Positions 1 through 64,000 of a DNA stretch of 64,000 nucleotides are shown piece after piece (position 1 is the first letter of the stretch; each line of letters begins with the position of its first letter). Below the pieces are notes generated by a model. That model was not told the origin of the DNA. It saw only the letters and a list, made by a program, of their open reading frames with translations, and made no database searches. Source of the stretch: Ruegeria sp. THAF57 (GTDB lineage Bacteria; Pseudomonadota; Alphaproteobacteria; Rhodobacterales; Rhodobacteraceae); the NCBI RefSeq assembly GCF_903914075.1, contig NZ_CAIWNQ010000002.1:496001-560000 (forward strand), in the 5' to 3' direction. Both the position numbers and the translations under genes were made by a program.

Positions 1-585
1 CCGACGGTTCATGTGAAATGGGATGAGGGAACGGCGGTCTTGGCCGGGGATGCATTGCAGACGCTAGCGTTTGAGCTGTGCGCCCGACCCGAGGTCGGAT
101 CTGCCATGGCCCGCGCAGAATTGGCACTGACATTGGCCAAGGCAAGCGGTGCGCAGGGAATGGTGCTGGGTCAGGCGTTGGACATTGCTGCGGAAACTGC
201 GACATCGCCTTTATCGCTGGATCAGATCACCCAGCTTCAGGCTGGCAAGACAGGTGCTTTGATCGAATGGTCGGCCTGTGCAGGGGCGCGTTTGGCTGGC
301 GCGGATCCCGAACCCCTGCGCCGATACGCGCGGGATCTCGGACTTGCTTTTCAGATCGCTGACGACATCTTGGATATTGAAGGAGACGCGGCAATCGCCG
401 GAAAGCGTCTTCAAAAGGATGCAGAGGCAGGCAAGGCAACTTTTGTGTCGCTGCTGGGTCTGGATACCGCCAAAAGCCGGGCGGCCGATCTGGTGGATCG
501 GGCCTGCGACGCACTTGAAGGCTATGGGTCAACCGCGGAAACCTTGAAGGACGCCGCCCGCTTCGTTATTGCCCGGGACAGCTAA
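1..585 (+). CDS. ispA: Geranyl/farnesyl diphosphate synthase, 3' part
   Basis: This is the C-terminal part of a short-chain trans-prenyl diphosphate synthase that condenses isopentenyl diphosphate with allylic diphosphates. The reading frame is open through base 1, so the gene begins outside the window and about 194 residues are visible. The second Asp-rich motif (DDILD, preceded by FQIA) binds the Mg-diphosphate, and the stretch [15 protein letters not shown] is typical of IspA. The first Asp-rich motif (DDxxD) would lie upstream. The gene ends 16 bases before dxs and both belong to isoprenoid precursor supply, so co-transcription is likely. The internal ATG-led frame from base 13 is not the real start. 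Confidence 0.95.
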
Positions 586-601
586 GCCAGGAACGCGCCA
601 A

Positions 602-2530
602 ATGTCAGATCGCCCGAACACGCCCTTGCTGGACCTCGTGAGCCGCCCCGCGGACCTGAAGCAGTTCTCGGACGCGCAGCTACGTCAGGTTGCGGATGAA
701 TTGCGGGCAGAAACGATCTCGGCCGTTTCGGTCACGGGCGGGCATCTGGGTGCAGGGCTGGGTGTGGTAGAATTGACCACAGCGCTGCACGCCGTGTTCG
801 ATACACCGCGCGACAAGATCATCTGGGACGTTGGACATCAGTGCTATCCGCATAAAATCCTAACCGAACGGCGCGACCGCATTCGTACTTTGCGCATGAA
901 AGACGGCTTGAGCGGCTTCACCAAGCGCAGCGAAAGCCCATATGACCCGTTTGGCGCGGCGCATAGCTCGACCTCGATCAGTGCGGCACTCGGGTTCTCC
1001 GTCGCGCGCGATCTTGGCGGTGTCACGCCCGAAGGATTGGGCGATGCGATTGCCGTGATCGGCGACGGTTCGATGTCGGCGGGCATGGCGTTCGAGGCGA
1101 TGAACAACGCGGGCCACCTCAAGAAACGCCTGATCGTGATCCTCAACGACAACGAGATGAGCATCGCCCCCCCGGTCGGCGCGCTGTCCAATTACCTGTC
1201 CCGAATTTATGCCGAGGCTCCATTTCACGATCTGAAAGCGGCGGCAAAAGGTGCTGTTTCTCTGCTGCCAGAGCCTTTCCGCGAGGGCGCGAAACGGGCC
1301 AAGGAAATGCTCAAGGGCATGGCAGTCGGTGGCACCTTGTTCGAAGAGCTGGGGTTTTCCTATATCGGTCCGCTTGATGGTCACGATATGGACCAGTTGC
1401 TGCCGGTTCTGCGCACGGTCAAGGCGCGGGCGACCGGTCCGATCCTGATCCATGTGCTGACCAAAAAGGGCAAGGGATACGCCCCGGCAGAGCAAGCCCG
1501 CGACAAGGGGCACGCAACGGCCAAGTTTGATGTCGTGACCGGAAAACAGAAGAAAGCACCGTCAAACGCACCCTCCTATACCTCGGTCTTTGGCAACACG
1601 CTGGTGGATGAGGCCGCGCGGGACGACAAGATCGTTGCCGTCACTGCCGCGATGCCGGATGGAACCGGCCTAAATCTGTTCGCAGAACGCTACCCCTCGC
1701 GCTGCTTTGACGTGGCGATTGCCGAACAGCACGGCGTGACCTTTGCTGCCGCGCTGGCTGCGGGCGGGATGAAGCCCTTCTGCGCGATGTATTCGACCTT
1801 TTTACAGCGCGGCTATGACCAGGTTGTGCATGACGTGGCCATTCAGCGCCTTCCGGTGCGGTTCGCGATTGACCGGGCGGGCCTTGTGGGGGCGGATGGG
1901 GCGACCCATGCGGGGTCATTCGACATTGCCTACCTCGCCAATCTTCCCGGCATGACCGTCATGGCTGCCGCGGATGAGGCCGAACTGGTGCACATGGTTG
2001 CTACGGCAGCGGCCCATGACGATGGGCCAATCGCCTTCCGCTATCCGCGTGGAGAAGGGGTCGGGGTGGACCTGCCCGAACGCGGCGAGGTTCTGGAAAT
2101 CGGCAAGGGGCGTATGATCCAGAAAGGGGCGCGGGTGGCGCTGCTATCCTTCGGCACCCGGTTGGCCGAAGTGCAAAAAGCGGCCGAGGCTTTGTCAGCC
2201 CGCGGAATCACGCCAACAATTGCGGACGCCCGGTTCGCCAAGCCTTTGGACCGTGACCTTATCCTGGACCTTGCGGCCAATCACGAGGCGCTGATCACCA
2301 TCGAAGAGGGTGCGGTTGGCGGTTTCGGCTCTCATGTGGCGCAGTTGCTGGCGGACGAAGGCGTGTTCGATCACGGCCTGAAATATCGGTCGATGGTTCT
2401 GCCTGATATTTTCATCGATCAGGCAAGCCCGGCGGATATGTATGCGGTGGCGGGTATGAACGCAGAACAGATCGAGGCCAAGGTGCTTTCGGTGCTGGGC
2501 GTCACCACAATCGGTGAAAAGCGCGCCTAA
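602..2530 (+). CDS. dxs: 1-deoxy-D-xylulose-5-phosphate synthase
   Basis: Dxs is a thiamine-diphosphate enzyme that condenses pyruvate and glyceraldehyde 3-phosphate, the first step of the MEP isoprenoid pathway. The 642-residue product has the usual length. The TPP/Mg site GDGSMSAG followed by NDNEMSI is visible in the first third, and the transketolase pyrimidine domain has the catalytic Glu in [15 protein letters not shown]. The C-terminal transketolase domain is complete. I chose the ATG at 602 because an AGGAA motif lies about 10 bases upstream and the product then begins [11 protein letters not shown]; an in-frame ATG at 569 would lie inside ispA. It sits directly behind ispA, the common xseB-ispA-dxs order. 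Confidence 0.97.
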
Positions 2531-2548
2531 TCGGGCCAATCGGCAGAG

Positions 2549-2577
2549 CAAAAAACCGGAGCTTTCGGGCCCCGGTT
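2549..2577 (-). terminator. Rho-independent terminator of the metal ABC operon
   Basis: Read on the minus strand, a GC-rich hairpin has arms 2572-2577 (AACCGG) and 2554-2559 (CCGGTT) and is followed by a run of Ts. It lies 55 bases past the binding-protein gene. The same hairpin sits downstream of dxs on the plus strand, but there it lacks a T tract, so termination should mainly act on the minus-strand operon. Confidence 0.7.
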
Positions 2578-2631
2578 CAATTCGTCCGCGAGGCGTCAGT
2601 AAATCTGACCACCTCGCGTAGAAACTTCTAA

Positions 2632-3528
2632 TCAGCTTGCGGGTTCGCCCAGCGCGTTCATCAGTGTGCCCAGATTGTGCTGGAACATAGCAAGGTAGCT
2701 TGTCGCGGGGCCTCCCCGCTCGGACAGCGCATCGGAAAACAGGCGGCCACCGATGACAATGCCGGTCTCCTCCGAGATTTGCTGAACCAGAGCGGGGCTA
2801 GTGATGTTTTCCACGAACAGAGCGGCAGCACCTTCGGCCTTCAGTTGGTCGATCAGGATGGCCAGATCTTTTGCGGATGGTTCCGCCTCGGTGTCGATCC
2901 CGACGGGGGCCAGGAAGGTCAGGCCGTAAGCATCAGCCAGATATCCGAACGCATCATGCGCGGTCACGACGGTGCGGCGGTCCGCAGGCAAATCTGCCAA
3001 CTTGGACTTGGTCTCTGCGTCCAGCGCCTCAAGCTCTGCGATATAGGCTTCGGCATTGGCCGCGATCTGATCCGCGTGCTCAGGCATCGCAGCTTTCAAT
3101 ACATCCGCGACATTGGTCACATAGACCACCCCGTTCGACAATGAGTTCCACGCATGCGGGTCGATTTCGCCGTCGACCTTGACCGGAGTAATCCCATCGG
3201 TGGCGACGTGTACCGTCGCATCGGTACCCGATTCTGAAATCAGCGTGTCGGACCATGTTTCAAAGCCCAGACCGTTGACAAAGATGATGTCAGCTTTGGC
3301 AACGGCTTTGGCGTCGGCGACTGAAGGCTGATAGACATGCGCGTCTGCGTCGGGGCCCACGATCGTCGTCACGTTGGCCAGATCGCCAACGACCTCTTCA
3401 ACCATGTCCCCAAGGATTGAGAAACTGGCTACGATCTGGACGTCGTCCTCACCTGCGATGGCCGGGAATGCGACCAACGCAAACGAAGCCGAGGCGATGC
3501 TGGCATAGAGCGATTTTATTAGAGTCAT
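2632..3528 (-). CDS. Metal ABC transporter substrate-binding protein (ZnuA/TroA-like)
   Basis: This is a periplasmic cluster A-I metal-binding protein of 298 residues with a signal peptide (about 1-25, ending FPAIAG). The likely metal ligands are His64 (DAHVYQP), His125 (DPHAW), His191 (AHDAFGY) and Asp266, a His3-Asp set like ZnuA/TroA. The Glu typical of Mn-specific proteins at the third position is absent, and so is the His-rich loop of many ZnuA proteins. The ATG at 3528 overlaps the permease stop (ATGA); a longer frame to 3720 runs into the permease gene and lacks a signal peptide at its start. It is the last gene of an operon headed by a cobalamin riboswitch, so the physiological metal may be cobalt rather than zinc (inference). 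Confidence 0.88.
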   Translation of the reverse strand: MTLIKSLYASIASASFALVAFPAIAGEDDVQIVASFSILGDMVEEVVGDLANVTTIVGPDADAHVYQPSVADAKAVAKADIIFVNGLGFETWSDTLISESGTDATVHVATDGITPVKVDGEIDPHAWNSLSNGVVYVTNVADVLKAAMPEHADQIAANAEAYIAELEALDAETKSKLADLPADRRTVVTAHDAFGYLADAYGLTFLAPVGIDTEAEPSAKDLAILIDQLKAEGAAALFVENITSPALVQQISEETGIVIGGRLFSDALSERGGPATSYLAMFQHNLGTLMNALGEPAS

Positions 3529-4427
3529 TGTGCTTTCTCTTCTTGTTGAATCTGAGTAACGGATAAGTCGCTGGAAACGACCGGTTTGCGGGCTCTTTTG
3601 CCGAAACCAAGAGGGCCGAAGATGGCCGAGATCAGGAAAATTCCCCCGGCAACCAGAACAATGGCCGGTCCGGACGGGGTCTCTGGGAACAGGTAAGACA
3701 GGGTCAGCCCGATCCAGCAACTGGACAGCGCAAAAATGAAACCCAAAACCAACTGAGCTGTAATCGTACTGGCCCAGTATCGTGCTGCTGTTGCGGGCAG
3801 GATCATCAAACCCACGGCCATCAGCGTGCCCAAAGTCTTGAACGCAGCCAGCAGGTTCAGCACCAGCAGCAGCATGAAACCTTGATCGACCAGCCAGGGC
3901 CGCCGCGTTTGTGTTTCAAAGAAAACCGGGTCGCAAGTGCTGACAATCAATGGCCGCAAAAGGAACGCAAAGGCCACCAGCGTTACGGTCGCCACACCGC
4001 CCACCAGCAGCATCGACGCGTCGTCGATCCCAAGGATTGAGCCAAACAGGAAGCTTTTCAACGGAACAGCCGACCCCGCCGCAGACAGAATGAATATCCC
4101 AACCGCCAGCGCTATCAGATAGAGCGACGCAAGGCTGGCGTCGCTACGCAGGATCGTTCTGCGCGCCAACAACGCCGTCAGCATAGCGACACCGACACCC
4201 GCAATCAGACCGCCGACCAGCAATGACATGACTGACAGGCCAGCGGTCACGAAACCAATGACAATGCCCGGTGTGATCGCATGCGCCATCGCCTCGCCCG
4301 CCAGCGACAAACGCCGCAGAACAAGAAACGCCCCGACCGGAGCAACCGAAGCCGACAAGACGGTCGTGACCACGAAAGCACGGCGCATGAAGGCGAAGCT
4401 CCACATTTCGCTGAGCAGTTCAAACAT
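3525..4427 (-). CDS. Metal ABC transporter permease (ZnuB/MntB family)
   Basis: This 300-residue inner-membrane permease of the ABC-3 family has about eight to nine hydrophobic segments and the family-typical early stretch RRLSLAGEAMAHAITPG (about residues 38-54). It forms the membrane channel with the ATPase encoded upstream and receives metal from the downstream binding protein. It overlaps the ATPase gene by 8 bases and the binding-protein gene by an ATGA, so the three are translationally coupled. The C-terminal tail after the last helix is short and charged. Substrate identity cannot be read from this protein alone. Confidence 0.9.
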   Translation of the reverse strand: MFELLSEMWSFAFMRRAFVVTTVLSASVAPVGAFLVLRRLSLAGEAMAHAITPGIVIGFVTAGLSVMSLLVGGLIAGVGVAMLTALLARRTILRSDASLASLYLIALAVGIFILSAAGSAVPLKSFLFGSILGIDDASMLLVGGVATVTLVAFAFLLRPLIVSTCDPVFFETQTRRPWLVDQGFMLLLVLNLLAAFKTLGTLMAVGLMILPATAARYWASTITAQLVLGFIFALSSCWIGLTLSYLFPETPSGPAIVLVAGGIFLISAIFGPLGFGKRARKPVVSSDLSVTQIQQEEKAQ

Positions 4428-5178
4428 GCGCGGGCTCCTGCGGTTTTGGGCTGGACCGGAACATCCAGGACGCCTGACTTTCGGACAGATACCCCTGGGC
4501 CACCAAACGGTCCGGCGTCAGTACATCATCCACCGGGCCGTGCGTGGCCTCTTGCCCACCCAGCAACAGGGCGTGGCTGCAATGATCCAACACCGAAGAC
4601 AGGTCATGCACCACCAACACAACAGAGCGCCCCTCGTCGCGCCAGCGGTGAATAATCGACAGCAAATGCGCCTCGGTGCTTTGGTCAACGGCCGCAAACG
4701 GCTCGTCCAGCAGGATCAACGGTGCATCCTGCATAATGACCCGCGCGAACAGCGCGCGCTGCAATTGTCCACCTGACAGCATGTGAATCGGGCGGTCAGC
4801 GATATCAAGAACGCCAGCTTCGTCCAGCGCAGCGGTCATTCGGTCACGTGCCGCGTTGTCCAGCCCCGATCGAAATCCAAACCCGCGCCAGGCACCCATT
4901 GCCGCCAAGTCCCGCACGCGAATTGGGAAACGCCGGTCAAATTCTGTCATTTGTGCCAAATAACCGATTTCGCGCGGGCGGCCCTTGGGCCAGTTCAGGC
5001 TGCCCGACAGCGGGTCCATCAAGCCCAACAACATTTTCACAAACGTGCTTTTACCCGACCCGTTGGCACCTAACACAGCCAAGGTTGTTCCCGCTTCGAT
5101 ATCCATCGTCAGTCGGCGAAACAACGTCAGTTCGCGGTACCCAAGCGTCACATCGCGGATTTGCAGAACAGCCGTCAT
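4420..5178 (-). CDS. Metal ABC transporter ATP-binding protein (ZnuC/MntA-type)
   Basis: This 252-residue ABC ATPase has Walker A GANGSGKST (about 36-44), signature LSGGQLQRALFAR, Walker B LILLDEPFAAVD and the switch His in VVHDLSS. It energises the metal permease encoded immediately downstream. The start at 5178 is the ATG of a TGATG junction with the 43-residue membrane micro-ORF; a longer frame to 5205 would overlap that ORF. The gene overlaps the permease gene by 8 bases. Family similarity points to Zn/Mn/Fe transporters, whereas the upstream B12 riboswitch points to cobalt or another B12-linked metal. Confidence 0.9.
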   Translation of the reverse strand: MTAVLQIRDVTLGYRELTLFRRLTMDIEAGTTLAVLGANGSGKSTFVKMLLGLMDPLSGSLNWPKGRPREIGYLAQMTEFDRRFPIRVRDLAAMGAWRGFGFRSGLDNAARDRMTAALDEAGVLDIADRPIHMLSGGQLQRALFARVIMQDAPLILLDEPFAAVDQSTEAHLLSIIHRWRDEGRSVVLVVHDLSSVLDHCSHALLLGGQEATHGPVDDVLTPDRLVAQGYLSESQASWMFRSSPKPQEPAHV

Positions 5179-5309
5179 CAGATCACCATGTAGATCGCAA
5201 GCCACAACAGCACGGACAGCACCAAGGCACCCGCGACCAGAACCGGCACGCTGAACTCGGTCAGGCAGCGCCCGCGTTGGCCCACCGCATAATTCGAACG
5301 GCGCGTCAT
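5178..5309 (-). CDS. 43-residue single-helix membrane micro-protein
   Basis: This small ORF is MTRRSNYAVGQRGRC followed by one strongly hydrophobic segment (about residues 20-43, VPVLVAGALVLSVLLW core) and a stop. Its TGA shares one base with the ATG of the ATPase gene (TGATG), and its own ATG overlaps the stop of an upstream 35-residue frame (ATGA), so it looks translationally coupled. A positive N-terminus followed by one helix predicts an inner-membrane protein with the N-terminus inside. It occupies the position that small auxiliary subunits such as CbiN or CbtB take in B12-regulated cobalt importers, but I see no His-rich tail and do not recognise the family. It may be a transporter accessory subunit. 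Confidence 0.6.
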   Translation of the reverse strand: MTRRSNYAVGQRGRCLTEFSVPVLVAGALVLSVLLWLAIYMVI

Positions 5310-5413
5310 GAGGTTGCCTCGCAGGGCGTAAGGCAAGCGCAATCAGGCAGCGTTAAGGCAGCGATTTCCCTGCACATTCTACAGAGCCTGAACTGACAGT
5401 AATGCAATGACAT
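5306..5413 (-). CDS. Possible 35-residue Cys-rich micro-ORF
   Basis: This frame starts at ATG 5413, with AAGGAGG eight bases upstream, the best ribosome-binding site in the region, and ends in a TGA overlapping the next ATG (ATGA). The predicted product begins MSLHYCQFRLCRMC and carries six Cys (6, 11, 14, 25, 27, 31) in 35 residues. It could be a metal-binding peptide, a leader peptide whose translation controls the operon, or only a ribosome-landing frame that feeds the membrane micro-ORF. A start six bases earlier (5419) is also possible. No family is recognised, so the call rests on the ribosome-binding site and coupling only. Confidence 0.35.
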   Translation of the reverse strand: MSLHYCQFRLCRMCREIAALTLPDCACLTPCEATS

Positions 5414-5529
5414 GCGCATCGCCTCCTTCATTCAGACGGGGCACAGGCGAGTACAAGACAACGGGCGGCAAACCGCTTGGAACATTGTCATCTCCCTCTG
5501 GGACACCCCGCCCAGGTTACTAAATATTC

Positions 5530-5735
5530 GGATGGCAGGTCTCCTGACTTGCGGGTCTACGCTATCCCGATCCTTCCCAGGCAAATGCCCAGTGGACGAT
5601 CTCGGGTCGCTCACCGCCTACAGTTGCGGGGGCAGTCACGGACTTGACCCATTTGACCGGGTCGCACCGTATTCCCTTTTATCCCTTCCCGCAGACAGCG
5701 GTCGGGAACCATCAGGGCGACAAAATAGGAACCGC
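5530..5735 (-). promoter_or_regulatory. Cobalamin (B12) riboswitch
   Basis: On the minus strand the canonical elements occur in order: AAAAGGGAATACGGTG near 5660-5676, then a segment with TGCCCCCGCAACTGTA near 5617-5633, GCGA, CCACTGG, CTGGGAAGG, and finally the B12 box AGTCAGGAGACCTGCC at 5534-5549. The 5' boundary is approximate. About 120 bases separate the B12 box from the first micro-ORF, and two small hairpins (CTGGG/CCCAG and GCGG/CCGC) lie in between. It should repress the downstream small ORFs and the metal ABC importer when adenosylcobalamin is plentiful, linking this transporter to cobalt or B12 supply. Confidence 0.9.
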
Positions 5736-6196
5736 GTCGATTCGGCAAGGGTCAACGTCCAGCTTTGGCAGTTGTGCGCCGCTGCGCCGGGCGCGACAAA
5801 AGGAAGCCCGACATCAAGACCGCATGCGTTCTGAACAGAGGTTCATTGCGAAAATAAGCCCTATGTTGGGCTTATCCTTTGGCCTAGCCTCTCAACTTCG
5901 ACCCTTCCGGTCAGGTTTGAACACCTGATCCTGAAGCAGTTTCGACTAATGAAGGGCAAGACAGCGATCCAACTTGTCGAATCGTTTTTCCAGAACAGGC
6001 GTTGAGACCTACAGACTTTGAGGGTTCGGCATGCATCACCGCGGTTTGCGCTGTTACGATGACCGGCGATTACCCAATTGCAAATCCTGACCGCAGCCCA
6101 GACCGGATTAATCAAAGTCGAAAACGCAACCGGCACCAATAAGAATGGTCGAAAGCCTTGATCCCAGTTCCTAATTTACGTCGAAATTGAGAAGAA
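5736..6196. other. Intergenic stretch without a recognisable gene
   Basis: About 460 bases separate the riboswitch from tRNA-Thr. Frames in this stretch are short and interrupted and none has both a ribosome-binding site and a recognisable product. It probably contains the promoter of the riboswitch operon and may include a decayed coding remnant, but I cannot name one. Confidence 0.5.
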
Positions 6197-6272
6197 TGGT
6201 GCCTCAAGAGGGACTCGAACCCCCGACCTTGTCCTTACGAAGGACCTGCTCTACCAGCTGAGCTATTGAGGC
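6197..6272 (-). tRNA. tRNA-Thr (CGT)
   Basis: The minus strand folds as a 76-base tRNA. It has acceptor GCCTCAA pairing with TTGAGGC, D-stem GCTC/GAGC, a seven-base anticodon loop TTCGTAA with anticodon CGT, T-loop TTCGAGT, discriminator A and an encoded CCA. It reads ACG threonine codons. Confidence 0.96.
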
Positions 6273-6422
6273 AAACGCAGGACCGTTTAAACGCTCCCAA
6301 AGTGGCGTGCAAGCCTTGATCTGCCGGAGATCCTCCACCCAACACGCGCTGCGCCTTCCAGCGTCAATTGTGAATTATTTGTAACTGTGCGGATCGGGCG
6401 TTGCCGACTCATTCATAATTCA

Positions 6423-6438
6423 ATATTTCATGAAATAT
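6423..6438. promoter_or_regulatory. Candidate ArsR operator (perfect 16-bp palindrome)
   Basis: ATATTTCATGAAATAT is a perfect palindrome. Its last two bases are the first two bases of the arsR-arsC start codon at 6437. A CATAAT that could be the -10 element lies just upstream, so ArsR bound here would block the promoter and the translation start together. Confidence 0.6.
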
Positions 6439-7270
6439 GATAGAACAGATAACCGACCAGCTTGCCATTCTTGGCCACCCGCAGCGCATCTCCGTGTTCC
6501 GCATGTTGATGCGACGATTTCCCGACACCGTCCCGGCAGGTGAGTTGGCGACGGAACTGGGGATCAAGGCCAGCACCTTGTCGAACTACCTGAACGCGCT
6601 TCAGCGGTCGGGTCTGGTGACGCAGGAACGGGTGGGAACCTCTCTGCTCTATTCAATTGAAATGAAGAATGTACAGCACATGCTGGAATTCCTGCTGAAC
6701 GACTGCTGCCGTGGACGACCTGATATCTGTATGCCTTCAACACAAGGAACCAGGAAAATGACGGATCGGAAATTCAACGTACTTTTTCTGTGTGTGGGAA
6801 ATTCCGCCCGCTCGATCTTTGCTGAATCCCTTTTGCGGACACTAGGCGGGGATCGGTTTAGCGTCTATTCCGCGGGCACGCAGCCTACGTCGAAACTCAA
6901 CCCCTTTGCCGTTCAGGTACTAAACGACAAGGGGCACGATACATCGGGCCTGCGCTCGAAACATATGTCCGAGTTTGCCACAGACGACGCGCCCGAGATG
7001 GATTTCGTCTTTACGGTCTGCAATCAGGCCGCCAACGAAGAATGCCCGGCCTGGGAAGGTCAGCCCATTAGTGGCCACTGGGGTATGGTCGACCCGGTCA
7101 AAACAACCGGCACAGAGGCCGAGCAAAGCCTCGCCTTCCAAAACGCATACGGTGCGCTGAAACGGCGGATCGAAGCGTTCACCTCTTTGCCGGTCGAAAG
7201 CCTGGATCGGATCGCATTGCAAACTGCCGTCGACGATATCGGCAGAACCCACGTCGAGGACACGAAATGA
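6437..7270 (+). CDS. ArsR repressor fused to arsenate reductase (LMW-PTP type)
   Basis: This is a 277-residue two-domain protein. Residues 1-85 are an ArsR/SmtB winged helix, followed by CC at 90-91 and Cys98, a CC-N6-C cluster like the C-terminal As(III) site known in some ArsR proteins. Residues about 113-260 are a low-molecular-weight phosphatase-like arsenate reductase with the P-loop CVGNSAR (Cys119 to Arg125). The product should sense arsenite and repress the operon, and also take part in arsenate reduction. The start overlaps a palindrome and lacks a Shine-Dalgarno, so translation may be nearly leaderless. An internal AAGGA with ATG at 6758 could also yield a free ArsC. It overlaps the next gene by ATGA. 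Confidence 0.88.
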
Positions 7271-8265
7271 CCACTTACGCGGTAAACGGCCTCGGCCGGA
7301 TGGGAAAACTGGCCTTGAAGCCCCTGCTGGAAAAGGGTGTCAAGATCGCCTGGATCAACGACGGGGTCGGTGACCCCGAGATGCACGCGCATCTACTGGA
7401 GTTCGACACGGTGCATGGCCGCTGGAATGCCGATTTTGCCCACGACGCCGACAGCGTTACGATCAATGGCACCCGCCTGCCGTTCATTGGCACCAAAGAC
7501 CTGTCCGACCTGCCGCTGGACGGTGTGGATGTGGTGATCGACTGCACCGGCGTCTTCAAGACCGAGGCCAAGCTTGACCCTTATTTTGCGGCGGGGGTGA
7601 AGAAGGTTGTTGTTTCGGCCCCAGTCAAGGACGGGCCTACGGCCAATATCGTGATGGGCGTGAACGAGGGTACCTATGACCCAGCCACGCATCACATCGT
7701 AACGGCGGCCTCCTGCACCACGAACTGTCTGGCCCCTGTGGTCAAGGTTATCCATGAAAATCTGGGCATCCGCCATGGCTCGATGACTACGATCCACGAT
7801 GTGACCAACACCCAAACCATCGTGGACCGCCCCGCCAAAGACCTGCGGCGTGCGCGGTCGGCGCTGAATTCGCTGATCCCGACCACCACCGGGTCCGCCA
7901 CGGCGATCACGCTGATCTATCCCGAACTAAAGGGCCGGTTGAACGGCCATGCGGTTCGGGTGCCGCTTCTGAACGCCTCGCTGACCGATTGCGTATTCGA
8001 GGTTGAACGCGAAACCACCGCTGAAGAGGTCAACGCCTTCTTTAAATCCGCCGCCGAGGGCGAACTAAGGGGCATTCTGGGCTATGAGACCCGGCCGCTG
8101 GTCTCAACCGATTACACCAATGACAAGCGGTCTTCGATCGTCGATGCGCCTTCGACCATGGTTGTGAACGGAACGCAGGTGAAAATCTATGCGTGGTATG
8201 ACAACGAGATGGGCTATGCACATCGTTTGGTTGACGTGGCGCTGATGGTCGGGGCCGCGTTGTGA
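7267..8265 (+). CDS. ArsJ-associated glyceraldehyde-3-phosphate dehydrogenase
   Basis: This 332-residue GAPDH has catalytic Cys150 in [12 protein letters not shown] and His177 in [10 protein letters not shown]. In ars operons this enzyme is known to use arsenate in place of phosphate, making unstable 1-arseno-3-phosphoglycerate, which ArsJ then exports. The neighbouring arsJ supports that role over glycolysis. The start ATG overlaps the arsR-arsC stop (ATGA) and the stop overlaps the GTG start of arsJ. The NAD-binding Gly motif reads NGLGRMG (residues 7-13), close to but not identical with the glycolytic NGFGRIG. Confidence 0.9.
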
Positions 8266-9527
8266 CGCAGCGGCCCGAGGGACTGTCGGCCTATATTGCG
8301 GTCACGGCGGCCTATTGGGCCTTTATGCTGACCGACGGGGCCCTGCGGATGCTGGTGCTGTTGCACTTTCATACGATGGGGTTCTCGCCGGTGCAGTTGG
8401 CGTATTTGTTCGTTCTTTACGAAATTGCCGGGATGGTCACGAACCTGGCGGCCGGTTGGATCGCGGCGCGGTTCGGCCTGACCTCAACGCTGTATGCAGG
8501 GCTTGCACTACAGGTCGGGGCGCTGCTGGTACTGACACAACTAGACCCTAACTGGGCAATTCCGGTCAAAGTCGTCTTTGTGATGATCGTTCAGGGCGCC
8601 AGCGGGGTAGCCAAGGATCTGGCCAAGATGTCATCCAAATCGGCCGTGAAACTGCTGGCCCCAACAACAGGCGGAGGGCTGTTCCGCTGGGTCGCCATTC
8701 TGACCGGATCGAAAAACGCGGTCAAAGGTTTGGGCTTTCTGCTGGGGGCCGGTCTGCTGGCAACTGTTGGCTTCATGTGGGCAACACTGGCGATGGCCAT
8801 TGTGCTTGCACTCATTCTGGTGGCGATCTTTGTGTTGATGCCACCCGGCCTGCCGCAAGGACGCAAGGGCGCCAAGTTTTCCGAGGTCTTTTCCAAATCC
8901 GCAAATGTAAACTGGCTGTCTGCAGCACGCGTCTTTCTGTTTGGAGCGCGGGATGTGTGGTTCGTGGTCGGTATCCCGATCTATTTCTACGCGGTCCTGT
9001 CCGACGGGACCGAAGAAGGAAATCGCGCGGCCTTTTTCATGATCGGCACGTTCATGGCCGTCTGGGTTATCCTGTACGGAGCGGTTCAGGCCAGCGCACC
9101 CAAAATCCTGCACGCATCCGAGCGGACCGAGGGCGACCTGATCCGGGCCGCCCGCAATTGGGCTTTGGCCCTGTTCTGTGTCCCAGCTGCATTAACGGTC
9201 GCTGTTCTGATGTCGTCGGGGCCTGAGGCATGGTTGACCGTGACACTGGTTCTTGGATTGCTCGTGTTCGGGGCGATTTTCGCAATCAATTCCTCATTAC
9301 ATTCCTACCTGATCCTTGCCTTTACCAAGTCCGAGCGGGTCACGATGGATGTCGGTTTTTATTACATGGCTAATGCGACGGGCCGTCTGCTGGGCACCGT
9401 CCTATCCGGCCTGACCTATCAGATCGGCGGCCTTCCACTGGTGCTGGGAACTGCTGCTATTATGGTAGCCTTGGCGGCACTGACCGCAAGCAAGCTCACC
9501 GATCAGACGAACGAGGCGTACTCATGA
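8262..9527 (+). CDS. arsJ: Organoarsenical efflux MFS transporter
   Basis: This 421-residue major-facilitator protein has about 12 hydrophobic segments and begins [11 protein letters not shown]. In its known partnership it exports 1-arseno-3-phosphoglycerate made by the GAPDH encoded just upstream, giving net arsenate extrusion. The start is a GTG at 8262 that overlaps the GAPDH stop by four bases; no later start retains the first helix so well. The stop overlaps the next start. The identification rests on the characteristic N-terminus and the adjacent ars-type GAPDH. Confidence 0.9.
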
Positions 9528-10555
9528 GCATTTTCGAACGCTACCTAACCATATGGGTCGCCCTTGCAATGATCGCAGGCGTTTTGATCGGATTGGTGGC
9601 CCCCGGGCTGGTGACGTTGGTCGCATCGGCCGAGGTGGCCAGTGTCAATCTTGTGGTGGCCGTACTGATTTGGGCCATGGTTTATCCGATGATGGTCAGC
9701 GTCGATTTCGGCGCTGTCGCAGGGGTCGCCCGTCAGCCGAAGGGCCTTATTGTCACGCTAGTGGTCAACTGGCTGATCAAGCCGTTCACAATGGCTTTTC
9801 TGGCTGTCTTGTTCTTTGACCACGTATTCGCGCCGTGGATCAAACCGGAAGACGCCGCGCAATACACCGCTGGTCTGATCCTGCTAGGCGCGGCCCCCTG
9901 TACGGCGATGGTATTTGTCTGGTCTCAGCTTACCAAAGGGGACGCAACCTATACACTTGTGCAGGTCTCGGTGAACGACCTGATTATGGTCGTGGCCTTT
10001 GCCCCGATCGTCGCGTTCCTGTTGGGGGTCACCGATATCTCAGTCCCGTGGCAGACCTTGGTTCTGGCAACGGTTCTCTACGTGGTGCTGCCCCTGATTG
10101 CTGGTCTGCTCACACGGCGCAAACTGGGCTCGCAGGAGGCTATTGATGCGTTCTCGGCGCGGGTAAAGCCGTGGTCCGTGCTGGGCCTGATCACCACGGT
10201 GGTCATCCTGTTCGGTCTGCAGGGGCAAACCATTCTGGCCAAGCCGCTGGTGATTGTGCTGATCGCCGTGCCCATTCTGATCCAAAGCTACGGCATATTC
10301 GCACTGGCCTATGGTGCAGCCTATGCGTTGAAGGTGCCCCATCGCATCGCCGCACCCTGCGCCATGATCGGCACATCCAACTTCTTTGAACTGGCCGTCG
10401 CCGTCGCGATTAGCCTGTTCGGGCTGAACTCGGGCGCGGCGCTTGCAACCGTTGTGGGTGTTCTGGTTGAGGTACCGGTGATGCTGTCACTCGTGGCTTT
10501 TGCAAACCGCACGCGCAACCGGTTTTCTGATCCGGCGGCCCCGCACAAGGCATGA
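9524..10555 (+). CDS. Arsenite efflux transporter, Acr3 family
   Basis: This 343-residue membrane protein of the BART/Acr3 family has about ten helices. It has the conserved stretch [14 protein letters not shown] with Cys126, the residue equivalent to the As(III)-relevant Cys in characterised Acr3 proteins, and a second signature [17 protein letters not shown]. It exports arsenite produced by the ArsC domain and so completes an operon with two exits: Acr3 for As(III), and ArsJ with GAPDH for As(V). It overlaps arsJ by ATGA and ends six bases from the convergent glf gene. Confidence 0.92.
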
Positions 10556-10561
10556 CCGTGC

Positions 10562-12605
<2,044 letters not shown>

Positions 12606-12609
<4 letters not shown>

Positions 12610-13406
12610 ACGTGGGACCGGACCTGCTGTTCGGGGCGAAGCAAAGGACCCAGCCCGTCAATCATGTCCGGGTTCAGTGGGTGGCTCAACCGGCCATGCG
12701 TAAACTTGGCCTGATAGACAAGATTGCGGACAAATCTTTCGACCGCCGAACCCGGCTTGGTCTTGCGACGGGCAGTTTCGATATTGCTGTCATGGGAATC
12801 TCGCTCGGCAATCATCTGCTTGCCCAAGGTCAGTATCGGGACTTTATGTTCCCAATAGAATTTCAAGTCGATATCGACAGGTCGCGCGATCGGAGCATCA
12901 ACCTGTAGCAATCTGGCAGCCGCGCGCCGCCCAAGGATATAACCGGTGGTTCTGGGCGGCAGAATGTCAGACAGAACTAGGTTCTGATCGGCAAATTCCT
13001 TGATGATCTGCGCGTTCTTGCCCGGAACGCCGTCCAGTTTGATCATGACGTCCTCAAAGCACTCGGGACATTCGGCAAGCGCGTTCAAAAAGGATCGTGG
13101 GTCACGGATGAAAGTGGCATCGTCTTCCAGAACAAGGCCCACACAATCGCTGGATTCAGCGATGTGCTGCCAGATCTGGCGGTGCCCAAGCGTACAGGCC
13201 ACCTCATTTCGACTAAGGGGGCGCTTGAACTTGGCGCGGTTCATTTCTTCATCATAAATGAGTTTCAGGTCTGACCGGCCCAGCTGTTCGCCCGCGATCG
13301 CATCCGAAAACTCATGACTCAATCCAAAGCGGGCCAGTTCTGCTTCGCAGAAACGTCGCCGCTCTACATCTTTTGGCAGGCTAAGGATAACGGCAGTGAT
13401 CGACAC
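12606..13406 (-). CDS. Glycosyltransferase family 25 protein
   Basis: This 266-residue GT25 (LPS beta-galactosyltransferase-like) protein opens with AVILSLPKDVERRRF, has SRNEVACTLGHRQIW in the middle and an EDD motif in GLVLEDDATFI near residue 93. Such enzymes add a hexose to lipopolysaccharide or capsule. It is the first gene of a three-gene operon (GT25, DUF707, glf) transcribed away from the AT-rich gap, opposite an MsbA-like exporter. The acceptor cannot be inferred. Confidence 0.88.
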
Positions 13407-13949
13407 GACTTTAATACCATCTTAATATTCCGCGTTCCTAATACTAACATTTAAGCAGTAGAAAAGCGAAAGAACGAGCGTTTTTTTCGAAAGCTACGCT
13501 AAAAACCCACAGCGGCAAAAAACCGCGCAACTACAAGTACCTATCCAGAACGCCAGAAATTCAAATTTGCGCCCGCAAACCTTGCGACCAGGCATGGGTA
13601 CAGGCAAGCGACGAAAAACAAAGGGAAAATGGGCAGTTCGCGGCAAAAACACACGCGCGAGGAATTATAAATTATCATTTTTTTTCAAATACTTAAAATT
13701 TGCCGCGAATCACTCAAAACACCCCATCTTTCAAACGCCCTTGCACTGCTTTATCGGATGCTGACAACAAAAACGTCTTTTCTTTTCATCAATGACTCTT
13801 GCCGACAACTTTCCTGACACCTATCTGGCTGGGGCTATCGCCAAACAGTCAGACCAAACCGTTGGGTCAATTCATTTCATCTGCCCTTTAGAGAAGAACG
13901 GTTATAGGTTATCTGAGCGAGCGCACAGTTTCACGATCTGGAGAACGCA
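13407..13949. other. AT-rich divergent intergenic region
   Basis: This 543-base gap between the glycan operon and the exporter is clearly richer in A+T than its surroundings, especially 13660-13700. No convincing gene is present; the 65-codon frame at 13567-13764 has no ribosome-binding site or protein-like composition. It must contain promoters for both flanking units and holds the inverted repeat listed separately. Confidence 0.6.
13637..13709. repeat. 11-bp inverted repeat flanking an AT-rich core
   Basis: TTCGCGGCAAA at 13637-13647 is perfectly repeated in inverse orientation as TTTGCCGCGAA at 13699-13709, with 51 mostly A+T bases between them. A related GCGGCAAAAAACCGC lies at 13512-13526. 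It could be a paired regulator site or a transcript hairpin; no transposase is near. Confidence 0.6.
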
Positions 13950-15734
13950 ATGATTAAGCGCGCCTGGGACAAATGGCGGTCAGGCTATATGGGCCGCCTC
14001 ATCAGCGAGAGCTTCTTTGCGCAAGGTAGACTATACGCCGTCGCGATTGTTGCGATGATTGCCGTGGCGGTGACGACCGCCGGATCCGCCTACATGATGG
14101 AATACATCGTTGATGCGATGACCAGCCCCGAGATGCGCGGCTGGGCGCACTTGATCGCGCTGGGCGTCATTGGCCTGTTCCTGGTCAAAGCCGTCGCTTC
14201 TTACATTCAGGCGGTCTATCTGGCCCGCGCCGGGAACCGGATCGTGGCCGTTCAGCAGGAAAAGGTATATCGCAAACTGCTCAGGCACGGCGTTTCCTTC
14301 TTTTCCAAAAATGAATCGTCAAACCTGTTGATGCGGACAACCCAAGGGGCGCAGGCCGCGCGAAAGCTGATCGACGTCCTTGTCACGGGCTTTGTCCGCG
14401 ACACCCTGACGCTGGTCGGGCTTGTCATCGTAATGGTGTATCAGCAGCCGGTTTTGTCGGTGATGTTCTTTATCGTCGGCCCCATCGCGTTGATGGGCGT
14501 TCGCTACCTGTTGAAAAGCGTCCGGTCGATCATGCAGGCTGAGTTCAAGTCCCTGGCCGAGATCATCCGCGTTCTGCAGGAGACATCCGCCGGGATCAAA
14601 GTGATCAAGGTGTTTTCGCTTGAGGACAAGATGATCAACCGGATGGATACCGCCATCCACAAGGTTGAGCAGCGTTCCAACGACATTGCGCGGCTTCAGT
14701 CCATCGCCAGCCCGTTGATGGAGTTTCTTGCGGGTTTGGCCGTCGCTGGTGTTCTGATCGTCAGCACAATCGGACTTGCCGGAACCGAGCAGCCAACCGC
14801 CGGTCAGCTCATGTCGTTTATCACCGCTTTGCTTATGGCCTATGAGCCCGCAAAACGGCTGTCCAAAATGCGTGTCCAGATCGAAACTGCAATGGTCGGT
14901 GTCGGCTTGTTGTTCAGCCTGTTGGATCAGGAAGACACGATGCAGGAAAGCCCTGATGCCAAAGACCTTCTTGACGGCCCGGGTGAGATCGCGTTGCGCA
15001 ACGTGACCTTTGGGTATCAGGGGTCGATGCCGGTGATCGACGACTTGAGCCTGACGTTCGAGGCACGCAAGACCACCGCGCTGGTGGGCCAGTCCGGCGG
15101 CGGCAAGTCAACGCTGTTTGGCCTGATCATGCGCTTCTATGACCCTGACGAAGGCAGTGTGGAAATCGACGGGCAGGACTTGCGAAATGTCAGCTTCTCA
15201 TCGTTGCGACGCAAGATTTCCTATGTTGGTCAGGACACCTTCCTGTTTTCCACCTCGATCATGGAGAACCTTCGCTGCTCGGCGCCGGATGCAACTGATG
15301 AAGAGGTCATCGCGGCAGCGAAAGCCGCCCATGCGCATGACTTTATCAGCGAGTTGCCCAAAGGCTACGATACTCCCGTCGGTGAAAACGGCACCTTCCT
15401 ATCAGGTGGCCAGAAGCAACGGGTCGCGATCGCTCGTGCGATCCTGCGCAAAGCCGAGATTCTGCTGCTGGACGAGGCGACAAGCGCGCTGGATGCAAAA
15501 TCCGAGTCGTTGGTCAAAGAAGCACTGGATGCATTGACCAAGGACGTCACGGTGATCGTGATCGCACACCGGCTGTCGACGATTCTGGAGGCCGACAAGA
15601 TCATGGTTGTTCAGGACGGCGCTGTCGTCGAACAAGGCAACCTTGATGAGCTGCTGCACAAAAACGGCAGTTTCCGCAGCTTGTTTGATGAGCAATTCAA
15701 GAAACGGGAACCAAAAGCCGAAGTGGCGGAATAA
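13950..15734 (+). CDS. MsbA-type ABC exporter (fused permease and ATPase)
   Basis: This 594-residue half-transporter has an N-terminal six-helix ABC exporter domain (about 30-320) and a C-terminal ATPase with Walker A GQSGGGKST (about 377-385), signature FLSGGQKQR, Walker B ILLLDEATSALD and switch His in IAHRLST. Homodimers of this type flip lipid A, polysaccharide or drug substrates. Its position opposite a galactofuranose glycan operon suggests a lipid-linked glycan or lipid cargo (inference). The ATG at 13950 follows GGAGAACGCA. It is the only gene in its transcription unit and is followed by a strong hairpin. Confidence 0.9.
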   Translation: MIKRAWDKWRSGYMGRLISESFFAQGRLYAVAIVAMIAVAVTTAGSAYMMEYIVDAMTSPEMRGWAHLIALGVIGLFLVKAVASYIQAVYLARAGNRIVAVQQEKVYRKLLRHGVSFFSKNESSNLLMRTTQGAQAARKLIDVLVTGFVRDTLTLVGLVIVMVYQQPVLSVMFFIVGPIALMGVRYLLKSVRSIMQAEFKSLAEIIRVLQETSAGIKVIKVFSLEDKMINRMDTAIHKVEQRSNDIARLQSIASPLMEFLAGLAVAGVLIVSTIGLAGTEQPTAGQLMSFITALLMAYEPAKRLSKMRVQIETAMVGVGLLFSLLDQEDTMQESPDAKDLLDGPGEIALRNVTFGYQGSMPVIDDLSLTFEARKTTALVGQSGGGKSTLFGLIMRFYDPDEGSVEIDGQDLRNVSFSSLRRKISYVGQDTFLFSTSIMENLRCSAPDATDEEVIAAAKAAHAHDFISELPKGYDTPVGENGTFLSGGQKQRVAIARAILRKAEILLLDEATSALDAKSESLVKEALDALTKDVTVIVIAHRLSTILEADKIMVVQDGAVVEQGNLDELLHKNGSFRSLFDEQFKKREPKAEVAE

Positions 15735-15835
15735 ACCCGTTTGGCGCTGTGGATGCGATGGACCGTCCGCTAAGGTAAGCTGCGCGACCGGTTTGGCCAC
15801 GTCCCAATCAGACCACTGTCAAAGGTCGAGTCCTG

Positions 15836-15858
15836 CCGGGGCCACCTGTTGGCCCCGG
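15836..15858 (+). terminator. Hairpin after the ABC exporter gene
   Basis: A perfect 9-bp stem, CCGGGGCCA (15836-15844) with TGGCCCCGG (15850-15858), and a 5-base loop are followed by AATTTCG. The U tract is weak, but the position between two convergent genes fits a terminator serving both. Confidence 0.55.
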
Positions 15859-15883
15859 AATTTCGTGATGCCGCCGGATAAGG

Positions 15884-16918
15884 TCACGCGGCGACGTTGA
15901 TTACCATCTTTCCGAAATTGCCCCCCTGCAGCAATTGGTTCAGAGCTTGGGGCGCGTTTTCGAGACCGTCGACCATGTGTTCCTTGTATTTGATTGACCC
16001 GTCTTCGATCCAACCTGTCATGTCGCGGGTGAATTCCTGATAAACTGACGGCGGGAAACTATCGAAGATGATAAAACCCTGCATTTTGACCTTTAGCCGT
16101 AGCAGAGTTCCCATGATCGCAGGACCCATATCCGGGCCTTCGGGCAGGCCGGTCAGGTTGTACCAGGCAACGATGCCGCACACCGGAATGCGCGCAAACG
16201 GGTTCAGCAGGGGCAACACGGCGTACAGGACTTTGCCGGCCACGTTCTCAAAATACACGTCGATTCCGTCTGGACACGCCGCGGCGAGCTGGGCTGCAAA
16301 ATCATCGGCGTTATGATCAATGCAGGCGTCAAAACCAAGGTTTTCGACCACATGAGCGCATTTCTCAGCCCCGCCAGCAACACCGACAACCCGACACCCC
16401 TTAAGCTTGGCGATCTGCCCAACCGTTGCACCCACTGGCCCCGCAGCAGCGGCAACAACAACGGTTTCACCCGGTTTCGGCTCACCTATTTTCAGAAGAC
16501 CTGCATAGGCCGTGTATCCGGGCATACCCAGAATGCCCAAGGCCCAGGACGGGTTCTGCGGCGTCTTGCCCAGATTGATGACCTGGGTTCCGTCAGAAAT
16601 CGCGTAGTCCTGCCAACCGCTGCCGGACAGAACGTAATCCCCCGCTTCATACCCCGCCAGATTGGACGCAACCACCTGCCCCACAACCTGCGCTGTCATG
16701 ACGCCGCCAATGGCAACCGGTTCCGCGTATGATTTGGCATCGTTCATCCGGCCGCGCATGTAGGGATCAAGCGACAGATAGACCGTGCGGATTAGCATTT
16801 CGTTTTCACCGGGCGTTGGCACCTCCGTGGTTTCCATCCGCAGCGTGTTTTCGTCCGGCAAACCTACGGGACGTTCGTTCAGAACGATCCGGCGATTGGT
16901 ATCTGCTGATTGTGGCAT
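15884..16918 (-). CDS. NADP-dependent oxidoreductase, CurA/MDR family
   Basis: This 344-residue zinc-free medium-chain reductase resembles curcumin reductase CurA and leukotriene B4 12-hydroxydehydrogenase. It has the early motif TVYLSLDPYMRGRM, the nucleotide-binding stretch AAAAGPVGATVGQIAK and a C-terminal QLLQGGNFGKMVINV. Such enzymes reduce alpha,beta-unsaturated carbonyls with NADPH. It is the last gene of the DJ-1/PfpI, DoxX and reductase group that lies divergent to a TetR regulator, which fits a reactive-carbonyl or electrophile detoxification role (inference). Confidence 0.88.
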   Translation of the reverse strand: MPQSADTNRRIVLNERPVGLPDENTLRMETTEVPTPGENEMLIRTVYLSLDPYMRGRMNDAKSYAEPVAIGGVMTAQVVGQVVASNLAGYEAGDYVLSGSGWQDYAISDGTQVINLGKTPQNPSWALGILGMPGYTAYAGLLKIGEPKPGETVVVAAAAGPVGATVGQIAKLKGCRVVGVAGGAEKCAHVVENLGFDACIDHNADDFAAQLAAACPDGIDVYFENVAGKVLYAVLPLLNPFARIPVCGIVAWYNLTGLPEGPDMGPAIMGTLLRLKVKMQGFIIFDSFPPSVYQEFTRDMTGWIEDGSIKYKEHMVDGLENAPQALNQLLQGGNFGKMVINVAA

Positions 16919-16948
16919 CTTTTTCTCCCTTTGATATTGGTTATTGGG

Positions 16949-17359
16949 TCAAGCGGCATAAGCGTTGTCTGATTTTGACAGCAAAGTCAGATCAAGCGGC
17001 CTTTTTGGGCTGGCTCCGGCAAGGATGAGTGTTCCAGCCAGAATCCCAAGGTTTTTGACAAAATTCTGAACCTCATGCTGGCCTTTGACACCTTCAAAAT
17101 TCCAAAAGTCATGCAGGCAAAAGTTCACCAAAAGGATATAGGCAACAAGGCCAAAACTGGCCGCGCGAACAAAACGATTGAACAGTAGAAAAAGCGCACC
17201 TGCAATGTTGGCAACTCCGGCCACCACCAGCAGCGGCACTGGCGCGGGGACGTTATGCTGCTGCATCAGCGCAACATGCATATCAAATGCAGCGAACTTC
17301 ATCAGCCCGGGGATGAGGAAATAGACGGCCAGAAGGCATCGACCAAGTGATATGCTCAT
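16949..17359 (-). CDS. DoxX-family membrane protein
   Basis: This 136-residue protein has four hydrophobic segments and the DoxX-type start MSISLGRCLLAVYFLIPGLMKF. I place the start at ATG 17359 because AGGAAG lies about ten bases upstream; an extension to a TTG at 17392 lacks a ribosome-binding site. DoxX proteins are small inner-membrane proteins often linked to thiol or quinone redox stress. It sits between the DJ-1/PfpI gene (99 bases upstream) and the reductase gene (30 bases downstream), probably in one transcript. Confidence 0.8.
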   Translation of the reverse strand: MSISLGRCLLAVYFLIPGLMKFAAFDMHVALMQQHNVPAPVPLLVVAGVANIAGALFLLFNRFVRAASFGLVAYILLVNFCLHDFWNFEGVKGQHEVQNFVKNLGILAGTLILAGASPKRPLDLTLLSKSDNAYAA

Positions 17360-17420
17360 GATGTAGCGGCTTCCTAAATTACGTAATTGCAATTTTTGCT
17401 AAGGTTTCCTGCCTGAATCG

Positions 17421-17448
17421 AAAAGACGGGGCTGCTGATCGCCGCCCC
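17421..17448 (-). terminator. Possible attenuator between DJ-1 and DoxX genes
   Basis: On the minus strand GGGGC (17444-17448) and GCCCC (17428-17432) flank an 11-base loop with partial pairing, followed by GTCTTTTC. It could partly terminate transcription between the two genes, but the stem is short. Confidence 0.35.
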
Positions 17449-17457
17449 ATCCTTTGA

Positions 17458-18138
17458 TCACGAATTCACGGCTGCGATCAGTTTTTCAGCAGCGCCTTCA
17501 GAAGAGGCCGGGTTCTGACCAGTGATCAGCAAGCCGTCCTGTAGAACATAGGGCGCCCAATCATCACCACAGGAATACTCGCCCCCATTGCCTTTGAGCA
17601 TGTCCTCAACCAGGAATGGGACGATCTCGGTCAGTTCAACTGCTTCCTCTTCCGTGTTGGTGAAACCCGTAACCTTTTTACCGGCAACCAGCGGATTGCC
17701 GTCACCGTCCTTCACGTGTTTCAGAACACCCGGCGCATGGCAGACCAGCGACACCGGTTTTCCAGCCGCATGGAATGCTTCGATCAAGGCAATCGACTGT
17801 GCGTCTTCGGCCAAATCCCACAACGGACCGTGCCCACCCGGATAAAATACCGCATCAAATGTGTCATGTGCGACAGCAGCCAATTTAACGGTGTCTGCCA
17901 GTTGCGCCGTGGCATCGGCATCAGCTTCGAACCTACGGGTCGCATCTGTCTGGAAACCTTCTTCGGCGCTTTTGGGATCAAGCGGAGGTTGACCACCCAG
18001 CGGAGATGCCAAGGTGATTTCCGCGCCCGCATCTTTGAAGACGTAGTAAGGCGCAGCCAGCTCTTCGAGCCAGAAACCGGTTTTCAGTCCGGTTTCACCG
18101 AGTTTGTCATGCGAGGTCAGTACCATCAGGATTTTCAT
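17458..18138 (-). CDS. DJ-1/PfpI-family protein (class I glutamine amidotransferase-like)
   Basis: This 226-residue protein begins MKILMVLTSHDKLGETGLKTG, typical of the HchA/Hsp31-like branch. The nucleophile-elbow Cys lies in SLVCHAPGVL, with GGHGPLWDL (FYPGGHG) upstream giving the supporting residues. Members act as glyoxalase III-type or protein and nucleotide deglycation enzymes against methylglyoxal, but the specificity is not proven. I chose ATG 18138 (GGAAAG six bases upstream) over the longer frame to 18180. It is the first gene of the minus-strand group that faces the TetR regulator, about 120 bases from the nearest operator. Confidence 0.85.
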   Translation of the reverse strand: MKILMVLTSHDKLGETGLKTGFWLEELAAPYYVFKDAGAEITLASPLGGQPPLDPKSAEEGFQTDATRRFEADADATAQLADTVKLAAVAHDTFDAVFYPGGHGPLWDLAEDAQSIALIEAFHAAGKPVSLVCHAPGVLKHVKDGDGNPLVAGKKVTGFTNTEEEAVELTEIVPFLVEDMLKGNGGEYSCGDDWAPYVLQDGLLITGQNPASSEGAAEKLIAAVNS

Positions 18139-18258
18139 GTTCTGCTTTCCAAGTTGGGTCAATTCAGTTGGATCGTGCATTCCACCTGCACCGCGAGCGG
18201 GGGTACGCCCATGCGATCATCGCGGTACAGAGGACTTGGGCGACTCATCTACGCCAAA

Positions 18259-18275
18259 CTAGACCGGTCGTCTAG
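18259..18275. promoter_or_regulatory. TetR operator candidate 1
   Basis: CTAGAC-CGGTC-GTCTAG is an inverted repeat of 6-bp arms around 5 bases. The same TAGAC-N5-GTCTA pattern recurs at 18370, and a TAGAC half-site lies near 18310. This copy is nearer the DJ-1 gene, so it could control that promoter. Confidence 0.65.
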
Positions 18276-18369
18276 TAATTAATTTATTAACTACTTGGCC
18301 AAAAATACTAGACTTTTGCCAAGAATCTCAATTCTTGGTCGACCTATTGTACGTTCACGGCTGGAGTAT

Positions 18370-18384
18370 TAGACTATACGTCTA
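18370..18384. promoter_or_regulatory. TetR operator candidate 2
   Basis: TAGAC-TATAC-GTCTA is the second copy of the dyad found at 18259. It lies 40 bases before the TetR start codon, a position suited to autorepression. Confidence 0.65.
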
Positions 18385-18424
18385 TCACGGAAACAGACCT
18401 GAACCGGGTAAGAAGGCGGGGCAG

Positions 18425-19009
18425 ATGAATACGCGATCTAACATTGTAACCGCTGGCCAATCCCTGATCGGTCAAAAGGGTTTCAGCGCCGTTGGCCTTG
18501 CAGAAATCCTAAAAGCTGCAGGTGTACCGAAAGGCTCGTTCTATCATTTCTTCGAATCCAAGGATGCGTTTGGCGTGGTATTGCTGAACGAGTATTTTGA
18601 ATCCTACCATGCAAATCTGGATCATCTCTTTGCGAAACAAGGACTTACAGCGGCTGAGATGTTGATGCTGTATTTCTCGAACTGGCGCGAAAATCAGGGC
18701 CTTGAGGATTGCGAAAGCCGGTGCCTGGCTGTGAAGCTTGGCGCGGAGGTATCGGATTTCTCTGAACCGATGCGACGCGCATTAAAAAATGGAACAGACG
18801 GTATCATCTCCCGCCTGGCAACTGTCGTCCAAGCGGGCGTGTCAGATGGGTCCCTTCGCGTGTCTCAGACCCCAACTGCTGTGGCAGCCAGTCTGTATTA
18901 CTTGTGGTTGGGGGCCAGCATCATGGTCAAGATATCCAAATCGCATGACCCATTTGAAATTGTGCTGACGAACACACGGCAAACTCTGGGTATAGGTGTG
19001 TCTAACTAG
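18425..19009 (+). CDS. TetR/AcrR-family regulator
   Basis: This 194-residue regulator has an N-terminal helix-turn-helix (about 25-50, LAEILKAAGVPKGSFYHFF) and a C-terminal ligand domain with two conserved-looking Cys in EDCESRCLAVKLG. The Cys pair and the divergent electrophile-detoxification genes recall NemR-type redox- or aldehyde-sensing repressors (inference). The start at 18425 follows AAGGCGGGGCAG; an upstream frame from 18335 would extend through operator 2 and is unlikely. It probably represses itself and the DJ-1/DoxX/CurA group through the two TAGAC-N5-GTCTA sites. Confidence 0.85.
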   Translation: MNTRSNIVTAGQSLIGQKGFSAVGLAEILKAAGVPKGSFYHFFESKDAFGVVLLNEYFESYHANLDHLFAKQGLTAAEMLMLYFSNWRENQGLEDCESRCLAVKLGAEVSDFSEPMRRALKNGTDGIISRLATVVQAGVSDGSLRVSQTPTAVAASLYYLWLGASIMVKISKSHDPFEIVLTNTRQTLGIGVSN

Positions 19010-19129
19010 GGGTCTGCGCACAGTTTTGGGTCTGAGGGCGGCTTTCCTTTCTGCGGACGAACCTGACCTAAGGGTGCTTGCCAAGAGCGGCTAAGCACAA
19101 CGCTGCAAGCCCACAAGCCATTGCAAAAC

Positions 19130-19206
19130 TGGCGACCCCGGCAGGATTCGAACCTGCAACCTGCCCCTTAGGAGGGGGCTGCTCTATCCAGTTGAGCCAC
19201 GGGGCC
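19130..19206 (-). tRNA. tRNA-Arg (CCT)
   Basis: The minus strand folds as a 77-base tRNA. It has acceptor GGCCCCG with CGGGGTC, anticodon stem GCCCC/GGGGC, loop CTCCTAA with anticodon CCT, T-loop TTCGAAT and an encoded CCA. It reads the rare AGG arginine codon. tRNA-Arg genes are common integration targets, but I see no integrase beside it. Confidence 0.96.
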
Positions 19207-19320
19207 GCGCAAGGCTCTCTCTACCTGTGTTTTTTCTGGTTGTCATGGCCTTTGCACAACAGTTGTAAATTGCGCGCTGTTCACGCTACCATTCCAAAAA
19301 ACAACAACGCAGGTACCCCA

Positions 19321-20346
19321 GTGACGACAGATACAAAACGCCCGCTTACCCTTCGTGATGTCTCTGAGGCGTCCGGTGTATCCGAGATGACGGTCAGTCG
19401 GGTATTGCGAAACCGGGGGGATGTGTCTGACGCCACCCGAACCCGGGTCTTGGCCGCTGCAAAAGAACTGGGCTATGTGCCGAACAAAATCGCGGGGGCA
19501 TTGGCATCAAGCCGGGTCAATCTGGTGGCTGTCATAATTCCATCGCTGTCCAACATGGTCTTCCCGGAAGTTCTGACAGGGATCAATCAGGTGTTGGAAG
19601 ATACCGAGTTGCAACCCGTGGTCGGCGTCACCGATTACCTACCGGAAAAAGAAGAAAAGGTTTTGTACGAGATGCTCTCTTGGCGGCCCTCAGGCGTGAT
19701 CATCGCCGGGTTGGAGCACACGGACGCGGCCCGCGCCATGCTGGATTCTGCGGGCATTCCAGTGGTCGAAGTCATGGACACCGACGGTAAACCGGTGGAC
19801 GCGATGGTCGGGATTTCGCACCGTCGGGCCGGGCGCGAGATGGCGCAGGCGATCCTCAAGGCTGGCTATGAACATATCGGGTTCATGGGCACCAAAATGC
19901 CGCTGGATCACCGGGCGCGGAAGCGGTTCGAAGGGTTCACCGAAGTGCTGGGCAAGCACGGCATCGAAATCGAGGATCGAGAGTTCTACTCTGGTGGCTC
20001 GGCACTGGCCAAGGGGCGCGAGATGACGCAAGCCATGCTGGAACGCTCACCTGAATTGGATTTCCTGTATTATTCCAACGATATGATTGGCGCAGGTGGC
20101 CTGCTTTACCTACTGGATCAAGGCATTGATGTGCCCGGCCAGATCGGCTTGGCTGGGTTCAATAATGTCGAGCTTTTGCAAGGTCTGCCGCGCAAGCTGG
20201 CCACGATGGATGCCTGCCGGTTGGAGATCGGGCGCAAAGCGGCCGAGATCATCGCCACGCAACTTGCCGATCCGAACGCCGAGGTCGACACCCGCGTGAC
20301 CTTGACACCCAAGATCAGCTATGGCGACACGTTGAAACGACGCTGA
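19321..20346 (+). CDS. LacI-family transcriptional regulator (GntR-like)
   Basis: This 341-residue repressor has an N-terminal LacI helix-turn-helix (TLRDVSEASGVSEMTVSRVL) and a periplasmic-binding-type effector domain ending LTPKISYGDTLKRR. It resembles gluconate-utilisation repressors, but no gluconate genes are adjacent. I place the start at GTG 19321 because the helix-turn-helix follows directly and the long upstream frame runs through tRNA-Arg. It is followed after four bases by the YcaQ-type gene, so the two may share a transcript. The target genes are unknown. Confidence 0.88.
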   Translation: MTTDTKRPLTLRDVSEASGVSEMTVSRVLRNRGDVSDATRTRVLAAAKELGYVPNKIAGALASSRVNLVAVIIPSLSNMVFPEVLTGINQVLEDTELQPVVGVTDYLPEKEEKVLYEMLSWRPSGVIIAGLEHTDAARAMLDSAGIPVVEVMDTDGKPVDAMVGISHRRAGREMAQAILKAGYEHIGFMGTKMPLDHRARKRFEGFTEVLGKHGIEIEDREFYSGGSALAKGREMTQAMLERSPELDFLYYSNDMIGAGGLLYLLDQGIDVPGQIGLAGFNNVELLQGLPRKLATMDACRLEIGRKAAEIIATQLADPNAEVDTRVTLTPKISYGDTLKRR

Positions 20347-20350
20347 CCTT

Positions 20351-21562
20351 ATGGCGCTTCGTCAACTGGACAACCGAACAGCGCGGGCCGTGTTCATGGA
20401 TCGGCACGCCCTTCTTGAGCCGCCGACAGGCAGCGCCAAGGGGACCGCTCTTCTGGACCTGATTCAGCGGTTGGGGTTTGTGCAACTGGACAGCATCAAC
20501 ACGGTGGCTCGCGCTCATGACATGATCCTGTTTTCACGCAGGCCCAGCTATCGCCCAAAGAATCTGAAACACCTGTACGAACGCGACAGGGCATTGTTTG
20601 AACACTGGACCCATGACGCCGCAGTTATCCCCATGGAGTATTACCGGCATTGGCACCTCAGGTTTCAACGAGACGCGGATATGTTGAAATCCCGTTGGAA
20701 GAACTGGCGCCGGGACGGGTTCGAGCAGCGGTTTGAAACTGTCTTGCAGCATATCCGTGACCACGGGCCAGTGTCGTCGTCAGACGTCGGCAAGGACGAA
20801 AAGAAAGGATCGGGCGGCTGGTGGGACTGGCACCCATCCAAAACCGCGTTGGAGTTCCTGTGGCGGTCCGGGGCGTTGACTGTGATTGGGCGACAGGGAT
20901 TTCAGAAACGCTATGACCTGACAGAACGTGTGATCGACGACCATCTTTGCCCTGGAAAGCTGCAGGTTGACCCGGAAGAAACTGTTGATTGGTTGTGCAA
21001 TGCGGCGATGGACCGGTTGGGGTTTGCAACCTCGGGCGAGCTGGCCGCGTTCTGGGACACGGTAAGCACCACAGAAACCCGGGAATGGTGTAAACAGGCT
21101 CTAATAAAAGGAGAGCTGGAAGAAATCGAAGTCACCTGTGCCGATGGCCGGATGCGTAAGATGCTGTCGCGGCCCGGTTCGGTAAGCACTGGTCACTTGA
21201 ACAAACCGCCGGGCCGTATCCGAGTGCTTAGTCCGTTCGACCCCATGCTTCGCGATCGTAACCGGGCGGAAAAGCTGTTTGGGTTTCACTACAGGATCGA
21301 AGTGTTCGTACCTGCCCCAAAACGAACCTACGGCTATTACGTGTTTCCACTGTTGGAAGGTGACCGAATGATCGGTCGCATCGACATGAAGGCCCACCGC
21401 GACGACGGTGCATTGCGAGTCAGCGCTGTGTGGCCGGAACGGTCCGTCCGTTGGTCTGCGGCACGGACAGGTCGGTTGGAATCCGAGCTCGACCGGGTGC
21501 GCAGATTGACCGATCTTGACCGCGTAGAGTTTGCGGAAAACTGGCTAAAGGACCCTGTTTAG
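20351..21562 (+). CDS. YcaQ/AlkZ-like DNA glycosylase (HTH_42)
   Basis: This 403-residue protein of the winged-helix HTH_42 family begins LRQLDNRTARAVFMDRH and has QLD in GFVQLDSINTVARAHD. That matches the catalytic Gln-x-Asp motif of E. coli YcaQ, which unhooks DNA interstrand crosslinks, rather than the Gln-x-Gln of AlkZ. The C-terminal part has FHYRIEVFVPAPKR and a VFPLLEGDRMIGRID strand typical of the family. It starts four bases after the LacI gene. A role in repair of alkylation or crosslink damage is likely; the exact lesion is unknown. Confidence 0.85.
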   Translation: MALRQLDNRTARAVFMDRHALLEPPTGSAKGTALLDLIQRLGFVQLDSINTVARAHDMILFSRRPSYRPKNLKHLYERDRALFEHWTHDAAVIPMEYYRHWHLRFQRDADMLKSRWKNWRRDGFEQRFETVLQHIRDHGPVSSSDVGKDEKKGSGGWWDWHPSKTALEFLWRSGALTVIGRQGFQKRYDLTERVIDDHLCPGKLQVDPEETVDWLCNAAMDRLGFATSGELAAFWDTVSTTETREWCKQALIKGELEEIEVTCADGRMRKMLSRPGSVSTGHLNKPPGRIRVLSPFDPMLRDRNRAEKLFGFHYRIEVFVPAPKRTYGYYVFPLLEGDRMIGRIDMKAHRDDGALRVSAVWPERSVRWSAARTGRLESELDRVRRLTDLDRVEFAENWLKDPV

Positions 21563-21565
21563 GGT

Positions 21566-22255
21566 CTATTCTGCCGCAGAGAGGGTCAAGCTTATGGGTT
21601 GCAAGCCGTCAATCGTACCCTCCAGCCTGTCACCGGCTTGCACCGGCCCAACGCCCGCCGGAGTGCCCGTCATGATCAGATCACCGGGGCGCAGATGGTA
21701 ATAGCCTGAAAGATGGCTGATGATTTCGTCGATCTTCCAGATCAGCTCGTGCAGCGTTGCGTCCTGACGTACATCGCCATTCACGCTTAGAACGATACGC
21801 TTGTCGTCATCCGGCGACCAATCCGCAGCGGATGTCAGGGGGCCAAAGACTGCTCCGTTCTCAAGGTCTTTGCCCAGATCCCAGGGCCGCTGCTTGTTCC
21901 GCTCTTTTATCTGCAGGTCCCGGCGGGTCATGTCCAATGCGCAGCCATAGGCATACACGGCGTCTGCGGCCTCAACTCGGGACGCACGAAAGACGGGTTT
22001 ACCGATCGCCACGGCCAGCTCCATCTCATGATGAAAGTTGTCTGTCCCCGGCGGGAATGGCACTGTGGCACCGGACAAAACCGCATTGGCTGCGGATTTC
22101 GTGAAATAGAACGGCGCTTCGCGATCAACTTCGTGGCCCATCTCGGCCGCATGCGCCGCATAATTCCGTCCAACACAGAAAACGCGGCCCAACGGGTAAG
22201 GGGTCGAAAGCCCCTCGACCGGGATTTCAAGCGGTTTTGGTAGCGAAAACGGCAT
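21566..22255 (-). CDS. Fumarylacetoacetate hydrolase-family protein
   Basis: This 229-residue FAH-fold enzyme contains VGRNYAAHAAEMG, PFYFTKSAANAV, a HHEMELAVAIGK metal-binding segment with two Glu, and the C-terminal PGDLIMTGTPAGVGPV. The family hydrolyses acylpyruvates such as fumarylpyruvate or decarboxylates oxalocrotonate-type acids. The start at 22255 follows AAGGGG; the frame to 22279 has no better site. With an HpaR-like regulator and an HpaI-like aldolase next door it probably serves aromatic or ketoacid breakdown, with unproven substrate. Confidence 0.88.
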   Translation of the reverse strand: MPFSLPKPLEIPVEGLSTPYPLGRVFCVGRNYAAHAAEMGHEVDREAPFYFTKSAANAVLSGATVPFPPGTDNFHHEMELAVAIGKPVFRASRVEAADAVYAYGCALDMTRRDLQIKERNKQRPWDLGKDLENGAVFGPLTSAADWSPDDDKRIVLSVNGDVRQDATLHELIWKIDEIISHLSGYYHLRPGDLIMTGTPAGVGPVQAGDRLEGTIDGLQPISLTLSAAE

Positions 22256-22367
22256 AGCGACCCCTTTATCTGGCAACAACAGCGCATCTTAGAGGACAAA
22301 CCCCTGGGGACAAGCAGGTGAACCGTCTGTTGAAATGGTATCCTAACTTCAGAGCCCCGAGAATGGG

Positions 22368-22796
22368 CTAAAGATCATGCAGTTCGTTCAACAGGTCCAG
22401 CAATGCCTCGTGCCGCTTTTGGCCTAGTTGGTCTTTGATTTCTTCGGCAAGACGTATCATCACTTCGATATTGTCCTGAATTATCCGCTCACCCTGCGCC
22501 GTGACTTCGACAATCTGACGGCGCTTATCGCCGGGATTTACCCTGCGCCGGATCAAACCCTTAGCTTCCAGTTTTTGCAGTATCCGCGTGAGGCTGGGCA
22601 ACAAAAGACAGGCGCGCTCGGCGATACGTGTCGGCTCCTGCGGGCCTTCTTCTTGCAAGACACGCAGGACGCGCCATTGCTGTTCAGTCACGCCAGCATC
22701 TGACAGCATTTTGCGAATGGGGCCCATGACACGCTCCCGCGCCCGCAGCAATGCTATGGGCAATGAGCGTGACGTAAGTGGAAAGTCATTGGGCAT
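22368..22796 (-). CDS. MarR-family regulator, HpaR-like
   Basis: This 142-residue winged-helix regulator has SRSLPIALLRARERVMGPIRK, the typical HpaR N-terminus, and a wing RRRVNPGDKRRQIVEVT. HpaR represses homoprotocatechuate degradation genes. This one lies between a FAH-family gene and a divergent HpaI-type aldolase, which fits. The start could be 22796 or 22820; neither has a good ribosome-binding site, and homologues usually begin shortly before the SRSLP motif. The probable operator is the dyad at 22914. Confidence 0.85.
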   Translation of the reverse strand: MPNDFPLTSRSLPIALLRARERVMGPIRKMLSDAGVTEQQWRVLRVLQEEGPQEPTRIAERACLLLPSLTRILQKLEAKGLIRRRVNPGDKRRQIVEVTAQGERIIQDNIEVMIRLAEEIKDQLGQKRHEALLDLLNELHDL

Positions 22797-22913
22797 AAGG
22801 AATCTTGGACGAAATCTCATCAGACTGCAACTCAGCCGAAGTCTATTAAATACGCCTTATTCAGAGACTGATTCAGATTATTGATGAGCGCTGACGCGAT
22901 GGGGACAGCGCGA

Positions 22914-22928
22914 ACCGTTGCGAACGGT
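22914..22928. promoter_or_regulatory. Candidate operator between HpaR-like and HpaI-like genes
   Basis: ACCGTT-GCG-AACGGT is a perfect 6-bp inverted repeat around three bases, about 120 bases from each flanking start codon. Its symmetry and place in the divergent gap suit a MarR-type site; a transcript hairpin is the alternative. Confidence 0.5.
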
Positions 22929-23033
22929 GATCTGTCCTTCGCTTTTGGGCTGGTCAAACTCGGAACCACTGGGAATGATGCTCTCAAGGTTCGATCACCG
23001 CACTTGCCACATCACTGATGAAAAGGTTCCAAC

Positions 23034-23804
23034 ATGCCCGCCCCTACAAACACCTTTAAGCAGGATTTGCAAAATGGCGACAGATTGATCGGCTGTTGGA
23101 GCAGCTTTGCCGAGGCCGTCACGGCCGAAATCATGGGCACTGCCGGGTTCGACTGGCTGGTGATTGACGGAGAACATGCGCCAAACGACATCCGGTCTGT
23201 GCGCGATCAGCTCATGGCGTTGTCATCCAGTCCCACCCATCCCGTTGTCCGGGTGCCCGTGGGCGACACAGCATTAATCAAGATGGTCCTAGACGCCGGG
23301 GCGCAGACCATTCTTGTTCCCATGGTTGAATCCGCACAACAGGCGCAGGAACTGGTGCGTGCCTGCCGCTATCCGCCACAGGGCGTGCGGGGGGTCGGGG
23401 CCATGGCGTCGCGCGCGACGATGTATGGAACGACCACCGATTACATCCAGACTGCGGACGCCCAGATTTGCCTGCTGGTTCAGGTTGAAAATCGCGCTGG
23501 AATCGACGCTCTGGACGAGATTCTGAAGGTTGAGGGCGTCGACGGCGTGTTTATCGGACCTGCGGATTTGTCCACGGATATGGGCCATCAGGGTGACAGT
23601 ACCGCACCCGAAGTACGCGCCGTGATTGCCGATGCCATGACGCGGATCAGGGCTGCGGGCAAGGCTCCGGGCATTCTGGGCACAACGGACGAGGCCAGCC
23701 AAGCCTATCTGGATATGGGCGCGCAGTTTCTGGCAGTTGGCATTGATGTCATGTTACTGACCCGGGCCGCACGCGCATTGGCTGCGCAATGGAAAGGAAA
23801 ATAA
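23034..23804 (+). CDS. HpcH/HpaI-family class II aldolase
   Basis: This 256-residue TIM-barrel aldolase of the HpaI type cleaves or forms 4-hydroxy-2-oxo acids using pyruvate as nucleophile and a divalent metal. Likely catalytic residues are His48 (DGEHAPND) and Arg73 (VVRVP), with metal ligands Glu152 (VQVENRAG) and Asp178 (GPADLS). The ATG follows GAAAAGG. It is divergent from the HpaR-like regulator and convergent with a DUF3095 gene four bases away. The exact substrate is uncertain, because the family is promiscuous. Confidence 0.92.
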   Translation: MPAPTNTFKQDLQNGDRLIGCWSSFAEAVTAEIMGTAGFDWLVIDGEHAPNDIRSVRDQLMALSSSPTHPVVRVPVGDTALIKMVLDAGAQTILVPMVESAQQAQELVRACRYPPQGVRGVGAMASRATMYGTTTDYIQTADAQICLLVQVENRAGIDALDEILKVEGVDGVFIGPADLSTDMGHQGDSTAPEVRAVIADAMTRIRAAGKAPGILGTTDEASQAYLDMGAQFLAVGIDVMLLTRAARALAAQWKGK

Positions 23805-23808
23805 CGCA

Positions 23809-24951
23809 TCAGCCCTGCATGGCGGCTGCCGCTTGCGCATAGCCGCCGGATGCGCCGTCAATAAAATGAACATGGTCGTCGCGCGTGGCCGAGGGGACAA
23901 AACAGGTCATCATCGCCTCATCCTGCGCATGCAGACCATAGCGAATCTTTCCCTGTCCACGGGCCTGTTCAAGCATTATCCGGATCTGCAACAGTGTCGC
24001 CTCGTCGCAATCCAGTGTCATCTTCAATCCGTCGTCGAACTTCCTGTAATCCGCGTTACGGCTGACCATCTGCTGATAGTGTTCGGGCTGGAAGTCACCC
24101 AGGGGTCGGCCGGCCTTAAACAAGAGGTAAATCAGCAGATTTTGAGCCAGCAAACCAAGTTTTTGCAAAGTGAGATTGCGACCCCGTCGCGACACATGCG
24201 CGTCTATATCCAACCCCGGCGGAGGCCAGTTCATTGGCGGGCCGTTCACCGGCACAGGATGACCCGCCCGCTCTAATCCTTCTGAGGCGACCAGAACGGA
24301 CTGCGCCAGATCCGCAAAATCGCTCTCGGTCGCGTGCGCGGTCGGCTCGATCACCAAAGACACGATCTGACCATGGGCCGCCCTGATATTTGACCAGCGA
24401 CAGGACAGGCCGGTCAGATCCGGTTGCGCCCCCGGTTCCGCGACAGGCACAGCAAACGCACCCGCTTTCATCTGCGCCTCGGCCCAGGCCAACCCACCGC
24501 CCGAGAACATAGCATAGTCCACGCCATCGGACGGCGCGTAGCGGGCGACACGCAAATCTCGATCCGACGCCCGGATTTCGGCAACGGGCATCAACGCGGC
24601 GCGCAAAGATATTCCGAATTCTTCCTCGGCCCAGCGCCGCAAGGCAGCCAGCGTGGAACGGGCGTCGTCAGCCGCACTTGCGGGGACGGCAAATCCTGCG
24701 CCGTCGCCGCCAAACACATAGGGGAAGTCGCTGCCCTTCATGGCGTTGATCATGGCTGAGATGACCGCAGCGCCGACCATATTCACGGTCTTGTAGCGGC
24801 CTTTGGCAATTTCACCCGTTGAATCAACAATATCCGCCACCCCGACGACCCAATCGTCAGGGAGGGCTGAAAACTGCACGGGGTCGGCAAGCCGGGCAAA
24901 GTCGCGCAGTAAAGTAAGACTGTCATAAAACGCGGCCTGAGCGTCTTTCAT
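23809..24951 (-). CDS. DUF3095 protein, cyclase-fold-like
   Basis: This 380-residue protein matches my recollection of DUF3095. The N-terminal part has WVVGVADIVDSTGEIAKG and, about 40 residues later, FPYVFGGDGAGFAVP. An Asp-rich strand followed by a GGDG turn resembles the metal- and nucleotide-binding elements of class III nucleotide cyclases and GGDEF enzymes, so nucleotide signalling is possible but unproven. There is no signal peptide or clear membrane helix. It is a single gene, convergent with the aldolase. Confidence 0.75.
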   Translation of the reverse strand: MKDAQAAFYDSLTLLRDFARLADPVQFSALPDDWVVGVADIVDSTGEIAKGRYKTVNMVGAAVISAMINAMKGSDFPYVFGGDGAGFAVPASAADDARSTLAALRRWAEEEFGISLRAALMPVAEIRASDRDLRVARYAPSDGVDYAMFSGGGLAWAEAQMKAGAFAVPVAEPGAQPDLTGLSCRWSNIRAAHGQIVSLVIEPTAHATESDFADLAQSVLVASEGLERAGHPVPVNGPPMNWPPPGLDIDAHVSRRGRNLTLQKLGLLAQNLLIYLLFKAGRPLGDFQPEHYQQMVSRNADYRKFDDGLKMTLDCDEATLLQIRIMLEQARGQGKIRYGLHAQDEAMMTCFVPSATRDDHVHFIDGASGGYAQAAAAMQG

Positions 24952-25093
24952 AATCGCCTCGATCAGAAATCACCTTTCAGTGTAGTGCGATTGCGGTTGC
25001 TGTCCCGTGAAATCGTCACGACACACGTGCTTGTGTGCGGCGATTGTACGTGCCAATCAGGGCCAGTCAGCCGTTGGGGAAGAGGGTCGATAC

Positions 25094-26266
25094 ATGAAGG
25101 CAGGTCTGGTGGTGTTGTGTCTGGGCTATGTGCTCAGCCAATTTTTTCGTGCTTTCCTTGCCGTTCTCAGTGTCGATCTTGGCCGCGACATAGGGGCCAC
25201 GCCAGAGGATCTGGCCTTTGCCTCGGGCCTTTGGTTTCTGATCTTTGCTGCCATGCAGCTTCCAGTGGGTTGGGCGCTGGATCGGGTCGGACCGCGCCTG
25301 ACGGCCGCCGCGCTATTGCTGATCGGAGGTGCCGGTGGGGCTGCATTGTTCGCAATCGCCTCTACGCCTTTCCACGTTGCCATCGCGATGGGGCTGATCG
25401 GGGTTGGCTGTTCACCGGTCCTGATGGCGTCTTATTACATCTTCGCGCGTGAGTTCCCCCCGGCGCGTTTTGCGACGCTGGCCGCGCTGATGCTGGGTGT
25501 CGGGTCAGTGGGCAATCTGGTGGCCTCATATCCCACCGCACTTGCCGTCGAATTGATGGGTTGGCGCGCAACCATGTGGGTGCTGGCGTTGTTCTCGGGC
25601 GCGATTGCGCTGGGTATTCTGGCCACCGTGCATGACCCCAAACGGGTTGAGACAGACCACAAGGGTTCAGTTCTGGACCTGCTGAAACAGCCCGCTTTGT
25701 GGGCGATCCTGCCTTTGATGCTGGTGGCCTACGCGCCTTCGGCGGCCACGCGCGGGCTTTGGGCCGGACCTTACCTGAGCGACATCTTCGACCTCAGCAC
25801 CACGCAAATTGGTACAGCAACGCTGATCATGGGTGCCGCAATGATTGCCGGGACCTTCACTTATGGGCCGCTCGACCGGATTTTAGGCACACGAAAATGG
25901 GTGATCTTTGGCGGTAATGCGCTGGGGGTGATCGCTTTGTCACTGCTTTGCCTGTGGATCGACAACAGCGTCTGGGTGTCCATCGTATTGATTTCGGTCA
26001 TCGGCTTCATGGGGGCCAGCTTTCCGGTCATCATGGCGCATGGCCGCGCCTTTGTACCGCCACATCTTGTGGGCCGAGGCGTAACCCTGCTGAACCTGTT
26101 CGGGATCGGTGGTGTCGGCTTTGCGCAGTTCGTCACCGGACGTATCCATGCCGCCACAGTGGACATCAGCCCAAGCGCACCCTACACAGCAATATTCGGC
26201 TTTTTCGCGGCCACGCTTGCCATTGGCTGCGTGATCTATCTATTCAGCCGGGACAGCGTCGACTGA
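25094..26266 (+). CDS. MFS transporter
   Basis: This 390-residue major-facilitator carrier has about 12 hydrophobic segments. It begins MKAGLVVLCLGYVLSQFFRAF and has the loop 2-3 motif LDRVGPRLT (compare GxxxDRxGR). The start at 25094 follows GAAGAGGGTCG and puts the first helix at the N-terminus; the longer frame from 25007 is less likely. It lies 23 bases before the LpcC-like glycosyltransferase, though a functional link is unclear. The substrate is not inferable. Confidence 0.85.
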   Translation: MKAGLVVLCLGYVLSQFFRAFLAVLSVDLGRDIGATPEDLAFASGLWFLIFAAMQLPVGWALDRVGPRLTAAALLLIGGAGGAALFAIASTPFHVAIAMGLIGVGCSPVLMASYYIFAREFPPARFATLAALMLGVGSVGNLVASYPTALAVELMGWRATMWVLALFSGAIALGILATVHDPKRVETDHKGSVLDLLKQPALWAILPLMLVAYAPSAATRGLWAGPYLSDIFDLSTTQIGTATLIMGAAMIAGTFTYGPLDRILGTRKWVIFGGNALGVIALSLLCLWIDNSVWVSIVLISVIGFMGASFPVIMAHGRAFVPPHLVGRGVTLLNLFGIGGVGFAQFVTGRIHAATVDISPSAPYTAIFGFFAATLAIGCVIYLFSRDSVD

Positions 26267-26289
26267 CGCTGAAACCGTCAGGAGCAACC

Positions 26290-27324
26290 ATGTCCGACCC
26301 GCGCGTTATCGCCCCCAATCTGAAACGCAGGCTTTCAGGCGTAACGGCGACGATTGCGCGGCTGGTGCCGCTGCAGGCGCAATGGATCGATATCGCCGCC
26401 ACCGGCCCCGGCCTGCCGGCTGACATCCCGCATATCCCGCTGGGCCGTCTGCCTTTTCTGTCGCGCAAAACCCTGCGGGTCTGGCACGCGCGCCGCAATA
26501 CCGAGATGCTGTTGGGCCTGTTCCTGCGCAACATCCTGCGGCTGCGGCTGAGGCTGCTGTTCACTAGCGCCTCGCAGCGCAGCCATTCGGGCTATACCAA
26601 ATGGCTGATCGGCAAGATGGATGCCGTGGTCGCCACCTCGCGAAAGACCGCCGGATATCTGGAGCGCGACGCGCAGGTCATCATGCACGGCATCAACCTG
26701 CAAGATTTCACCCCGCCCGAGGATAAGGCGGCTATTCGTGCCCGCCTGGGTCTGCCGGGTGGTCTGTTGCTGGGCTGCTATGGCCGCATCCGTCACCAGA
26801 AAGGCACCGACGCTTTTGTCGATGCGATGATCGAGCTGTGTGGTCAGTTCGATGACGCCCACGGCATCGTCATGGGTCGCGCCACGGAAAAGCACACCGC
26901 TTTTCTGGCCGAGCTGAAAGACAAGGTCGCGGCAGCGGGCCTGTCCGACCGCATCCTGTTCATGCCCGAAGTCACCGTCGACCAGATCGCCGAATGGTAT
27001 CAGGTGTTGGACCTGTTCATCGCTCCGCAGCGGTGGGAAGGGTTCGGCCTCACCCCATTGGAAGCGATGGCCTGCGGTGTGCCAGTTGTCGCCACTGACG
27101 TCGGTGCGTTCTCGGAAATCGTCACCGACCCAAGCCTTGGCGGTATCATCCCGCCGGGCGACATCCCCGCCATGGTTGAAGCCAGCGCGCAAATGCTGGA
27201 GAACCGCGATTCCCTCGCCAAATCCGGCCTCGCCGCCCGTGCCCATGTCGAACAGAATTTCGACATCAACGGCGAGGCAAAGACCCTTGTTGCCCTCTAT
27301 GAACGGCTTCTGACCGAAAACTGA
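26290..27324 (+). CDS. lpcC: Glycosyltransferase family 4, LpcC-like LPS core mannosyltransferase
   Basis: This 344-residue GT-B transferase has the GT4 nucleotide-sugar motif EGFGLTPLEAMACGVPVVAT and an RRLSGVTATIARLVPLQAQ opening that I associate with rhizobial LpcC, which mannosylates the LPS inner core. The ATG at 26290 follows AGGAGCAACC exactly; longer upstream frames overlap the MFS gene. It may be expressed with that MFS gene. The donor and acceptor are assigned only by resemblance. Confidence 0.8.
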   Translation: MSDPRVIAPNLKRRLSGVTATIARLVPLQAQWIDIAATGPGLPADIPHIPLGRLPFLSRKTLRVWHARRNTEMLLGLFLRNILRLRLRLLFTSASQRSHSGYTKWLIGKMDAVVATSRKTAGYLERDAQVIMHGINLQDFTPPEDKAAIRARLGLPGGLLLGCYGRIRHQKGTDAFVDAMIELCGQFDDAHGIVMGRATEKHTAFLAELKDKVAAAGLSDRILFMPEVTVDQIAEWYQVLDLFIAPQRWEGFGLTPLEAMACGVPVVATDVGAFSEIVTDPSLGGIIPPGDIPAMVEASAQMLENRDSLAKSGLAARAHVEQNFDINGEAKTLVALYERLLTEN

Positions 27325-27435
27325 GGCGATGCGCCGCGTCAAATCGGTGTCATTGGGTGAAATATGCCCCGAAAACTCTTTTTTCTTTGCTGCAACGCGG
27401 CTATGAACGCGCGTCCTTAACTTTGGAGACATGAA

Positions 27436-28458
27436 ATGGGCTATCGCGTCGTTGTCGCCGGCGCCACGGGTAACGTGGGCCGCGAAATGCTGAACATTCT
27501 GGCGGAACGCCAGTTCCCCGTCGATGAACTTGCTGTTCTGGCAAGCCGTCGTTCGCTGGGTACTGAAGTAAGCTTTGGCGACAAGACACTGACCACCCAG
27601 GACATCGACACCTTCGACTTCACCGGCTGGGACATGGCGCTGTTTGCCATCGGCTCGGACGCAACCAAGGTCTATGCGCCCAAGGCGGCTGCGGCGGGTT
27701 GCGTGGTGATCGACAACAGCTCGCTCTATCGCTACGACCCCGACATTCCGCTGATCGTGCCGGAATGTAACCCGCAGGCGATCCACGACTATAAAAACAA
27801 GAACATCATCGCCAACCCCAACTGCTCGACCGCACAGATGGTTGTCGCGCTGAAGCCTCTGCATGACCGCGCCAAGATCAAGCGCGTTGTCGTCTCGACC
27901 TATCAGTCGGTGTCGGGCGCGGGTAAAGACGGTATGGATGAGCTTTGGGATCAGACCAAGGCCATCTACAACCCCACCACCGAGGTTGAGCCGAAGAAGT
28001 TCCAAAAACAGATCGCCTTCAACGTGATTCCGCAGATCGACGTCTTCATGGAAGACGGCTCGACCAAGGAAGAGTGGAAGATGGTGGTCGAGACCAAAAA
28101 GATCGTCGACCCGTCGATCAAGGTCACAGCAACCTGCGTCCGCGTTCCGGTGTTCGTTGGCCATTCCGAGGCCGTGAATATCGAGTTCGAGGAATTCCTG
28201 GACGAGGATGAGGCCCGCGACATCCTGCGCGAGGCCCCAGGCATCATGGTGATCGACAAGCGCGAAGACGGCGGCTACGTCTCACCCATCGAATGCGCGG
28301 GCGATTTCGCCACGTTCATCAGCCGCATCCGTCAGGATTCGACCATCGAGAACGGCATCAACCTGTGGTGCGTTTCGGACAACCTACGCAAGGGCGCGGC
28401 CCTGAATGCTGTGCAGATCGCCGAACTCCTAGGCCGTGAGGTTCTGAAAAAGGGCTGA
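27436..28458 (+). CDS. asd: Aspartate-semialdehyde dehydrogenase
   Basis: This 340-residue enzyme reduces beta-aspartyl phosphate to aspartate semialdehyde with NADPH, feeding Lys/DAP, Thr and Met synthesis. It has an N-terminal VVVAGATGNVGREML nucleotide site and catalytic Cys130 in NPNCSTAQ. It has its own leader of about 110 bases, GGAGAC before the ATG and a strong terminator behind it, so it is probably monocistronic. Confidence 0.96.
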   Translation: MGYRVVVAGATGNVGREMLNILAERQFPVDELAVLASRRSLGTEVSFGDKTLTTQDIDTFDFTGWDMALFAIGSDATKVYAPKAAAAGCVVIDNSSLYRYDPDIPLIVPECNPQAIHDYKNKNIIANPNCSTAQMVVALKPLHDRAKIKRVVVSTYQSVSGAGKDGMDELWDQTKAIYNPTTEVEPKKFQKQIAFNVIPQIDVFMEDGSTKEEWKMVVETKKIVDPSIKVTATCVRVPVFVGHSEAVNIEFEEFLDEDEARDILREAPGIMVIDKREDGGYVSPIECAGDFATFISRIRQDSTIENGINLWCVSDNLRKGAALNAVQIAELLGREVLKKG

Positions 28459-28483
28459 GGTCAATCAAAAAGCAAGGCTTTGG

Positions 28484-28515
28484 AAACCCCGCTGTTTTTG
28501 CAGCGGGGTTTTTTG
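28484..28515 (+). terminator. Rho-independent terminator after asd
   Basis: The 11-bp arms AAACCCCGCTG (28484-28494) and CAGCGGGGTTT (28501-28511) enclose a six-base loop and lead into a T run. It is a textbook terminator placed between convergent transcription units. Confidence 0.9.
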
Positions 28516-28549
28516 TCGCCCGATTGAGCCTAGGCGTGAAACGATCTGC

Positions 28550-29595
<1,046 letters not shown>

Positions 29596-29596
<1 letters not shown>

Positions 29597-30852
29597 CAGT
29601 TCCTCCCTGCCCAGTGCAGCCAAACGGCGGCGGTCCATGTGAATGAATTGCCACCTGCGGGACCTCCGGTGAGCGGATCAAAATACTCGGCAAAGCCATG
29701 TCCGGCGATCAGGCGCGCGGTTTTCAGGCGCAGGGCTTCGGCCTCGACCCCGTGGCCCATTTCAGCCAGTCCAAAGCCGGTCAGCATGTTCATGAACGCC
29801 CATGTTGGGCCGCGCCAGTATCGGCGTTCGTCGAATTTAGGCATGTGGGGGTCATAGCTGGGAATGGGGTGCGGCACCGTGGTCAGAACCGTCTTGACCC
29901 GTTCCAGCATTCGGGCCGATTCAATTCCCGCGTACCAGCACAAATAACTTGCGTTAGAGACACTTTCTGCCCATTCGCCAGTATGCGCATCCCTCGCATC
30001 AAACGCGCCCAGCCCCTCATTCCAAAGAGACCGCGCACCGGCCTCAAGCCGGTCAATATCGGCGCTGAGACCATCAGCCTCAAGCCCGAGATCATTGCTC
30101 ACGGCCAGCAGATCGCGGGCAGCGCGCAGGGTGGTGAAGCTCATGGTCGGGTCGGCCACGCGGAACGGGTTCAGCTCCAGCAGCTTGGCCTGATCCCATC
30201 CCGCCTCACGGCCGATATTCACCAGTTTGATGTAGCGGTCGTAGTCGTATTTCGTCGGACGGTCGGCGCTGTTGACATGGCTGGTATCGCGGCGCTGATA
30301 TTCACCCACGTCCGAGGCATCAATCGCCGCCATCGTATTGTCCCAGTCGGGGGCATTGTCTCGCCCGGCCTCCCACGGGTGGGTGGTGCAGACCGCGCCG
30401 TGATCGTCCAGCCGCCACGCCTTGATCCACCGGTGCCAGGCCAGCATCTTGGGGAACAGCGCCCGCATCCGTTCTTTTCCAGACACCGGGTCCATATCCA
30501 ATACGCGCCGAGCCATTGTTGCCGCCAATGGGGGTTGAATGATCCCCGAAGAGGGGATCGGTCCCGTTCCGCCCCACACGTCCGGCCCCGGAAAATAGCC
30601 CGGATCGGGCTTGTGAAACAGGATATGCGGAACCATGCCATCCGCCCATTGACCCGAGAACAGCGTCTCAAGCTCAACCCATGCGCGGTTGATGTCGAAC
30701 TCGGCAAAACCCAGCGCGGCAACCGCGCTGTCCCAGTTCCATTGGTAGGGATACAGGCCACTGGTGGGGATCGTGTAGCCGCCCCTGTCATTGGCAATCA
30801 GGATGTTGCGGGCCGATTCACTCGGCGTGGTGTAGTAGTTCATGTCAGTCAT
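29596..30852 (-). CDS. GH63/MGH1-like glycoside hydrolase
   Basis: This 418-residue cytosolic hydrolase has the (alpha/alpha)6 barrel pattern of GH63-type mannosylglycerate and glucosylglycerate hydrolases: [14 protein letters not shown] (Asp41), [13 protein letters not shown] (Asp71), [13 protein letters not shown] and [20 protein letters not shown] with Glu389. The Asp and Glu are candidates for the acid/base pair. It has no signal peptide, so it would cleave a sugar after import by the surrounding ABC transporter. Its place inside the operon suggests an intact glycoside (glucosylglycerate-, mannosylglycerate- or glucosylglycerol-like osmolyte) is taken up and split. That substrate is inferred, and GH37 trehalase-like specificity is an alternative. 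Confidence 0.8.
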
Positions 30853-32060
30853 CCTTTGACCGAGCCTGCCGTCAGGCCCTTGGTCATGAAACGTTCAAGC
30901 CCCAGAAACAGGGCCATGATCGGAACGGTGGCAATCACCGCACCGGCCATAAGGTGTTGGCGGGGAATCTCCGAGGAGTTCAGCATCGTGACACCTCGGG
31001 TCAGGGTGAATTTCGACGGGTCGTCTAGCAGCATGAAGGCCAGCAGGAATTCATTCCACGCAATCATGAAGACATAAAGCGACACCGACGCCAGCGCTGG
31101 CAGGCTTAGCGGCAGGGTGATCTTCCAGATCACCGCCAGCCGCGACAGGCCATCCATCAGGCCGGCCTCTTCCACCTCGGTCGGAAGCCCGCGAAAATAC
31201 CCTTGCAGCATATAAAGCGCGACCGGGATCGTGGTGACCGGGTAGATCATGACGATGCCCAGGATCGAGTTGCGCAGACCGGTCAGCGAGAAGGCGATAT
31301 AGATCGGCAGCGCCAGAACGATCATCGGCACCATGTAAATCAGCAGGATCGAGCGTGAGAACGCCTTTTGCCCTTTGAACCGAAATCGCGCGACGGCATA
31401 GGCGCCGGGAACGCTGAACAACAGGGTGATGAACACCGTCAGGACCGACACATAGAACGAGGTCCACAGGTAAGTGCCGAAATTGAAGTCGCGGAACAGC
31501 TCGGAATAGCTGCGAAACAGCGCCCAGCCCTGCGACAGGTCGACTGAGAAATCCAAAGGGTTCTGCAACAGGGCCTGTTGCGATTTCAGGCTGGTCATCA
31601 CCATGACATAAAAGGGGATGACGACGATAGCGGTGAAGAAGATGTAGCCAAACCCGGTGCAGAACCGGATCACGGCGTCTTCAAATTCGTGGCGGGTGAG
31701 CTCCCCAAAAGGCGTGTCCCGTAGGATCGCCGCCAGCGACAGATGCGTGACGATGGCCATGGCAAGAGCCGTGATCAGCACAGCCTGCAAAGACGTATCC
31801 GAACCGATCAGTACAGGCCCGAAGCCGGTCAGAGCGGACAAGCCCAACACGGACGAGATACCCAACCGCGCCGGTGCGCGATGTGCCGGAAACCGGACGT
31901 AGATCAGCCCGGCCACCGCGCCCCAGATCAAGCAGAGCAAGATCTGCGGACGAAACGCCGCCCCAGTCGAGAAGGACATTGTGATGGCGACCGTTGTGGC
32001 AATCACAACCAGCCAGATCGCGCCCAGAACCGGGCCGGTGATATATCCTTTGCGCATCAC
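30849..32060 (-). CDS. Carbohydrate ABC permease 2 with extra N-terminal membrane domain
   Basis: This 403-residue permease of the MalG class has the EAA loop EVEEAGLMDGLSRLAVIWKI and five to six canonical helices from about residue 135. In front of these lie four additional hydrophobic segments (about 8-28, 38-56, 66-86, 91-112) that are not part of the usual roughly 280-residue MalG fold. Its ATG overlaps the partner permease stop, and its own stop overlaps the hydrolase start. The extension may shape regulation or partner binding; I know of no function for it. Confidence 0.88.
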   Translation of the reverse strand: MMRKGYITGPVLGAIWLVVIATTVAITMSFSTGAAFRPQILLCLIWGAVAGLIYVRFPAHRAPARLGISSVLGLSALTGFGPVLIGSDTSLQAVLITALAMAIVTHLSLAAILRDTPFGELTRHEFEDAVIRFCTGFGYIFFTAIVVIPFYVMVMTSLKSQQALLQNPLDFSVDLSQGWALFRSYSELFRDFNFGTYLWTSFYVSVLTVFITLLFSVPGAYAVARFRFKGQKAFSRSILLIYMVPMIVLALPIYIAFSLTGLRNSILGIVMIYPVTTIPVALYMLQGYFRGLPTEVEEAGLMDGLSRLAVIWKITLPLSLPALASVSLYVFMIAWNEFLLAFMLLDDPSKFTLTRGVTMLNSSEIPRQHLMAGAVIATVPIMALFLGLERFMTKGLTAGSVKG

Positions 32061-33289
32061 AGGCCCTCCTCTCGGCTAATGAAGCGAAAGAAGACAAAGC
32101 TGAAGGCGATCAGGCACATCAGGATCACAACGGCCACCGCTGCGCCTGCCCCAATATTGGAAATCGCGAATGCCTGTTCATAGACATTCACAGTCAGCGT
32201 GCGGGTGCCCGCATTGCCGCCGGTCAGCAGGAAGATGTCGTCGAACTTGTTGAACGTCCAGATAAAGCGCAGGAGGAACAGCACCGACAGGATGCCCAGT
32301 AGTTGCGGGATGCTCAGCAGCCAGAACTTCTGGAAGGGCGACGCCCCGTCCATATCCGCCGCCTCATACATGCTGGAGTCGATGGATTGCATCCGCGCCA
32401 AAATGAACAGGAAGGATAACGGAAAATAGCGCCAAATCTCAAACACAGTGACCATGATCAACGCCAAAGGCCGCTCGCCGAAGAAATTGATCGGCTCGCT
32501 GCTTAGCCCCATTTGCACCAGCAATGCATTGGCCGAGCCTGAGAACGGGTCAAACAGCGTAACCCATGTAAAGGCCACCGCGATCACCGGGGCGACGTAG
32601 GGAAACAGGTAAAGCCCCCGGATGATACCCTGACCTTTGAAACTTTTGTTCAGCAATAGAGCCGCAAACAGCCCCATCACCAAGGCTCCGATGGTGCCAA
32701 AAACCGTGTAGAACAGCGTGACCCATAGAACGCCCCAGAACTCATCCCCGTCAAAAACACGGGCATAGTTTTCAAGGCTAAACTCGAAATTGGTCAGAAC
32801 GCTTGGGCCGCTGCCAGTGACGCCGGGTTCGGACCCTTCGATCGCGTCTTCAAAGGAGTCAGGGTCTCCGTCCACGGTGACCGGAATTCGAATGCGTTCG
32901 CGCTGACCTCCTTCCAGAGTGCCGAAATCACAGAACAAATCCGGCCCGTTCAGCACGCAAGGGGCCGAAACTTCGCCCGCCGTTACGCCATCGGGCAGCA
33001 CATCAGTCACGGTCACGCCTTCTATTGCGATTTCCTGACTTGAATTGCGTACGCGGTATTCGATCCGCAGTTCCTCACCTGATCCGCGCAGGCTTTCGCG
33101 CACAACAGGCGCGGGAGGGCGCAGATCAGCCAAGGTAAACGGCTTGAAACTGATCCAGAAGATCGCCAGCAAGGGCAGGATCACCACAAGCGATACACTG
33201 ATAACGGTCGGAGAAAGCAGCGCCCAGGCCAGACGCGCCTCGCGTTTGGCAAGCGCCCCGGTTCCGGTCGGTGGGGTGGCCGAAGACAT
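32057..33289 (-). CDS. Carbohydrate ABC permease 1 with Ig-like periplasmic insertion
   Basis: This 410-residue MalF-class permease has the EAA loop YEAADMDGASPFQKFW. After the first helix (about 25-48) there is an unusual hydrophilic, beta-rich segment (about 58-165) before the second helix. It contains RIEYRVRNSSQEIAIEGV and VTDVLPDGVTAG, which resemble a DUF11-type Ig-like repeat, with Cys111 and Cys120 that could form a disulfide in the periplasm. The remaining membrane core is normal. It forms the channel with the downstream permease, to which it is ATGA-coupled. The insert could contact the binding protein or the cell wall. Confidence 0.88.
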   Translation of the reverse strand: MSSATPPTGTGALAKREARLAWALLSPTVISVSLVVILPLLAIFWISFKPFTLADLRPPAPVVRESLRGSGEELRIEYRVRNSSQEIAIEGVTVTDVLPDGVTAGEVSAPCVLNGPDLFCDFGTLEGGQRERIRIPVTVDGDPDSFEDAIEGSEPGVTGSGPSVLTNFEFSLENYARVFDGDEFWGVLWVTLFYTVFGTIGALVMGLFAALLLNKSFKGQGIIRGLYLFPYVAPVIAVAFTWVTLFDPFSGSANALLVQMGLSSEPINFFGERPLALIMVTVFEIWRYFPLSFLFILARMQSIDSSMYEAADMDGASPFQKFWLLSIPQLLGILSVLFLLRFIWTFNKFDDIFLLTGGNAGTRTLTVNVYEQAFAISNIGAGAAVAVVILMCLIAFSFVFFRFISREEGL

Positions 33290-33355
33290 GAGTGGACCTC
33301 AGAGGGTTAGGTGCAGCGGCGCGCACGCCGCTGCAGGTACCGGTCAAGCAGGGGT

Positions 33356-34711
33356 CTACTGAACCTTGGCAAGTTCTTCGTTCATCGCGGCCACGGCAGC
33401 GGCGGCGTCGATTTCATCGTCGATATATTGACGCACGATCCGGTTGATGACCTGAGAGTTGATCATCTTGGATGCCAACGAAAGCTGCCCTTCGGCCACG
33501 CCCCAACGCTGCGCTACATCCAGACCACCGACGATCTCGTCGATCATCGCCTGATCGTATAGCTCACCCAACGGGGCCTTGCGATCAACGCCCACGGGCA
33601 ATTCCGCCCACGCTTCGGCAAAGGCCGTCGGGTTGTCGGCGTTACCGCGACGCACCGGGAACTTGCCTTCGGGCGCGATGGACAGAGTCTGGGTATAACC
33701 ATCATCCATGGCGAATTTCACAAATTCCATCGCCGCGTCAGTATCGGCGTCATTGGTGATCCCGAAATACCGCACATCCCCCCATGCTGCGCCATCCGGG
33801 TTGGACGGACCAGAGAAGTTGGTGACAATCCCCGTCTTCGACGCCAAATCGCGCGAGGTCGGGTCATCCGTGATGGTGGGCGGTGCGCTGTCTCGCAGAC
33901 CTGCCAGTTCATCCAGAATGAACGGCGACCAGATGATCATCGCGGCTTTGCCATCGAAATACAGCTCGCGCGATTGCTTCCAGAACAACTCGCCCGGAGG
34001 CGAGGCTTTGGAAATCGCCTTGTAAAAGTCCAGAACCTCGGTGGTTTTGGCCTCGTCCAGCGGCTGGAACCCGTCCGGTCCAACAGGCGAAACACCGTTG
34101 GCGAGGAAAACATGCTCCAGAACCTGGCTCATGAAGTTTTCATCAACCTTCGTGGCCGAGACAAATCCATACATCTCCGGCGGGTTGTGCAACTTGCCCA
34201 AAGCGGCCAGAACATTGGCATAGGAACTTGGGGCTTCCAGCCCAGCCTCGTCGAACAAGTCTTTGCGGTAGACGACCATCTGGGTCCAGCCATCAACCGG
34301 GACCGAGGCGGTTTCTCCGTTGAATGCCGCCATCGCCAGCGCACCGGGGGCGAATGTGTCCGCACCCAGTTCTTCAATCACCTCTGTTGCGGCCTCGGTA
34401 TCCAGAATCCCCGCTTCGGCCCATGGCAGAGCGTATTGCAGCGTATGATAGACGACATCCGGCAGATCACCGGCAGCAAAGGCCGCGGTTGCGCGGGTGC
34501 CCAGATCGCTTTCTGTGACTGGGATCACTTCGACGGTCGTTCCGGTTTCAGCTTTGAACTGGTCGGCCATCTCCTGCTGCTTGGCCAGACGTTCCGGCTG
34601 TTCCTCGGTGGTCCAGAAGCGGATTGTATCCGCCTGCGCCGACAGCGCGCCAAGCATCACTGCCAGTGACGTGCCCAGCATCAGGCGGGACATCTTTGGT
34701 GTAAGTTTCAT
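33356..34711 (-). CDS. Carbohydrate ABC substrate-binding protein
   Basis: This 451-residue extracellular solute-binding protein (family 1 type) has a signal peptide (about 1-27, ending LSAQA). Its mature start DTIRFWTTEEQPERLAKQQEM is typical of CUT1 sugar-binding proteins. The ATG overlaps the stop of the LacI gene and the gene ends 67 bases before permease 1. It should capture the sugar or glycoside in the periplasm for the importer. Ligand identity cannot be read; the operon hydrolase suggests an alpha-glycoside such as a glycosylglycerate. Confidence 0.9.
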   Translation of the reverse strand: MKLTPKMSRLMLGTSLAVMLGALSAQADTIRFWTTEEQPERLAKQQEMADQFKAETGTTVEVIPVTESDLGTRATAAFAAGDLPDVVYHTLQYALPWAEAGILDTEAATEVIEELGADTFAPGALAMAAFNGETASVPVDGWTQMVVYRKDLFDEAGLEAPSSYANVLAALGKLHNPPEMYGFVSATKVDENFMSQVLEHVFLANGVSPVGPDGFQPLDEAKTTEVLDFYKAISKASPPGELFWKQSRELYFDGKAAMIIWSPFILDELAGLRDSAPPTITDDPTSRDLASKTGIVTNFSGPSNPDGAAWGDVRYFGITNDADTDAAMEFVKFAMDDGYTQTLSIAPEGKFPVRRGNADNPTAFAEAWAELPVGVDRKAPLGELYDQAMIDEIVGGLDVAQRWGVAEGQLSLASKMINSQVINRIVRQYIDDEIDAAAAVAAMNEELAKVQ

Positions 34712-35862
34712 GTTCGGTCTCCCCGGTTTTGATTATTGTGGTTCTGTAATTTGCGCGCCATTTCCTGTGGCGTTCGTGTTGGCGGCCCGTCCGATCCACC
34801 TTCAACCAGGGTGGCTTCGGTCAGTTCGCGTAAACTTGCGGGGTCATCACCCCGGATTTGTTGGATCAGCAAGGTCGCCAATCGCTGTCCGGCCACATGT
34901 GAATCGACCGCAAAACTGGTCAGAGCCGGGCGCGCATATCGGGATTCGGGAATGCCGTCATAGCCAATGACGGATACGTCACGCCCGATCTCAAGCCCCA
35001 GATCCTGCGCGACCGGGTAAAAGCCCAAGGCCGCCAGATCGGTGGCAAAGACAATTGCTGTCGGGGGCTGTTCGACCTGCATCAAGGCCATGGCCTGCGC
35101 TGCGCCTTCATCCCGCGTTCTGGCGCCGTCCCGGATCAGGTCAGGGTCCAAGGGCAATCCGGCCTCGTGCAGACCTTCGGTATACCCATCGCGGCGTAGG
35201 TGGCTGTAGTTGAACTTGAGATCACTGCCGACATAACCGATGCGCGTATGTCCAAACCCGGCCAGCCGCAAAACTGCATTGCGCATCGCCGTTTCACCGG
35301 CGATATCGAACCAAGAGGTTTCCTCCCACGTGTTCGGCTGCCCATACCCGGTACGGCCATACAGGATGTGGGGGACCCCAAGGCTGCGCAAAAGGCCGAT
35401 CCGGGCGTCCTTGACTGCGGTCCGGGGCAGAATGAAACCATCCGCTTTGCGTTCTTCAAACAATCTGCTGAGGACTTTCAGCGTGTCCCGTTCCGAGGTC
35501 GCGGTCGAAATCGTCATCGTCCAGTCAAGGTGACTGGCAGCCTCGCACGCACCAGCCAGAAAATCCTGCAGGAACGGGTTGTGACGATCAGGTTCGTCGC
35601 TGTTCAACACCATCGCAATCGCACGAACCTGCCCGGTGCGGATGGCCTGCGCATGGCTCAGAGGGCGATAGCCCAGCTTGCGTGCCGCCGTTTCCACCCT
35701 GGCGCGGGTCACAGCCGAAATATCAGAATACCCGTTGAGCGCCCGCGACACCGTGCTTTTAGACAAGCCCAGATGCGCGGCCAATTCATCAAGCTTGACG
35801 CGCCCAGAAACCGAGGGGCGATCTGCGGTGTCCCGCGGTCGATGTGAAAGATTCGCTGTCAT
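34708..35862 (-). CDS. LacI-family regulator of the carbohydrate operon
   Basis: This 384-residue repressor has the helix-turn-helix KLDELAAHLGLSKSTVSRALNGYSD after a roughly 25-residue lead, then a sugar-binding-type effector domain with IGYDGIPESRYARPALTSF near the end. It is the first gene of the operon (coupled to the binding protein by ATGA) and lies 19 bases behind a perfect LacI palindrome, so autoregulation with the transporter is expected. The start is ATG 35862; a TTG three codons upstream is possible. The inducer is probably the imported glycoside or its product. Confidence 0.88.
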   Translation of the reverse strand: MTANLSHRPRDTADRPSVSGRVKLDELAAHLGLSKSTVSRALNGYSDISAVTRARVETAARKLGYRPLSHAQAIRTGQVRAIAMVLNSDEPDRHNPFLQDFLAGACEAASHLDWTMTISTATSERDTLKVLSRLFEERKADGFILPRTAVKDARIGLLRSLGVPHILYGRTGYGQPNTWEETSWFDIAGETAMRNAVLRLAGFGHTRIGYVGSDLKFNYSHLRRDGYTEGLHEAGLPLDPDLIRDGARTRDEGAAQAMALMQVEQPPTAIVFATDLAALGFYPVAQDLGLEIGRDVSVIGYDGIPESRYARPALTSFAVDSHVAGQRLATLLIQQIRGDDPASLRELTEATLVEGGSDGPPTRTPQEMARKLQNHNNQNRGDRT

Positions 35863-35880
35863 TGATTGCAATTTTTTGTT

Positions 35881-35896
35881 CCGAAACCGGTTTCGG
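35881..35896. promoter_or_regulatory. LacI-family operator
   Basis: CCGAAACCGGTTTCGG is a perfect 16-bp palindrome with a central CG, the usual shape of LacI-family sites. It lies 19 bases upstream of the regulator start, where it would block transcription of the whole carbohydrate operon. Confidence 0.8.
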
Positions 35897-36167
35897 CAAC
35901 GGAAAAGTTAAAAAAAGTGCAGAATGGCTATTTTTTTAGCTTCTTCATATTGGGAAAACGCCCTGCTGGACCGCCGCAAACGGACGAGCGCCTTTTATTT
36001 GACCAATCAGGATTGCGTTTGAAGTAATGTCCCAGGTGGTCGGACCACACAGTTTACGTATCGACCGGCCTGAATCGGTTCAGGCTGGGTGCGGGATGTT
36101 GGACAAAAAGGGCGCGGAATCGGAAACTTGATCCCACGCCCGTAGACTTTGTAGAAACCGTGGCGGT
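35897..36167. other. Intergenic region with two dyads
   Basis: No gene is supported in this stretch. It should hold the promoter of the carbohydrate operon and the 3' end of the carbonic anhydrase transcript. Two symmetric elements are visible: GTGGTC-G-GACCAC at 36036-36048 and the hairpin GCCTGAA-TCGG-TTCAGGC at 36068-36085. The latter may end the carbonic anhydrase mRNA, although no T run follows. Confidence 0.5.
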
Positions 36168-36818
36168 TCAGACGACGACGAATTTCTTCGCCTGCGGGTC
36201 ATAACATTGCAGCCCGCCTTCACCGATATCGGTCCACAATCCATGCAAGCTGAGCGAGCCATCCTGCACCGCCGACGACACAAACGGGAAGGTCATCAGG
36301 TTTTCCAACGAGGCCACAACCGCCTGCCGTTCAAATTGACGCGCCTGCTCTGCCCCGTCTTCGACATCAGAAACAAGTTCGTATTTCGGCTTCAGGATAT
36401 CCATCCAGCGGCCAACAAAGCTTTCTTTCGCTTCCAACTGCGGAGCTTGTCCCTTGCACATGTCAATGCATCCCTGAACCCCACCGCATTGCGAATGGCC
36501 CAGCACGATCAGATGCGCCACTTTCAGCGCGGTTACGGCATATTCGATTGCCGCACTTGTGCCATGGTGGTCACCGTCGGGGGCGTAAGGTGGAACAAGG
36601 TTGGCAATATTGCGGTGAATGAAGAACTCACCCTGATCAGCCCCGAAGATCGAAGTGACATGAACCCGACTGTCGCAGCACGAAATCACCATGGCGCGCG
36701 GACGCTGTCCCTCTGTGGCAAGACGGCGATACCAGACCTGATTCTCGGAATAAGTGGTGGCTTTCCAGCCATGATACCGTTTGACCAGATAATTCGGCAA
36801 AGGCTTGGCATGATCCAT
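36168..36818 (-). CDS. Beta-carbonic anhydrase
   Basis: This 216-residue enzyme of the beta class interconverts CO2 and bicarbonate. The zinc site is Cys47 in the CxDSR motif (SCCDSRV, with Asp49 and Arg51), His108 and Cys111 (LGHSQCGG). The ATG at 36818 follows AGGGACACGAAC; the longer frame to 36911 has no such site. It is a single gene. In heterotrophs it usually supplies bicarbonate for carboxylases. Confidence 0.94.
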   Translation of the reverse strand: MDHAKPLPNYLVKRYHGWKATTYSENQVWYRRLATEGQRPRAMVISCCDSRVHVTSIFGADQGEFFIHRNIANLVPPYAPDGDHHGTSAAIEYAVTALKVAHLIVLGHSQCGGVQGCIDMCKGQAPQLEAKESFVGRWMDILKPKYELVSDVEDGAEQARQFERQAVVASLENLMTFPFVSSAVQDGSLSLHGLWTDIGEGGLQCYDPQAKKFVVV

Positions 36819-36968
36819 GTTCGTGTCCCTGATTTGTTCGCTGTGGGCTGCTCTAGCCCGAATTCGTGGAAAATTCGAGCAATTATCCCTCAGGAACGCA
36901 AGGTTTTGCAAAGAAGTTCTCGGTCAAAGTCGCGTCGTACCGTGGGGGTATAGTGAATTGGGGAATAA

Positions 36969-37352
36969 GTGGTGGAAAATATTATCACGCTTGAACACAA
37001 AGAAACTGTCCGACTGGACCCGGACCGGGTGAACGGGTTGTATCGGCAGCTTGGGGAAAAGAATGCACTGGACGTGTTGTGCCGCACGGTCGAGGAGCTG
37101 GCCGTTCGCCTGTCGAATTGCGAACGGTTCTGGCGGCAGCGCGATTGGACCGGGCTGCGAAAATGTTCGCGGTCTTTGGTGGCAATCGCTGACCAGATCG
37201 GCATGACAGCACTGGCTGGCGTCGCAGAAGACGTGGCCCGGAACGTGGATGCCGGCGATGCGGTCGCCACCGGCGCCACCCTGTCGCGCCTCATTCGCGT
37301 GGGTGAGAAATCCCTGACCGTGATCTGGGATCAGCAGGACCTTTCTGTCTGA
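36969..37352 (+). CDS. Small helical protein of unknown function
   Basis: This product of about 127 residues is predicted to be almost all helix, with stretches such as RVNGLYRQLGEKNALDVLC and LSRLIRVGEKSLTVIWDQQ. It has no signal peptide or membrane segment. It starts at one of two consecutive GTG codons (36969 or 36972) after GGGGAATAA. Its four-helix look recalls histidine-phosphotransfer proteins, but I cannot point to a phosphorylatable His in the right context. It lies 64 bases ahead of the aminopeptidase gene and may share its transcript. Confidence 0.7.
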   Translation: MVENIITLEHKETVRLDPDRVNGLYRQLGEKNALDVLCRTVEELAVRLSNCERFWRQRDWTGLRKCSRSLVAIADQIGMTALAGVAEDVARNVDAGDAVATGATLSRLIRVGEKSLTVIWDQQDLSV

Positions 37353-37416
37353 CGGGGGCTTGCAGATGGAACGTAGGCGGCTAGGCTGGGCGCAAATCGA
37401 ACCAGCCGAGTTGCCC

Positions 37417-38799
37417 ATGACCCTGACCTTTGCCTTGCCCTCAGACAATTCTGTCCCGCTGCACGTGATCGCCCAACCCGATCTGGAGGATTGGGTAAAG
37501 GATCAGCCTGATGCGGTGCAGAACTGGGTCACGAACAACGGGTTTACGGGGGCGATGGGCCAGACCTTGTTGCTTCCCGGAACCGACGACGCGCCGCTTT
37601 GCGCGTTGGCGGGGTATGGCAAACCCGCAGGCCGCGCCCGCAAGCGTTTTCCACTGGCGGCTGCGGCAGAGGCCCTGCCGAAAGGCACCTATCACATCGC
37701 TTCGGGCGTTCCCAAGGACTCTCTGGAAACCGAATGCTTTGGCTGGTTGATGACCGGGTACGCATTTGACCGCTATGCCAATCAGTCACCTGCCAAAGCC
37801 CGACTGGTTGCCCCCGACGGCATTGATGCCGCGCGCCTTGAGGTTTTGGCAAAGGCCGAAGCCCTGATCCGGGATTTGGTCAACACCCCCGCGTCAGACA
37901 TGGGGCCGGAGCAGTTGCAGGCCACCTCCGAGGGCCTCGCGCAGGAATTCGGTGCGTCCTGTTCGGTGATCGCGGGCGATGCGCTGCTGGATCAGAACGT
38001 TCCGATGATCCACACGGTTGGCCGCGCTGCGGCGCAGGAGCCGCGGCTGATCGAGATGAACTGGGGCACAGCAGGGCCAAAGCTGACCTTGGTCGGTAAA
38101 GGTGTGTGTTTTGACACGGGCGGCTTGAACCTGAAACCCGGCGCGTCGATGGGGTTGATGAAGAAAGATATGGGCGGTGCCGCCAATGTTCTGGGGCTGG
38201 CCCGTATGATCATGGCGCTGAACCTGCCGCTGCAACTGCGGGTTCTGATCCCGGCTGTCGAGAATTCGGTGGCCGGAAACGCCTTTCGGCCCGGCGACAT
38301 CCTGACCTCGCGCAAGGGCTTGACGGTCGAGATCAACAATACTGATGCCGAAGGTCGCCTTGTTCTGGCAGACGCGCTGGCGTTGGCGGACGAAGGGAAA
38401 CCGGACCTCGTGATCTCGATGGCGACGCTGACCGGGGCTGCGCGGGTGGCCGTGGGAACCGATCTTGCACCCTATTTCACTGACAGTGACGACGCGGCAG
38501 ACGCGCTGACCCGTGCGGCGCGCAAGGCCGCCGATCCGGTCTGGCGCATGCCGTTCCATGACCCGTATGAAGGGTTGATTGAGCCGGGCATCGCCGATCT
38601 GGACAACGCCCCGGCCGGCGGTTTTGGCGGTTCTATCACCGCCGCGCTGTTCCTACGTCGCTTTGTAGGCGACAGCCGTTACATGCATTTCGACATCTTC
38701 TCTTGGCAGCGTAGCAACGAGCCCGGCCGCAGCAAAGGCGGGTTTGGCCAAGGGCCCCGCGCCTTGTTGACGGCCTTGCCCGAGTTGCTAGACCTATGA
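37417..38799 (+). CDS. Leucyl aminopeptidase-family (M17) metallopeptidase
   Basis: This 460-residue M17 peptidase removes N-terminal residues from peptides using two metal ions. The signature NNTDAEGRLVLADAL and the LVGKGVCFDTGGLNLKPG segment with the catalytic Lys are intact, as is the MKKDMGGAANVLG metal motif. I prefer ATG 37417 (MTLTFALPS) but the ribosome-binding site is weak, and 37360-37366 is possible. It overlaps the NlpC/P60 gene by ATGA, so a peptidoglycan-peptide recycling link is plausible. Confidence 0.9.
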   Translation: MTLTFALPSDNSVPLHVIAQPDLEDWVKDQPDAVQNWVTNNGFTGAMGQTLLLPGTDDAPLCALAGYGKPAGRARKRFPLAAAAEALPKGTYHIASGVPKDSLETECFGWLMTGYAFDRYANQSPAKARLVAPDGIDAARLEVLAKAEALIRDLVNTPASDMGPEQLQATSEGLAQEFGASCSVIAGDALLDQNVPMIHTVGRAAAQEPRLIEMNWGTAGPKLTLVGKGVCFDTGGLNLKPGASMGLMKKDMGGAANVLGLARMIMALNLPLQLRVLIPAVENSVAGNAFRPGDILTSRKGLTVEINNTDAEGRLVLADALALADEGKPDLVISMATLTGAARVAVGTDLAPYFTDSDDAADALTRAARKAADPVWRMPFHDPYEGLIEPGIADLDNAPAGGFGGSITAALFLRRFVGDSRYMHFDIFSWQRSNEPGRSKGGFGQGPRALLTALPELLDL

Positions 38800-39533
38800 C
38801 GCGCCAACGCATCATCCAACCGGTGACCGACCTATTGCGCGAGCCGGATGGTCCGCGCGACCGACAGTTGCTTTTTGGTGACGCTGTCGAGCCCTTAGAA
38901 CAGGCAAACGGCTGGAGTCGGGTCACCGCAGAAAAGGATGGTTATGTGGGCTGGGTCCGCTCGGAACAGCTTGGCCCGGACCTGAGCGCAACGCACTGGA
39001 TCACGGCGCCAGCCACCCACGCCTATGCGCGGCCAGACATGAAAAGCGCCGACCGGACCTCTTTGAGTTTTGGTAGCAAGATTGCGGCCACGTCCGAGGA
39101 GAATGGCTTTCTGCATACCGAGCTTGGGTTCATCCCATCCGTTCACGCCAAACATGTAGGCGTTCCGCTGACCGATCCTGTTGCAGTGGCCGAACTTTTT
39201 CTGGGCACACCCTATCTTTGGGGCGGAAACAGCCGGTTCGGGCTGGATTGTTCAGGACTGGTTCAGGCCGGGCTGCTGGCCTGCGGACAACCCTGCCCCG
39301 GAGACAGTGGCGATCAGGAACGCGAAGTTGGTCATCTGCTGCCGCAGGCCACACCCCCTCAGCGCGGCGATCTTCTGTTTTGGAAAGGGCATGTGGCCTG
39401 GGTTTATTCTGAAGATATGCTACTGCACGCCAATGCTTTCCACATGGACGTGACGTTTGAGCCGATGAAACAGGCGATCACGCGCATTCTGGAACAGGGT
39501 GACGGGCCGGTGACAGCCCATAAGCGGCTCTAA
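38796..39533 (+). CDS. NlpC/P60-family cell-wall peptidase with SH3 region
   Basis: This 245-residue protein has an N-terminal bacterial SH3-like part (about 1-120) and a C40 peptidase domain with Cys152 (GLDCSGL), His199 (KGHVAWV) and His211 (LLHANAF) as the catalytic set. The family cleaves gamma-D-glutamyl-meso-DAP bonds of murein peptides. No signal peptide is seen, so it may act on imported muropeptides in the cytosol, in line with coupling (ATGA) to the M17 aminopeptidase. Its stop overlaps the convergent DUF2794 gene. Confidence 0.9.
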   Translation: MTRQRIIQPVTDLLREPDGPRDRQLLFGDAVEPLEQANGWSRVTAEKDGYVGWVRSEQLGPDLSATHWITAPATHAYARPDMKSADRTSLSFGSKIAATSEENGFLHTELGFIPSVHAKHVGVPLTDPVAVAELFLGTPYLWGGNSRFGLDCSGLVQAGLLACGQPCPGDSGDQEREVGHLLPQATPPQRGDLLFWKGHVAWVYSEDMLLHANAFHMDVTFEPMKQAITRILEQGDGPVTAHKRL

Positions 39534-39880
39534 TCAAGTTTAACTGAACGGATCAGCTTACGCTCAAGCACGCGCAGCACCGTGCGCAGATCGTGGCCGC
39601 GTTTCAGGATTCGGCCATCCATGCCCACGACCGAATACATCCCTTGTTTCTGTCGAAGCCGGGGGTGTTTCTCGACCCGATAGATGGGATGTTCCGCAGT
39701 TCGGCGAAAGATCGAAAACACGGCCATGTCCCGCAAGTTGGAAATACCGTAATCGCGCCATTCTCCGGCGGCGACCATCCGGCCGTAGACGGACAGAATA
39801 TGGGACATCTCATGCCGGTTAAACGCGACGGGCATCTGGGCCGAGTTTGCAGAGAACCGGCTGGGAGGCTGCATGTTCAT
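39530..39880 (-). CDS. DUF2794 protein
   Basis: This 116-residue protein is one I recognise as DUF2794, common in alphaproteobacteria. It contains PVAFNRHEMSHILSVYGRMVAAGEWRDY-like sequence and ends in a basic, helical tail (LRTVLRVLERKLIRS). It is soluble and of unknown function. Its last four bases overlap the end of the NlpC/P60 gene on the other strand. Confidence 0.85.
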   Translation of the reverse strand: MNMQPPSRFSANSAQMPVAFNRHEMSHILSVYGRMVAAGEWRDYGISNLRDMAVFSIFRRTAEHPIYRVEKHPRLRQKQGMYSVVGMDGRILKRGHDLRTVLRVLERKLIRSVKLD

Positions 39881-39952
39881 ACCCCAAGCCTTGCCGGAAA
39901 ACGCGTCTGAATCAAGCCCGGCGACACCCGGGTGTGATATTTTTGGATCGCT

Positions 39953-41620
39953 CTAACGCCGCTGACCAACCTGTCGACAGATCAGGATGACCGGTAACAG
40001 CCCCACTGCCAGGATGACCAGAGAGGGGACCGCAGCCCCCTCGAGCCGTTCATCCGAGGCCAGCCGATAGGCCTGTACCGCCAGCGTATCAAAGTTGAAT
40101 GGACGCATGATCAGGGTCGCGGGCAATTCTTTCATCACGTCCACAAACACAATCAGCAAAGCCGTCAGCAAGGACGGTGTCAGCATAGGTAGATGAACCC
40201 GGCGCAATGTTCCCAGCGGGGTTTCCCCCAAAGACCGCGAGGCCGCGTCCATGTTGGCGTGAACTGTGCTTTGCCCACCTTCATAGGCGCCAAGCGCAGC
40301 CGCCAGAAACCGCACCATATAAGCGGCGACCAGCAGCCAGATTGAGCCCGTCACCAGCAATCCCGTCGAAACATCAAAGGTCGCCCGCATCCACGCATCC
40401 AGTGCATTGTCGAAACTGGCAAACGGCACCATCAGGCCCACCGCAATGACACCTCCGGGCACCGCATAGCCCAACCGTGCCATGTACCCCGCGCCAGCCG
40501 ACAACCGCCCAGGGCGCAACCGCTGAAAGAACCCGACGCTGATCGCGGCGCAAACCGTAATCACGGCAGCAGTACCCGCCAAAGCCAGCGAGTTCTGAAT
40601 GAAGCCGATATAGCGGCGCGACAGCAGGTTCTGCTCTGACTCCAGCCCCATCTGAATCAAGATGATCACCGGCAGCAGGAAGCCCAGAAGAACCGGAATG
40701 GCGCACAGCGTAAAGCCCGCGACAGCCTGCCAGCCCTTTAACTGCGCCGAGGGCAATGAGGCATGACTTTTCCCTGCCTGATAGTATTTCGCCTTACCGC
40801 GCTGCATCCGTTCGGCCACGGCCATGACCAGCGCAAAACCCAGCAGGCACAGGGCCAACTGCGCGGCGGCAGCGCGGTCTCCAATGGAAAACCAGCTTGT
40901 GTAGATACCGGTGGCGAATGTTTGCACGCCAAAATAGGCGACAGTGCCGAAATCGGCGATGGTTTCCATGATCGCCAGCAGCACACCCCCCGCAATTGCC
41001 GGGCGCGCCATGGGTAAAGATACGTGCCAGAATGCCAGCCAAGGGCTTTTGCCTAACGCCCGCGCCGCAAGAAAAGCCGTGGCGCTTTGCTGAAGAAACG
41101 CGGCGCGCGCCAGCAGGTAAACATAAGGATAAAGCACGAGGATCAGCATCACCGCCGCACCCTCGGTCGAGCGTATCTCAGGGAACCAATAATCGCGCGG
41201 CCCCCAGCCGGTCACATCGCGCAGGGTGCTTTGGACAATGCCGGGGTGATCCAGAATGAACGTATAGGCATAGGCCAGCACATAAGCCGGAAAAGCCAGC
41301 GGCAAGACCAAAGCAATCTCAAGGAACCGAACGCCGGGAAAGCGTGTCATGGTCACAAGCCACGCAGCACCGACACCGATGGCAAACGTACCAAACGCCA
41401 CCAGAACAACCAAAATCACCGTCGTAAGCGCATAGCCCGGCAAAACGGTTTGCAACAGGTGCGAGATCGTATCCGTTCCGCCCGTCACAGCCGCCAGAAC
41501 AACGGCGAGCATCGGCAACAGGCATGCGGCCGCAACAAGACAGGCGACCGTGCCAACCAGCCGGGTGCCAAACGCGCCGTGGTTGCGCGTGCCATGCTCT
41601 GAAACTTCTATGTCGGCCAT
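39953..41620 (-). CDS. Fe(III)-type ABC transporter permease (FbpB/SfuB-like)
   Basis: This 555-residue membrane protein is a tandem duplication of two permease halves with about 12 helices. It carries two EAA-type loops: FLAARALGKSPWLAFWHVSLPMA in the first half and ASRSLGETPLGTLRRVHLPML in the second. Such proteins import Fe(III) from periplasmic binding proteins. No binding protein or ATPase gene is adjacent, so partners must be encoded elsewhere. It is a single gene on this strand. Confidence 0.88.
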   Translation of the reverse strand: MADIEVSEHGTRNHGAFGTRLVGTVACLVAAACLLPMLAVVLAAVTGGTDTISHLLQTVLPGYALTTVILVVLVAFGTFAIGVGAAWLVTMTRFPGVRFLEIALVLPLAFPAYVLAYAYTFILDHPGIVQSTLRDVTGWGPRDYWFPEIRSTEGAAVMLILVLYPYVYLLARAAFLQQSATAFLAARALGKSPWLAFWHVSLPMARPAIAGGVLLAIMETIADFGTVAYFGVQTFATGIYTSWFSIGDRAAAAQLALCLLGFALVMAVAERMQRGKAKYYQAGKSHASLPSAQLKGWQAVAGFTLCAIPVLLGFLLPVIILIQMGLESEQNLLSRRYIGFIQNSLALAGTAAVITVCAAISVGFFQRLRPGRLSAGAGYMARLGYAVPGGVIAVGLMVPFASFDNALDAWMRATFDVSTGLLVTGSIWLLVAAYMVRFLAAALGAYEGGQSTVHANMDAASRSLGETPLGTLRRVHLPMLTPSLLTALLIVFVDVMKELPATLIMRPFNFDTLAVQAYRLASDERLEGAAVPSLVILAVGLLPVILICRQVGQRR

Positions 41621-41730
41621 GATCCCGGCTTGTAACTGGCGAATGCGCAGAGTTGGCCATTAATCGACCAAAACGCTAAGAAACACCAGTCTACAGGGGA
41701 ACAAATCTGCGGCACAAACTGCCGCAGACT

Positions 41731-42948
41731 TTATTCATAGACCCGCTGATCCTCGATCACCAAACCATCCTTGGGCAGTGAACCGGGTTCAACAACCTCG
41801 ATCGCGCCTTTTAGCTTCAGCACTTCGATCACGGACTTGGCATAGGTCATGTCATCTCCGCTGGGGCTTTCAATCTGAACGGTCATTGTATCCATCTCGC
41901 CCTGACGGGCTGCGATGACACGAGCCTTTACGATCTCGGCGTGTTTGTCGACCAGCGCGGCCACCTGTTCAGGACGCACGAACATGCCCTTGATCTTGGT
42001 CGTCTGGTCGGCACGACCCATCCAGCCCTTGATCCGCGCATTTGTACGACCGCAGGGCGACTGGCCGGGCAGGATCGCCGACAGATCACCGGTCGCGAAC
42101 CGGATCAACGGATAATCAGGGTTGAGAGAGGTTACGATCACCTCACCCACTTCACCCTCGGCCACAGGGGTGCCGGTGCCGGGGGTCACGATCTCGACGA
42201 TGATGTGTTCGTCCAGAATCATCCCCTCCATCGCAGGGCTTTCGTAAGCGATATTGCCCAGATCGGCTGTGGCATAGCATTGCAGGCACGAAATCCCGCG
42301 ATCCGCATATTCCTGACGCAAGGATGGGAACAGCGCGCCGCCGCCCACAGCAGCCGTAGCGAATTGCAGGTCCACACCCATCTCATCCGCTTTATCCAGT
42401 ATGATCTTCAGATAGTCGGGCGTTCCGGCATAAGCGGTGCAACCCACATCACGCGCGGCGGTCACTTGCAGTTCGGTCTGGCCGGTGCCCGCGGGCAACA
42501 CGGCGGCGCCCACGGCCCGCGCGCCGCTTTCAAATATCATGCCGGCAGGCGTCAGGTGATAGCCGAAACAGTTCTGCACGATATCGCCCGGCCCCACTCC
42601 TGCCGCGTGCAGGAATCGGCCCATGCGCCACCAATCGGTATCGGTGCTGCCCGGTTCGTAGATCGGACCCGGAGACTGAAACACATGATGGAAATGTCGC
42701 GCCGGAGTGACCGTGAACCCGCCGAACGGAGGGCGCTGAGCCTGTGCCTGCGCCAGTTCAGATTTGCGCAGAACCGGCAGTTTGACCAGATCTTCGATGG
42801 TTTTCACCGCATCGGTATCCACCCCGGCCAGATGAGCCTGAAACCCCGGCGCGGATTGGGCGCGTTCCAGCTGAACTCGCAACCCTTGCGCATGATCAGC
42901 TGCGCGCTGATCGGCTGATCGGGTCTCGAGTGCGTCGTAGTAAGTCAT
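41731..42948 (-). CDS. Phenylacetate-CoA ligase-like AMP-forming enzyme
   Basis: This 405-residue PaaK-like adenylate-forming protein has YEPGSTDTDWWRMGRFLHAAG, an AYAGTPDYLKIIL segment, and a C-terminal KGMFVRPEQVAALV as in PaaK. These enzymes activate aryl or other carboxylic acids to CoA thioesters. The start at 42948 follows GAGGATCTGGCG, 19 bases after the ATPase gene. As the last gene of the HAAT operon it probably acts on the imported acid. The stretch corresponding to the Gly/Ser/Thr-rich P-loop of PaaK (VFQSPGPIYEPGS here) looks divergent, so activity is uncertain. Confidence 0.85.
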   Translation of the reverse strand: MTYYDALETRSADQRAADHAQGLRVQLERAQSAPGFQAHLAGVDTDAVKTIEDLVKLPVLRKSELAQAQAQRPPFGGFTVTPARHFHHVFQSPGPIYEPGSTDTDWWRMGRFLHAAGVGPGDIVQNCFGYHLTPAGMIFESGARAVGAAVLPAGTGQTELQVTAARDVGCTAYAGTPDYLKIILDKADEMGVDLQFATAAVGGGALFPSLRQEYADRGISCLQCYATADLGNIAYESPAMEGMILDEHIIVEIVTPGTGTPVAEGEVGEVIVTSLNPDYPLIRFATGDLSAILPGQSPCGRTNARIKGWMGRADQTTKIKGMFVRPEQVAALVDKHAEIVKARVIAARQGEMDTMTVQIESPSGDDMTYAKSVIEVLKLKGAIEVVEPGSLPKDGLVIEDQRVYE

Positions 42949-42967
42949 CGCCAGATCCTCCACCCGC

Positions 42968-43801
42968 TCACAACCACCTCTTGCGGCGGCGGTATGAGCG
43001 TACATCTCGGAAACTTTTTCGGCCGTCATCGGACATGCCCAGGTAGAACTCTTTCACGTCCGGGTTTTCACGCAGCTCATCAGCAGGACCGTCCATAACG
43101 ACACGGCCCGATTCCAGAATGTACCCGTAATGTGCAAACCGCAGAGCGACGTTTGTATTCTGTTCGGCCAGCAGGAAGGACACGCCCTCTTTTTCGTTGA
43201 GATCCTTCACGATGCCGAAAATCTCTTCGACCAATTGCGGGGCCAGCCCCATCGAAGGCTCGTCCAGCAGGATCGTTTCCGGCCGCGACATCAACGCCCG
43301 GCCCATGGCAACCATCTGCTGCTCACCGCCCGAGGTATAGCCCGCTTGCGACCGGCGCCGTTCAGCCAGACGTGGGAAATAGGTGTAGACCAGATCAAGG
43401 TCTTTCTGGACCGCGGCTTTGCCGTCCTTGCGGGTATAAGCTCCGGTCAGAAGATTTTCCTCGACCGTGAGGTGTTCGAAACAGTGACGGCCCTCCATCA
43501 CCTGAATCACGCCTTTTTCAACCAGATCCGCAGGGTCGCTTTCATGCACGCTTGCGCCGCGATACTTGATCGACCCTTTGGTGACTTCGCCCCGTTCCGA
43601 ATGCAGCAAGTTCGACACCGCCTTGAGCGTCGTCGTCTTGCCCGCGCCATTACCACCGAGCAGAGCAGTAATACCGCCTTTGGGAACGGTCAGGCTGACA
43701 CCCTTAAGTACGAGGATCACATGGTTGTAAATCACCTCGATATTGTTGACTTCAAGCAGGGTTTCCGCCTGCACGTCAGTGGTTTGAGCCGCATCCAGCA
43801 T
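42968..43801 (-). CDS. HAAT-family ABC ATPase (LivF-like)
   Basis: This 277-residue branched-chain-type ATPase has Walker A GGNGAGKTT, signature TSGGEQQMVAMGR, Walker B ILLDEPSMGL and the LAEQN motif that replaces the switch His region in LivF proteins. It has an unusual basic C-terminal tail (SYRRRKRWL). It partners the LivG-like ATPase encoded upstream. It is placed between the binding protein (74 bases) and the PaaK-like ligase. Confidence 0.9.
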   Translation of the reverse strand: MLDAAQTTDVQAETLLEVNNIEVIYNHVILVLKGVSLTVPKGGITALLGGNGAGKTTTLKAVSNLLHSERGEVTKGSIKYRGASVHESDPADLVEKGVIQVMEGRHCFEHLTVEENLLTGAYTRKDGKAAVQKDLDLVYTYFPRLAERRRSQAGYTSGGEQQMVAMGRALMSRPETILLDEPSMGLAPQLVEEIFGIVKDLNEKEGVSFLLAEQNTNVALRFAHYGYILESGRVVMDGPADELRENPDVKEFYLGMSDDGRKSFRDVRSYRRRKRWL

Positions 43802-43874
43802 CAGCGCGTGTCCTCGTGCGAGTGTTGGGATCGGGACGGCAGTCTGCCGCCGCCCCGGATTTCAGTACGTCGGA

Positions 43875-45155
43875 TCAGCAGCGCGATCCGATGTTGTTTT
43901 CCGACGCATAGGCGCTCGAGTCTTCGTCGATCAGCGGACCGATCACGTCGCCATCGGTTGCCTTGAACTCGGAAATCAGGCTCCAGGTTTTGTTGGCCGC
44001 ATCCCACTGGGTCACACCAACCAGAGCGTCCCCGCCGTGGTTCTCACACGAAACCGAGAATGCCGGACCAAAACCAGGCAGACCCAGTTCGGTCATCTTG
44101 GCTTCGTTGATTTCCAGCGCCTCCATACCGTCGCGCATCATCGCAGGGGTGATGTCGGCAGTACCGTGGATTTCCTGCGCTTTCTTGGCTGCTTCAGCCG
44201 CCAGCATCGCGGCATAAAGACCACGGTTGTACAGAACCGTACCAACCTGATCACCCGCACCTGCAGCTTTACCCGTATCGACGACATGTGTCTTCAGATC
44301 GTCAAAGACCGGGAAATCCGTGCCCACGTTGTGGAAGGTCAGCGCCTTATAGCCGTTCGCAGCCTCGCCCGCTGGCAGCACGTCGTTTTCAGAACCGGAC
44401 CACCAGATACCGATGAAGTTTTCCATCGGGTAACGGATGTTGGCAGCTTCCTGAACGGCAACCTGGTTCATAACACCCCAGCCCCACATCAGGACATAAT
44501 CGGGGCGATCACGGCGGATTTGCAGCCACTGCGATTTCTGTTCCTGACCCGGATGGTCAACCGGCAGGGCGACAAGCTCAAAGCCATGCTTGGCCGAAAG
44601 TTCTTCCAACGTGCGGATCGGTTCCTTGCCATAGGCCGAGTTGTGGTAGACCAGTGCAATTTTCTTGCCGCTCAGGTCCCCGCCATTCTCTTCCAGCAGG
44701 TAGTTCACCGCACCCGAGGCACCATCCCAATAGTTTGCAGGATAGTTGAACGTGTGGCTGAACACATCGCCGTTCTTGGCGGACGTACGTCCATAGCCCA
44801 TCGTGTGCATCGGAATGCCATCTGCCGTGGTCTTGGGGATCAGCTGATACGTGATACCGGTCGACAGCGGCTGATAGACAAGCGCACCTTCGCCCTTGGT
44901 CGATTCATAGCATTCCACACCTTTTTCGGTGTTATACCCTGTCTCGCATTCGATCACCTTCGCCGGAACGCCGCCGATCCCGCCGTCACGTTCGTTCAGC
45001 AGGGTAAAGTAATCCGCATACCCATCCGCAAACGGAATACCACCCGCCGCGTAAGGTCCGGTACGGTAGCTGAGTGACGGGAATACGAGATCGGCCATAA
45101 CCGGTCCTGCCGCCATTACGGCGCCCAGCGCCACGGTTGCCAAATTCAATTTCAT
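43875..45155 (-). CDS. HAAT-family substrate-binding protein (LivK-like)
   Basis: This 426-residue periplasmic binding protein has a signal peptide (1-21, ending PVMA) and then LVFPSLSYRTGPYAAGG. Two Cys near residues 69 and 77 (VIECETGYNTEKGVECYE) may form a disulfide. The mature protein is longer than classical LivK, as in many Roseobacter aromatic- or aliphatic-acid binders. Upstream and downstream transporter genes are in the same operon. The ligand is unknown; the flanking CoA ligases suggest a carboxylic acid. Confidence 0.9.
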   Translation of the reverse strand: MKLNLATVALGAVMAAGPVMADLVFPSLSYRTGPYAAGGIPFADGYADYFTLLNERDGGIGGVPAKVIECETGYNTEKGVECYESTKGEGALVYQPLSTGITYQLIPKTTADGIPMHTMGYGRTSAKNGDVFSHTFNYPANYWDGASGAVNYLLEENGGDLSGKKIALVYHNSAYGKEPIRTLEELSAKHGFELVALPVDHPGQEQKSQWLQIRRDRPDYVLMWGWGVMNQVAVQEAANIRYPMENFIGIWWSGSENDVLPAGEAANGYKALTFHNVGTDFPVFDDLKTHVVDTGKAAGAGDQVGTVLYNRGLYAAMLAAEAAKKAQEIHGTADITPAMMRDGMEALEINEAKMTELGLPGFGPAFSVSCENHGGDALVGVTQWDAANKTWSLISEFKATDGDVIGPLIDEDSSAYASENNIGSRC

Positions 45156-45227
45156 CGGGTTTCTCCTCCCTTGGTTGGTCCGATGTTGGGTTCGGGCTTT
45201 GCACCCGTTATCTGATTGGGCCTGCCC

Positions 45228-46304
45228 CTAGTGCGGGAACGGCCAGAGTCTGAGTTTCTCTTTGGCGACGCGCCACAACTGCGCTAGCCCATGTGGTTCT
45301 AGGATCAGGAACATGATGATCAGCCCACCGACGATCACCAGCTGCAAATGCGCCACGATATCCGTGGGCCAACCCAGCATATCCGCGCCAACCACTTTCA
45401 GGACCACCGGCAACAGCACAAGGAACGCCGCCCCCGCAAAGGACCCGAAGATAGAGCCCAATCCCCCGATAATGATCATGAACAGAACCAGGAATGACTT
45501 GGTAATGCCGAACACCTCGCCGACCTCAACCGCGCCGAGATAGACTGCAAAGAACAACGCGCCCGAGATGCCCACAAAGAATGAGCTGACGGCAAAGGCG
45601 GTCAGTTTCGCCTTGAGAGGGTTCACCCCGATGATCTCGGCCGCGATATCCATATCGCGGATCGCCATCCACGTACGCCCGGTAGTGCCGCGTGTCAGGT
45701 TGCGTGCGATCACGGCGCAGACGGTCAGAAAGATCAGGCAGAACAGATACGTGGCCCATGCCGGAGCATTCGGTCCAGTGATGATGATCCCGAACACATC
45801 GCGTTCCGGTGCGTTGATCTGACCCGAAGCCGAGTAGTTGTAGAACCACGGCACCCGGTTGAACAGCCACACAAGAAAGAACTGCGCGGCCAGTGTCGCC
45901 ACGGCCAGATAGAACCCCTTGATCCGCAACGATGGAAGACCGAACAAAACGCCGACAATGGCCGTGATACCGCCTGCCAGTATGACATGGATAAACATGC
46001 TGACATCTGGAAAGGCCGTCATCAGCTTGTAGCAGGCATAAGCACCCACCGCCATGAAGCCGCCCGTACCAAGGCTGACCTGCCCGCAATACCCAACCAG
46101 AATGTTCAAGCCGATTGCCGCGATCGCGTAGATCAGGAACGGCAGCAAAAGCGCGTTTGCCCAGTAATCGTTGATGATGAACGGAATGATCCCGAACGCG
46201 ACCGCCAGAACCACATAGTACCGATACCGGTCGAATTTGATCGGGAAAGTCTGGCTGTCATCCACATAGGAAACTTTGAAGTCTCCGGCTTCACGATAGA
46301 ACAT
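45228..46304 (-). CDS. HAAT-family permease (LivM-like)
   Basis: This 358-residue permease has about ten helices, the family motif GYCGQVSLGTGGFMAVGAYACY (residues about 69-90) and the GGLGSIFGSFAGAAFLVLLP signature. It starts MFYREAGDFKVSYVDDSQTFP, a hydrophilic lead of about 25 residues. It forms the channel with the LivH-like permease. It starts three bases after the small two-helix gene. Confidence 0.92.
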   Translation of the reverse strand: MFYREAGDFKVSYVDDSQTFPIKFDRYRYYVVLAVAFGIIPFIINDYWANALLLPFLIYAIAAIGLNILVGYCGQVSLGTGGFMAVGAYACYKLMTAFPDVSMFIHVILAGGITAIVGVLFGLPSLRIKGFYLAVATLAAQFFLVWLFNRVPWFYNYSASGQINAPERDVFGIIITGPNAPAWATYLFCLIFLTVCAVIARNLTRGTTGRTWMAIRDMDIAAEIIGVNPLKAKLTAFAVSSFFVGISGALFFAVYLGAVEVGEVFGITKSFLVLFMIIIGGLGSIFGSFAGAAFLVLLPVVLKVVGADMLGWPTDIVAHLQLVIVGGLIIMFLILEPHGLAQLWRVAKEKLRLWPFPH

Positions 46305-46307
46305 GTG

Positions 46308-46565
46308 TCACTTTCCCCATTGTTCCTGCGCCCGGTTCCGGGCTGCGGCGTCCAGTTGATTGGACCCTTTTGCGTATCCGCTCGCCTCTGACGCGCGCAC
46401 CAGTTTCATGTAGGCCATGATGCCCGTGACCAGCCCGGCAAAGGCAAGGATCGCAGCGACAACCAGTTGGGTTGCGGTCAGATCGTCCGAGGTGACGGCG
46501 ATATAGCCAAAAGCCCAGAACCCCGACCACGCGATCACATTGATGATGGCAATCATTTTCTGCAT
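46308..46565 (-). CDS. Small two-helix membrane protein in HAAT operon
   Basis: This 85-residue product has two hydrophobic segments (about 6-25 and 33-55) and a polar tail (residues 60-85). It lies exactly between the two permease genes with gaps of two and three bases, so it must be co-translated with them. Classical liv operons lack such a gene. I do not recognise a characterised family; a role as transporter accessory or stabilising subunit is an inference from position. Confidence 0.8.
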   Translation of the reverse strand: MQKMIAIINVIAWSGFWAFGYIAVTSDDLTATQLVVAAILAFAGLVTGIMAYMKLVRASEASGYAKGSNQLDAAARNRAQEQWGK

Positions 46566-46567
46566 CG

Positions 46568-47554
46568 CTACACCCTCTCGATGATCTTCTCACCGAACAG
46601 CCCCTGCGGTCGGAATACGAGGAAGATCAGCGCCAGAACATAGGCGAACCAGTTCTCGGTCGCGCCACCGACCATCGGGCCGATGGCGAATTCAAACAGC
46701 TTTTCACCCACTCCGATGATCAGCCCGCCCACAATCGCTCCGGGGATCGAGGTAAAGCCGCCCAACATCAGCACCGGCAACGCCTTGAGCGCGATCAGCG
46801 ACAGCGAGAACTGAACGCCCGACTTGGTGCCCCACATGATCCCGGCGACCAGCGCGACAAACCCCGCAACCGACCAGACCATGATCCAGATGAAGTTCAG
46901 CGAGATACCCACCGACAGTGCGGCCTGATGGTCATCCGCCACCGCTCGCATCGCCCGGCCCTGCTTGGTGTATTGGCTGAACACCACCAGCGCGGCCACC
47001 AGCAGCGCCGCAATCAAGGTTGCCACGATGTCGAGGTTGTCGATGAAGAAGCCATAGCCAAAGATATTAAACGTGGTCTCGTCGATCCACAGGTTGATGC
47101 CTTGTGGCAGGCCCACGTCCAGGGTCTTGATCTCGGACCCCCACATCAGGTCGGCCACGCCTTCAAGCAAATAGGCCAGACCGATGGTCGCCATGAACAG
47201 AATGATCGGTTCCTGACCAACCAGATGGCGCATGACGAACCGTTGCACCGCCCAGGCAAGAAACACCATCACCGCCATTGTCAAAAGGATCGCCAGCAAT
47301 GCCGGGACATTCCACCCGAAATAGTGGATATGCGTCCCGAAGATCGCGTTGATCAGATGCGCGAACGGCACTTGCCCGTTCATGATCCCCACAAGGGTCA
47401 TGGCCGCAAACAGGGCCATAACACCCTGAGCATAGTTGAAAATCCCCGAAGCCTTGTAGATCAGCACAAAGCCCAGTGCGACCAGCGCATACAGAACCCC
47501 GGCCATCAGGCCATTCAGGATGACCTCCATCGCGAAAATCAGCTGATCAGGCAT
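46568..47554 (-). CDS. HAAT-family permease (LivH-like)
   Basis: This 328-residue permease has about eight helices, an N-terminal LNGLMAGVLYALVALGFVLIYK stretch and the family motif AVADDHQAALSVGIS (loop near the ATPase contact). A GGFTSIPGAIVGGLIIGVGEKL segment lies in the C-terminal half. It is coupled to the small two-helix gene and follows the LivG gene by 29 bases. Confidence 0.93.
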   Translation of the reverse strand: MPDQLIFAMEVILNGLMAGVLYALVALGFVLIYKASGIFNYAQGVMALFAAMTLVGIMNGQVPFAHLINAIFGTHIHYFGWNVPALLAILLTMAVMVFLAWAVQRFVMRHLVGQEPIILFMATIGLAYLLEGVADLMWGSEIKTLDVGLPQGINLWIDETTFNIFGYGFFIDNLDIVATLIAALLVAALVVFSQYTKQGRAMRAVADDHQAALSVGISLNFIWIMVWSVAGFVALVAGIMWGTKSGVQFSLSLIALKALPVLMLGGFTSIPGAIVGGLIIGVGEKLFEFAIGPMVGGATENWFAYVLALIFLVFRPQGLFGEKIIERV

Positions 47555-47583
47555 GTGCGCCCCCTCTCATGTCTGTCAGTTGG

Positions 47584-48402
47584 TCAGTCATGGCTCACCC
47601 CCAGATAGGCGTCGATGACTTCCTGGTTGTTGCGCACCTCGTCCGGTGTGCCGTCCCCGATCTTCTTCCCGTAATCCATCACGACAACCCGGTCGCTCAG
47701 ATCCATCACCACGCCCATGTCGTGTTCGATCAGGGCGATGGTGGTGCCGAACTCGTCATTCACATCCAGGATAAAGCGGCTCATGTCCTCTTTCTCCTCG
47801 ACGTTCATACCCGCCATCGGTTCGTCCAACAGCAACAGCTTGGGTTCGGCCGCCAACGCACGGGCCAGCTCTACGCGCTTTTTCAACCCGTAAGGCAGGC
47901 GCGACACCGGAGTTTTCCGGATGTGCTGAATTTCAAGAAAGTCGATAATCTTCTCGACCGCTTCGCGGTTTTCGGTTTCTTCCGCTTCAGCCTTCCCTTT
48001 CCACAGTGCCTGCTGGAAAATGTTGGTCTTCATGTAACCCAGCCGCCCGGTCATGACGTTGTCCAGCACGCTCATGCCTTCGAACAGGGCTATGTTCTGG
48101 AAGGTCCGCGCAATCCCCTGCTGTGCCACCTCAAAAGGCCGCATCGGAGGGCGTTTGGCCCCGTGGAACCAAACCTCGCCCTCTTGCGGGACATAGAACC
48201 CCGAGATCACGTTCAGCATCGAGGACTTCCCTGCGCCGTTCGGACCGATAATGGCGCGGATCTCACCTTCGCGGATGTCGAACGAGATATCCTTGATCGC
48301 GACCACACCACCGAAACGCAGGGTGATATTCTTCATCTCCATCACCACGCCGCCGATCTTGCGGCCATCCTCGGTGACATATCCTTCGAAACTATCCAGC
48401 AT
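47584..48402 (-). CDS. HAAT-family ABC ATPase (LivG-like)
   Basis: This 272-residue ATPase has Walker A GPNGAGKSSM, a long Q-loop/helical region GIARTFQNIALFEGMSVLDNVM, signature RLPYGLKKRVELAR, Walker B LLLLDEPMAGMN and switch His in LIEHDMGVVMDLSD. It powers the permease pair together with LivF. It starts 78 bases after the AMP-binding ligase gene. No frameshift or truncation is seen. Confidence 0.93.
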   Translation of the reverse strand: MLDSFEGYVTEDGRKIGGVVMEMKNITLRFGGVVAIKDISFDIREGEIRAIIGPNGAGKSSMLNVISGFYVPQEGEVWFHGAKRPPMRPFEVAQQGIARTFQNIALFEGMSVLDNVMTGRLGYMKTNIFQQALWKGKAEAEETENREAVEKIIDFLEIQHIRKTPVSRLPYGLKKRVELARALAAEPKLLLLDEPMAGMNVEEKEDMSRFILDVNDEFGTTIALIEHDMGVVMDLSDRVVVMDYGKKIGDGTPDEVRNNQEVIDAYLGVSHD

Positions 48403-48480
48403 CAGTCACTCCCTGACTTGCGCAATAACGGGACGGAGGGCGGGGCGACGACCGCAGGTCGAGCGGCGCTCGAACGGCCC

Positions 48481-50454
48481 TCATTCCGCCGCCACCTTGT
48501 GCTGTGCCGCCGGTACAACCGCTGCGTCGATGATTTGCAGCGTTGCACTGATCGACCCCTTGCGCCCGTCCTCATAGGTCACTTCCGTCGTGGTCGAGAC
48601 ATTGGGCGAGCCATCATAGAGGGCAGCAATAATGTCGTGGAACTTCTCCTCGACGAACCTACGGCGCACCTTGCGGGTTCGGGTCATCTCACCATCATCG
48701 GCGTCAAGTTCCTTGTGCAGAACCACAAAGCGATGCACCTGACAGCCCGACAACATCTCATCGGCCGCGACCGACTTGTTCACCTCTTCCACATGGGCCT
48801 TGATAGTCTCTAACACGCGGGGATGGCTGGTCAGTTCCTGATACGACGCATAGGCAACGTTGTTGCGTTCTGCCCAGTTACCCACCGCCATCAAGTCAAT
48901 ATTGATGAAGGCCACGCAACGATCCTTGCCGTTTCCAAACAGCACAACCTCAAGGATGTCAGGGTAGAACTTCAGCTTGTTCTCGACATATTTAGGCGCA
49001 AACATCGATCCGTCGGCCATCTTGCCCACATCCTTGGCGCGGTCGATAATCCGCAGATGGCCGCTGCTTTCCTCGATGAACCCGGCGTCCCCGGTCGCGA
49101 CCCAGCCCTCGGCATCCTTGGTGGAGGCGGTCGAATCCGGATTGTTGTAGTATTCCACGAACACACCTGGCGAACGGTAGTGAATCTCGCCACTGTCATC
49201 GACCTTCAGCTCGACCGCGGGTGAGGGCACGCCAACCGTATCGGCGCGCACTTCGCCATCGGGCTGCTGGGTGATGAACACCGTGGCCTCGGTCTGGCCA
49301 TAAAGCTGTTTGAGATTGATCCCCAACGAGCGGTAAAAGTCGAAAATCTCGGGCCCGATCGCCTCACCCGCCGTATAGCCCACACGGAACCGCCCATAGC
49401 CCAGCGTATCCTTGAGCGGGCCATAAACCAGCAAATTGCCCAGCGCGTATTTCATCTTGTCGCCAAAACTGACCGGCTTACCATCCAACAGCAGGCCACC
49501 GACTTTTTTGGCGTGGGCCATGAAATTATGGAACATCTTCCGCTTCAGGCTGCCCGCGTCCTCCATGCGAATCATCACATTGGTTAGCTGGGTCTCGAAA
49601 ACGCGCGGCGGGGCAAAGAAATAGGTTGGCCCGATCTCGCGCAGGTCAGTCATCATCGTATCGGCACTTTCGGGGCAGTTCACACAGAAGCCGCACCAAT
49701 AGGCCTGACCGATGGAAAAGATGAAATCACCCACCCAGGCCATCGGCAGGTAGGACAGTATGTCTTCGTTACGGGTCAGGTGGTCGAACTCAGAAGAATT
49801 CTTTGCGCTTTCGATCACGTTGCGGTTCGACAGCACCACGCCCTTGGGCTTTCCGGTCGTGCCCGAGGTATAAAGCATCACGCAGGTGTCGTCATAGGTG
49901 ATCGCCGCGATCCGCTTGTCCAGCTCGGTGTCGAACCGCGCGTGTCCCGCGCTGCCTTCGGCCATAATGTCGTCCAGAGCGTTCATCTGGGAATGGTCGT
50001 ATTTCCGCATCCCGCGCTTGTCGGTATAAAGGATGTGTTTGACCTGATGCAGGTTTTCCTGAATCTCGATGACCTTGTCGACCTGCTCCTGATCACCGCA
50101 GACAACGTATTTCGCGCCGCAATGTTCCAGCACATAGGCCATCTCTTCAGCGACCGAGTCCTGATACAGAGGCACCGGTACAGCACCCACCATCTGCGCG
50201 GCTACCATAGACCAGTAATGCGCCGGGCGGTTTCGCCCGATCACGGCGATATGGTCACCCTTTTCCACGCCGATTTCCAGAAATCCCAGCGCCAGTTTAC
50301 GGATTTCAGCGGCGGCCTCGGCCCAGGACCAGCATTGCCAGATCCCGAATTCCTTTTCCCGGTAGGCCGGGGAATCCCCGAACTGCGTCGCATTGCGATG
50401 TAGCAGCGCCGGAAGAGAGGTCATCCCTTCAGCGCCCGACTGCGTCTGAGCCAA
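48481..50454 (-). CDS. AMP-dependent acyl-CoA synthetase-like ligase
   Basis: This 657-residue adenylate-forming ligase of the long-chain acyl-CoA synthetase type has the P-loop motif MLYTSGTTGKPKGVVLSNRN, YGQTEATVF in the middle and GDAGFIEESSGHLRIIDRAKD near the A8 hinge. I place the start at TTG 50454 because GGGAGGAG precedes it at ideal spacing, while ATG 50424 has none. It is the first gene of the HAAT operon, so an imported carboxylic acid is probably activated to its CoA ester here. Two ligases in one operon suggest two substrates or steps. Confidence 0.9.
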   Translation of the reverse strand: MAQTQSGAEGMTSLPALLHRNATQFGDSPAYREKEFGIWQCWSWAEAAAEIRKLALGFLEIGVEKGDHIAVIGRNRPAHYWSMVAAQMVGAVPVPLYQDSVAEEMAYVLEHCGAKYVVCGDQEQVDKVIEIQENLHQVKHILYTDKRGMRKYDHSQMNALDDIMAEGSAGHARFDTELDKRIAAITYDDTCVMLYTSGTTGKPKGVVLSNRNVIESAKNSSEFDHLTRNEDILSYLPMAWVGDFIFSIGQAYWCGFCVNCPESADTMMTDLREIGPTYFFAPPRVFETQLTNVMIRMEDAGSLKRKMFHNFMAHAKKVGGLLLDGKPVSFGDKMKYALGNLLVYGPLKDTLGYGRFRVGYTAGEAIGPEIFDFYRSLGINLKQLYGQTEATVFITQQPDGEVRADTVGVPSPAVELKVDDSGEIHYRSPGVFVEYYNNPDSTASTKDAEGWVATGDAGFIEESSGHLRIIDRAKDVGKMADGSMFAPKYVENKLKFYPDILEVVLFGNGKDRCVAFINIDLMAVGNWAERNNVAYASYQELTSHPRVLETIKAHVEEVNKSVAADEMLSGCQVHRFVVLHKELDADDGEMTRTRKVRRRFVEEKFHDIIAALYDGSPNVSTTTEVTYEDGRKGSISATLQIIDAAVVPAAQHKVAAE

Positions 50455-50757
50455 TCTCTTTCTCCTCCCTATCCAACCCCTCCCTTGGGTCGGAAATGGC
50501 GGGTCCGGTTCAGACCCGGACACCACTGCCCCTACGACGGGACACGTGGACGATCAGCGGCAAGTTTTGCCTGATGTTTTCTCAATTCTTACGAATTGTA
50601 ACAGGGGGTGCGGTACAGCGCTCAGACATATCTCTACCCTTGTCGCCGCAAGGCTGAAGAATGTGTCAGGAATTTCAAGATTATGTCGAATTTCCGAGCT
50701 AATTCCCACTTAACCAACTGAATAATTTAGGTCATTGGGAAATTATCAGGACACTTT

Positions 50758-51210
50758 ATGAAACGCATTGTTCTTTCGAGTATCCTGTTAACTGCTGCTG
50801 CGGGCTGCGCTCCTGAACCCGTTCAAATGGCTGCTCCATTTCATTACAACGGGAATTACTACATGGCCGGAGACAATGCCTGTGCAAGGGTGACACAAGT
50901 CGCTAAAGGCAGGGTCATGTGCACAAACACGGCTGGTCAAAATACCGGATACCGGGATGCGATGAGCGACCAGCAGTTACAGATGTATAGGCACAATCAA
51001 TTAATGGCACAGCAGAGACGCGCTCAGGCCGCTGCGGAACAGGCCGCTCTCATGCAGCAGATGCAACACGCCTCGAATTCCATCCAGTTATCAACGCCGC
51101 AGTATACGCCAATGCCTGCTCCGGTAGTGGCGCCAATCAGCATGCCCGGTAGCAATACTATTTCTTGTATCAGTGTTTCGGACGGCTTTTACACAAACTG
51201 CCGCTACTAA
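50758..51210 (+). CDS. Small putative lipoprotein
   Basis: This 150-residue protein has a lipobox-like N-terminus: hydrophobic residues 5-16 followed by Cys17 (TAAAGC). The rest is Gln- and Ala-rich (HNQLMAQQRRAQAAAEQAA) and ends with two Cys (ISCISV, YTNCRY). It has its own upstream gap of about 230 bases, with CAGGA before the ATG. It is likely exported and lipid-anchored; no function is recognised. Confidence 0.75.
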   Translation: MKRIVLSSILLTAAAGCAPEPVQMAAPFHYNGNYYMAGDNACARVTQVAKGRVMCTNTAGQNTGYRDAMSDQQLQMYRHNQLMAQQRRAQAAAEQAALMQQMQHASNSIQLSTPQYTPMPAPVVAPISMPGSNTISCISVSDGFYTNCRY

Positions 51211-51260
51211 AATCACGTAGTTAAGAACCCGTACCGCTGTATGCAGTTCGTCTATCCTTG

Positions 51261-51285
51261 CGGGCCCGCTAAATTAGTTGGCCCG
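51261..51285. terminator. Hairpin between lipoprotein gene and mutT
   Basis: Arms CGGGCC (51261-51266) and GGCCCG (51280-51285) enclose a 13-base AT-rich loop between two convergent genes. There is no clear T run on either side, so termination is plausible but weakly supported. Confidence 0.4.
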
Positions 51286-51303
51286 TGATACTGTGTTGGG
51301 AAT

Positions 51304-51702
51304 CTACAACCAATCCCGCAAAATCGGGATCAGCGGCACATCCGCAGCTGGCATTGGGTAATTCCGCAACTCATTCGCACGCACCCATTTCAACGCCTGC
51401 CCTTCTTTCGACTGCGGTATCCCCTCCCACTTGCGGCAGGCAAAGAGCGGCATCAGCAAATGGAAGTCGTCATAGCTGTGGCTGGCAAAAGTCAGTGGCG
51501 CAAGGCACGAGGCCCAGGTGTTGATGCCCAGTTCTTCCTCCAACTCGCGGATCAGGGCGACCTCGGGGGTTTCGCCGGGTTCGACCTTGCCGCCGGGGAA
51601 CTCCCACAGACCGGCCATGGATTTACCCTCCGGACGCTGCGCCAGCAGCACCCGGCCTTCAACGTCGATCAGGGCGACGGCCGACACCAAAACGGTCTTC
51701 AT
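51304..51702 (-). CDS. mutT: Nudix hydrolase, 8-oxo-dGTP diphosphatase
   Basis: This 132-residue MutT-type Nudix enzyme has an intact Nudix box GGKVEPGETPEVALIRELEEELGI-type pattern (GX5EX7REXXEEXG), preceded by GRVLLAQRPEGKSMAGLWEFPG. It removes oxidised dGTP from the pool. The ATG at 51702 overlaps the argJ stop (ATGA), so the two genes are co-translated. The longer frame to 51861 overlaps argJ and is not expected to be used. Confidence 0.92.
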   Translation of the reverse strand: MKTVLVSAVALIDVEGRVLLAQRPEGKSMAGLWEFPGGKVEPGETPEVALIRELEEELGINTWASCLAPLTFASHSYDDFHLLMPLFACRKWEGIPQSKEGQALKWVRANELRNYPMPAADVPLIPILRDWL

Positions 51703-52925
51703 GAACGATAATCCGCGTTGATTTCGATATAGCCATGGGTCAGGTCGCAGGTCCAAACGGTCGATGCGCCCTCGCCCAGCCCCAGATCGACGGCGATCAC
51801 CAGATCCTGACCTTTCATGTAGGCGGCGGCGTCTTCCTCGCGGTAATCGGGGCTGACCCAACCCTTCTCGGCCACAAGGATATCACCGAAAGAGATACTC
51901 AGACGGTCGCGGTCGGCGGCGGCACCGGATTTGCCGACAGCCATGACCACGCGGCCCCAGTTCGGGTCTTCACCCGCAATCGCCGTTTTCACCAGCGGTG
52001 AGTTCGCAATCGCCAGCCCATGCACCTTGGCATCCGCGTCCGAGGCCGCACCGGTCACACGGATTTCCACGAATTTCGTGGCCCCTTCCCCATCACGCAC
52101 CACCTGCTGTGCAAGGTCCAGCATCACCGCCTCAAGCGCCTGCGCAAAACCCGCGTTGCCAGTGGCATCCACGCCCGAGGCCCCGGTTGCACACAACAAT
52201 AGTGTATCCGAGGTCGAGGTATCGCTGTCCACCGTGATGCAGTTGAACGTGCGATCCGTCTGCGCGCCCAGCATCGCTTGCAGCGCCGATTGCTCGACCT
52301 GCGCGTCGGTGAAGATGTAAACCAACATCGTTGCCATATCCGGCGCGATCATGCCCGACCCCTTGGCAATCCCTGAAATAGAGACTGTTTTTCCGTCAAT
52401 CTCGACCTGCGCCGAGGCCCCTTTGGGGAAGGTATCGGTGGTCATGATCGCCCGCGCGGCATCCTCGATCGCGTGTCGGCTGAGGCCCGATTTCAACGTT
52501 TCAAGCTGGGCGGTGATCTTGTCATGGGGCAGCGGTTCACCGATCACGCCGGTTGACGAGGTGAATACCCGTTCCACCGCAACACCAGTGGCCTTGGACA
52601 CGGCCTGCGTCAGCTCGGTCACCGATGTCTGGCCGTAATGCCCAGTAAACGCATTGGCATTGCCTGAATTCACAAGAATCGCCGCCGGGCCATCGCTGAC
52701 CCTGCCGATCTTGTCCTGACAATCCAACACTGGTGCAGCGCGGGTGGCCGAACGCGTGAACACCCCCGCCACCGAGGTACCGGGATCCAGCACCGCCAGC
52801 ATCACATCGGTCCGGCCCTGATAGCGCACGCCCGCCTCAACCGTGGCAAAGCGCACCCCGTCAATCGCGGGCAATTCAGGAAACGCCGCCGGAGCCAGCG
52901 GCGAAACTTTGGTGATCGTCGCCAC
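51699..52925 (-). CDS. argJ: Bifunctional ornithine acetyltransferase / N-acetylglutamate synthase
   Basis: This 408-residue ArgJ transfers the acetyl group from N-acetylornithine to glutamate in arginine synthesis. The self-cleavage and nucleophile site is Thr199 in APDMATMLV, preceded by KGSGMIAPD, splitting the protein into alpha and beta chains. It follows the parvulin gene by six bases and overlaps mutT, giving a ppi-argJ-mutT cluster on the minus strand. Confidence 0.96.
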   Translation of the reverse strand: MATITKVSPLAPAAFPELPAIDGVRFATVEAGVRYQGRTDVMLAVLDPGTSVAGVFTRSATRAAPVLDCQDKIGRVSDGPAAILVNSGNANAFTGHYGQTSVTELTQAVSKATGVAVERVFTSSTGVIGEPLPHDKITAQLETLKSGLSRHAIEDAARAIMTTDTFPKGASAQVEIDGKTVSISGIAKGSGMIAPDMATMLVYIFTDAQVEQSALQAMLGAQTDRTFNCITVDSDTSTSDTLLLCATGASGVDATGNAGFAQALEAVMLDLAQQVVRDGEGATKFVEIRVTGAASDADAKVHGLAIANSPLVKTAIAGEDPNWGRVVMAVGKSGAAADRDRLSISFGDILVAEKGWVSPDYREEDAAAYMKGQDLVIAVDLGLGEGASTVWTCDLTHGYIEINADYRS

Positions 52926-52931
52926 GGTCGC

Positions 52932-53780
52932 TTACTCCTGGATCAACTCAATCTGGCGAACGACGTCGGGGCTTACCCCTTCCAATTCGGGCCGCTCGAT
53001 CTGTGCCGCCTCGGTCAATTCTTCGATACGGGCCTGAATCGCTTCGTTTTGAACCGTCTGTGTCAGTTCATCGCGAATAGCGTCCAGTTCTGGGGCTTCG
53101 GATTTGCGTTTGTCATTCAATGTCACGACGTGCCAGCCGAACTGGGTTTGCACTGGGTCGGAAACCTGACCTTGCTCCAGCTCCAGAACGGCGGCCTCAA
53201 ACTCGGGCACCATCTGGCCTTTGCCGAACCATCCCAGTGAACCGCCATTGGGTCCCGACGGGCCTGTCGATTTCTCTTTGGCCAGTTCAGCAAAATCTGC
53301 GCCGTCATCAAGCTGTGTCTTGATTTCCTTTGCCTCGTCTTCCGTCGCCACAAGAATATGGCTGGCGTTGAACTCATCCTCGCCCTCAAACTGCGCATAC
53401 TGCGCGTCGTAGGCGGATTGGATGGCTTCCTCGGTAACCGCATCCTCGACCAGCGCATTCACGGTCTGAACTGCCAGCAACGACCGGGTCTCATTCGCCA
53501 GTGCAAGGGCGTTCAATTTCGTCAGCGCCTCCTGCTGCTGTCCCAGCAATTGCTGCTGGACCAGTTGCTCGATGATGAAGTCGTACAGGACGTCGTCTTC
53601 GATCTGCTGATAGTTGGGCGGCAAGGTCGCAACAGTGGCGATGACGTGGCCCAAAGTGATCTCGTCCCCGTTCACACGGGCGACGACCGTACTGGCATCA
53701 GGCTGTGTTTCGGCGGCCAGCGGCAGGGCCATCGTGGCAGTCAGGGCCAGAGATGGCAGAAAAGTGAAGCCTTTGGGCAT
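52932..53780 (-). CDS. Parvulin-type peptidyl-prolyl isomerase
   Basis: This 282-residue periplasmic protein has a signal peptide (about 1-23), an N-terminal helical chaperone part and a PpiC-like rotamase domain (about 135-225) with SHILVATEDEAKEI, GGSLGWFGKGQMVPEFE and TQFGWHVVTLNDKR. It probably helps fold outer-membrane or exported proteins. It is transcribed divergently from secA and six bases ahead of argJ. Confidence 0.92.
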   Translation of the reverse strand: MPKGFTFLPSLALTATMALPLAAETQPDASTVVARVNGDEITLGHVIATVATLPPNYQQIEDDVLYDFIIEQLVQQQLLGQQQEALTKLNALALANETRSLLAVQTVNALVEDAVTEEAIQSAYDAQYAQFEGEDEFNASHILVATEDEAKEIKTQLDDGADFAELAKEKSTGPSGPNGGSLGWFGKGQMVPEFEAAVLELEQGQVSDPVQTQFGWHVVTLNDKRKSEAPELDAIRDELTQTVQNEAIQARIEELTEAAQIERPELEGVSPDVVRQIELIQE

Positions 53781-53818
53781 TGAATCATCCTATTTCTTTG
53801 CCACGACGGGGCGCAGCG

Positions 53819-53847
53819 TTGACACTCAGGAACCTGCCGCTTACATC
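53819..53847 (+). promoter_or_regulatory. Candidate sigma70 promoter of secA
   Basis: TTGACA (53819-53824), a 17-base spacer and TACATC (53842-53847) lie about 110 bases before the secA start in the gap between the divergent parvulin and secA genes. The -35 is perfect; the -10 is only partial. Confidence 0.5.
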
Positions 53848-53956
53848 GCTTTGAAGCCTTGGACAGGGCCGCCTTTCACCCCCCGTATCTATGGGTTGCG
53901 CGCAAGGTGGGCAAGCCTGTCGCAACCAAGACAAGAACAGATCCGCTGGAGTGAAC

Positions 53957-56674
53957 ATGCTGGGACTCGGAACGCTCGCCAAAAAGGTGTTCGGAACACC
54001 GAACGACCGCAAGATCAAGGCGACCCGCCCGCTGATCGAACAGATCAACGCGCTGGAGCCCGAGTTCGAGAAATTGTCCGATGAGGGTCTGATCGAAAAG
54101 ACTGCCGAGCTGCGTAAACGCGCGCTGGACGGCGAGAGCCTGGATGCCCTTCTACCCGAAGCCTTTGCCAATGTCCGCGAAGGGGCCAAGCGCGCCTTGG
54201 GTCTGCGCGCGTTCGACGTGCAGTTGATGGGCGGGGTCTTCCTGCATCAGGGCAACATCTCGGAAATGAAAACGGGTGAGGGCAAGACGCTGGTCGCCAC
54301 CTTCCCCGCTTATCTGAACGCGCTGACCGGCAAGGGCGTTCATGTTGTAACGGTGAACGAATACCTAGCCAAGCGCGACTCGGAATGGATGGGCAAGGTG
54401 TTCGGCGCTGTCGGCATGACCACTGGTGTTATCTGGTCGGGCCAGCCCGATGCCGAGAAAAAAGCCGCCTATGCCTGTGACGTGACCTACGCCACCAACA
54501 ACGAACTGGGCTTTGACTATCTGCGCGACAATATGAAGGCCGACCTGGCCGAGATTTATCAGGTCCACCACAACTTTGCGATCGTGGACGAAGTTGACTC
54601 GATCCTGATTGACGAGGCTCGGACGCCGCTGATCATCTCGGGCCCGTCGCAGGACCGGTCCGAGCTTTATACCACGATTGATGCGCTGATCCCGTCCTTG
54701 CAGGACGACCACTTCTCGTTGGACGAAAAATCCCGCAGCGTGACCTTTACGGATGAGGGCAACGAGTTCCTCGAGCAGCAACTGATCGCCGGCGGACTGA
54801 TCCCCGAAGGCCATTCACTGTATGATCCCGAAAGCACCACAGTTGTTCACCATGTGAATCAGGGCCTGCGCGCGCACAAGCTGTTCACGCGCGACAAGGA
54901 TTACATCGTGCGTGATGGCAACGTGGTTCTGATCGACGAATTCACCGGCCGTATGATGCCGGGCCGCCGTCTGTCAGAAGGTCTGCATCAGGCCATCGAA
55001 GCCAAGGAAGGCGTGCCTATTCAGCCGGAGAACGTGACGCTGGCCAGCGTGACCTTCCAGAACTATTTCCGTCTGTATGACAAGCTGGGCGGCATGACCG
55101 GCACCGCGCTGACAGAGGCCGAAGAATTTCAGGAAATTTACGGTCTGGGCGTGGTCGAGGTTCCGACCAACAAGCCGATCGCCCGTGCGGATGAAGACGA
55201 TCAGGTTTATCGCACCGCCGGTGAAAAATACGGCGCGATGATCCAGGAAACAAAGGAAGCGCAGGAACGCGGGCAACCCGTCCTTCTGGGCACCACCTCG
55301 ATCGAAAAATCCGAACTTCTGAGCCAGATGCTGACCAAAGAAGGTGTCGAGCACAACGTCCTGAACGCGCGCCAGCACGAGCAAGAGGCGCAGATCGTCG
55401 CCGATGCAGGCCGGTTCGGCGCCGTCACCATCGCCACTAACATGGCGGGCCGCGGCACCGACATCCAGCTTGGCGGCAATGTCGAGATGAAGGTCCTGCA
55501 GGCGCTTGCTGAAAATCCCGAGGCCGACCCTGCCGAGCTTCGCTCTGCCGAGGAATCCCGCCACGCAGAAGAGAAAGATAAGGTTCTGGCTGCAGGTGGT
55601 CTTTATGTCATGGCGTCCGAACGCCACGAAAGCCGCCGCATCGACAACCAGCTGCGCGGCCGTTCCGGCCGACAGGGTGATCCGGGCCGCACCGTGTTCT
55701 ACCTGAGCCTTGAGGATGACCTGATGCGCATCTTCGGATCGGAACGTCTGGATAAGGTCCTGCACACACTGGGCATGAAGGAAGGCGAGGCGATCATTCA
55801 CCCTTGGGTGAACAAATCGCTGGAACGCGCGCAGTCCAAGGTCGAAGGGCGCAACTTCGACATGCGCAAGAACGTCCTGAAATTCGACGACGTCATGAAC
55901 GACCAGCGTAAGGTGGTCTTTAGCCAGCGGCGCGAGATTATGTCGTCGGATGACCTGTCCGAAATCGTGTCTGACATGCGGGAACAGGTGATTGACGACC
56001 TGATCGACGAATACATGCCCCCGAAATCCTACGCCGATCAGTGGGACACCGAGGGTCTTCATGAGGCGGTCAAAGACAAGCTGACCATCGACGCCCCCGT
56101 GCAGGACTGGGCAGCCGAAGAAGGCGTAGATGACGAACTGGTGCGCGAACGCCTGGTCAATGCCTCGGACGAGATGATGGCCCAAAAGGCCGCAGCCTTT
56201 GGCCCCGAGAACATGCGCAACATCGAAAAGCAGGTGTTGCTGAACACAATCGACAGCAAGTGGCGCGAGCATCTGCTGACGCTGGAGCATCTGCGCTCGG
56301 TCGTGGGATTCCGCGGTTACGCCCAGCGCGACCCGCTGAACGAATACAAGAACGAAAGCTTCCAGTTGTTCGAAGGCATGTTGGACAGTCTGCGGGAAAC
56401 TGTAACTCAGCAATTGTCGCGCGTCCGACCGCTGACCGACGAAGAACAGCGCGAGATGTTGGCGCAAATGCAGGCACAGCAGGCACAGGCACAACAAGCC
56501 GTCGATCAGGCGGTGGATCAGGCCGAAGCAGAGGCCGAGGCAGAAGCCTCGGGTGATGCGCGCCCTGGCTTTGTCGAAGATGATCCAAGCACATGGGGCA
56601 ACCCGTCGCGCAACGACAGATGCCCCTGCGGATCAGGGAAAAAATTCAAGCATTGCCACGGTCGCCTGACCTGA
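53957..56674 (+). CDS. secA: Protein translocase motor SecA
   Basis: This 905-residue ATPase drives post-translational export through SecYEG. Walker A GEGKTLVA and the DEAD-like [13 protein letters not shown] are in the first nucleotide-binding domain, and [14 protein letters not shown] is in the second. The C-terminus has an acidic Gln/Ala-rich linker and a SecB-binding zinc finger ([13 protein letters not shown]). The ATG at 53957 follows TGGAGTGAAC and gives the standard [13 protein letters not shown] start; the longer frame adds 22 unlikely residues. Confidence 0.97.
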
Positions 56675-56707
56675 CGCCGACGTAATTCAGACACAATGAC
56701 TCCGTTT

Positions 56708-56728
56708 CACGGCCACATATTGGCCGTG
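56708..56728 (+). terminator. Hairpin after secA
   Basis: A perfect 8-bp stem, CACGGCCA (56708-56715) with TGGCCGTG (56721-56728) around CATAT, lies 33 bases past the secA stop. A T-poor ATTCATC follows, so it may terminate inefficiently or stabilise the secA mRNA. Confidence 0.5.
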
Positions 56729-56774
56729 ATTCATCTCCAGTATGCGACTCGCTCCTTCAACTGGGGAGGGTGTC

Positions 56775-57692
56775 TTGTTTGTAATTAAGAACTACGTGAC
56801 CACCGGAGGCACGGTCGCCTGTGCCCTTGCGATCGGTTACCTGATGCAGAATGGATCACCTGCGCAGCCGAACGGCACGCAGACCGTTGTCAATGCGACC
56901 GCAATGACAGACCAGGCTTCGATCATCGCCGGGCTGGAGGATATTGTTCTGACCTCCTCGACTCCAGCCACGGACGCGACCCAAACCAGAAAATCCCTGC
57001 AACCCAACCGTTCAGCCCCCTCAGAACCGATGGATTGCAAACTCAGCGCGCGGGCCCGTGCGGTTCCTGGTGCAGCCGCCGCGCTGACTGTCAGGGCTCC
57101 CTGTCACCCCAATCATCGGGTTGAAGTGCTGCACAGTGGTCTGACCGTGACGCAGATGACCGACGAAAAAGGGCGGATGGAGCTGACGCTTCCAGCGTTG
57201 TCCGAATATGCAATCTTTCTGATCTCGGTGGACGATCAGAATGGCACGGTCGCTACCACGCATGTCCCGGACCTGAACCAATACAACCGGATTGCCCTTC
57301 AGTGGACGGGCAAGACCGATCTGCAAATCCATGCCCTTGAATTTGGGGCAAGCTATGGCGGCGCAGGTCATGTTTCCTCTGATCCGAATGCGCAGGGCGC
57401 GGGCAATGTCGTTACTCTTGGCCATTCCGGTTTGGAAAGCGCACGCAATGTCGAAGTGTATTCCTTTCCAGCCGCTCAGGTCAGCCAGTCAGGATCAATT
57501 GCCCTGACGGTCGAAGCCGAAGTGACAGACGCCAACTGCGACCGCGATCTGAGCGTGCAGTCCTTCGAATTGCGCTCGGATCGCCGGCTGACATCGCGCG
57601 AGATGACGCTCAACCTGCCGAATTGCACCCAAACGGGTGAGTTTCTTGTGTTGAATAATCTGATCGAAGACCTGACAATCGCCGCAAACTAA
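56775..57692 (+). CDS. Putative envelope protein of unknown function
   Basis: This roughly 305-residue protein has a hydrophobic N-terminus (MFVIKNYVTTGGTVACALAIGYLM) that could be a signal anchor, followed by beta-strand-rich sequence with several Thr/Ser/Gly repeats and four scattered Cys. I prefer the TTG at 56775, because GGGGAGG is five bases upstream and the product then starts at the hydrophobic segment; ATG 56742 is an alternative. It lies behind secA and 23 bases ahead of the PstS-like/OmpA fusion gene, so the two may act together. I recognise no family. Confidence 0.7.
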   Translation: MFVIKNYVTTGGTVACALAIGYLMQNGSPAQPNGTQTVVNATAMTDQASIIAGLEDIVLTSSTPATDATQTRKSLQPNRSAPSEPMDCKLSARARAVPGAAAALTVRAPCHPNHRVEVLHSGLTVTQMTDEKGRMELTLPALSEYAIFLISVDDQNGTVATTHVPDLNQYNRIALQWTGKTDLQIHALEFGASYGGAGHVSSDPNAQGAGNVVTLGHSGLESARNVEVYSFPAAQVSQSGSIALTVEAEVTDANCDRDLSVQSFELRSDRRLTSREMTLNLPNCTQTGEFLVLNNLIEDLTIAAN

Positions 57693-57715
57693 ACGCAGGC
57701 AGGCTCGATCTTCTT

Positions 57716-59272
57716 ATGACCTTTCTTCGTGTGGCGGTCGCTGCACTTATTTTGCTGACGCTATCCACAAACGTGTCCGCGCAGGACATCACCCTGACAT
57801 CCCACGACGGCAAGGTTGAGGTTGTCGGCAATCTGCTTGGCTTTGATGGTGAATTCTATCGGGTGGACACCCCGTTCGGAACACTGACTGTCGATGGATC
57901 AGGCGTCACGTGTGATGGTCCGGCGTGTCCCAGTCTGACCGATTTCGTGGCAGAGGTGCGTTTCTCAGGATCGTCTGTGATGGCCGAAAAGGTTCTGCCG
58001 GCGCTGATCGCAGGTTTCGCCCGGCAAGAGGGGTTGCTGGCCACATCTCAAGAGTCCGGGTCTGGCAACCTCGTGATCGAGCTACAGAAAACGGGTCGGA
58101 ATGCACCGCTGGGGCGGTTCTTTTTCAGAGCAAGCAACACAGGGCAGGGTTTTGTCGATCTGACCAACAATGAGACCGACATTGTTATGGCCCTGCGCGA
58201 AGTGCGCGATGATGAGCAAACCACGGCAGAGGCGGCCGGTCTGGGTGACTTGACCCATGTTCGCCGGTCGCGTGTCGTGGCATTGGACGCGCTGGTCCCG
58301 ATCGTTGCAATGGATAATCCCGTGCGGCAGATTTCCCCCACCGATCTGGTTCGGGTTTTTGCCGGAGAGATTATGAACTGGGCCGAATTGGGGGGGCCGG
58401 ATGCGCCGATCTCAACCCATTTGCCTAGTGCCGGGTCAGGACTGGCCCAAATTGCCGAGGACCAGTTGTTTGTGCCATCAGATGCCGCCCTGTCGGAAAA
58501 CGTGGTTCGACATTATCATAGCGGTGCACTTGTACGGGAAGTGGCAAGAGACCCGTTCGCCGTCGGGCTTGCAAGCCAAGCTGAACTGGACACTGTCCGT
58601 GCGCTGCCATTGACCGGGGGGTGCGGTCATGCGCTTTCTGCCACGCGGCAGACTATCAAGACTGAGGATTATCCCCTTACTTCGCCCATGTTCCTGTATC
58701 TGCCCAACCGCCGCCTACCCCGGATCGCAAGACAGTTTCTGGCCTATACCCAAAGCGATGCGGCACAGTTTCAGATCCGAAACTCTGGTTTTGTCGATCA
58801 AGCCCCTGAAATGATGCAGATCGGGTTACAGGGGGATCGGCTGGCAAACGCCATAGCGTCAGGCGGCCCTGAGGTCGGGCTGGACGAATTGCAGCGCATG
58901 ATCGAAACGCTGCGTCCCCTCTCACGCTTATCGCTGTCCTTTCGGTTTGAGGCGGGATCGTCCCGGCCTGACGCGCAATCGCGGTCCAACATACGGCAAC
59001 TGGCACAACAGATTGAATCCGGGGCATTCGATGCGCGCATGCTGACCTTTGTCGGGTTCAGCGATGGCGACGGTCCCGCCGCAGGCAATGCACGTATCGC
59101 CCTGCTGCGCGCAAAAACGGTTCGCAATGCAGTGCTGGCAGCCGTTGAGACCACAGTGCCAGACAGTGTCGAACTGAATGTGGATGCATTTGGTGAAGCG
59201 ATGCCAATGGCCTGCGATGACACGAATTGGGGCCGCAAAGTAAATCGCCGGGTCGAGGTCTGGGTCGAGTGA
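57716..59272 (+). CDS. PstS-like binding domain fused to OmpA peptidoglycan-binding domain
   Basis: This 518-residue exported protein has a signal peptide (about 1-22, ending VSAQ), an SGSSVMAEKVLPALIAGF segment and two type-2 periplasmic-binding lobes as in phosphate-binding proteins (about 80-350). The C-terminal OmpA/MotB-like domain (about 400-518) has the typical LRAKTVRNAVL and GRKVNRRVEVWVE ends. The fusion would tether a solute-binding module to peptidoglycan. The real ligand is unknown. The gene ends three bases before the convergent radC. Confidence 0.82.
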   Translation: MTFLRVAVAALILLTLSTNVSAQDITLTSHDGKVEVVGNLLGFDGEFYRVDTPFGTLTVDGSGVTCDGPACPSLTDFVAEVRFSGSSVMAEKVLPALIAGFARQEGLLATSQESGSGNLVIELQKTGRNAPLGRFFFRASNTGQGFVDLTNNETDIVMALREVRDDEQTTAEAAGLGDLTHVRRSRVVALDALVPIVAMDNPVRQISPTDLVRVFAGEIMNWAELGGPDAPISTHLPSAGSGLAQIAEDQLFVPSDAALSENVVRHYHSGALVREVARDPFAVGLASQAELDTVRALPLTGGCGHALSATRQTIKTEDYPLTSPMFLYLPNRRLPRIARQFLAYTQSDAAQFQIRNSGFVDQAPEMMQIGLQGDRLANAIASGGPEVGLDELQRMIETLRPLSRLSLSFRFEAGSSRPDAQSRSNIRQLAQQIESGAFDARMLTFVGFSDGDGPAAGNARIALLRAKTVRNAVLAAVETTVPDSVELNVDAFGEAMPMACDDTNWGRKVNRRVEVWVE

Positions 59273-59275
59273 CAG

Positions 59276-60031
59276 CTACAGATACCCTTGGGAGCGGAAA
59301 CTCAGCTCATTTGATTTTCCGATGATCAGGTGATCGTGCAGCGTCAGCCCCAAGGCTGTGCACGCATCCTGAATTCGGTTTGTCATGTCGATGTCCGATT
59401 GCGACGGCGTCGGATCACCCGAGGGATGGTTATGCACAAGGATCAGGGCCGAGGCGTTTAACTCAAGCGCGCGTTTGGCGACCTCGCGCGGGTAGACTGG
59501 CACATGGTCCACCGTGCCCTTGGCTTGTTCCTCATCCGCGATCAGCACATTCTTGCGGTCCAGAAAGAACACCCGAAACTGTTCAGTCTCGCGGTGCGCC
59601 ATGGTTGTGTGGCAATAGTCCAGCAAAGCATCCCAGCCGGAAATCACGTGCCGCTGCATCACCCGCGCCCGTGCCATCCGGTGGGCGCACGCTTCGAGTA
59701 TCTTGAGGTCGGTGATCACCGTATCACCCACGCCTTTGATCTGCCGCAACCGCTCTTCTGGCGCAGTCAAAACGCGGTTGAAATCGCCGAATGTGTCCAT
59801 GAGGGCACGCGCCAGGGGTTTAACATCCTGCCGAGGGATCGCGCGGAAAAGGACCAGTTCCAGCAGCTCGTAATCCGGCATGGCAGCCGAACCGCCAGCC
59901 ATGAACCGTTCGCGCAGCCGCTTGCGGTGATCCTTGATATAAGACGGCAGCTTACCCGTCGGCAAAGGTTGCACCGGGGCTTCGTCAACGTCGAACAATG
60001 AGGGGGCTTCGGCAAAGGCATCCTGAGTCAT
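59276..60031 (-). CDS. radC: RadC-family JAMM protein
   Basis: This 251-residue protein has an N-terminal helix-hairpin-helix-like part and a C-terminal JAB/MPN domain with the zinc motif HNHPSGDPTPSQSD. RadC proteins are linked to DNA repair by tradition, but the enzymatic role is unclear. I prefer ATG 60031; a TTG at 60037 precedes it. It is convergent with the OmpA-fusion gene and upstream of the thiamine operon's last gene. Confidence 0.92.
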   Translation of the reverse strand: MTQDAFAEAPSLFDVDEAPVQPLPTGKLPSYIKDHRKRLRERFMAGGSAAMPDYELLELVLFRAIPRQDVKPLARALMDTFGDFNRVLTAPEERLRQIKGVGDTVITDLKILEACAHRMARARVMQRHVISGWDALLDYCHTTMAHRETEQFRVFFLDRKNVLIADEEQAKGTVDHVPVYPREVAKRALELNASALILVHNHPSGDPTPSQSDIDMTNRIQDACTALGLTLHDHLIIGKSNELSFRSQGYL

Positions 60032-60066
60032 ACTCAAAGATTGGCTCAGAATCAGTTTCTGAATGG

Positions 60067-60801
60067 TTAACGCGCCTCACCCGCCATGCGCGCGGTGGCC
60101 CGTCGGACAATCAGGTGCAAAAGGATGGAAAATACCCCCAGCGTCAGCATCGCAGCAAACATCAGATCGGTTTTGGCGCGCCCATTGGCCAACAGCATCA
60201 GATAACCCAACCCTTGCGAGGACCCGACCCATTCGCCGATCACCGCCCCGATCGGAGCATAAACGGCCGCCAGCCGCATCCCCGAGGCCAGCGACGGCAG
60301 CGCAGCGGGTATACGAATGTGCCACAACACGGCGCGGGGGCTGGCCTGCATGGTGCGCGCAAGGTCCAGATACCCTTGTGGCGTCCGCATCAGCCCGTCA
60401 AAGAAGGAGGACGTGATCGGGAAGTAGATGATCAACACGGCCATGGCGACCTTGGACCACAATCCGTATCCCAGCCACAGGGTCAGCAAAGGTGCCAGCG
60501 CGAAAACCGGCAAAGCCTGCGTAAAGACCAGCATCGGCTGCACCAACACCCGCGCCGCGCGTGAATTGGCCAGTTGCAGGGCGGTCAGAACCCCCAAAAC
60601 CGTCCCAAAGGCCAGCCCGATCACCACCTCAACCGCCGTGATCCAAGTGTGATCCGCGATAATCCATCGGTTCTGCCACCATGTCTCGGCAACCAATGCC
60701 GGGCCGGGCAGGATGAATTTAGGCAACCCGGTCAGGCTAACGATCGCCTGCCAAATAGCCAGCGCAAACACAGTTGCAGCAAGGGCCGACAGGATCTTCA
60801 T
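60067..60801 (-). CDS. thiX: Thiamine-precursor ABC permease (ThiX-like)
   Basis: This 244-residue permease of the SsuC/TauC/ThiX class has five to six helices and the EAA loop LDLARTMQASPRAVLWHIRIPAALP. It is coupled by ATGA to the ATPase and in an operon with ThiY and TenA, so it likely imports formylaminopyrimidine or a related thiamine breakdown product. It is the last gene of the operon in this window. Confidence 0.88.
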   Translation of the reverse strand: MKILSALAATVFALAIWQAIVSLTGLPKFILPGPALVAETWWQNRWIIADHTWITAVEVVIGLAFGTVLGVLTALQLANSRAARVLVQPMLVFTQALPVFALAPLLTLWLGYGLWSKVAMAVLIIYFPITSSFFDGLMRTPQGYLDLARTMQASPRAVLWHIRIPAALPSLASGMRLAAVYAPIGAVIGEWVGSSQGLGYLMLLANGRAKTDLMFAAMLTLGVFSILLHLIVRRATARMAGEAR

Positions 60802-61523
60802 GCCGCCTCTCTCAGCAGTCGCAACAAAGCACCCTGCGTTTCCAGCGTTTCCAGATCATCCACATGGCGCGGCGCAGGCGCGGCTGGCGGATCGCATGAG
60901 GTCAGCCCCTGCGGTGTCATCACCACAATGGATTGACCCAGCCGCGCGGCCTCGCCCGGATCGTGGGTCACCAAAAGAACGGTCCTGCCCTTCAGCGCAT
61001 CGGCGGCAAGGTCCTGCATATCGGCTCGTGTACGCGCATCCAGGGCCGAGAACGGCTCATCCAGCAGAACGATGGGCCGATCCTCCATCAGGGTTCGCGC
61101 CAACGCGACCCGCTGGCGTTGCCCCCCGGACAGTTCCGACGGCTTCTTGGCCATGTGATCCTGAAGACGCATCCGTTCGATCAAACGGTCCCTGCGTTCG
61201 ATATCGGGTGTCTCACCGCGCAGCCGTGCGCCGAGTGACACGTTCTGCGCAACTGTCGCCCACGGCAACAGCAGATCGTCCTGCGCCATATACGCGACGC
61301 GATCCGCTACGGTCTGATCATCGCTTGCGGTAATCTGACCCTCGAAATCCGCGCCCGTTTCTAGCCCTGCGATCAAGCGCAGGACTGTGGTCTTTCCAAC
61401 ACCCGACCCCCCCAGCAAACAGGTCCACTGTCCCGACCCAAGGGTCAGGCTAAGCGGCGCGAACAGCGGCGCTCCCTCAATGGTAGCCGTGCCGCTTATG
61501 GTCAGATCGGGTGCAGGGATCAT
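60798..61523 (-). CDS. thiZ: Thiamine-precursor ABC ATPase (ThiZ-like)
   Basis: This 241-residue ATPase has Walker A GGSGVGKTT, signature [13 protein letters not shown], Walker B IVLLDEPFSALD and switch His in LVTHDPGEA. It powers the ThiX permease. It overlaps tenA and thiX by ATGA on both sides. Class resemblance is to SsuB/TauB; the operon context gives the thiamine assignment. Confidence 0.9.
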   Translation of the reverse strand: MIPAPDLTISGTATIEGAPLFAPLSLTLGSGQWTCLLGGSGVGKTTVLRLIAGLETGADFEGQITASDDQTVADRVAYMAQDDLLLPWATVAQNVSLGARLRGETPDIERRDRLIERMRLQDHMAKKPSELSGGQRQRVALARTLMEDRPIVLLDEPFSALDARTRADMQDLAADALKGRTVLLVTHDPGEAARLGQSIVVMTPQGLTSCDPPAAPAPRHVDDLETLETQGALLRLLREAA

Positions 61524-62194
61524 GGTGTCAGGCCCATTTGCCAGAAATTGACCTCAAGTTCCGTGGCGGTTCGGAAGGTCTGGCACAGCCTGTCCCACCG
61601 GGGCGAAGTTTCAAAATCCGGTCCAATACGTCGTGTTAGAGCCTGATCCAACAAAGATCCTACCGCCTTGCATGCCTCTTGATAGTCCGGGCCTGCATAG
61701 GTGTTGATCCAATCGCGATAGGTCTCCGACGTGGCCTCGGACGCCAAACGCGCTCCGATCTCGCCATAGCCCATCACGCAAGGCGCTAGGGCCGCCAGCA
61801 GATCCAGCAAATCGCCGCTATAGCCCGCCTCGAGCACGAACCGCGTATAGGCCAGATTCTCTGCACGTTCAGGGGTGGCGAACAGTTCCTCGCCCGAGAT
61901 GCCTTCGGCCTCGCAGATACCGATATGAAGCTGCATTTCCTCGGCCACCAGCGCGTTCACAGTGCCAACGGCGGTCAGCATCTCGGAATGGGTTTCCGAT
62001 TTCACCACCGCCAAGGCCCAGGCACGGGAGAAGTGGATCAGAAACACATAGTCCTGACGCAGATAGTGCAGGAACGCTTCACGCGGTAGGCTTCCGTCCT
62101 TCAGCCCTTCGACAAAAGCGTGGCGGGTATAGTCCCGCCACTGCCCTTGCGCCGCCTCGCGCATCAGCGCGAAGGCCTTGCCGTACTCGCTCAT
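61520..62194 (-). CDS. tenA: Aminopyrimidine aminohydrolase / thiaminase II
   Basis: This 224-residue TenA hydrolyses aminopyrimidine thiamine degradation products to HMP, feeding salvage. The likely nucleophile Cys139 lies in LAPCVMGYGEIGARL and the C-terminal Glu is in ATELEVNFWQMG. It overlaps ThiY and ThiZ genes by ATGA. Length and motifs are standard. Confidence 0.93.
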   Translation of the reverse strand: MSEYGKAFALMREAAQGQWRDYTRHAFVEGLKDGSLPREAFLHYLRQDYVFLIHFSRAWALAVVKSETHSEMLTAVGTVNALVAEEMQLHIGICEAEGISGEELFATPERAENLAYTRFVLEAGYSGDLLDLLAALAPCVMGYGEIGARLASEATSETYRDWINTYAGPDYQEACKAVGSLLDQALTRRIGPDFETSPRWDRLCQTFRTATELEVNFWQMGLTP

Positions 62195-63126
62195 TGCGCG
62201 GTCACGTCGATGGTGATGTCGCTGACCGGGTTGATGCTGTCGATCATGCCGCTGTCCTTGAGGAATTCCTCGAACCGGGCATAACGGCCAGCGTCAAAAC
62301 CCGCCGGACGCAGGGCAAAACGGGGCAGAGTGTCGACCCATGCGCGTGCATTCAGCTCGTCCTGCAGCTCGGGCGACGTGGCGGCGAAAATTTCCCAGCT
62401 TTTTTCGGGGTTGTTGACGATGTACTGGGTGGCTTTCTCGGTCGCTGCCAGAAAACGGGCGATCATGTCGGTGTTCATCTTGTCGGGATTGGCGACATAG
62501 ATCAGTTCATCATAGGGCGGAACGCCTTCTTCCTCGATATAGAAGCAACGGCCTGCGACGCCTTCGATATCCATCTGGTTCAGCTCAAAGTTACGGAACG
62601 CACCGATAACCGCGTCGACCTGACCGGTCATCAGCGACGGCGACAGCGAGAAGTTCACGTTGATCAACTCGATATCGTCCAGTGCGACGCCATGCGCGTT
62701 CAGCATCGCGGTCAGGATCGCCTCTTCCACGCCTGCGACCGAGAATCCGACCTTCTTGCCTTTGAGATCGGCAAGCGATTTGATCGGGCCGTCCTCAAGC
62801 ACCAACAGACAGTTGAGCGGCGTCGCAACCAAAGTGCCCACCCGCTTGAGCGGCAGCCCCTCGTGGATCTGCAGATGCAGTTGCGGTTGATAAGACACGG
62901 CCAATTCCGCCTGACCCGCAGCAACCAGACGCGGAGGCGCAGACGGGTCCGCAGGCGGGACGATCTCGACCTTAAGCCCCTCATCCGCGAAATAGCCGTT
63001 TTCCTGTGCGACGATGATGGGGCCGTGATCAGGGTTGATGAACCAGTCCAGCAGCACGGTCATCTTGTCCTCGGCCCATGCCGGCGCGGCGGCCAACAGA
63101 GCGATGGCTGTGATCAGCTTTTTCAT
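62191..63126 (-). CDS. thiY: Thiamine-precursor binding protein (ThiY, NMT1/THI5-like)
   Basis: This 311-residue periplasmic binding protein has a signal peptide (about 1-18, ending APAWA) and the family start VLLDWFINPDHGPI, then YFADEGLKVEIVPPADPSAP. ThiY binds formylaminopyrimidine for import through ThiXZ. The Cys-rich metal motif of fungal THI5 enzymes is absent, as expected for a binding protein. It starts 19 bases after the ThiF-like gene. Confidence 0.92.
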   Translation of the reverse strand: MKKLITAIALLAAAPAWAEDKMTVLLDWFINPDHGPIIVAQENGYFADEGLKVEIVPPADPSAPPRLVAAGQAELAVSYQPQLHLQIHEGLPLKRVGTLVATPLNCLLVLEDGPIKSLADLKGKKVGFSVAGVEEAILTAMLNAHGVALDDIELINVNFSLSPSLMTGQVDAVIGAFRNFELNQMDIEGVAGRCFYIEEEGVPPYDELIYVANPDKMNTDMIARFLAATEKATQYIVNNPEKSWEIFAATSPELQDELNARAWVDTLPRFALRPAGFDAGRYARFEEFLKDSGMIDSINPVSDITIDVTAQ

Positions 63127-63145
63127 GTCTCGCGTTTCCTTCTGT

Positions 63146-64000
63146 TCACGAGGTTACGGCCGCGACGAGGACAATCTCGCCGGACCAATCCGGTTGTAAT
63201 TCTTCGGCGGCGCGCCACGCGCGCAAACCTGTGGCGCAGCACAAAGCCAGTGTTTTCTTCTTGTTAGGCTCTGATTTCAGGACGCTGAGCGGCAGGCGCT
63301 GCGCATTTGGATGCACGGGCTTCGGTGCTTCTTCTTCGCTGCGCAGTTCTATGATCAAGTCGTCCCCGGTCAGTTCGCCCGGGGAGACAAATCTGAAATG
63401 CCAATCGGGCTCGGGCGCATTGTCAAAGCGAAACGTGGTACTGCGCAGGGTTCGCGCGTCGAACTGAACCATCTGACCCAACGGCGAGGGATCCAGCCCC
63501 AAAATCAGGTTCAGCGTCATCTGCGCCTGCATCGCACCGATCAATCCCACGACAGGACCCAAGACACCTGCCGATGCGCAGCTTGCCCCATTGTCCGGCG
63601 CATCCGGGAACACAGCGCGCAGCGACGGGACACCGCAGCAGAACCCACCGACATAACCCGACAGTCCCAGAACCGACGCGGTGATCAGTGGTTTTCCCGC
63701 GCCAAAACACGTGTCGGACAGGATATAGCTGGCGGCGTAACTGTCAGCACAATCCAGAACCACATCTGCCTGCGCCACCAAGTCGGCTGCGTTTTCGCTT
63801 GTTAGGGCCTGTTCATTCGCACTTACGTTGATCTCGCCATTCAACGCGCGGCACCGTTCAGCGGCGACCGCAGCTTTGGGTCGCCCGCAATCCGCTTCGG
63901 CAAACAACGTCTGGCGGTGCAGGTTTGACAGGGCAACTGTATCACCATCCACAATCGTGATCTGCCCGATACCGGCACCGGCAAGTAGGGGAAGAACCGG
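63146..64000 (-). CDS. thiF: ThiF/MoeB-family adenylyltransferase with rhodanese-like tail, 5' end missing
   Basis: At least 284 residues are visible, and the frame is open to the window edge, so the Gly-rich ATP-binding start is outside. Visible are ITIVDGDTVALSNLHRQTLF, the DCADSYAASY segment and GASCASAGVLGPVVG. The two CxxC zinc motifs normally found in MoeB/ThiF are missing: the first reads PSLRAVFP and the second is replaced by NAPEPDWHF. The C-terminus (CCATGLRAWRAAEELQ) resembles a rhodanese active loop. In context it should activate ThiS for thiazole synthesis. Confidence 0.88.
   Translation of the reverse strand, partial: PVLPLLAGAGIGQITIVDGDTVALSNLHRQTLFAEADCGRPKAAVAAERCRALNGEINVSANEQALTSENAADLVAQADVVLDCADSYAASYILSDTCFGAGKPLITASVLGLSGYVGGFCCGVPSLRAVFPDAPDNGASCASAGVLGPVVGLIGAMQAQMTLNLILGLDPSPLGQMVQFDARTLRSTTFRFDNAPEPDWHFRFVSPGELTGDDLIIELRSEEEAPKPVHPNAQRLPLSVLKSEPNKKKTLALCCATGLRAWRAAEELQPDWSGEIVLVAAVTS

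Follow-up and report, generated by a model that had tools for sequence, protein, structure and literature searches.

A cobalamin riboswitch ahead of an AztABC-like importer operon in Ruegeria sp. THAF57 and its probable role in cobalt supply

Introduction

Cluster A-I importers are described, in the cited parts of PMC7731109 and PMC9820375, as zinc, manganese or iron systems. Which metal, then, is carried by such an importer when its operon stands behind a cobalamin (B12) riboswitch? The question is raised by a locus of Ruegeria sp. THAF57 located in a 64,000-nucleotide stretch of contig NZ_CAIWNQ010000002.1, hereafter the window, to which all coordinates refer. An earlier reading made from the letters only, i.e., the sequence-only reading, had placed such a riboswitch upstream of a metal ABC operon on the same strand and proposed that a binding protein likely to be annotated as zinc-specific may instead carry cobalt.

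Results

The placement and orientation of the riboswitch held up, since the Infernal search with RF00174 for which that reading had called returned a full-length match exceeding the gathering score of 31.5 bits (Table 1). The aptamer immediately precedes an ABC operon of cluster A-I (AztC/ZnuA-type) at 5309-2632 of the minus strand, the three ABC genes and the aptamer being on the same strand.

Table 1. Features of the riboswitch-operon locus in the window
Feature	Position	Strand	Evidence and remarks
Cobalamin riboswitch aptamer (RF00174)	5517..5728	(-)	126.7 bits, E 1.9e-31, model positions 1-189
L5 loop CCCCCGC of the aptamer	5626..5632	(-)	Read from sequence; candidate for a kissing-loop contact with the hairpin at 5492..5515
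Candidate expression platform, hairpin CTGGG/CCCAG	5492..5515	(-)	Loop CGGGGTGT, complementary to L5
37-aa leader ORF	5306..5419	(-)	Start after GGAGG; read from sequence
43-aa single-helix membrane microprotein (CLTEFS...LLWLAIYMVI)	5178..5309	(-)	Present at this position in most tested loci of the clade
ABC ATPase, 252 aa, AztA-like	4420..5178	(-)	NF040873 188 bits (cut-off 220); PF00005
ABC-3 permease, 300 aa, AztB-like	3525..4427	(-)	NF040871 204 bits (cut-off 280); PF00950
Periplasmic metal-binding protein, 298 aa, AztC-like	2632..3528	(-)	NF040870 282 bits (cut-off 350); PF01297

The leader between the aptamer and the ATPase gene is about 200-410 bp long and contains poorly conserved short ORFs, among which the 37-aa ORF, not conserved in amino acid sequence, has a stop overlapping the microprotein start (ATGA). 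The microprotein stop in turn overlaps the ATPase start (TGATG), and an ATGA joins the permease stop to the start of the binding protein, which was set by eye. In B12 riboswitches, the involvement of L5 in a kissing loop is well established; a candidate partner is here provided by the hairpin loop of the putative expression platform, directly 3' of which stands a ribosome-binding-like sequence, namely GGGAG. The leader block complementary to L5, GGCGGGGTG, is invariant in 28/28 aligned leaders, which are a chosen part of the 54 riboswitch-positive clade loci presented below. Minimum free energy folding of the leader as a single strand without the aptamer did not recover the hairpin (z -0.10). 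Altogether, the covariance-model match and an arrangement kept in most of the clade strongly support the view that the operon is under B12-riboswitch control.

With the Pfam models ABC_tran, ABC-3 and ZnuA scoring above cut-offs for the ATPase, the permease and the binding protein, respectively, the system belongs to the cluster A-I importers, and PF01297 is the only Pfam match of the binding protein, which is thus not BtuF-like. The operon had been described as ZnuABC-like, but the nearest named family is AztABC, below whose NCBIfam equivalog cut-offs all three proteins score. The His3-Asp site attributed to the binding protein was found, and this His-His-His-Asp ligand set is the same as in zinc-binding AztC, with H62, H123, H189 and D264 (numbering of the 296-aa query of the protein) kept in 66, 65, 66 and 65 of 66 clade rows, respectively. 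The best match of its AlphaFold model is also AztC, which, including in the zinc-loaded state, constitutes the closest solved structures. The D-loop stretch comprises 13 residues in 66/66 clade rows and is His-free in 65, i.e., it is not the His-rich loop called indicative of zinc specificity in the cited part of PMC7463823; as a mark of the clade, the missing loop, which serves the transfer from AztD, is nonetheless weak, since 13 of the 25 AztC types also have fewer than three His there and only 12 have three or more. Among the columns marking the clade against AztC types, no residue tracking the riboswitch was found, because such residues are mostly common to zinc-looking riboswitch-less members.

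The clade of the binding protein has 66 members (support 100/100), and the operon occurs in marine bacteria, including Roseobacteraceae and Stappiaceae. Of the 66 members, 54 carry the riboswitch ahead of the operon, six lack it, and six others, where the locus is incomplete, could not be tested; in the AztC-type outgroup, by comparison, it was found in front of the operon in 0/18 testable loci (21 searched with Rfam). Whole-genome Infernal searches located it 1,965-2,149 bp ahead of the binding-protein gene, on the same strand, in at least 41/52 genomes. The genes flanking the operon are mostly unconserved within the clade and hence offer few neighbour clues; in two loci (L007 and L021), the operon adjoins, back to back, a further B12 riboswitch that precedes nrdI-nrdE-nrdF (NrdI by HMM).

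Two riboswitch-less cases, a gammaproteobacterial sub-branch and, apart from it, G016, have the transporter beside zinc-type partners. A COG0523 GTPase is encoded at the locus in 5/6 riboswitch-less clade members and none was seen at any riboswitch-positive locus, some flanks being short; a tree-based test found only three independent pairs behind this exclusion, too few for significance on its own. Since the gammaproteobacterial members stand without riboswitch beside COG0523 and WD40 genes, share 71% identity with the window protein and represent the sole ZnuA-family match of their genomes, the AztC-like scaffold can probably carry zinc. The proteins of L040 and L044 are predicted zinc importers. 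Two further cases count against the cobalt reading, namely L060, which has no riboswitch and whose short flank showed no partner of zinc type, and G190 (L055, locus incomplete), which has no RF00174 match genome-wide and yet possesses CobN.

Genome-wide comparisons covered 52 operon genomes, including 46 riboswitch-positive and four riboswitch-less ones. The CobN family is present in 49/52, and in 44/46 riboswitch-positive genomes, the remaining two being without a CobN match. The MetE N-terminal domain scores above cut-off in a single operon genome (1/52), which has no operon riboswitch, and thus in 0/46 riboswitch-positive genomes (a weak match in G167 stays below cut-off). ZnuA-family matches number at least two in 46/46 riboswitch-positive genomes and three or more in 44, while 3/4 riboswitch-less genomes have exactly one, i.e., the operon's own. 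CbtA occurs in 4/52 operon genomes vs 46/147 operon-negative family genomes (Fisher p 0.0006; p 0.047 once 49 locus-derived genomes are collapsed into 31 genus-level groups), lying in three operon genomes behind a riboswitch of its own, and CbiM occurs in 6/52. The expected lack of CbiMNQO and CbtAB in genomes with the operon, judged here on CbiM and CbtA, thus applies to most of them and not to all. Nor was the operon shown to exclude every other Ni/Co importer, as NicO homologues, found in 37/52, and HupE homologues, found in 31/52 (10 of those above 160 bits), could bring in cobalt. With known importers lacking in most genomes only and NicO or HupE homologues being common, the expression "dedicated to cobalt" used in the sequence-only reading goes too far. 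NrdI is present in 7/52 operon genomes and missing from that of Ruegeria sp. THAF57.

Besides the window operon, the THAF57 genome harbours (i) a separate zur-znuABC-like locus (L089), likewise a cluster A-I ABC importer, whose best matches are below cut-offs (ZnuA 218.6 of 268 bits, Zur 124 of 167) and which differs by a ZnuA with a His-rich loop and an adjoining COG0523-like gene (by eye), (ii) a further cluster A-I system, the ATPase of which scores best, below cut-off, with manganese MntA, (iii) a cob cluster that includes CobN and is preceded by another riboswitch, (iv) a second riboswitch-controlled ABC system, whose binding protein shares 27% identity with CbtJ, a known cobalt protein, and (v) a urease cluster (by eye), no urease gene being seen by eye beside the operon within the window's first 12 kb. 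A complete CbiMNQO was also considered and rejected, only a lone CbiM-like gene being seen in the 18 kb inspected.

Within the operon, the microprotein is under constraint in its own frame, with a pN/pS of 0.35 over 26 chosen sequences and 0.23 over 12 of the Ruegeria group, against 1.2-1.8 in the remaining frames. It has no match in Pfam and NCBIfam, and may play a role in the permease complex, which would make it a new candidate subunit. The idea that it is unique to the cobalt branch was rejected, similar small helices preceding the ATPase in the zinc-type loci L112, L114, L117 and L118. The microprotein had been overlooked in the first reading of the sequence.

Discussion

The window operon is probably a cobalt-supply operon (with a rough probability of 0.68), which would ensure B12-switched import of Co(II) for CobN-dependent B12 synthesis. 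With little adenosylcobalamin available, the leader would adopt a fold that leaves the ribosome-binding site open, and all four proteins of the operon, from microprotein to binding protein, would be produced together as a coupled set; the AztC-type protein would then capture periplasmic Co(II) through its His3Asp site and pass it to the ABC-3 permease for import. When B12 is plentiful, the aptamer would bind it and L5 would pair with the downstream hairpin loop, by which the ribosome-binding site would be hidden and import would stop. Whereas the riboswitch, the operon, the microprotein, their conservation and the contrasts between genomes are observed, both this direction of the switch and its translational mechanism are inferred. 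As for metal specificity, likewise inferred, from indirect genomic evidence, cobalt is the best-supported main cargo: CobN in 49/52 genomes, the MetE N-terminal domain above cut-off in 0/46, additional ZnuA-family matches in 46/46 (redundancy for zinc or manganese), and the rarity of CbtA and CbiM speak for it, while the zinc-like ligand set and the close riboswitch-less relatives in zinc-type loci speak against it. Also counting against it are the NicO and HupE homologues, the CbtJ-like ABC system and CbiM-like gene of THAF57, CbtA behind riboswitches of its own, and the two riboswitch-positive genomes without a CobN match.

On the simplest reading, the riboswitch-bearing form brings in cobalt to be used in B12 synthesis. 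Whether, in broader terms, a branch of the zinc family was turned into a cobalt importer via the B12 riboswitch, with the microprotein as fourth subunit and with riboswitch-less sub-branches keeping company with zinc-type partners, is an evenly balanced matter. If true, a B12-controlled cobalt branch would add a metal to the cluster A-I importers, the zinc label on such genes in the families and marine bacteria concerned would come into question, and a candidate cobalt importer would be named for B12-making bacteria. The riboswitch-less sub-branches would then provide a natural set of metal changes within a single scaffold, and the pairing of riboswitch-bearing sub-branches with those that have zinc-type partners makes the separation of Co(II) and Zn(II) by one His3Asp site directly testable.

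Conversely, the system could still import zinc, possibly along with cobalt, and stand under B12 control owing to a higher zinc demand at low B12, e.g., that of the zinc enzyme MetE. The AztC-type ligands, zinc-loaded AztC as closest structure and the zinc-type loci of close relatives are in keeping with this reading, which is nevertheless unlikely given the counts of the MetE N-terminal domain (they led to the rejection of zinc for MetE as a general reason), the further ZnuA-family match of every riboswitch-positive genome, the zur-znuABC-like locus of THAF57, the COG0523 gene not seen at riboswitch-positive loci, some with short flanks, and the His-rich loop absent from the clade, though from many AztC types too. 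Manganese would have its use in a Mn-dependent class Ib ribonucleotide reductase replacing the B12-dependent one at low B12, an idea stemming from the riboswitch-preceded nrdI-nrdE-nrdF of L007 and L021; it was rejected as a general reason with NrdI in only 7/52 operon genomes and not in THAF57, and a manganese importer is highly improbable as the third ligand is His, where manganese binding proteins usually have Glu, and as another cluster A-I system of THAF57 has the MntA-like ATPase.

Little credence can likewise be given to nickel, or to nickel and cobalt carried alike as in several NiCoT and ECF systems: many known Ni/Co transporters carry both metals according to a table in PMC7689651, and THAF57 possesses a urease cluster, but the operon is linked with a B12 riboswitch, no urease gene was seen by eye next to it in the 12 kb that open the window, and the CobN family co-occurs in 49/52 genomes. 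That the riboswitch was simply inherited or is hitch-hiking, without a working link to the operon, is scarcely conceivable; a leader of such length, with its poorly conserved ORFs, would suit this, but the riboswitch is kept in 54/60 testable clade members despite the mostly unconserved flanking genes, and the L5-complementary block is invariant in the aligned leaders.

Among known systems, the cluster A-I zinc importer AztABC(D) of Paracoccus denitrificans provides the closest named homologues of all three subunits and, in AztC, the identical four metal ligands. Apart from the scores below equivalog cut-offs and the D-loop without His richness, the window operon differs from it by an Asp (D210 of the 296-aa query) instead of the AztC Ser in the Z-loop, a B12 riboswitch in place of a Zur-type neighbourhood and the extra microprotein; no COG0523 gene was seen at riboswitch-positive loci, some with short flanks, and no AztD gene was seen by eye adjoining the operon in the window. 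CbiMNQO is an ECF cobalt importer, often B12-riboswitch controlled, which works without a periplasmic binding protein and includes a small membrane subunit, CbiN; the window system is an ABC importer with a binding protein, and the two have in common a small membrane protein and, often, a B12 riboswitch. The predicted cobalt transporters CbtAB, CbtC-CbtG and CbtX were assigned from riboswitch and genome context, i.e., the same kind of evidence as here; the cited part of PMC2667541 does not present them as ABC systems of ZnuA type. In the parts of the publications searched, no description of a B12-riboswitch-controlled AztABC-like importer was found. The working proposed for the window operon is that of CbtJKL, the B12-riboswitch-controlled cobalt ABC importer of Sinorhizobium meliloti, whose CbtJ belongs to another class of binding proteins, being BtuF-like according to the cited part of PMC7689651, whereas the window system combines a ZnuA fold with an ABC-3 permease. 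In the S. meliloti stretch, a B12 box and a CbtJ-like ORF were seen.

The riboswitch and its operon

The sequence-only reading had placed a B12 riboswitch upstream of a same-strand metal ABC operon, and this is borne out by the Rfam match listed in the table. It had further called the operon ZnuABC-like, which holds for the ZnuA fold of the binding protein; the best NCBIfam matches of the subunits, all below the equivalog cut-offs, are instead AztA (188/220 bits), AztB (204/280), and AztC (282/350), i.e., the zinc importer of Paracoccus denitrificans. Overlaps of a few bases between adjoining genes point to translational coupling. The upstream side of the operon adjoins an arsenic cluster (window 6437-10555, plus strand) composed of ArsJ and ACR3 (over cut-offs), an ArsR-ArsC fusion-like gene (below cut-offs), and a GAPDH-like gene (by eye).

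Features of the operon and its leader in the window
Feature	Position	Strand	Remark
Cobalamin riboswitch	5728-5517	minus	Rfam model over its whole length, 126.7 bits (gathering score 31.5)
Further short ORF	5419-5306	minus	ends on the microprotein start (ATGA)
43-aa ORF (microprotein)	5309-5178	minus	one hydrophobic helix; between aptamer and ATPase
ABC ATPase	5178-4420	minus	3' of the riboswitch, same strand
ABC-3 permease	4427-3525	minus	same strand as the riboswitch
ZnuA-fold binding protein	3528-2632	minus	same strand as the riboswitch

The leader and the microprotein

A hairpin lies 3' of the aptamer, and a block of this hairpin, GGCGGGGTG, complementary to aptamer L5 (CCCCCGC), is invariant in 28 aligned leaders chosen from riboswitch-positive loci; in the window, GGGAG stands directly 3' of the hairpin. 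In B12 riboswitches, the kissing partners go by the names L5 and L13. The layout is that of a B12 riboswitch hiding the ribosome-binding site via a kissing loop, as treated in passages of PMC7689651. When the leader was folded by itself, the minimum-energy structure did not contain the hairpin, so we only infer this mechanism.

The sequence-only reading had overlooked the 43-aa microprotein, the stop codon of which shares bases with the start codon of the ATPase (TGATG). It recurs at the equivalent place in most clade loci with enough upstream sequence (L093 left out), with no clear counterpart in L060. Over the last 29 codons, pN/pS amounts to 0.35 for a chosen set of 26 sequences and to 0.23 for 12 Ruegeria-group sequences, whereas the two remaining frames give 1.2 to 1.8; searches of Pfam and NCBIfam returned no match. 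Because a comparable small helix precedes the ATPase in the zinc-type relatives L112, L114, L117, and L118, the microprotein is a feature of the wider subfamily. The short ORF preceding it is also found in other long-leader loci, its amino acids not being conserved.

Distribution among relatives

One genome per species was scanned with the window's binding protein (84,980 species), using peptide patterns taken from it, which favours near relatives, and 79 loci were kept. A tree of 91 binding proteins, drawn from these loci, loci of other own-family genomes, and plasmid records, has two parts separated with 100/100 support: 66 proteins including the window's (the clade), and 25 AztC types. As judged by the B12-box pattern, with Rfam on subsets, a riboswitch precedes the operon in 54/66 clade members and is missing there in six (L033, L040, L042, L044, L060, L093), while in the other six (L036, L047, L055-L058) contig ends preclude judgement. 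The 52 operon genomes considered, namely the own genome, two more of its family, and 49 behind the loci, comprise 46 riboswitch-positive, four riboswitch-negative, and two not judged; with Infernal on whole genomes, at least 41/52 show a same-strand match that precedes the binding protein by 1,965-2,149 bp. Rfam was searched in 21 AztC-type loci (12 + 9), and among the 18 holding the ATPase and its upstream side, none has a riboswitch before the operon; in L097, L117, and L118 one lies elsewhere in the locus. That riboswitch and operon form a conserved arrangement is established; on the binding-protein tree, the riboswitch state changes at least four times. The operon is patchy in its own family, a binding protein of >70% identity being confined to 3/150 genomes (the own genome, G016, and G066).

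The metal site

The binding protein keeps the four ligands of AztC (H62, H123, H189, and D264 in the 296-residue query numbering, +2 in the full protein), and the best match of its AlphaFold model (pLDDT 85.1) is holo-AztC. Among rows with a residue there, two positions differ in every case between the clade and the 25 AztC types: three residues past the second ligand, the clade has Asn (65/65 vs. 0/25) where the AztC types have Gln, and in the Z-loop it has Asp (66/66 vs. 0/25) where they have Ser, Asn, or Ala. The latter position adjoins Val224 of AztC, the Z-loop carbonyl of which lies 3.6 A from zinc according to passages of PMC7463823, where a flexible His/Asp/Glu-rich loop is also said to indicate zinc specificity. 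The counterpart of AztC's His-rich loop has 13 residues in 66/66 clade proteins and no His in 65/66; in 13/25 AztC types, mostly of Pseudomonas, this loop likewise has fewer than three His. Since riboswitch-less clade members have the same features, these may serve only as a suggestive clue to the metal.

Cobalt or zinc

The operon most likely imports cobalt, with a probability of about two in three, the nearest rival being zinc import or mixed zinc/cobalt import. At least two ZnuA-family matches are present in 46/46 riboswitch-positive genomes and at least three in 44/46, split matches possibly inflating some counts; exactly one, the operon's own, is found in G182, G184, and G185 (L040, L042, L044), which lack the operon riboswitch, and four are found in G016. 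A COG0523 GTPase (named by eye, tblastn match) stands at the locus in 5/6 riboswitch-less clade members, adjoined by a WD40 gene in four, neither gene lying within the short flank of L060; the GTPase was seen at no riboswitch-positive locus, several of these having short downstream flanks. Fur-family, ThrS, and HisI paralogues lie nearby in L044 (by eye), whose genome shows neither CobN nor a B12 riboswitch match. In G016, the sole riboswitch match precedes a CbiM-like gene, and the Azt-like operon has COG0523 and WD40 genes and no riboswitch. This contrast is as expected if the riboswitch form carries cobalt and the other form zinc; counter to a clean split, G190 (L055, contig ends) has CobN and no riboswitch match.

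Cobalt import would set the operon beside CbtJKL of Sinorhizobium meliloti, described in passages of PMC7689651 as a riboswitch-controlled cobalt ABC importer, the binding protein of which is BtuF-like, whereas that of the operon is ZnuA-fold. The passages on predicted cobalt transporters in PMC2667541 and PMC3766115 name no ZnuA-type system, and those of PMC4771312, a survey of 42 Roseobacter genomes, assign TroA-type proteins to manganese and zinc. A literature search that did not include the 2003 B12 survey of Rodionov and colleagues found no paper on a B12-riboswitch ZnuA-type system, so an earlier mention is possible.

The Azt-like operon of G016, with its COG0523 and beta-propeller genes (L093:4561-10850), adjoins a cyanase-like gene and a nitrate/cyanate-type ABC system (by eye). 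Zinc-uptake islands recur with a separate B12 riboswitch no more than several kb away (L089:2355-9107 on own-genome contig C5, L118:2838-10930, L097, L117), which suggests a link of zinc genes with B12/cobalt genes; a DUF1636 gene stands behind this riboswitch in L089, as read by eye, and in L118, according to the record annotation.

B12-related genes and other importers

The CobN family is present in 49/52 operon genomes (absent from G177, G185, and G187), the Pfam model also covering Mg-chelatase; the MetE N-terminal domain exceeds its cut-off in one, G182, without operon riboswitch, and NrdI occurs in 7/52. As for importers, NicO was found in 37/52, HupE in 31/52, CbiM in 6/52, and CbtA in 4/52, in three of the latter (G155, G165, G179) behind a riboswitch of its own. 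CbtA is over cut-off in 46/150 own-family genomes, i.e., 46/147 without the three operon carriers, and is rarer in operon genomes (Fisher p 0.0006; p 0.047 with the 49 locus-derived genomes collapsed to 31 genus-level groups, which are not phylogenetically independent).

Besides the operon's, the own genome has three B12 riboswitches, around which genes were named by eye where no HMM matched, the NCBIfam matches being below equivalog cut-offs. The second precedes a DUF1636-like gene and a BtuCDF/CbtJKL-like ABC system, adjoining a zur-znuABC-like locus; the third precedes a cob cluster with CobN; the fourth an orphan Cys-containing protein of 159 aa (L090:6690-7169, contig C6), a 134-residue part of which had no NCBIfam match. 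The binding protein of the BtuCDF/CbtJKL-like ABC system shares 27% identity with CbtJ of S. meliloti, so cobalt may have a route besides the operon.

A lone CbiM-like gene without riboswitch lies on own-genome contig C9, and CbiM-like genes directly behind a B12 riboswitch are found at G016:C124:18242-18513, G161:C1:116086-116378, and G178:C121:2392-2642. In L007:1-3713 and L021:645-3818, a second B12 riboswitch precedes nrdI-nrdE-nrdF (class Ib ribonucleotide reductase), back to back with the operon. L028, L031, and L063 have an additional B12 box just downstream of the operon (near 7164, plus strand), followed in L028 by a large Mnh/Mrp-type antiporter-like membrane gene cluster (by eye).
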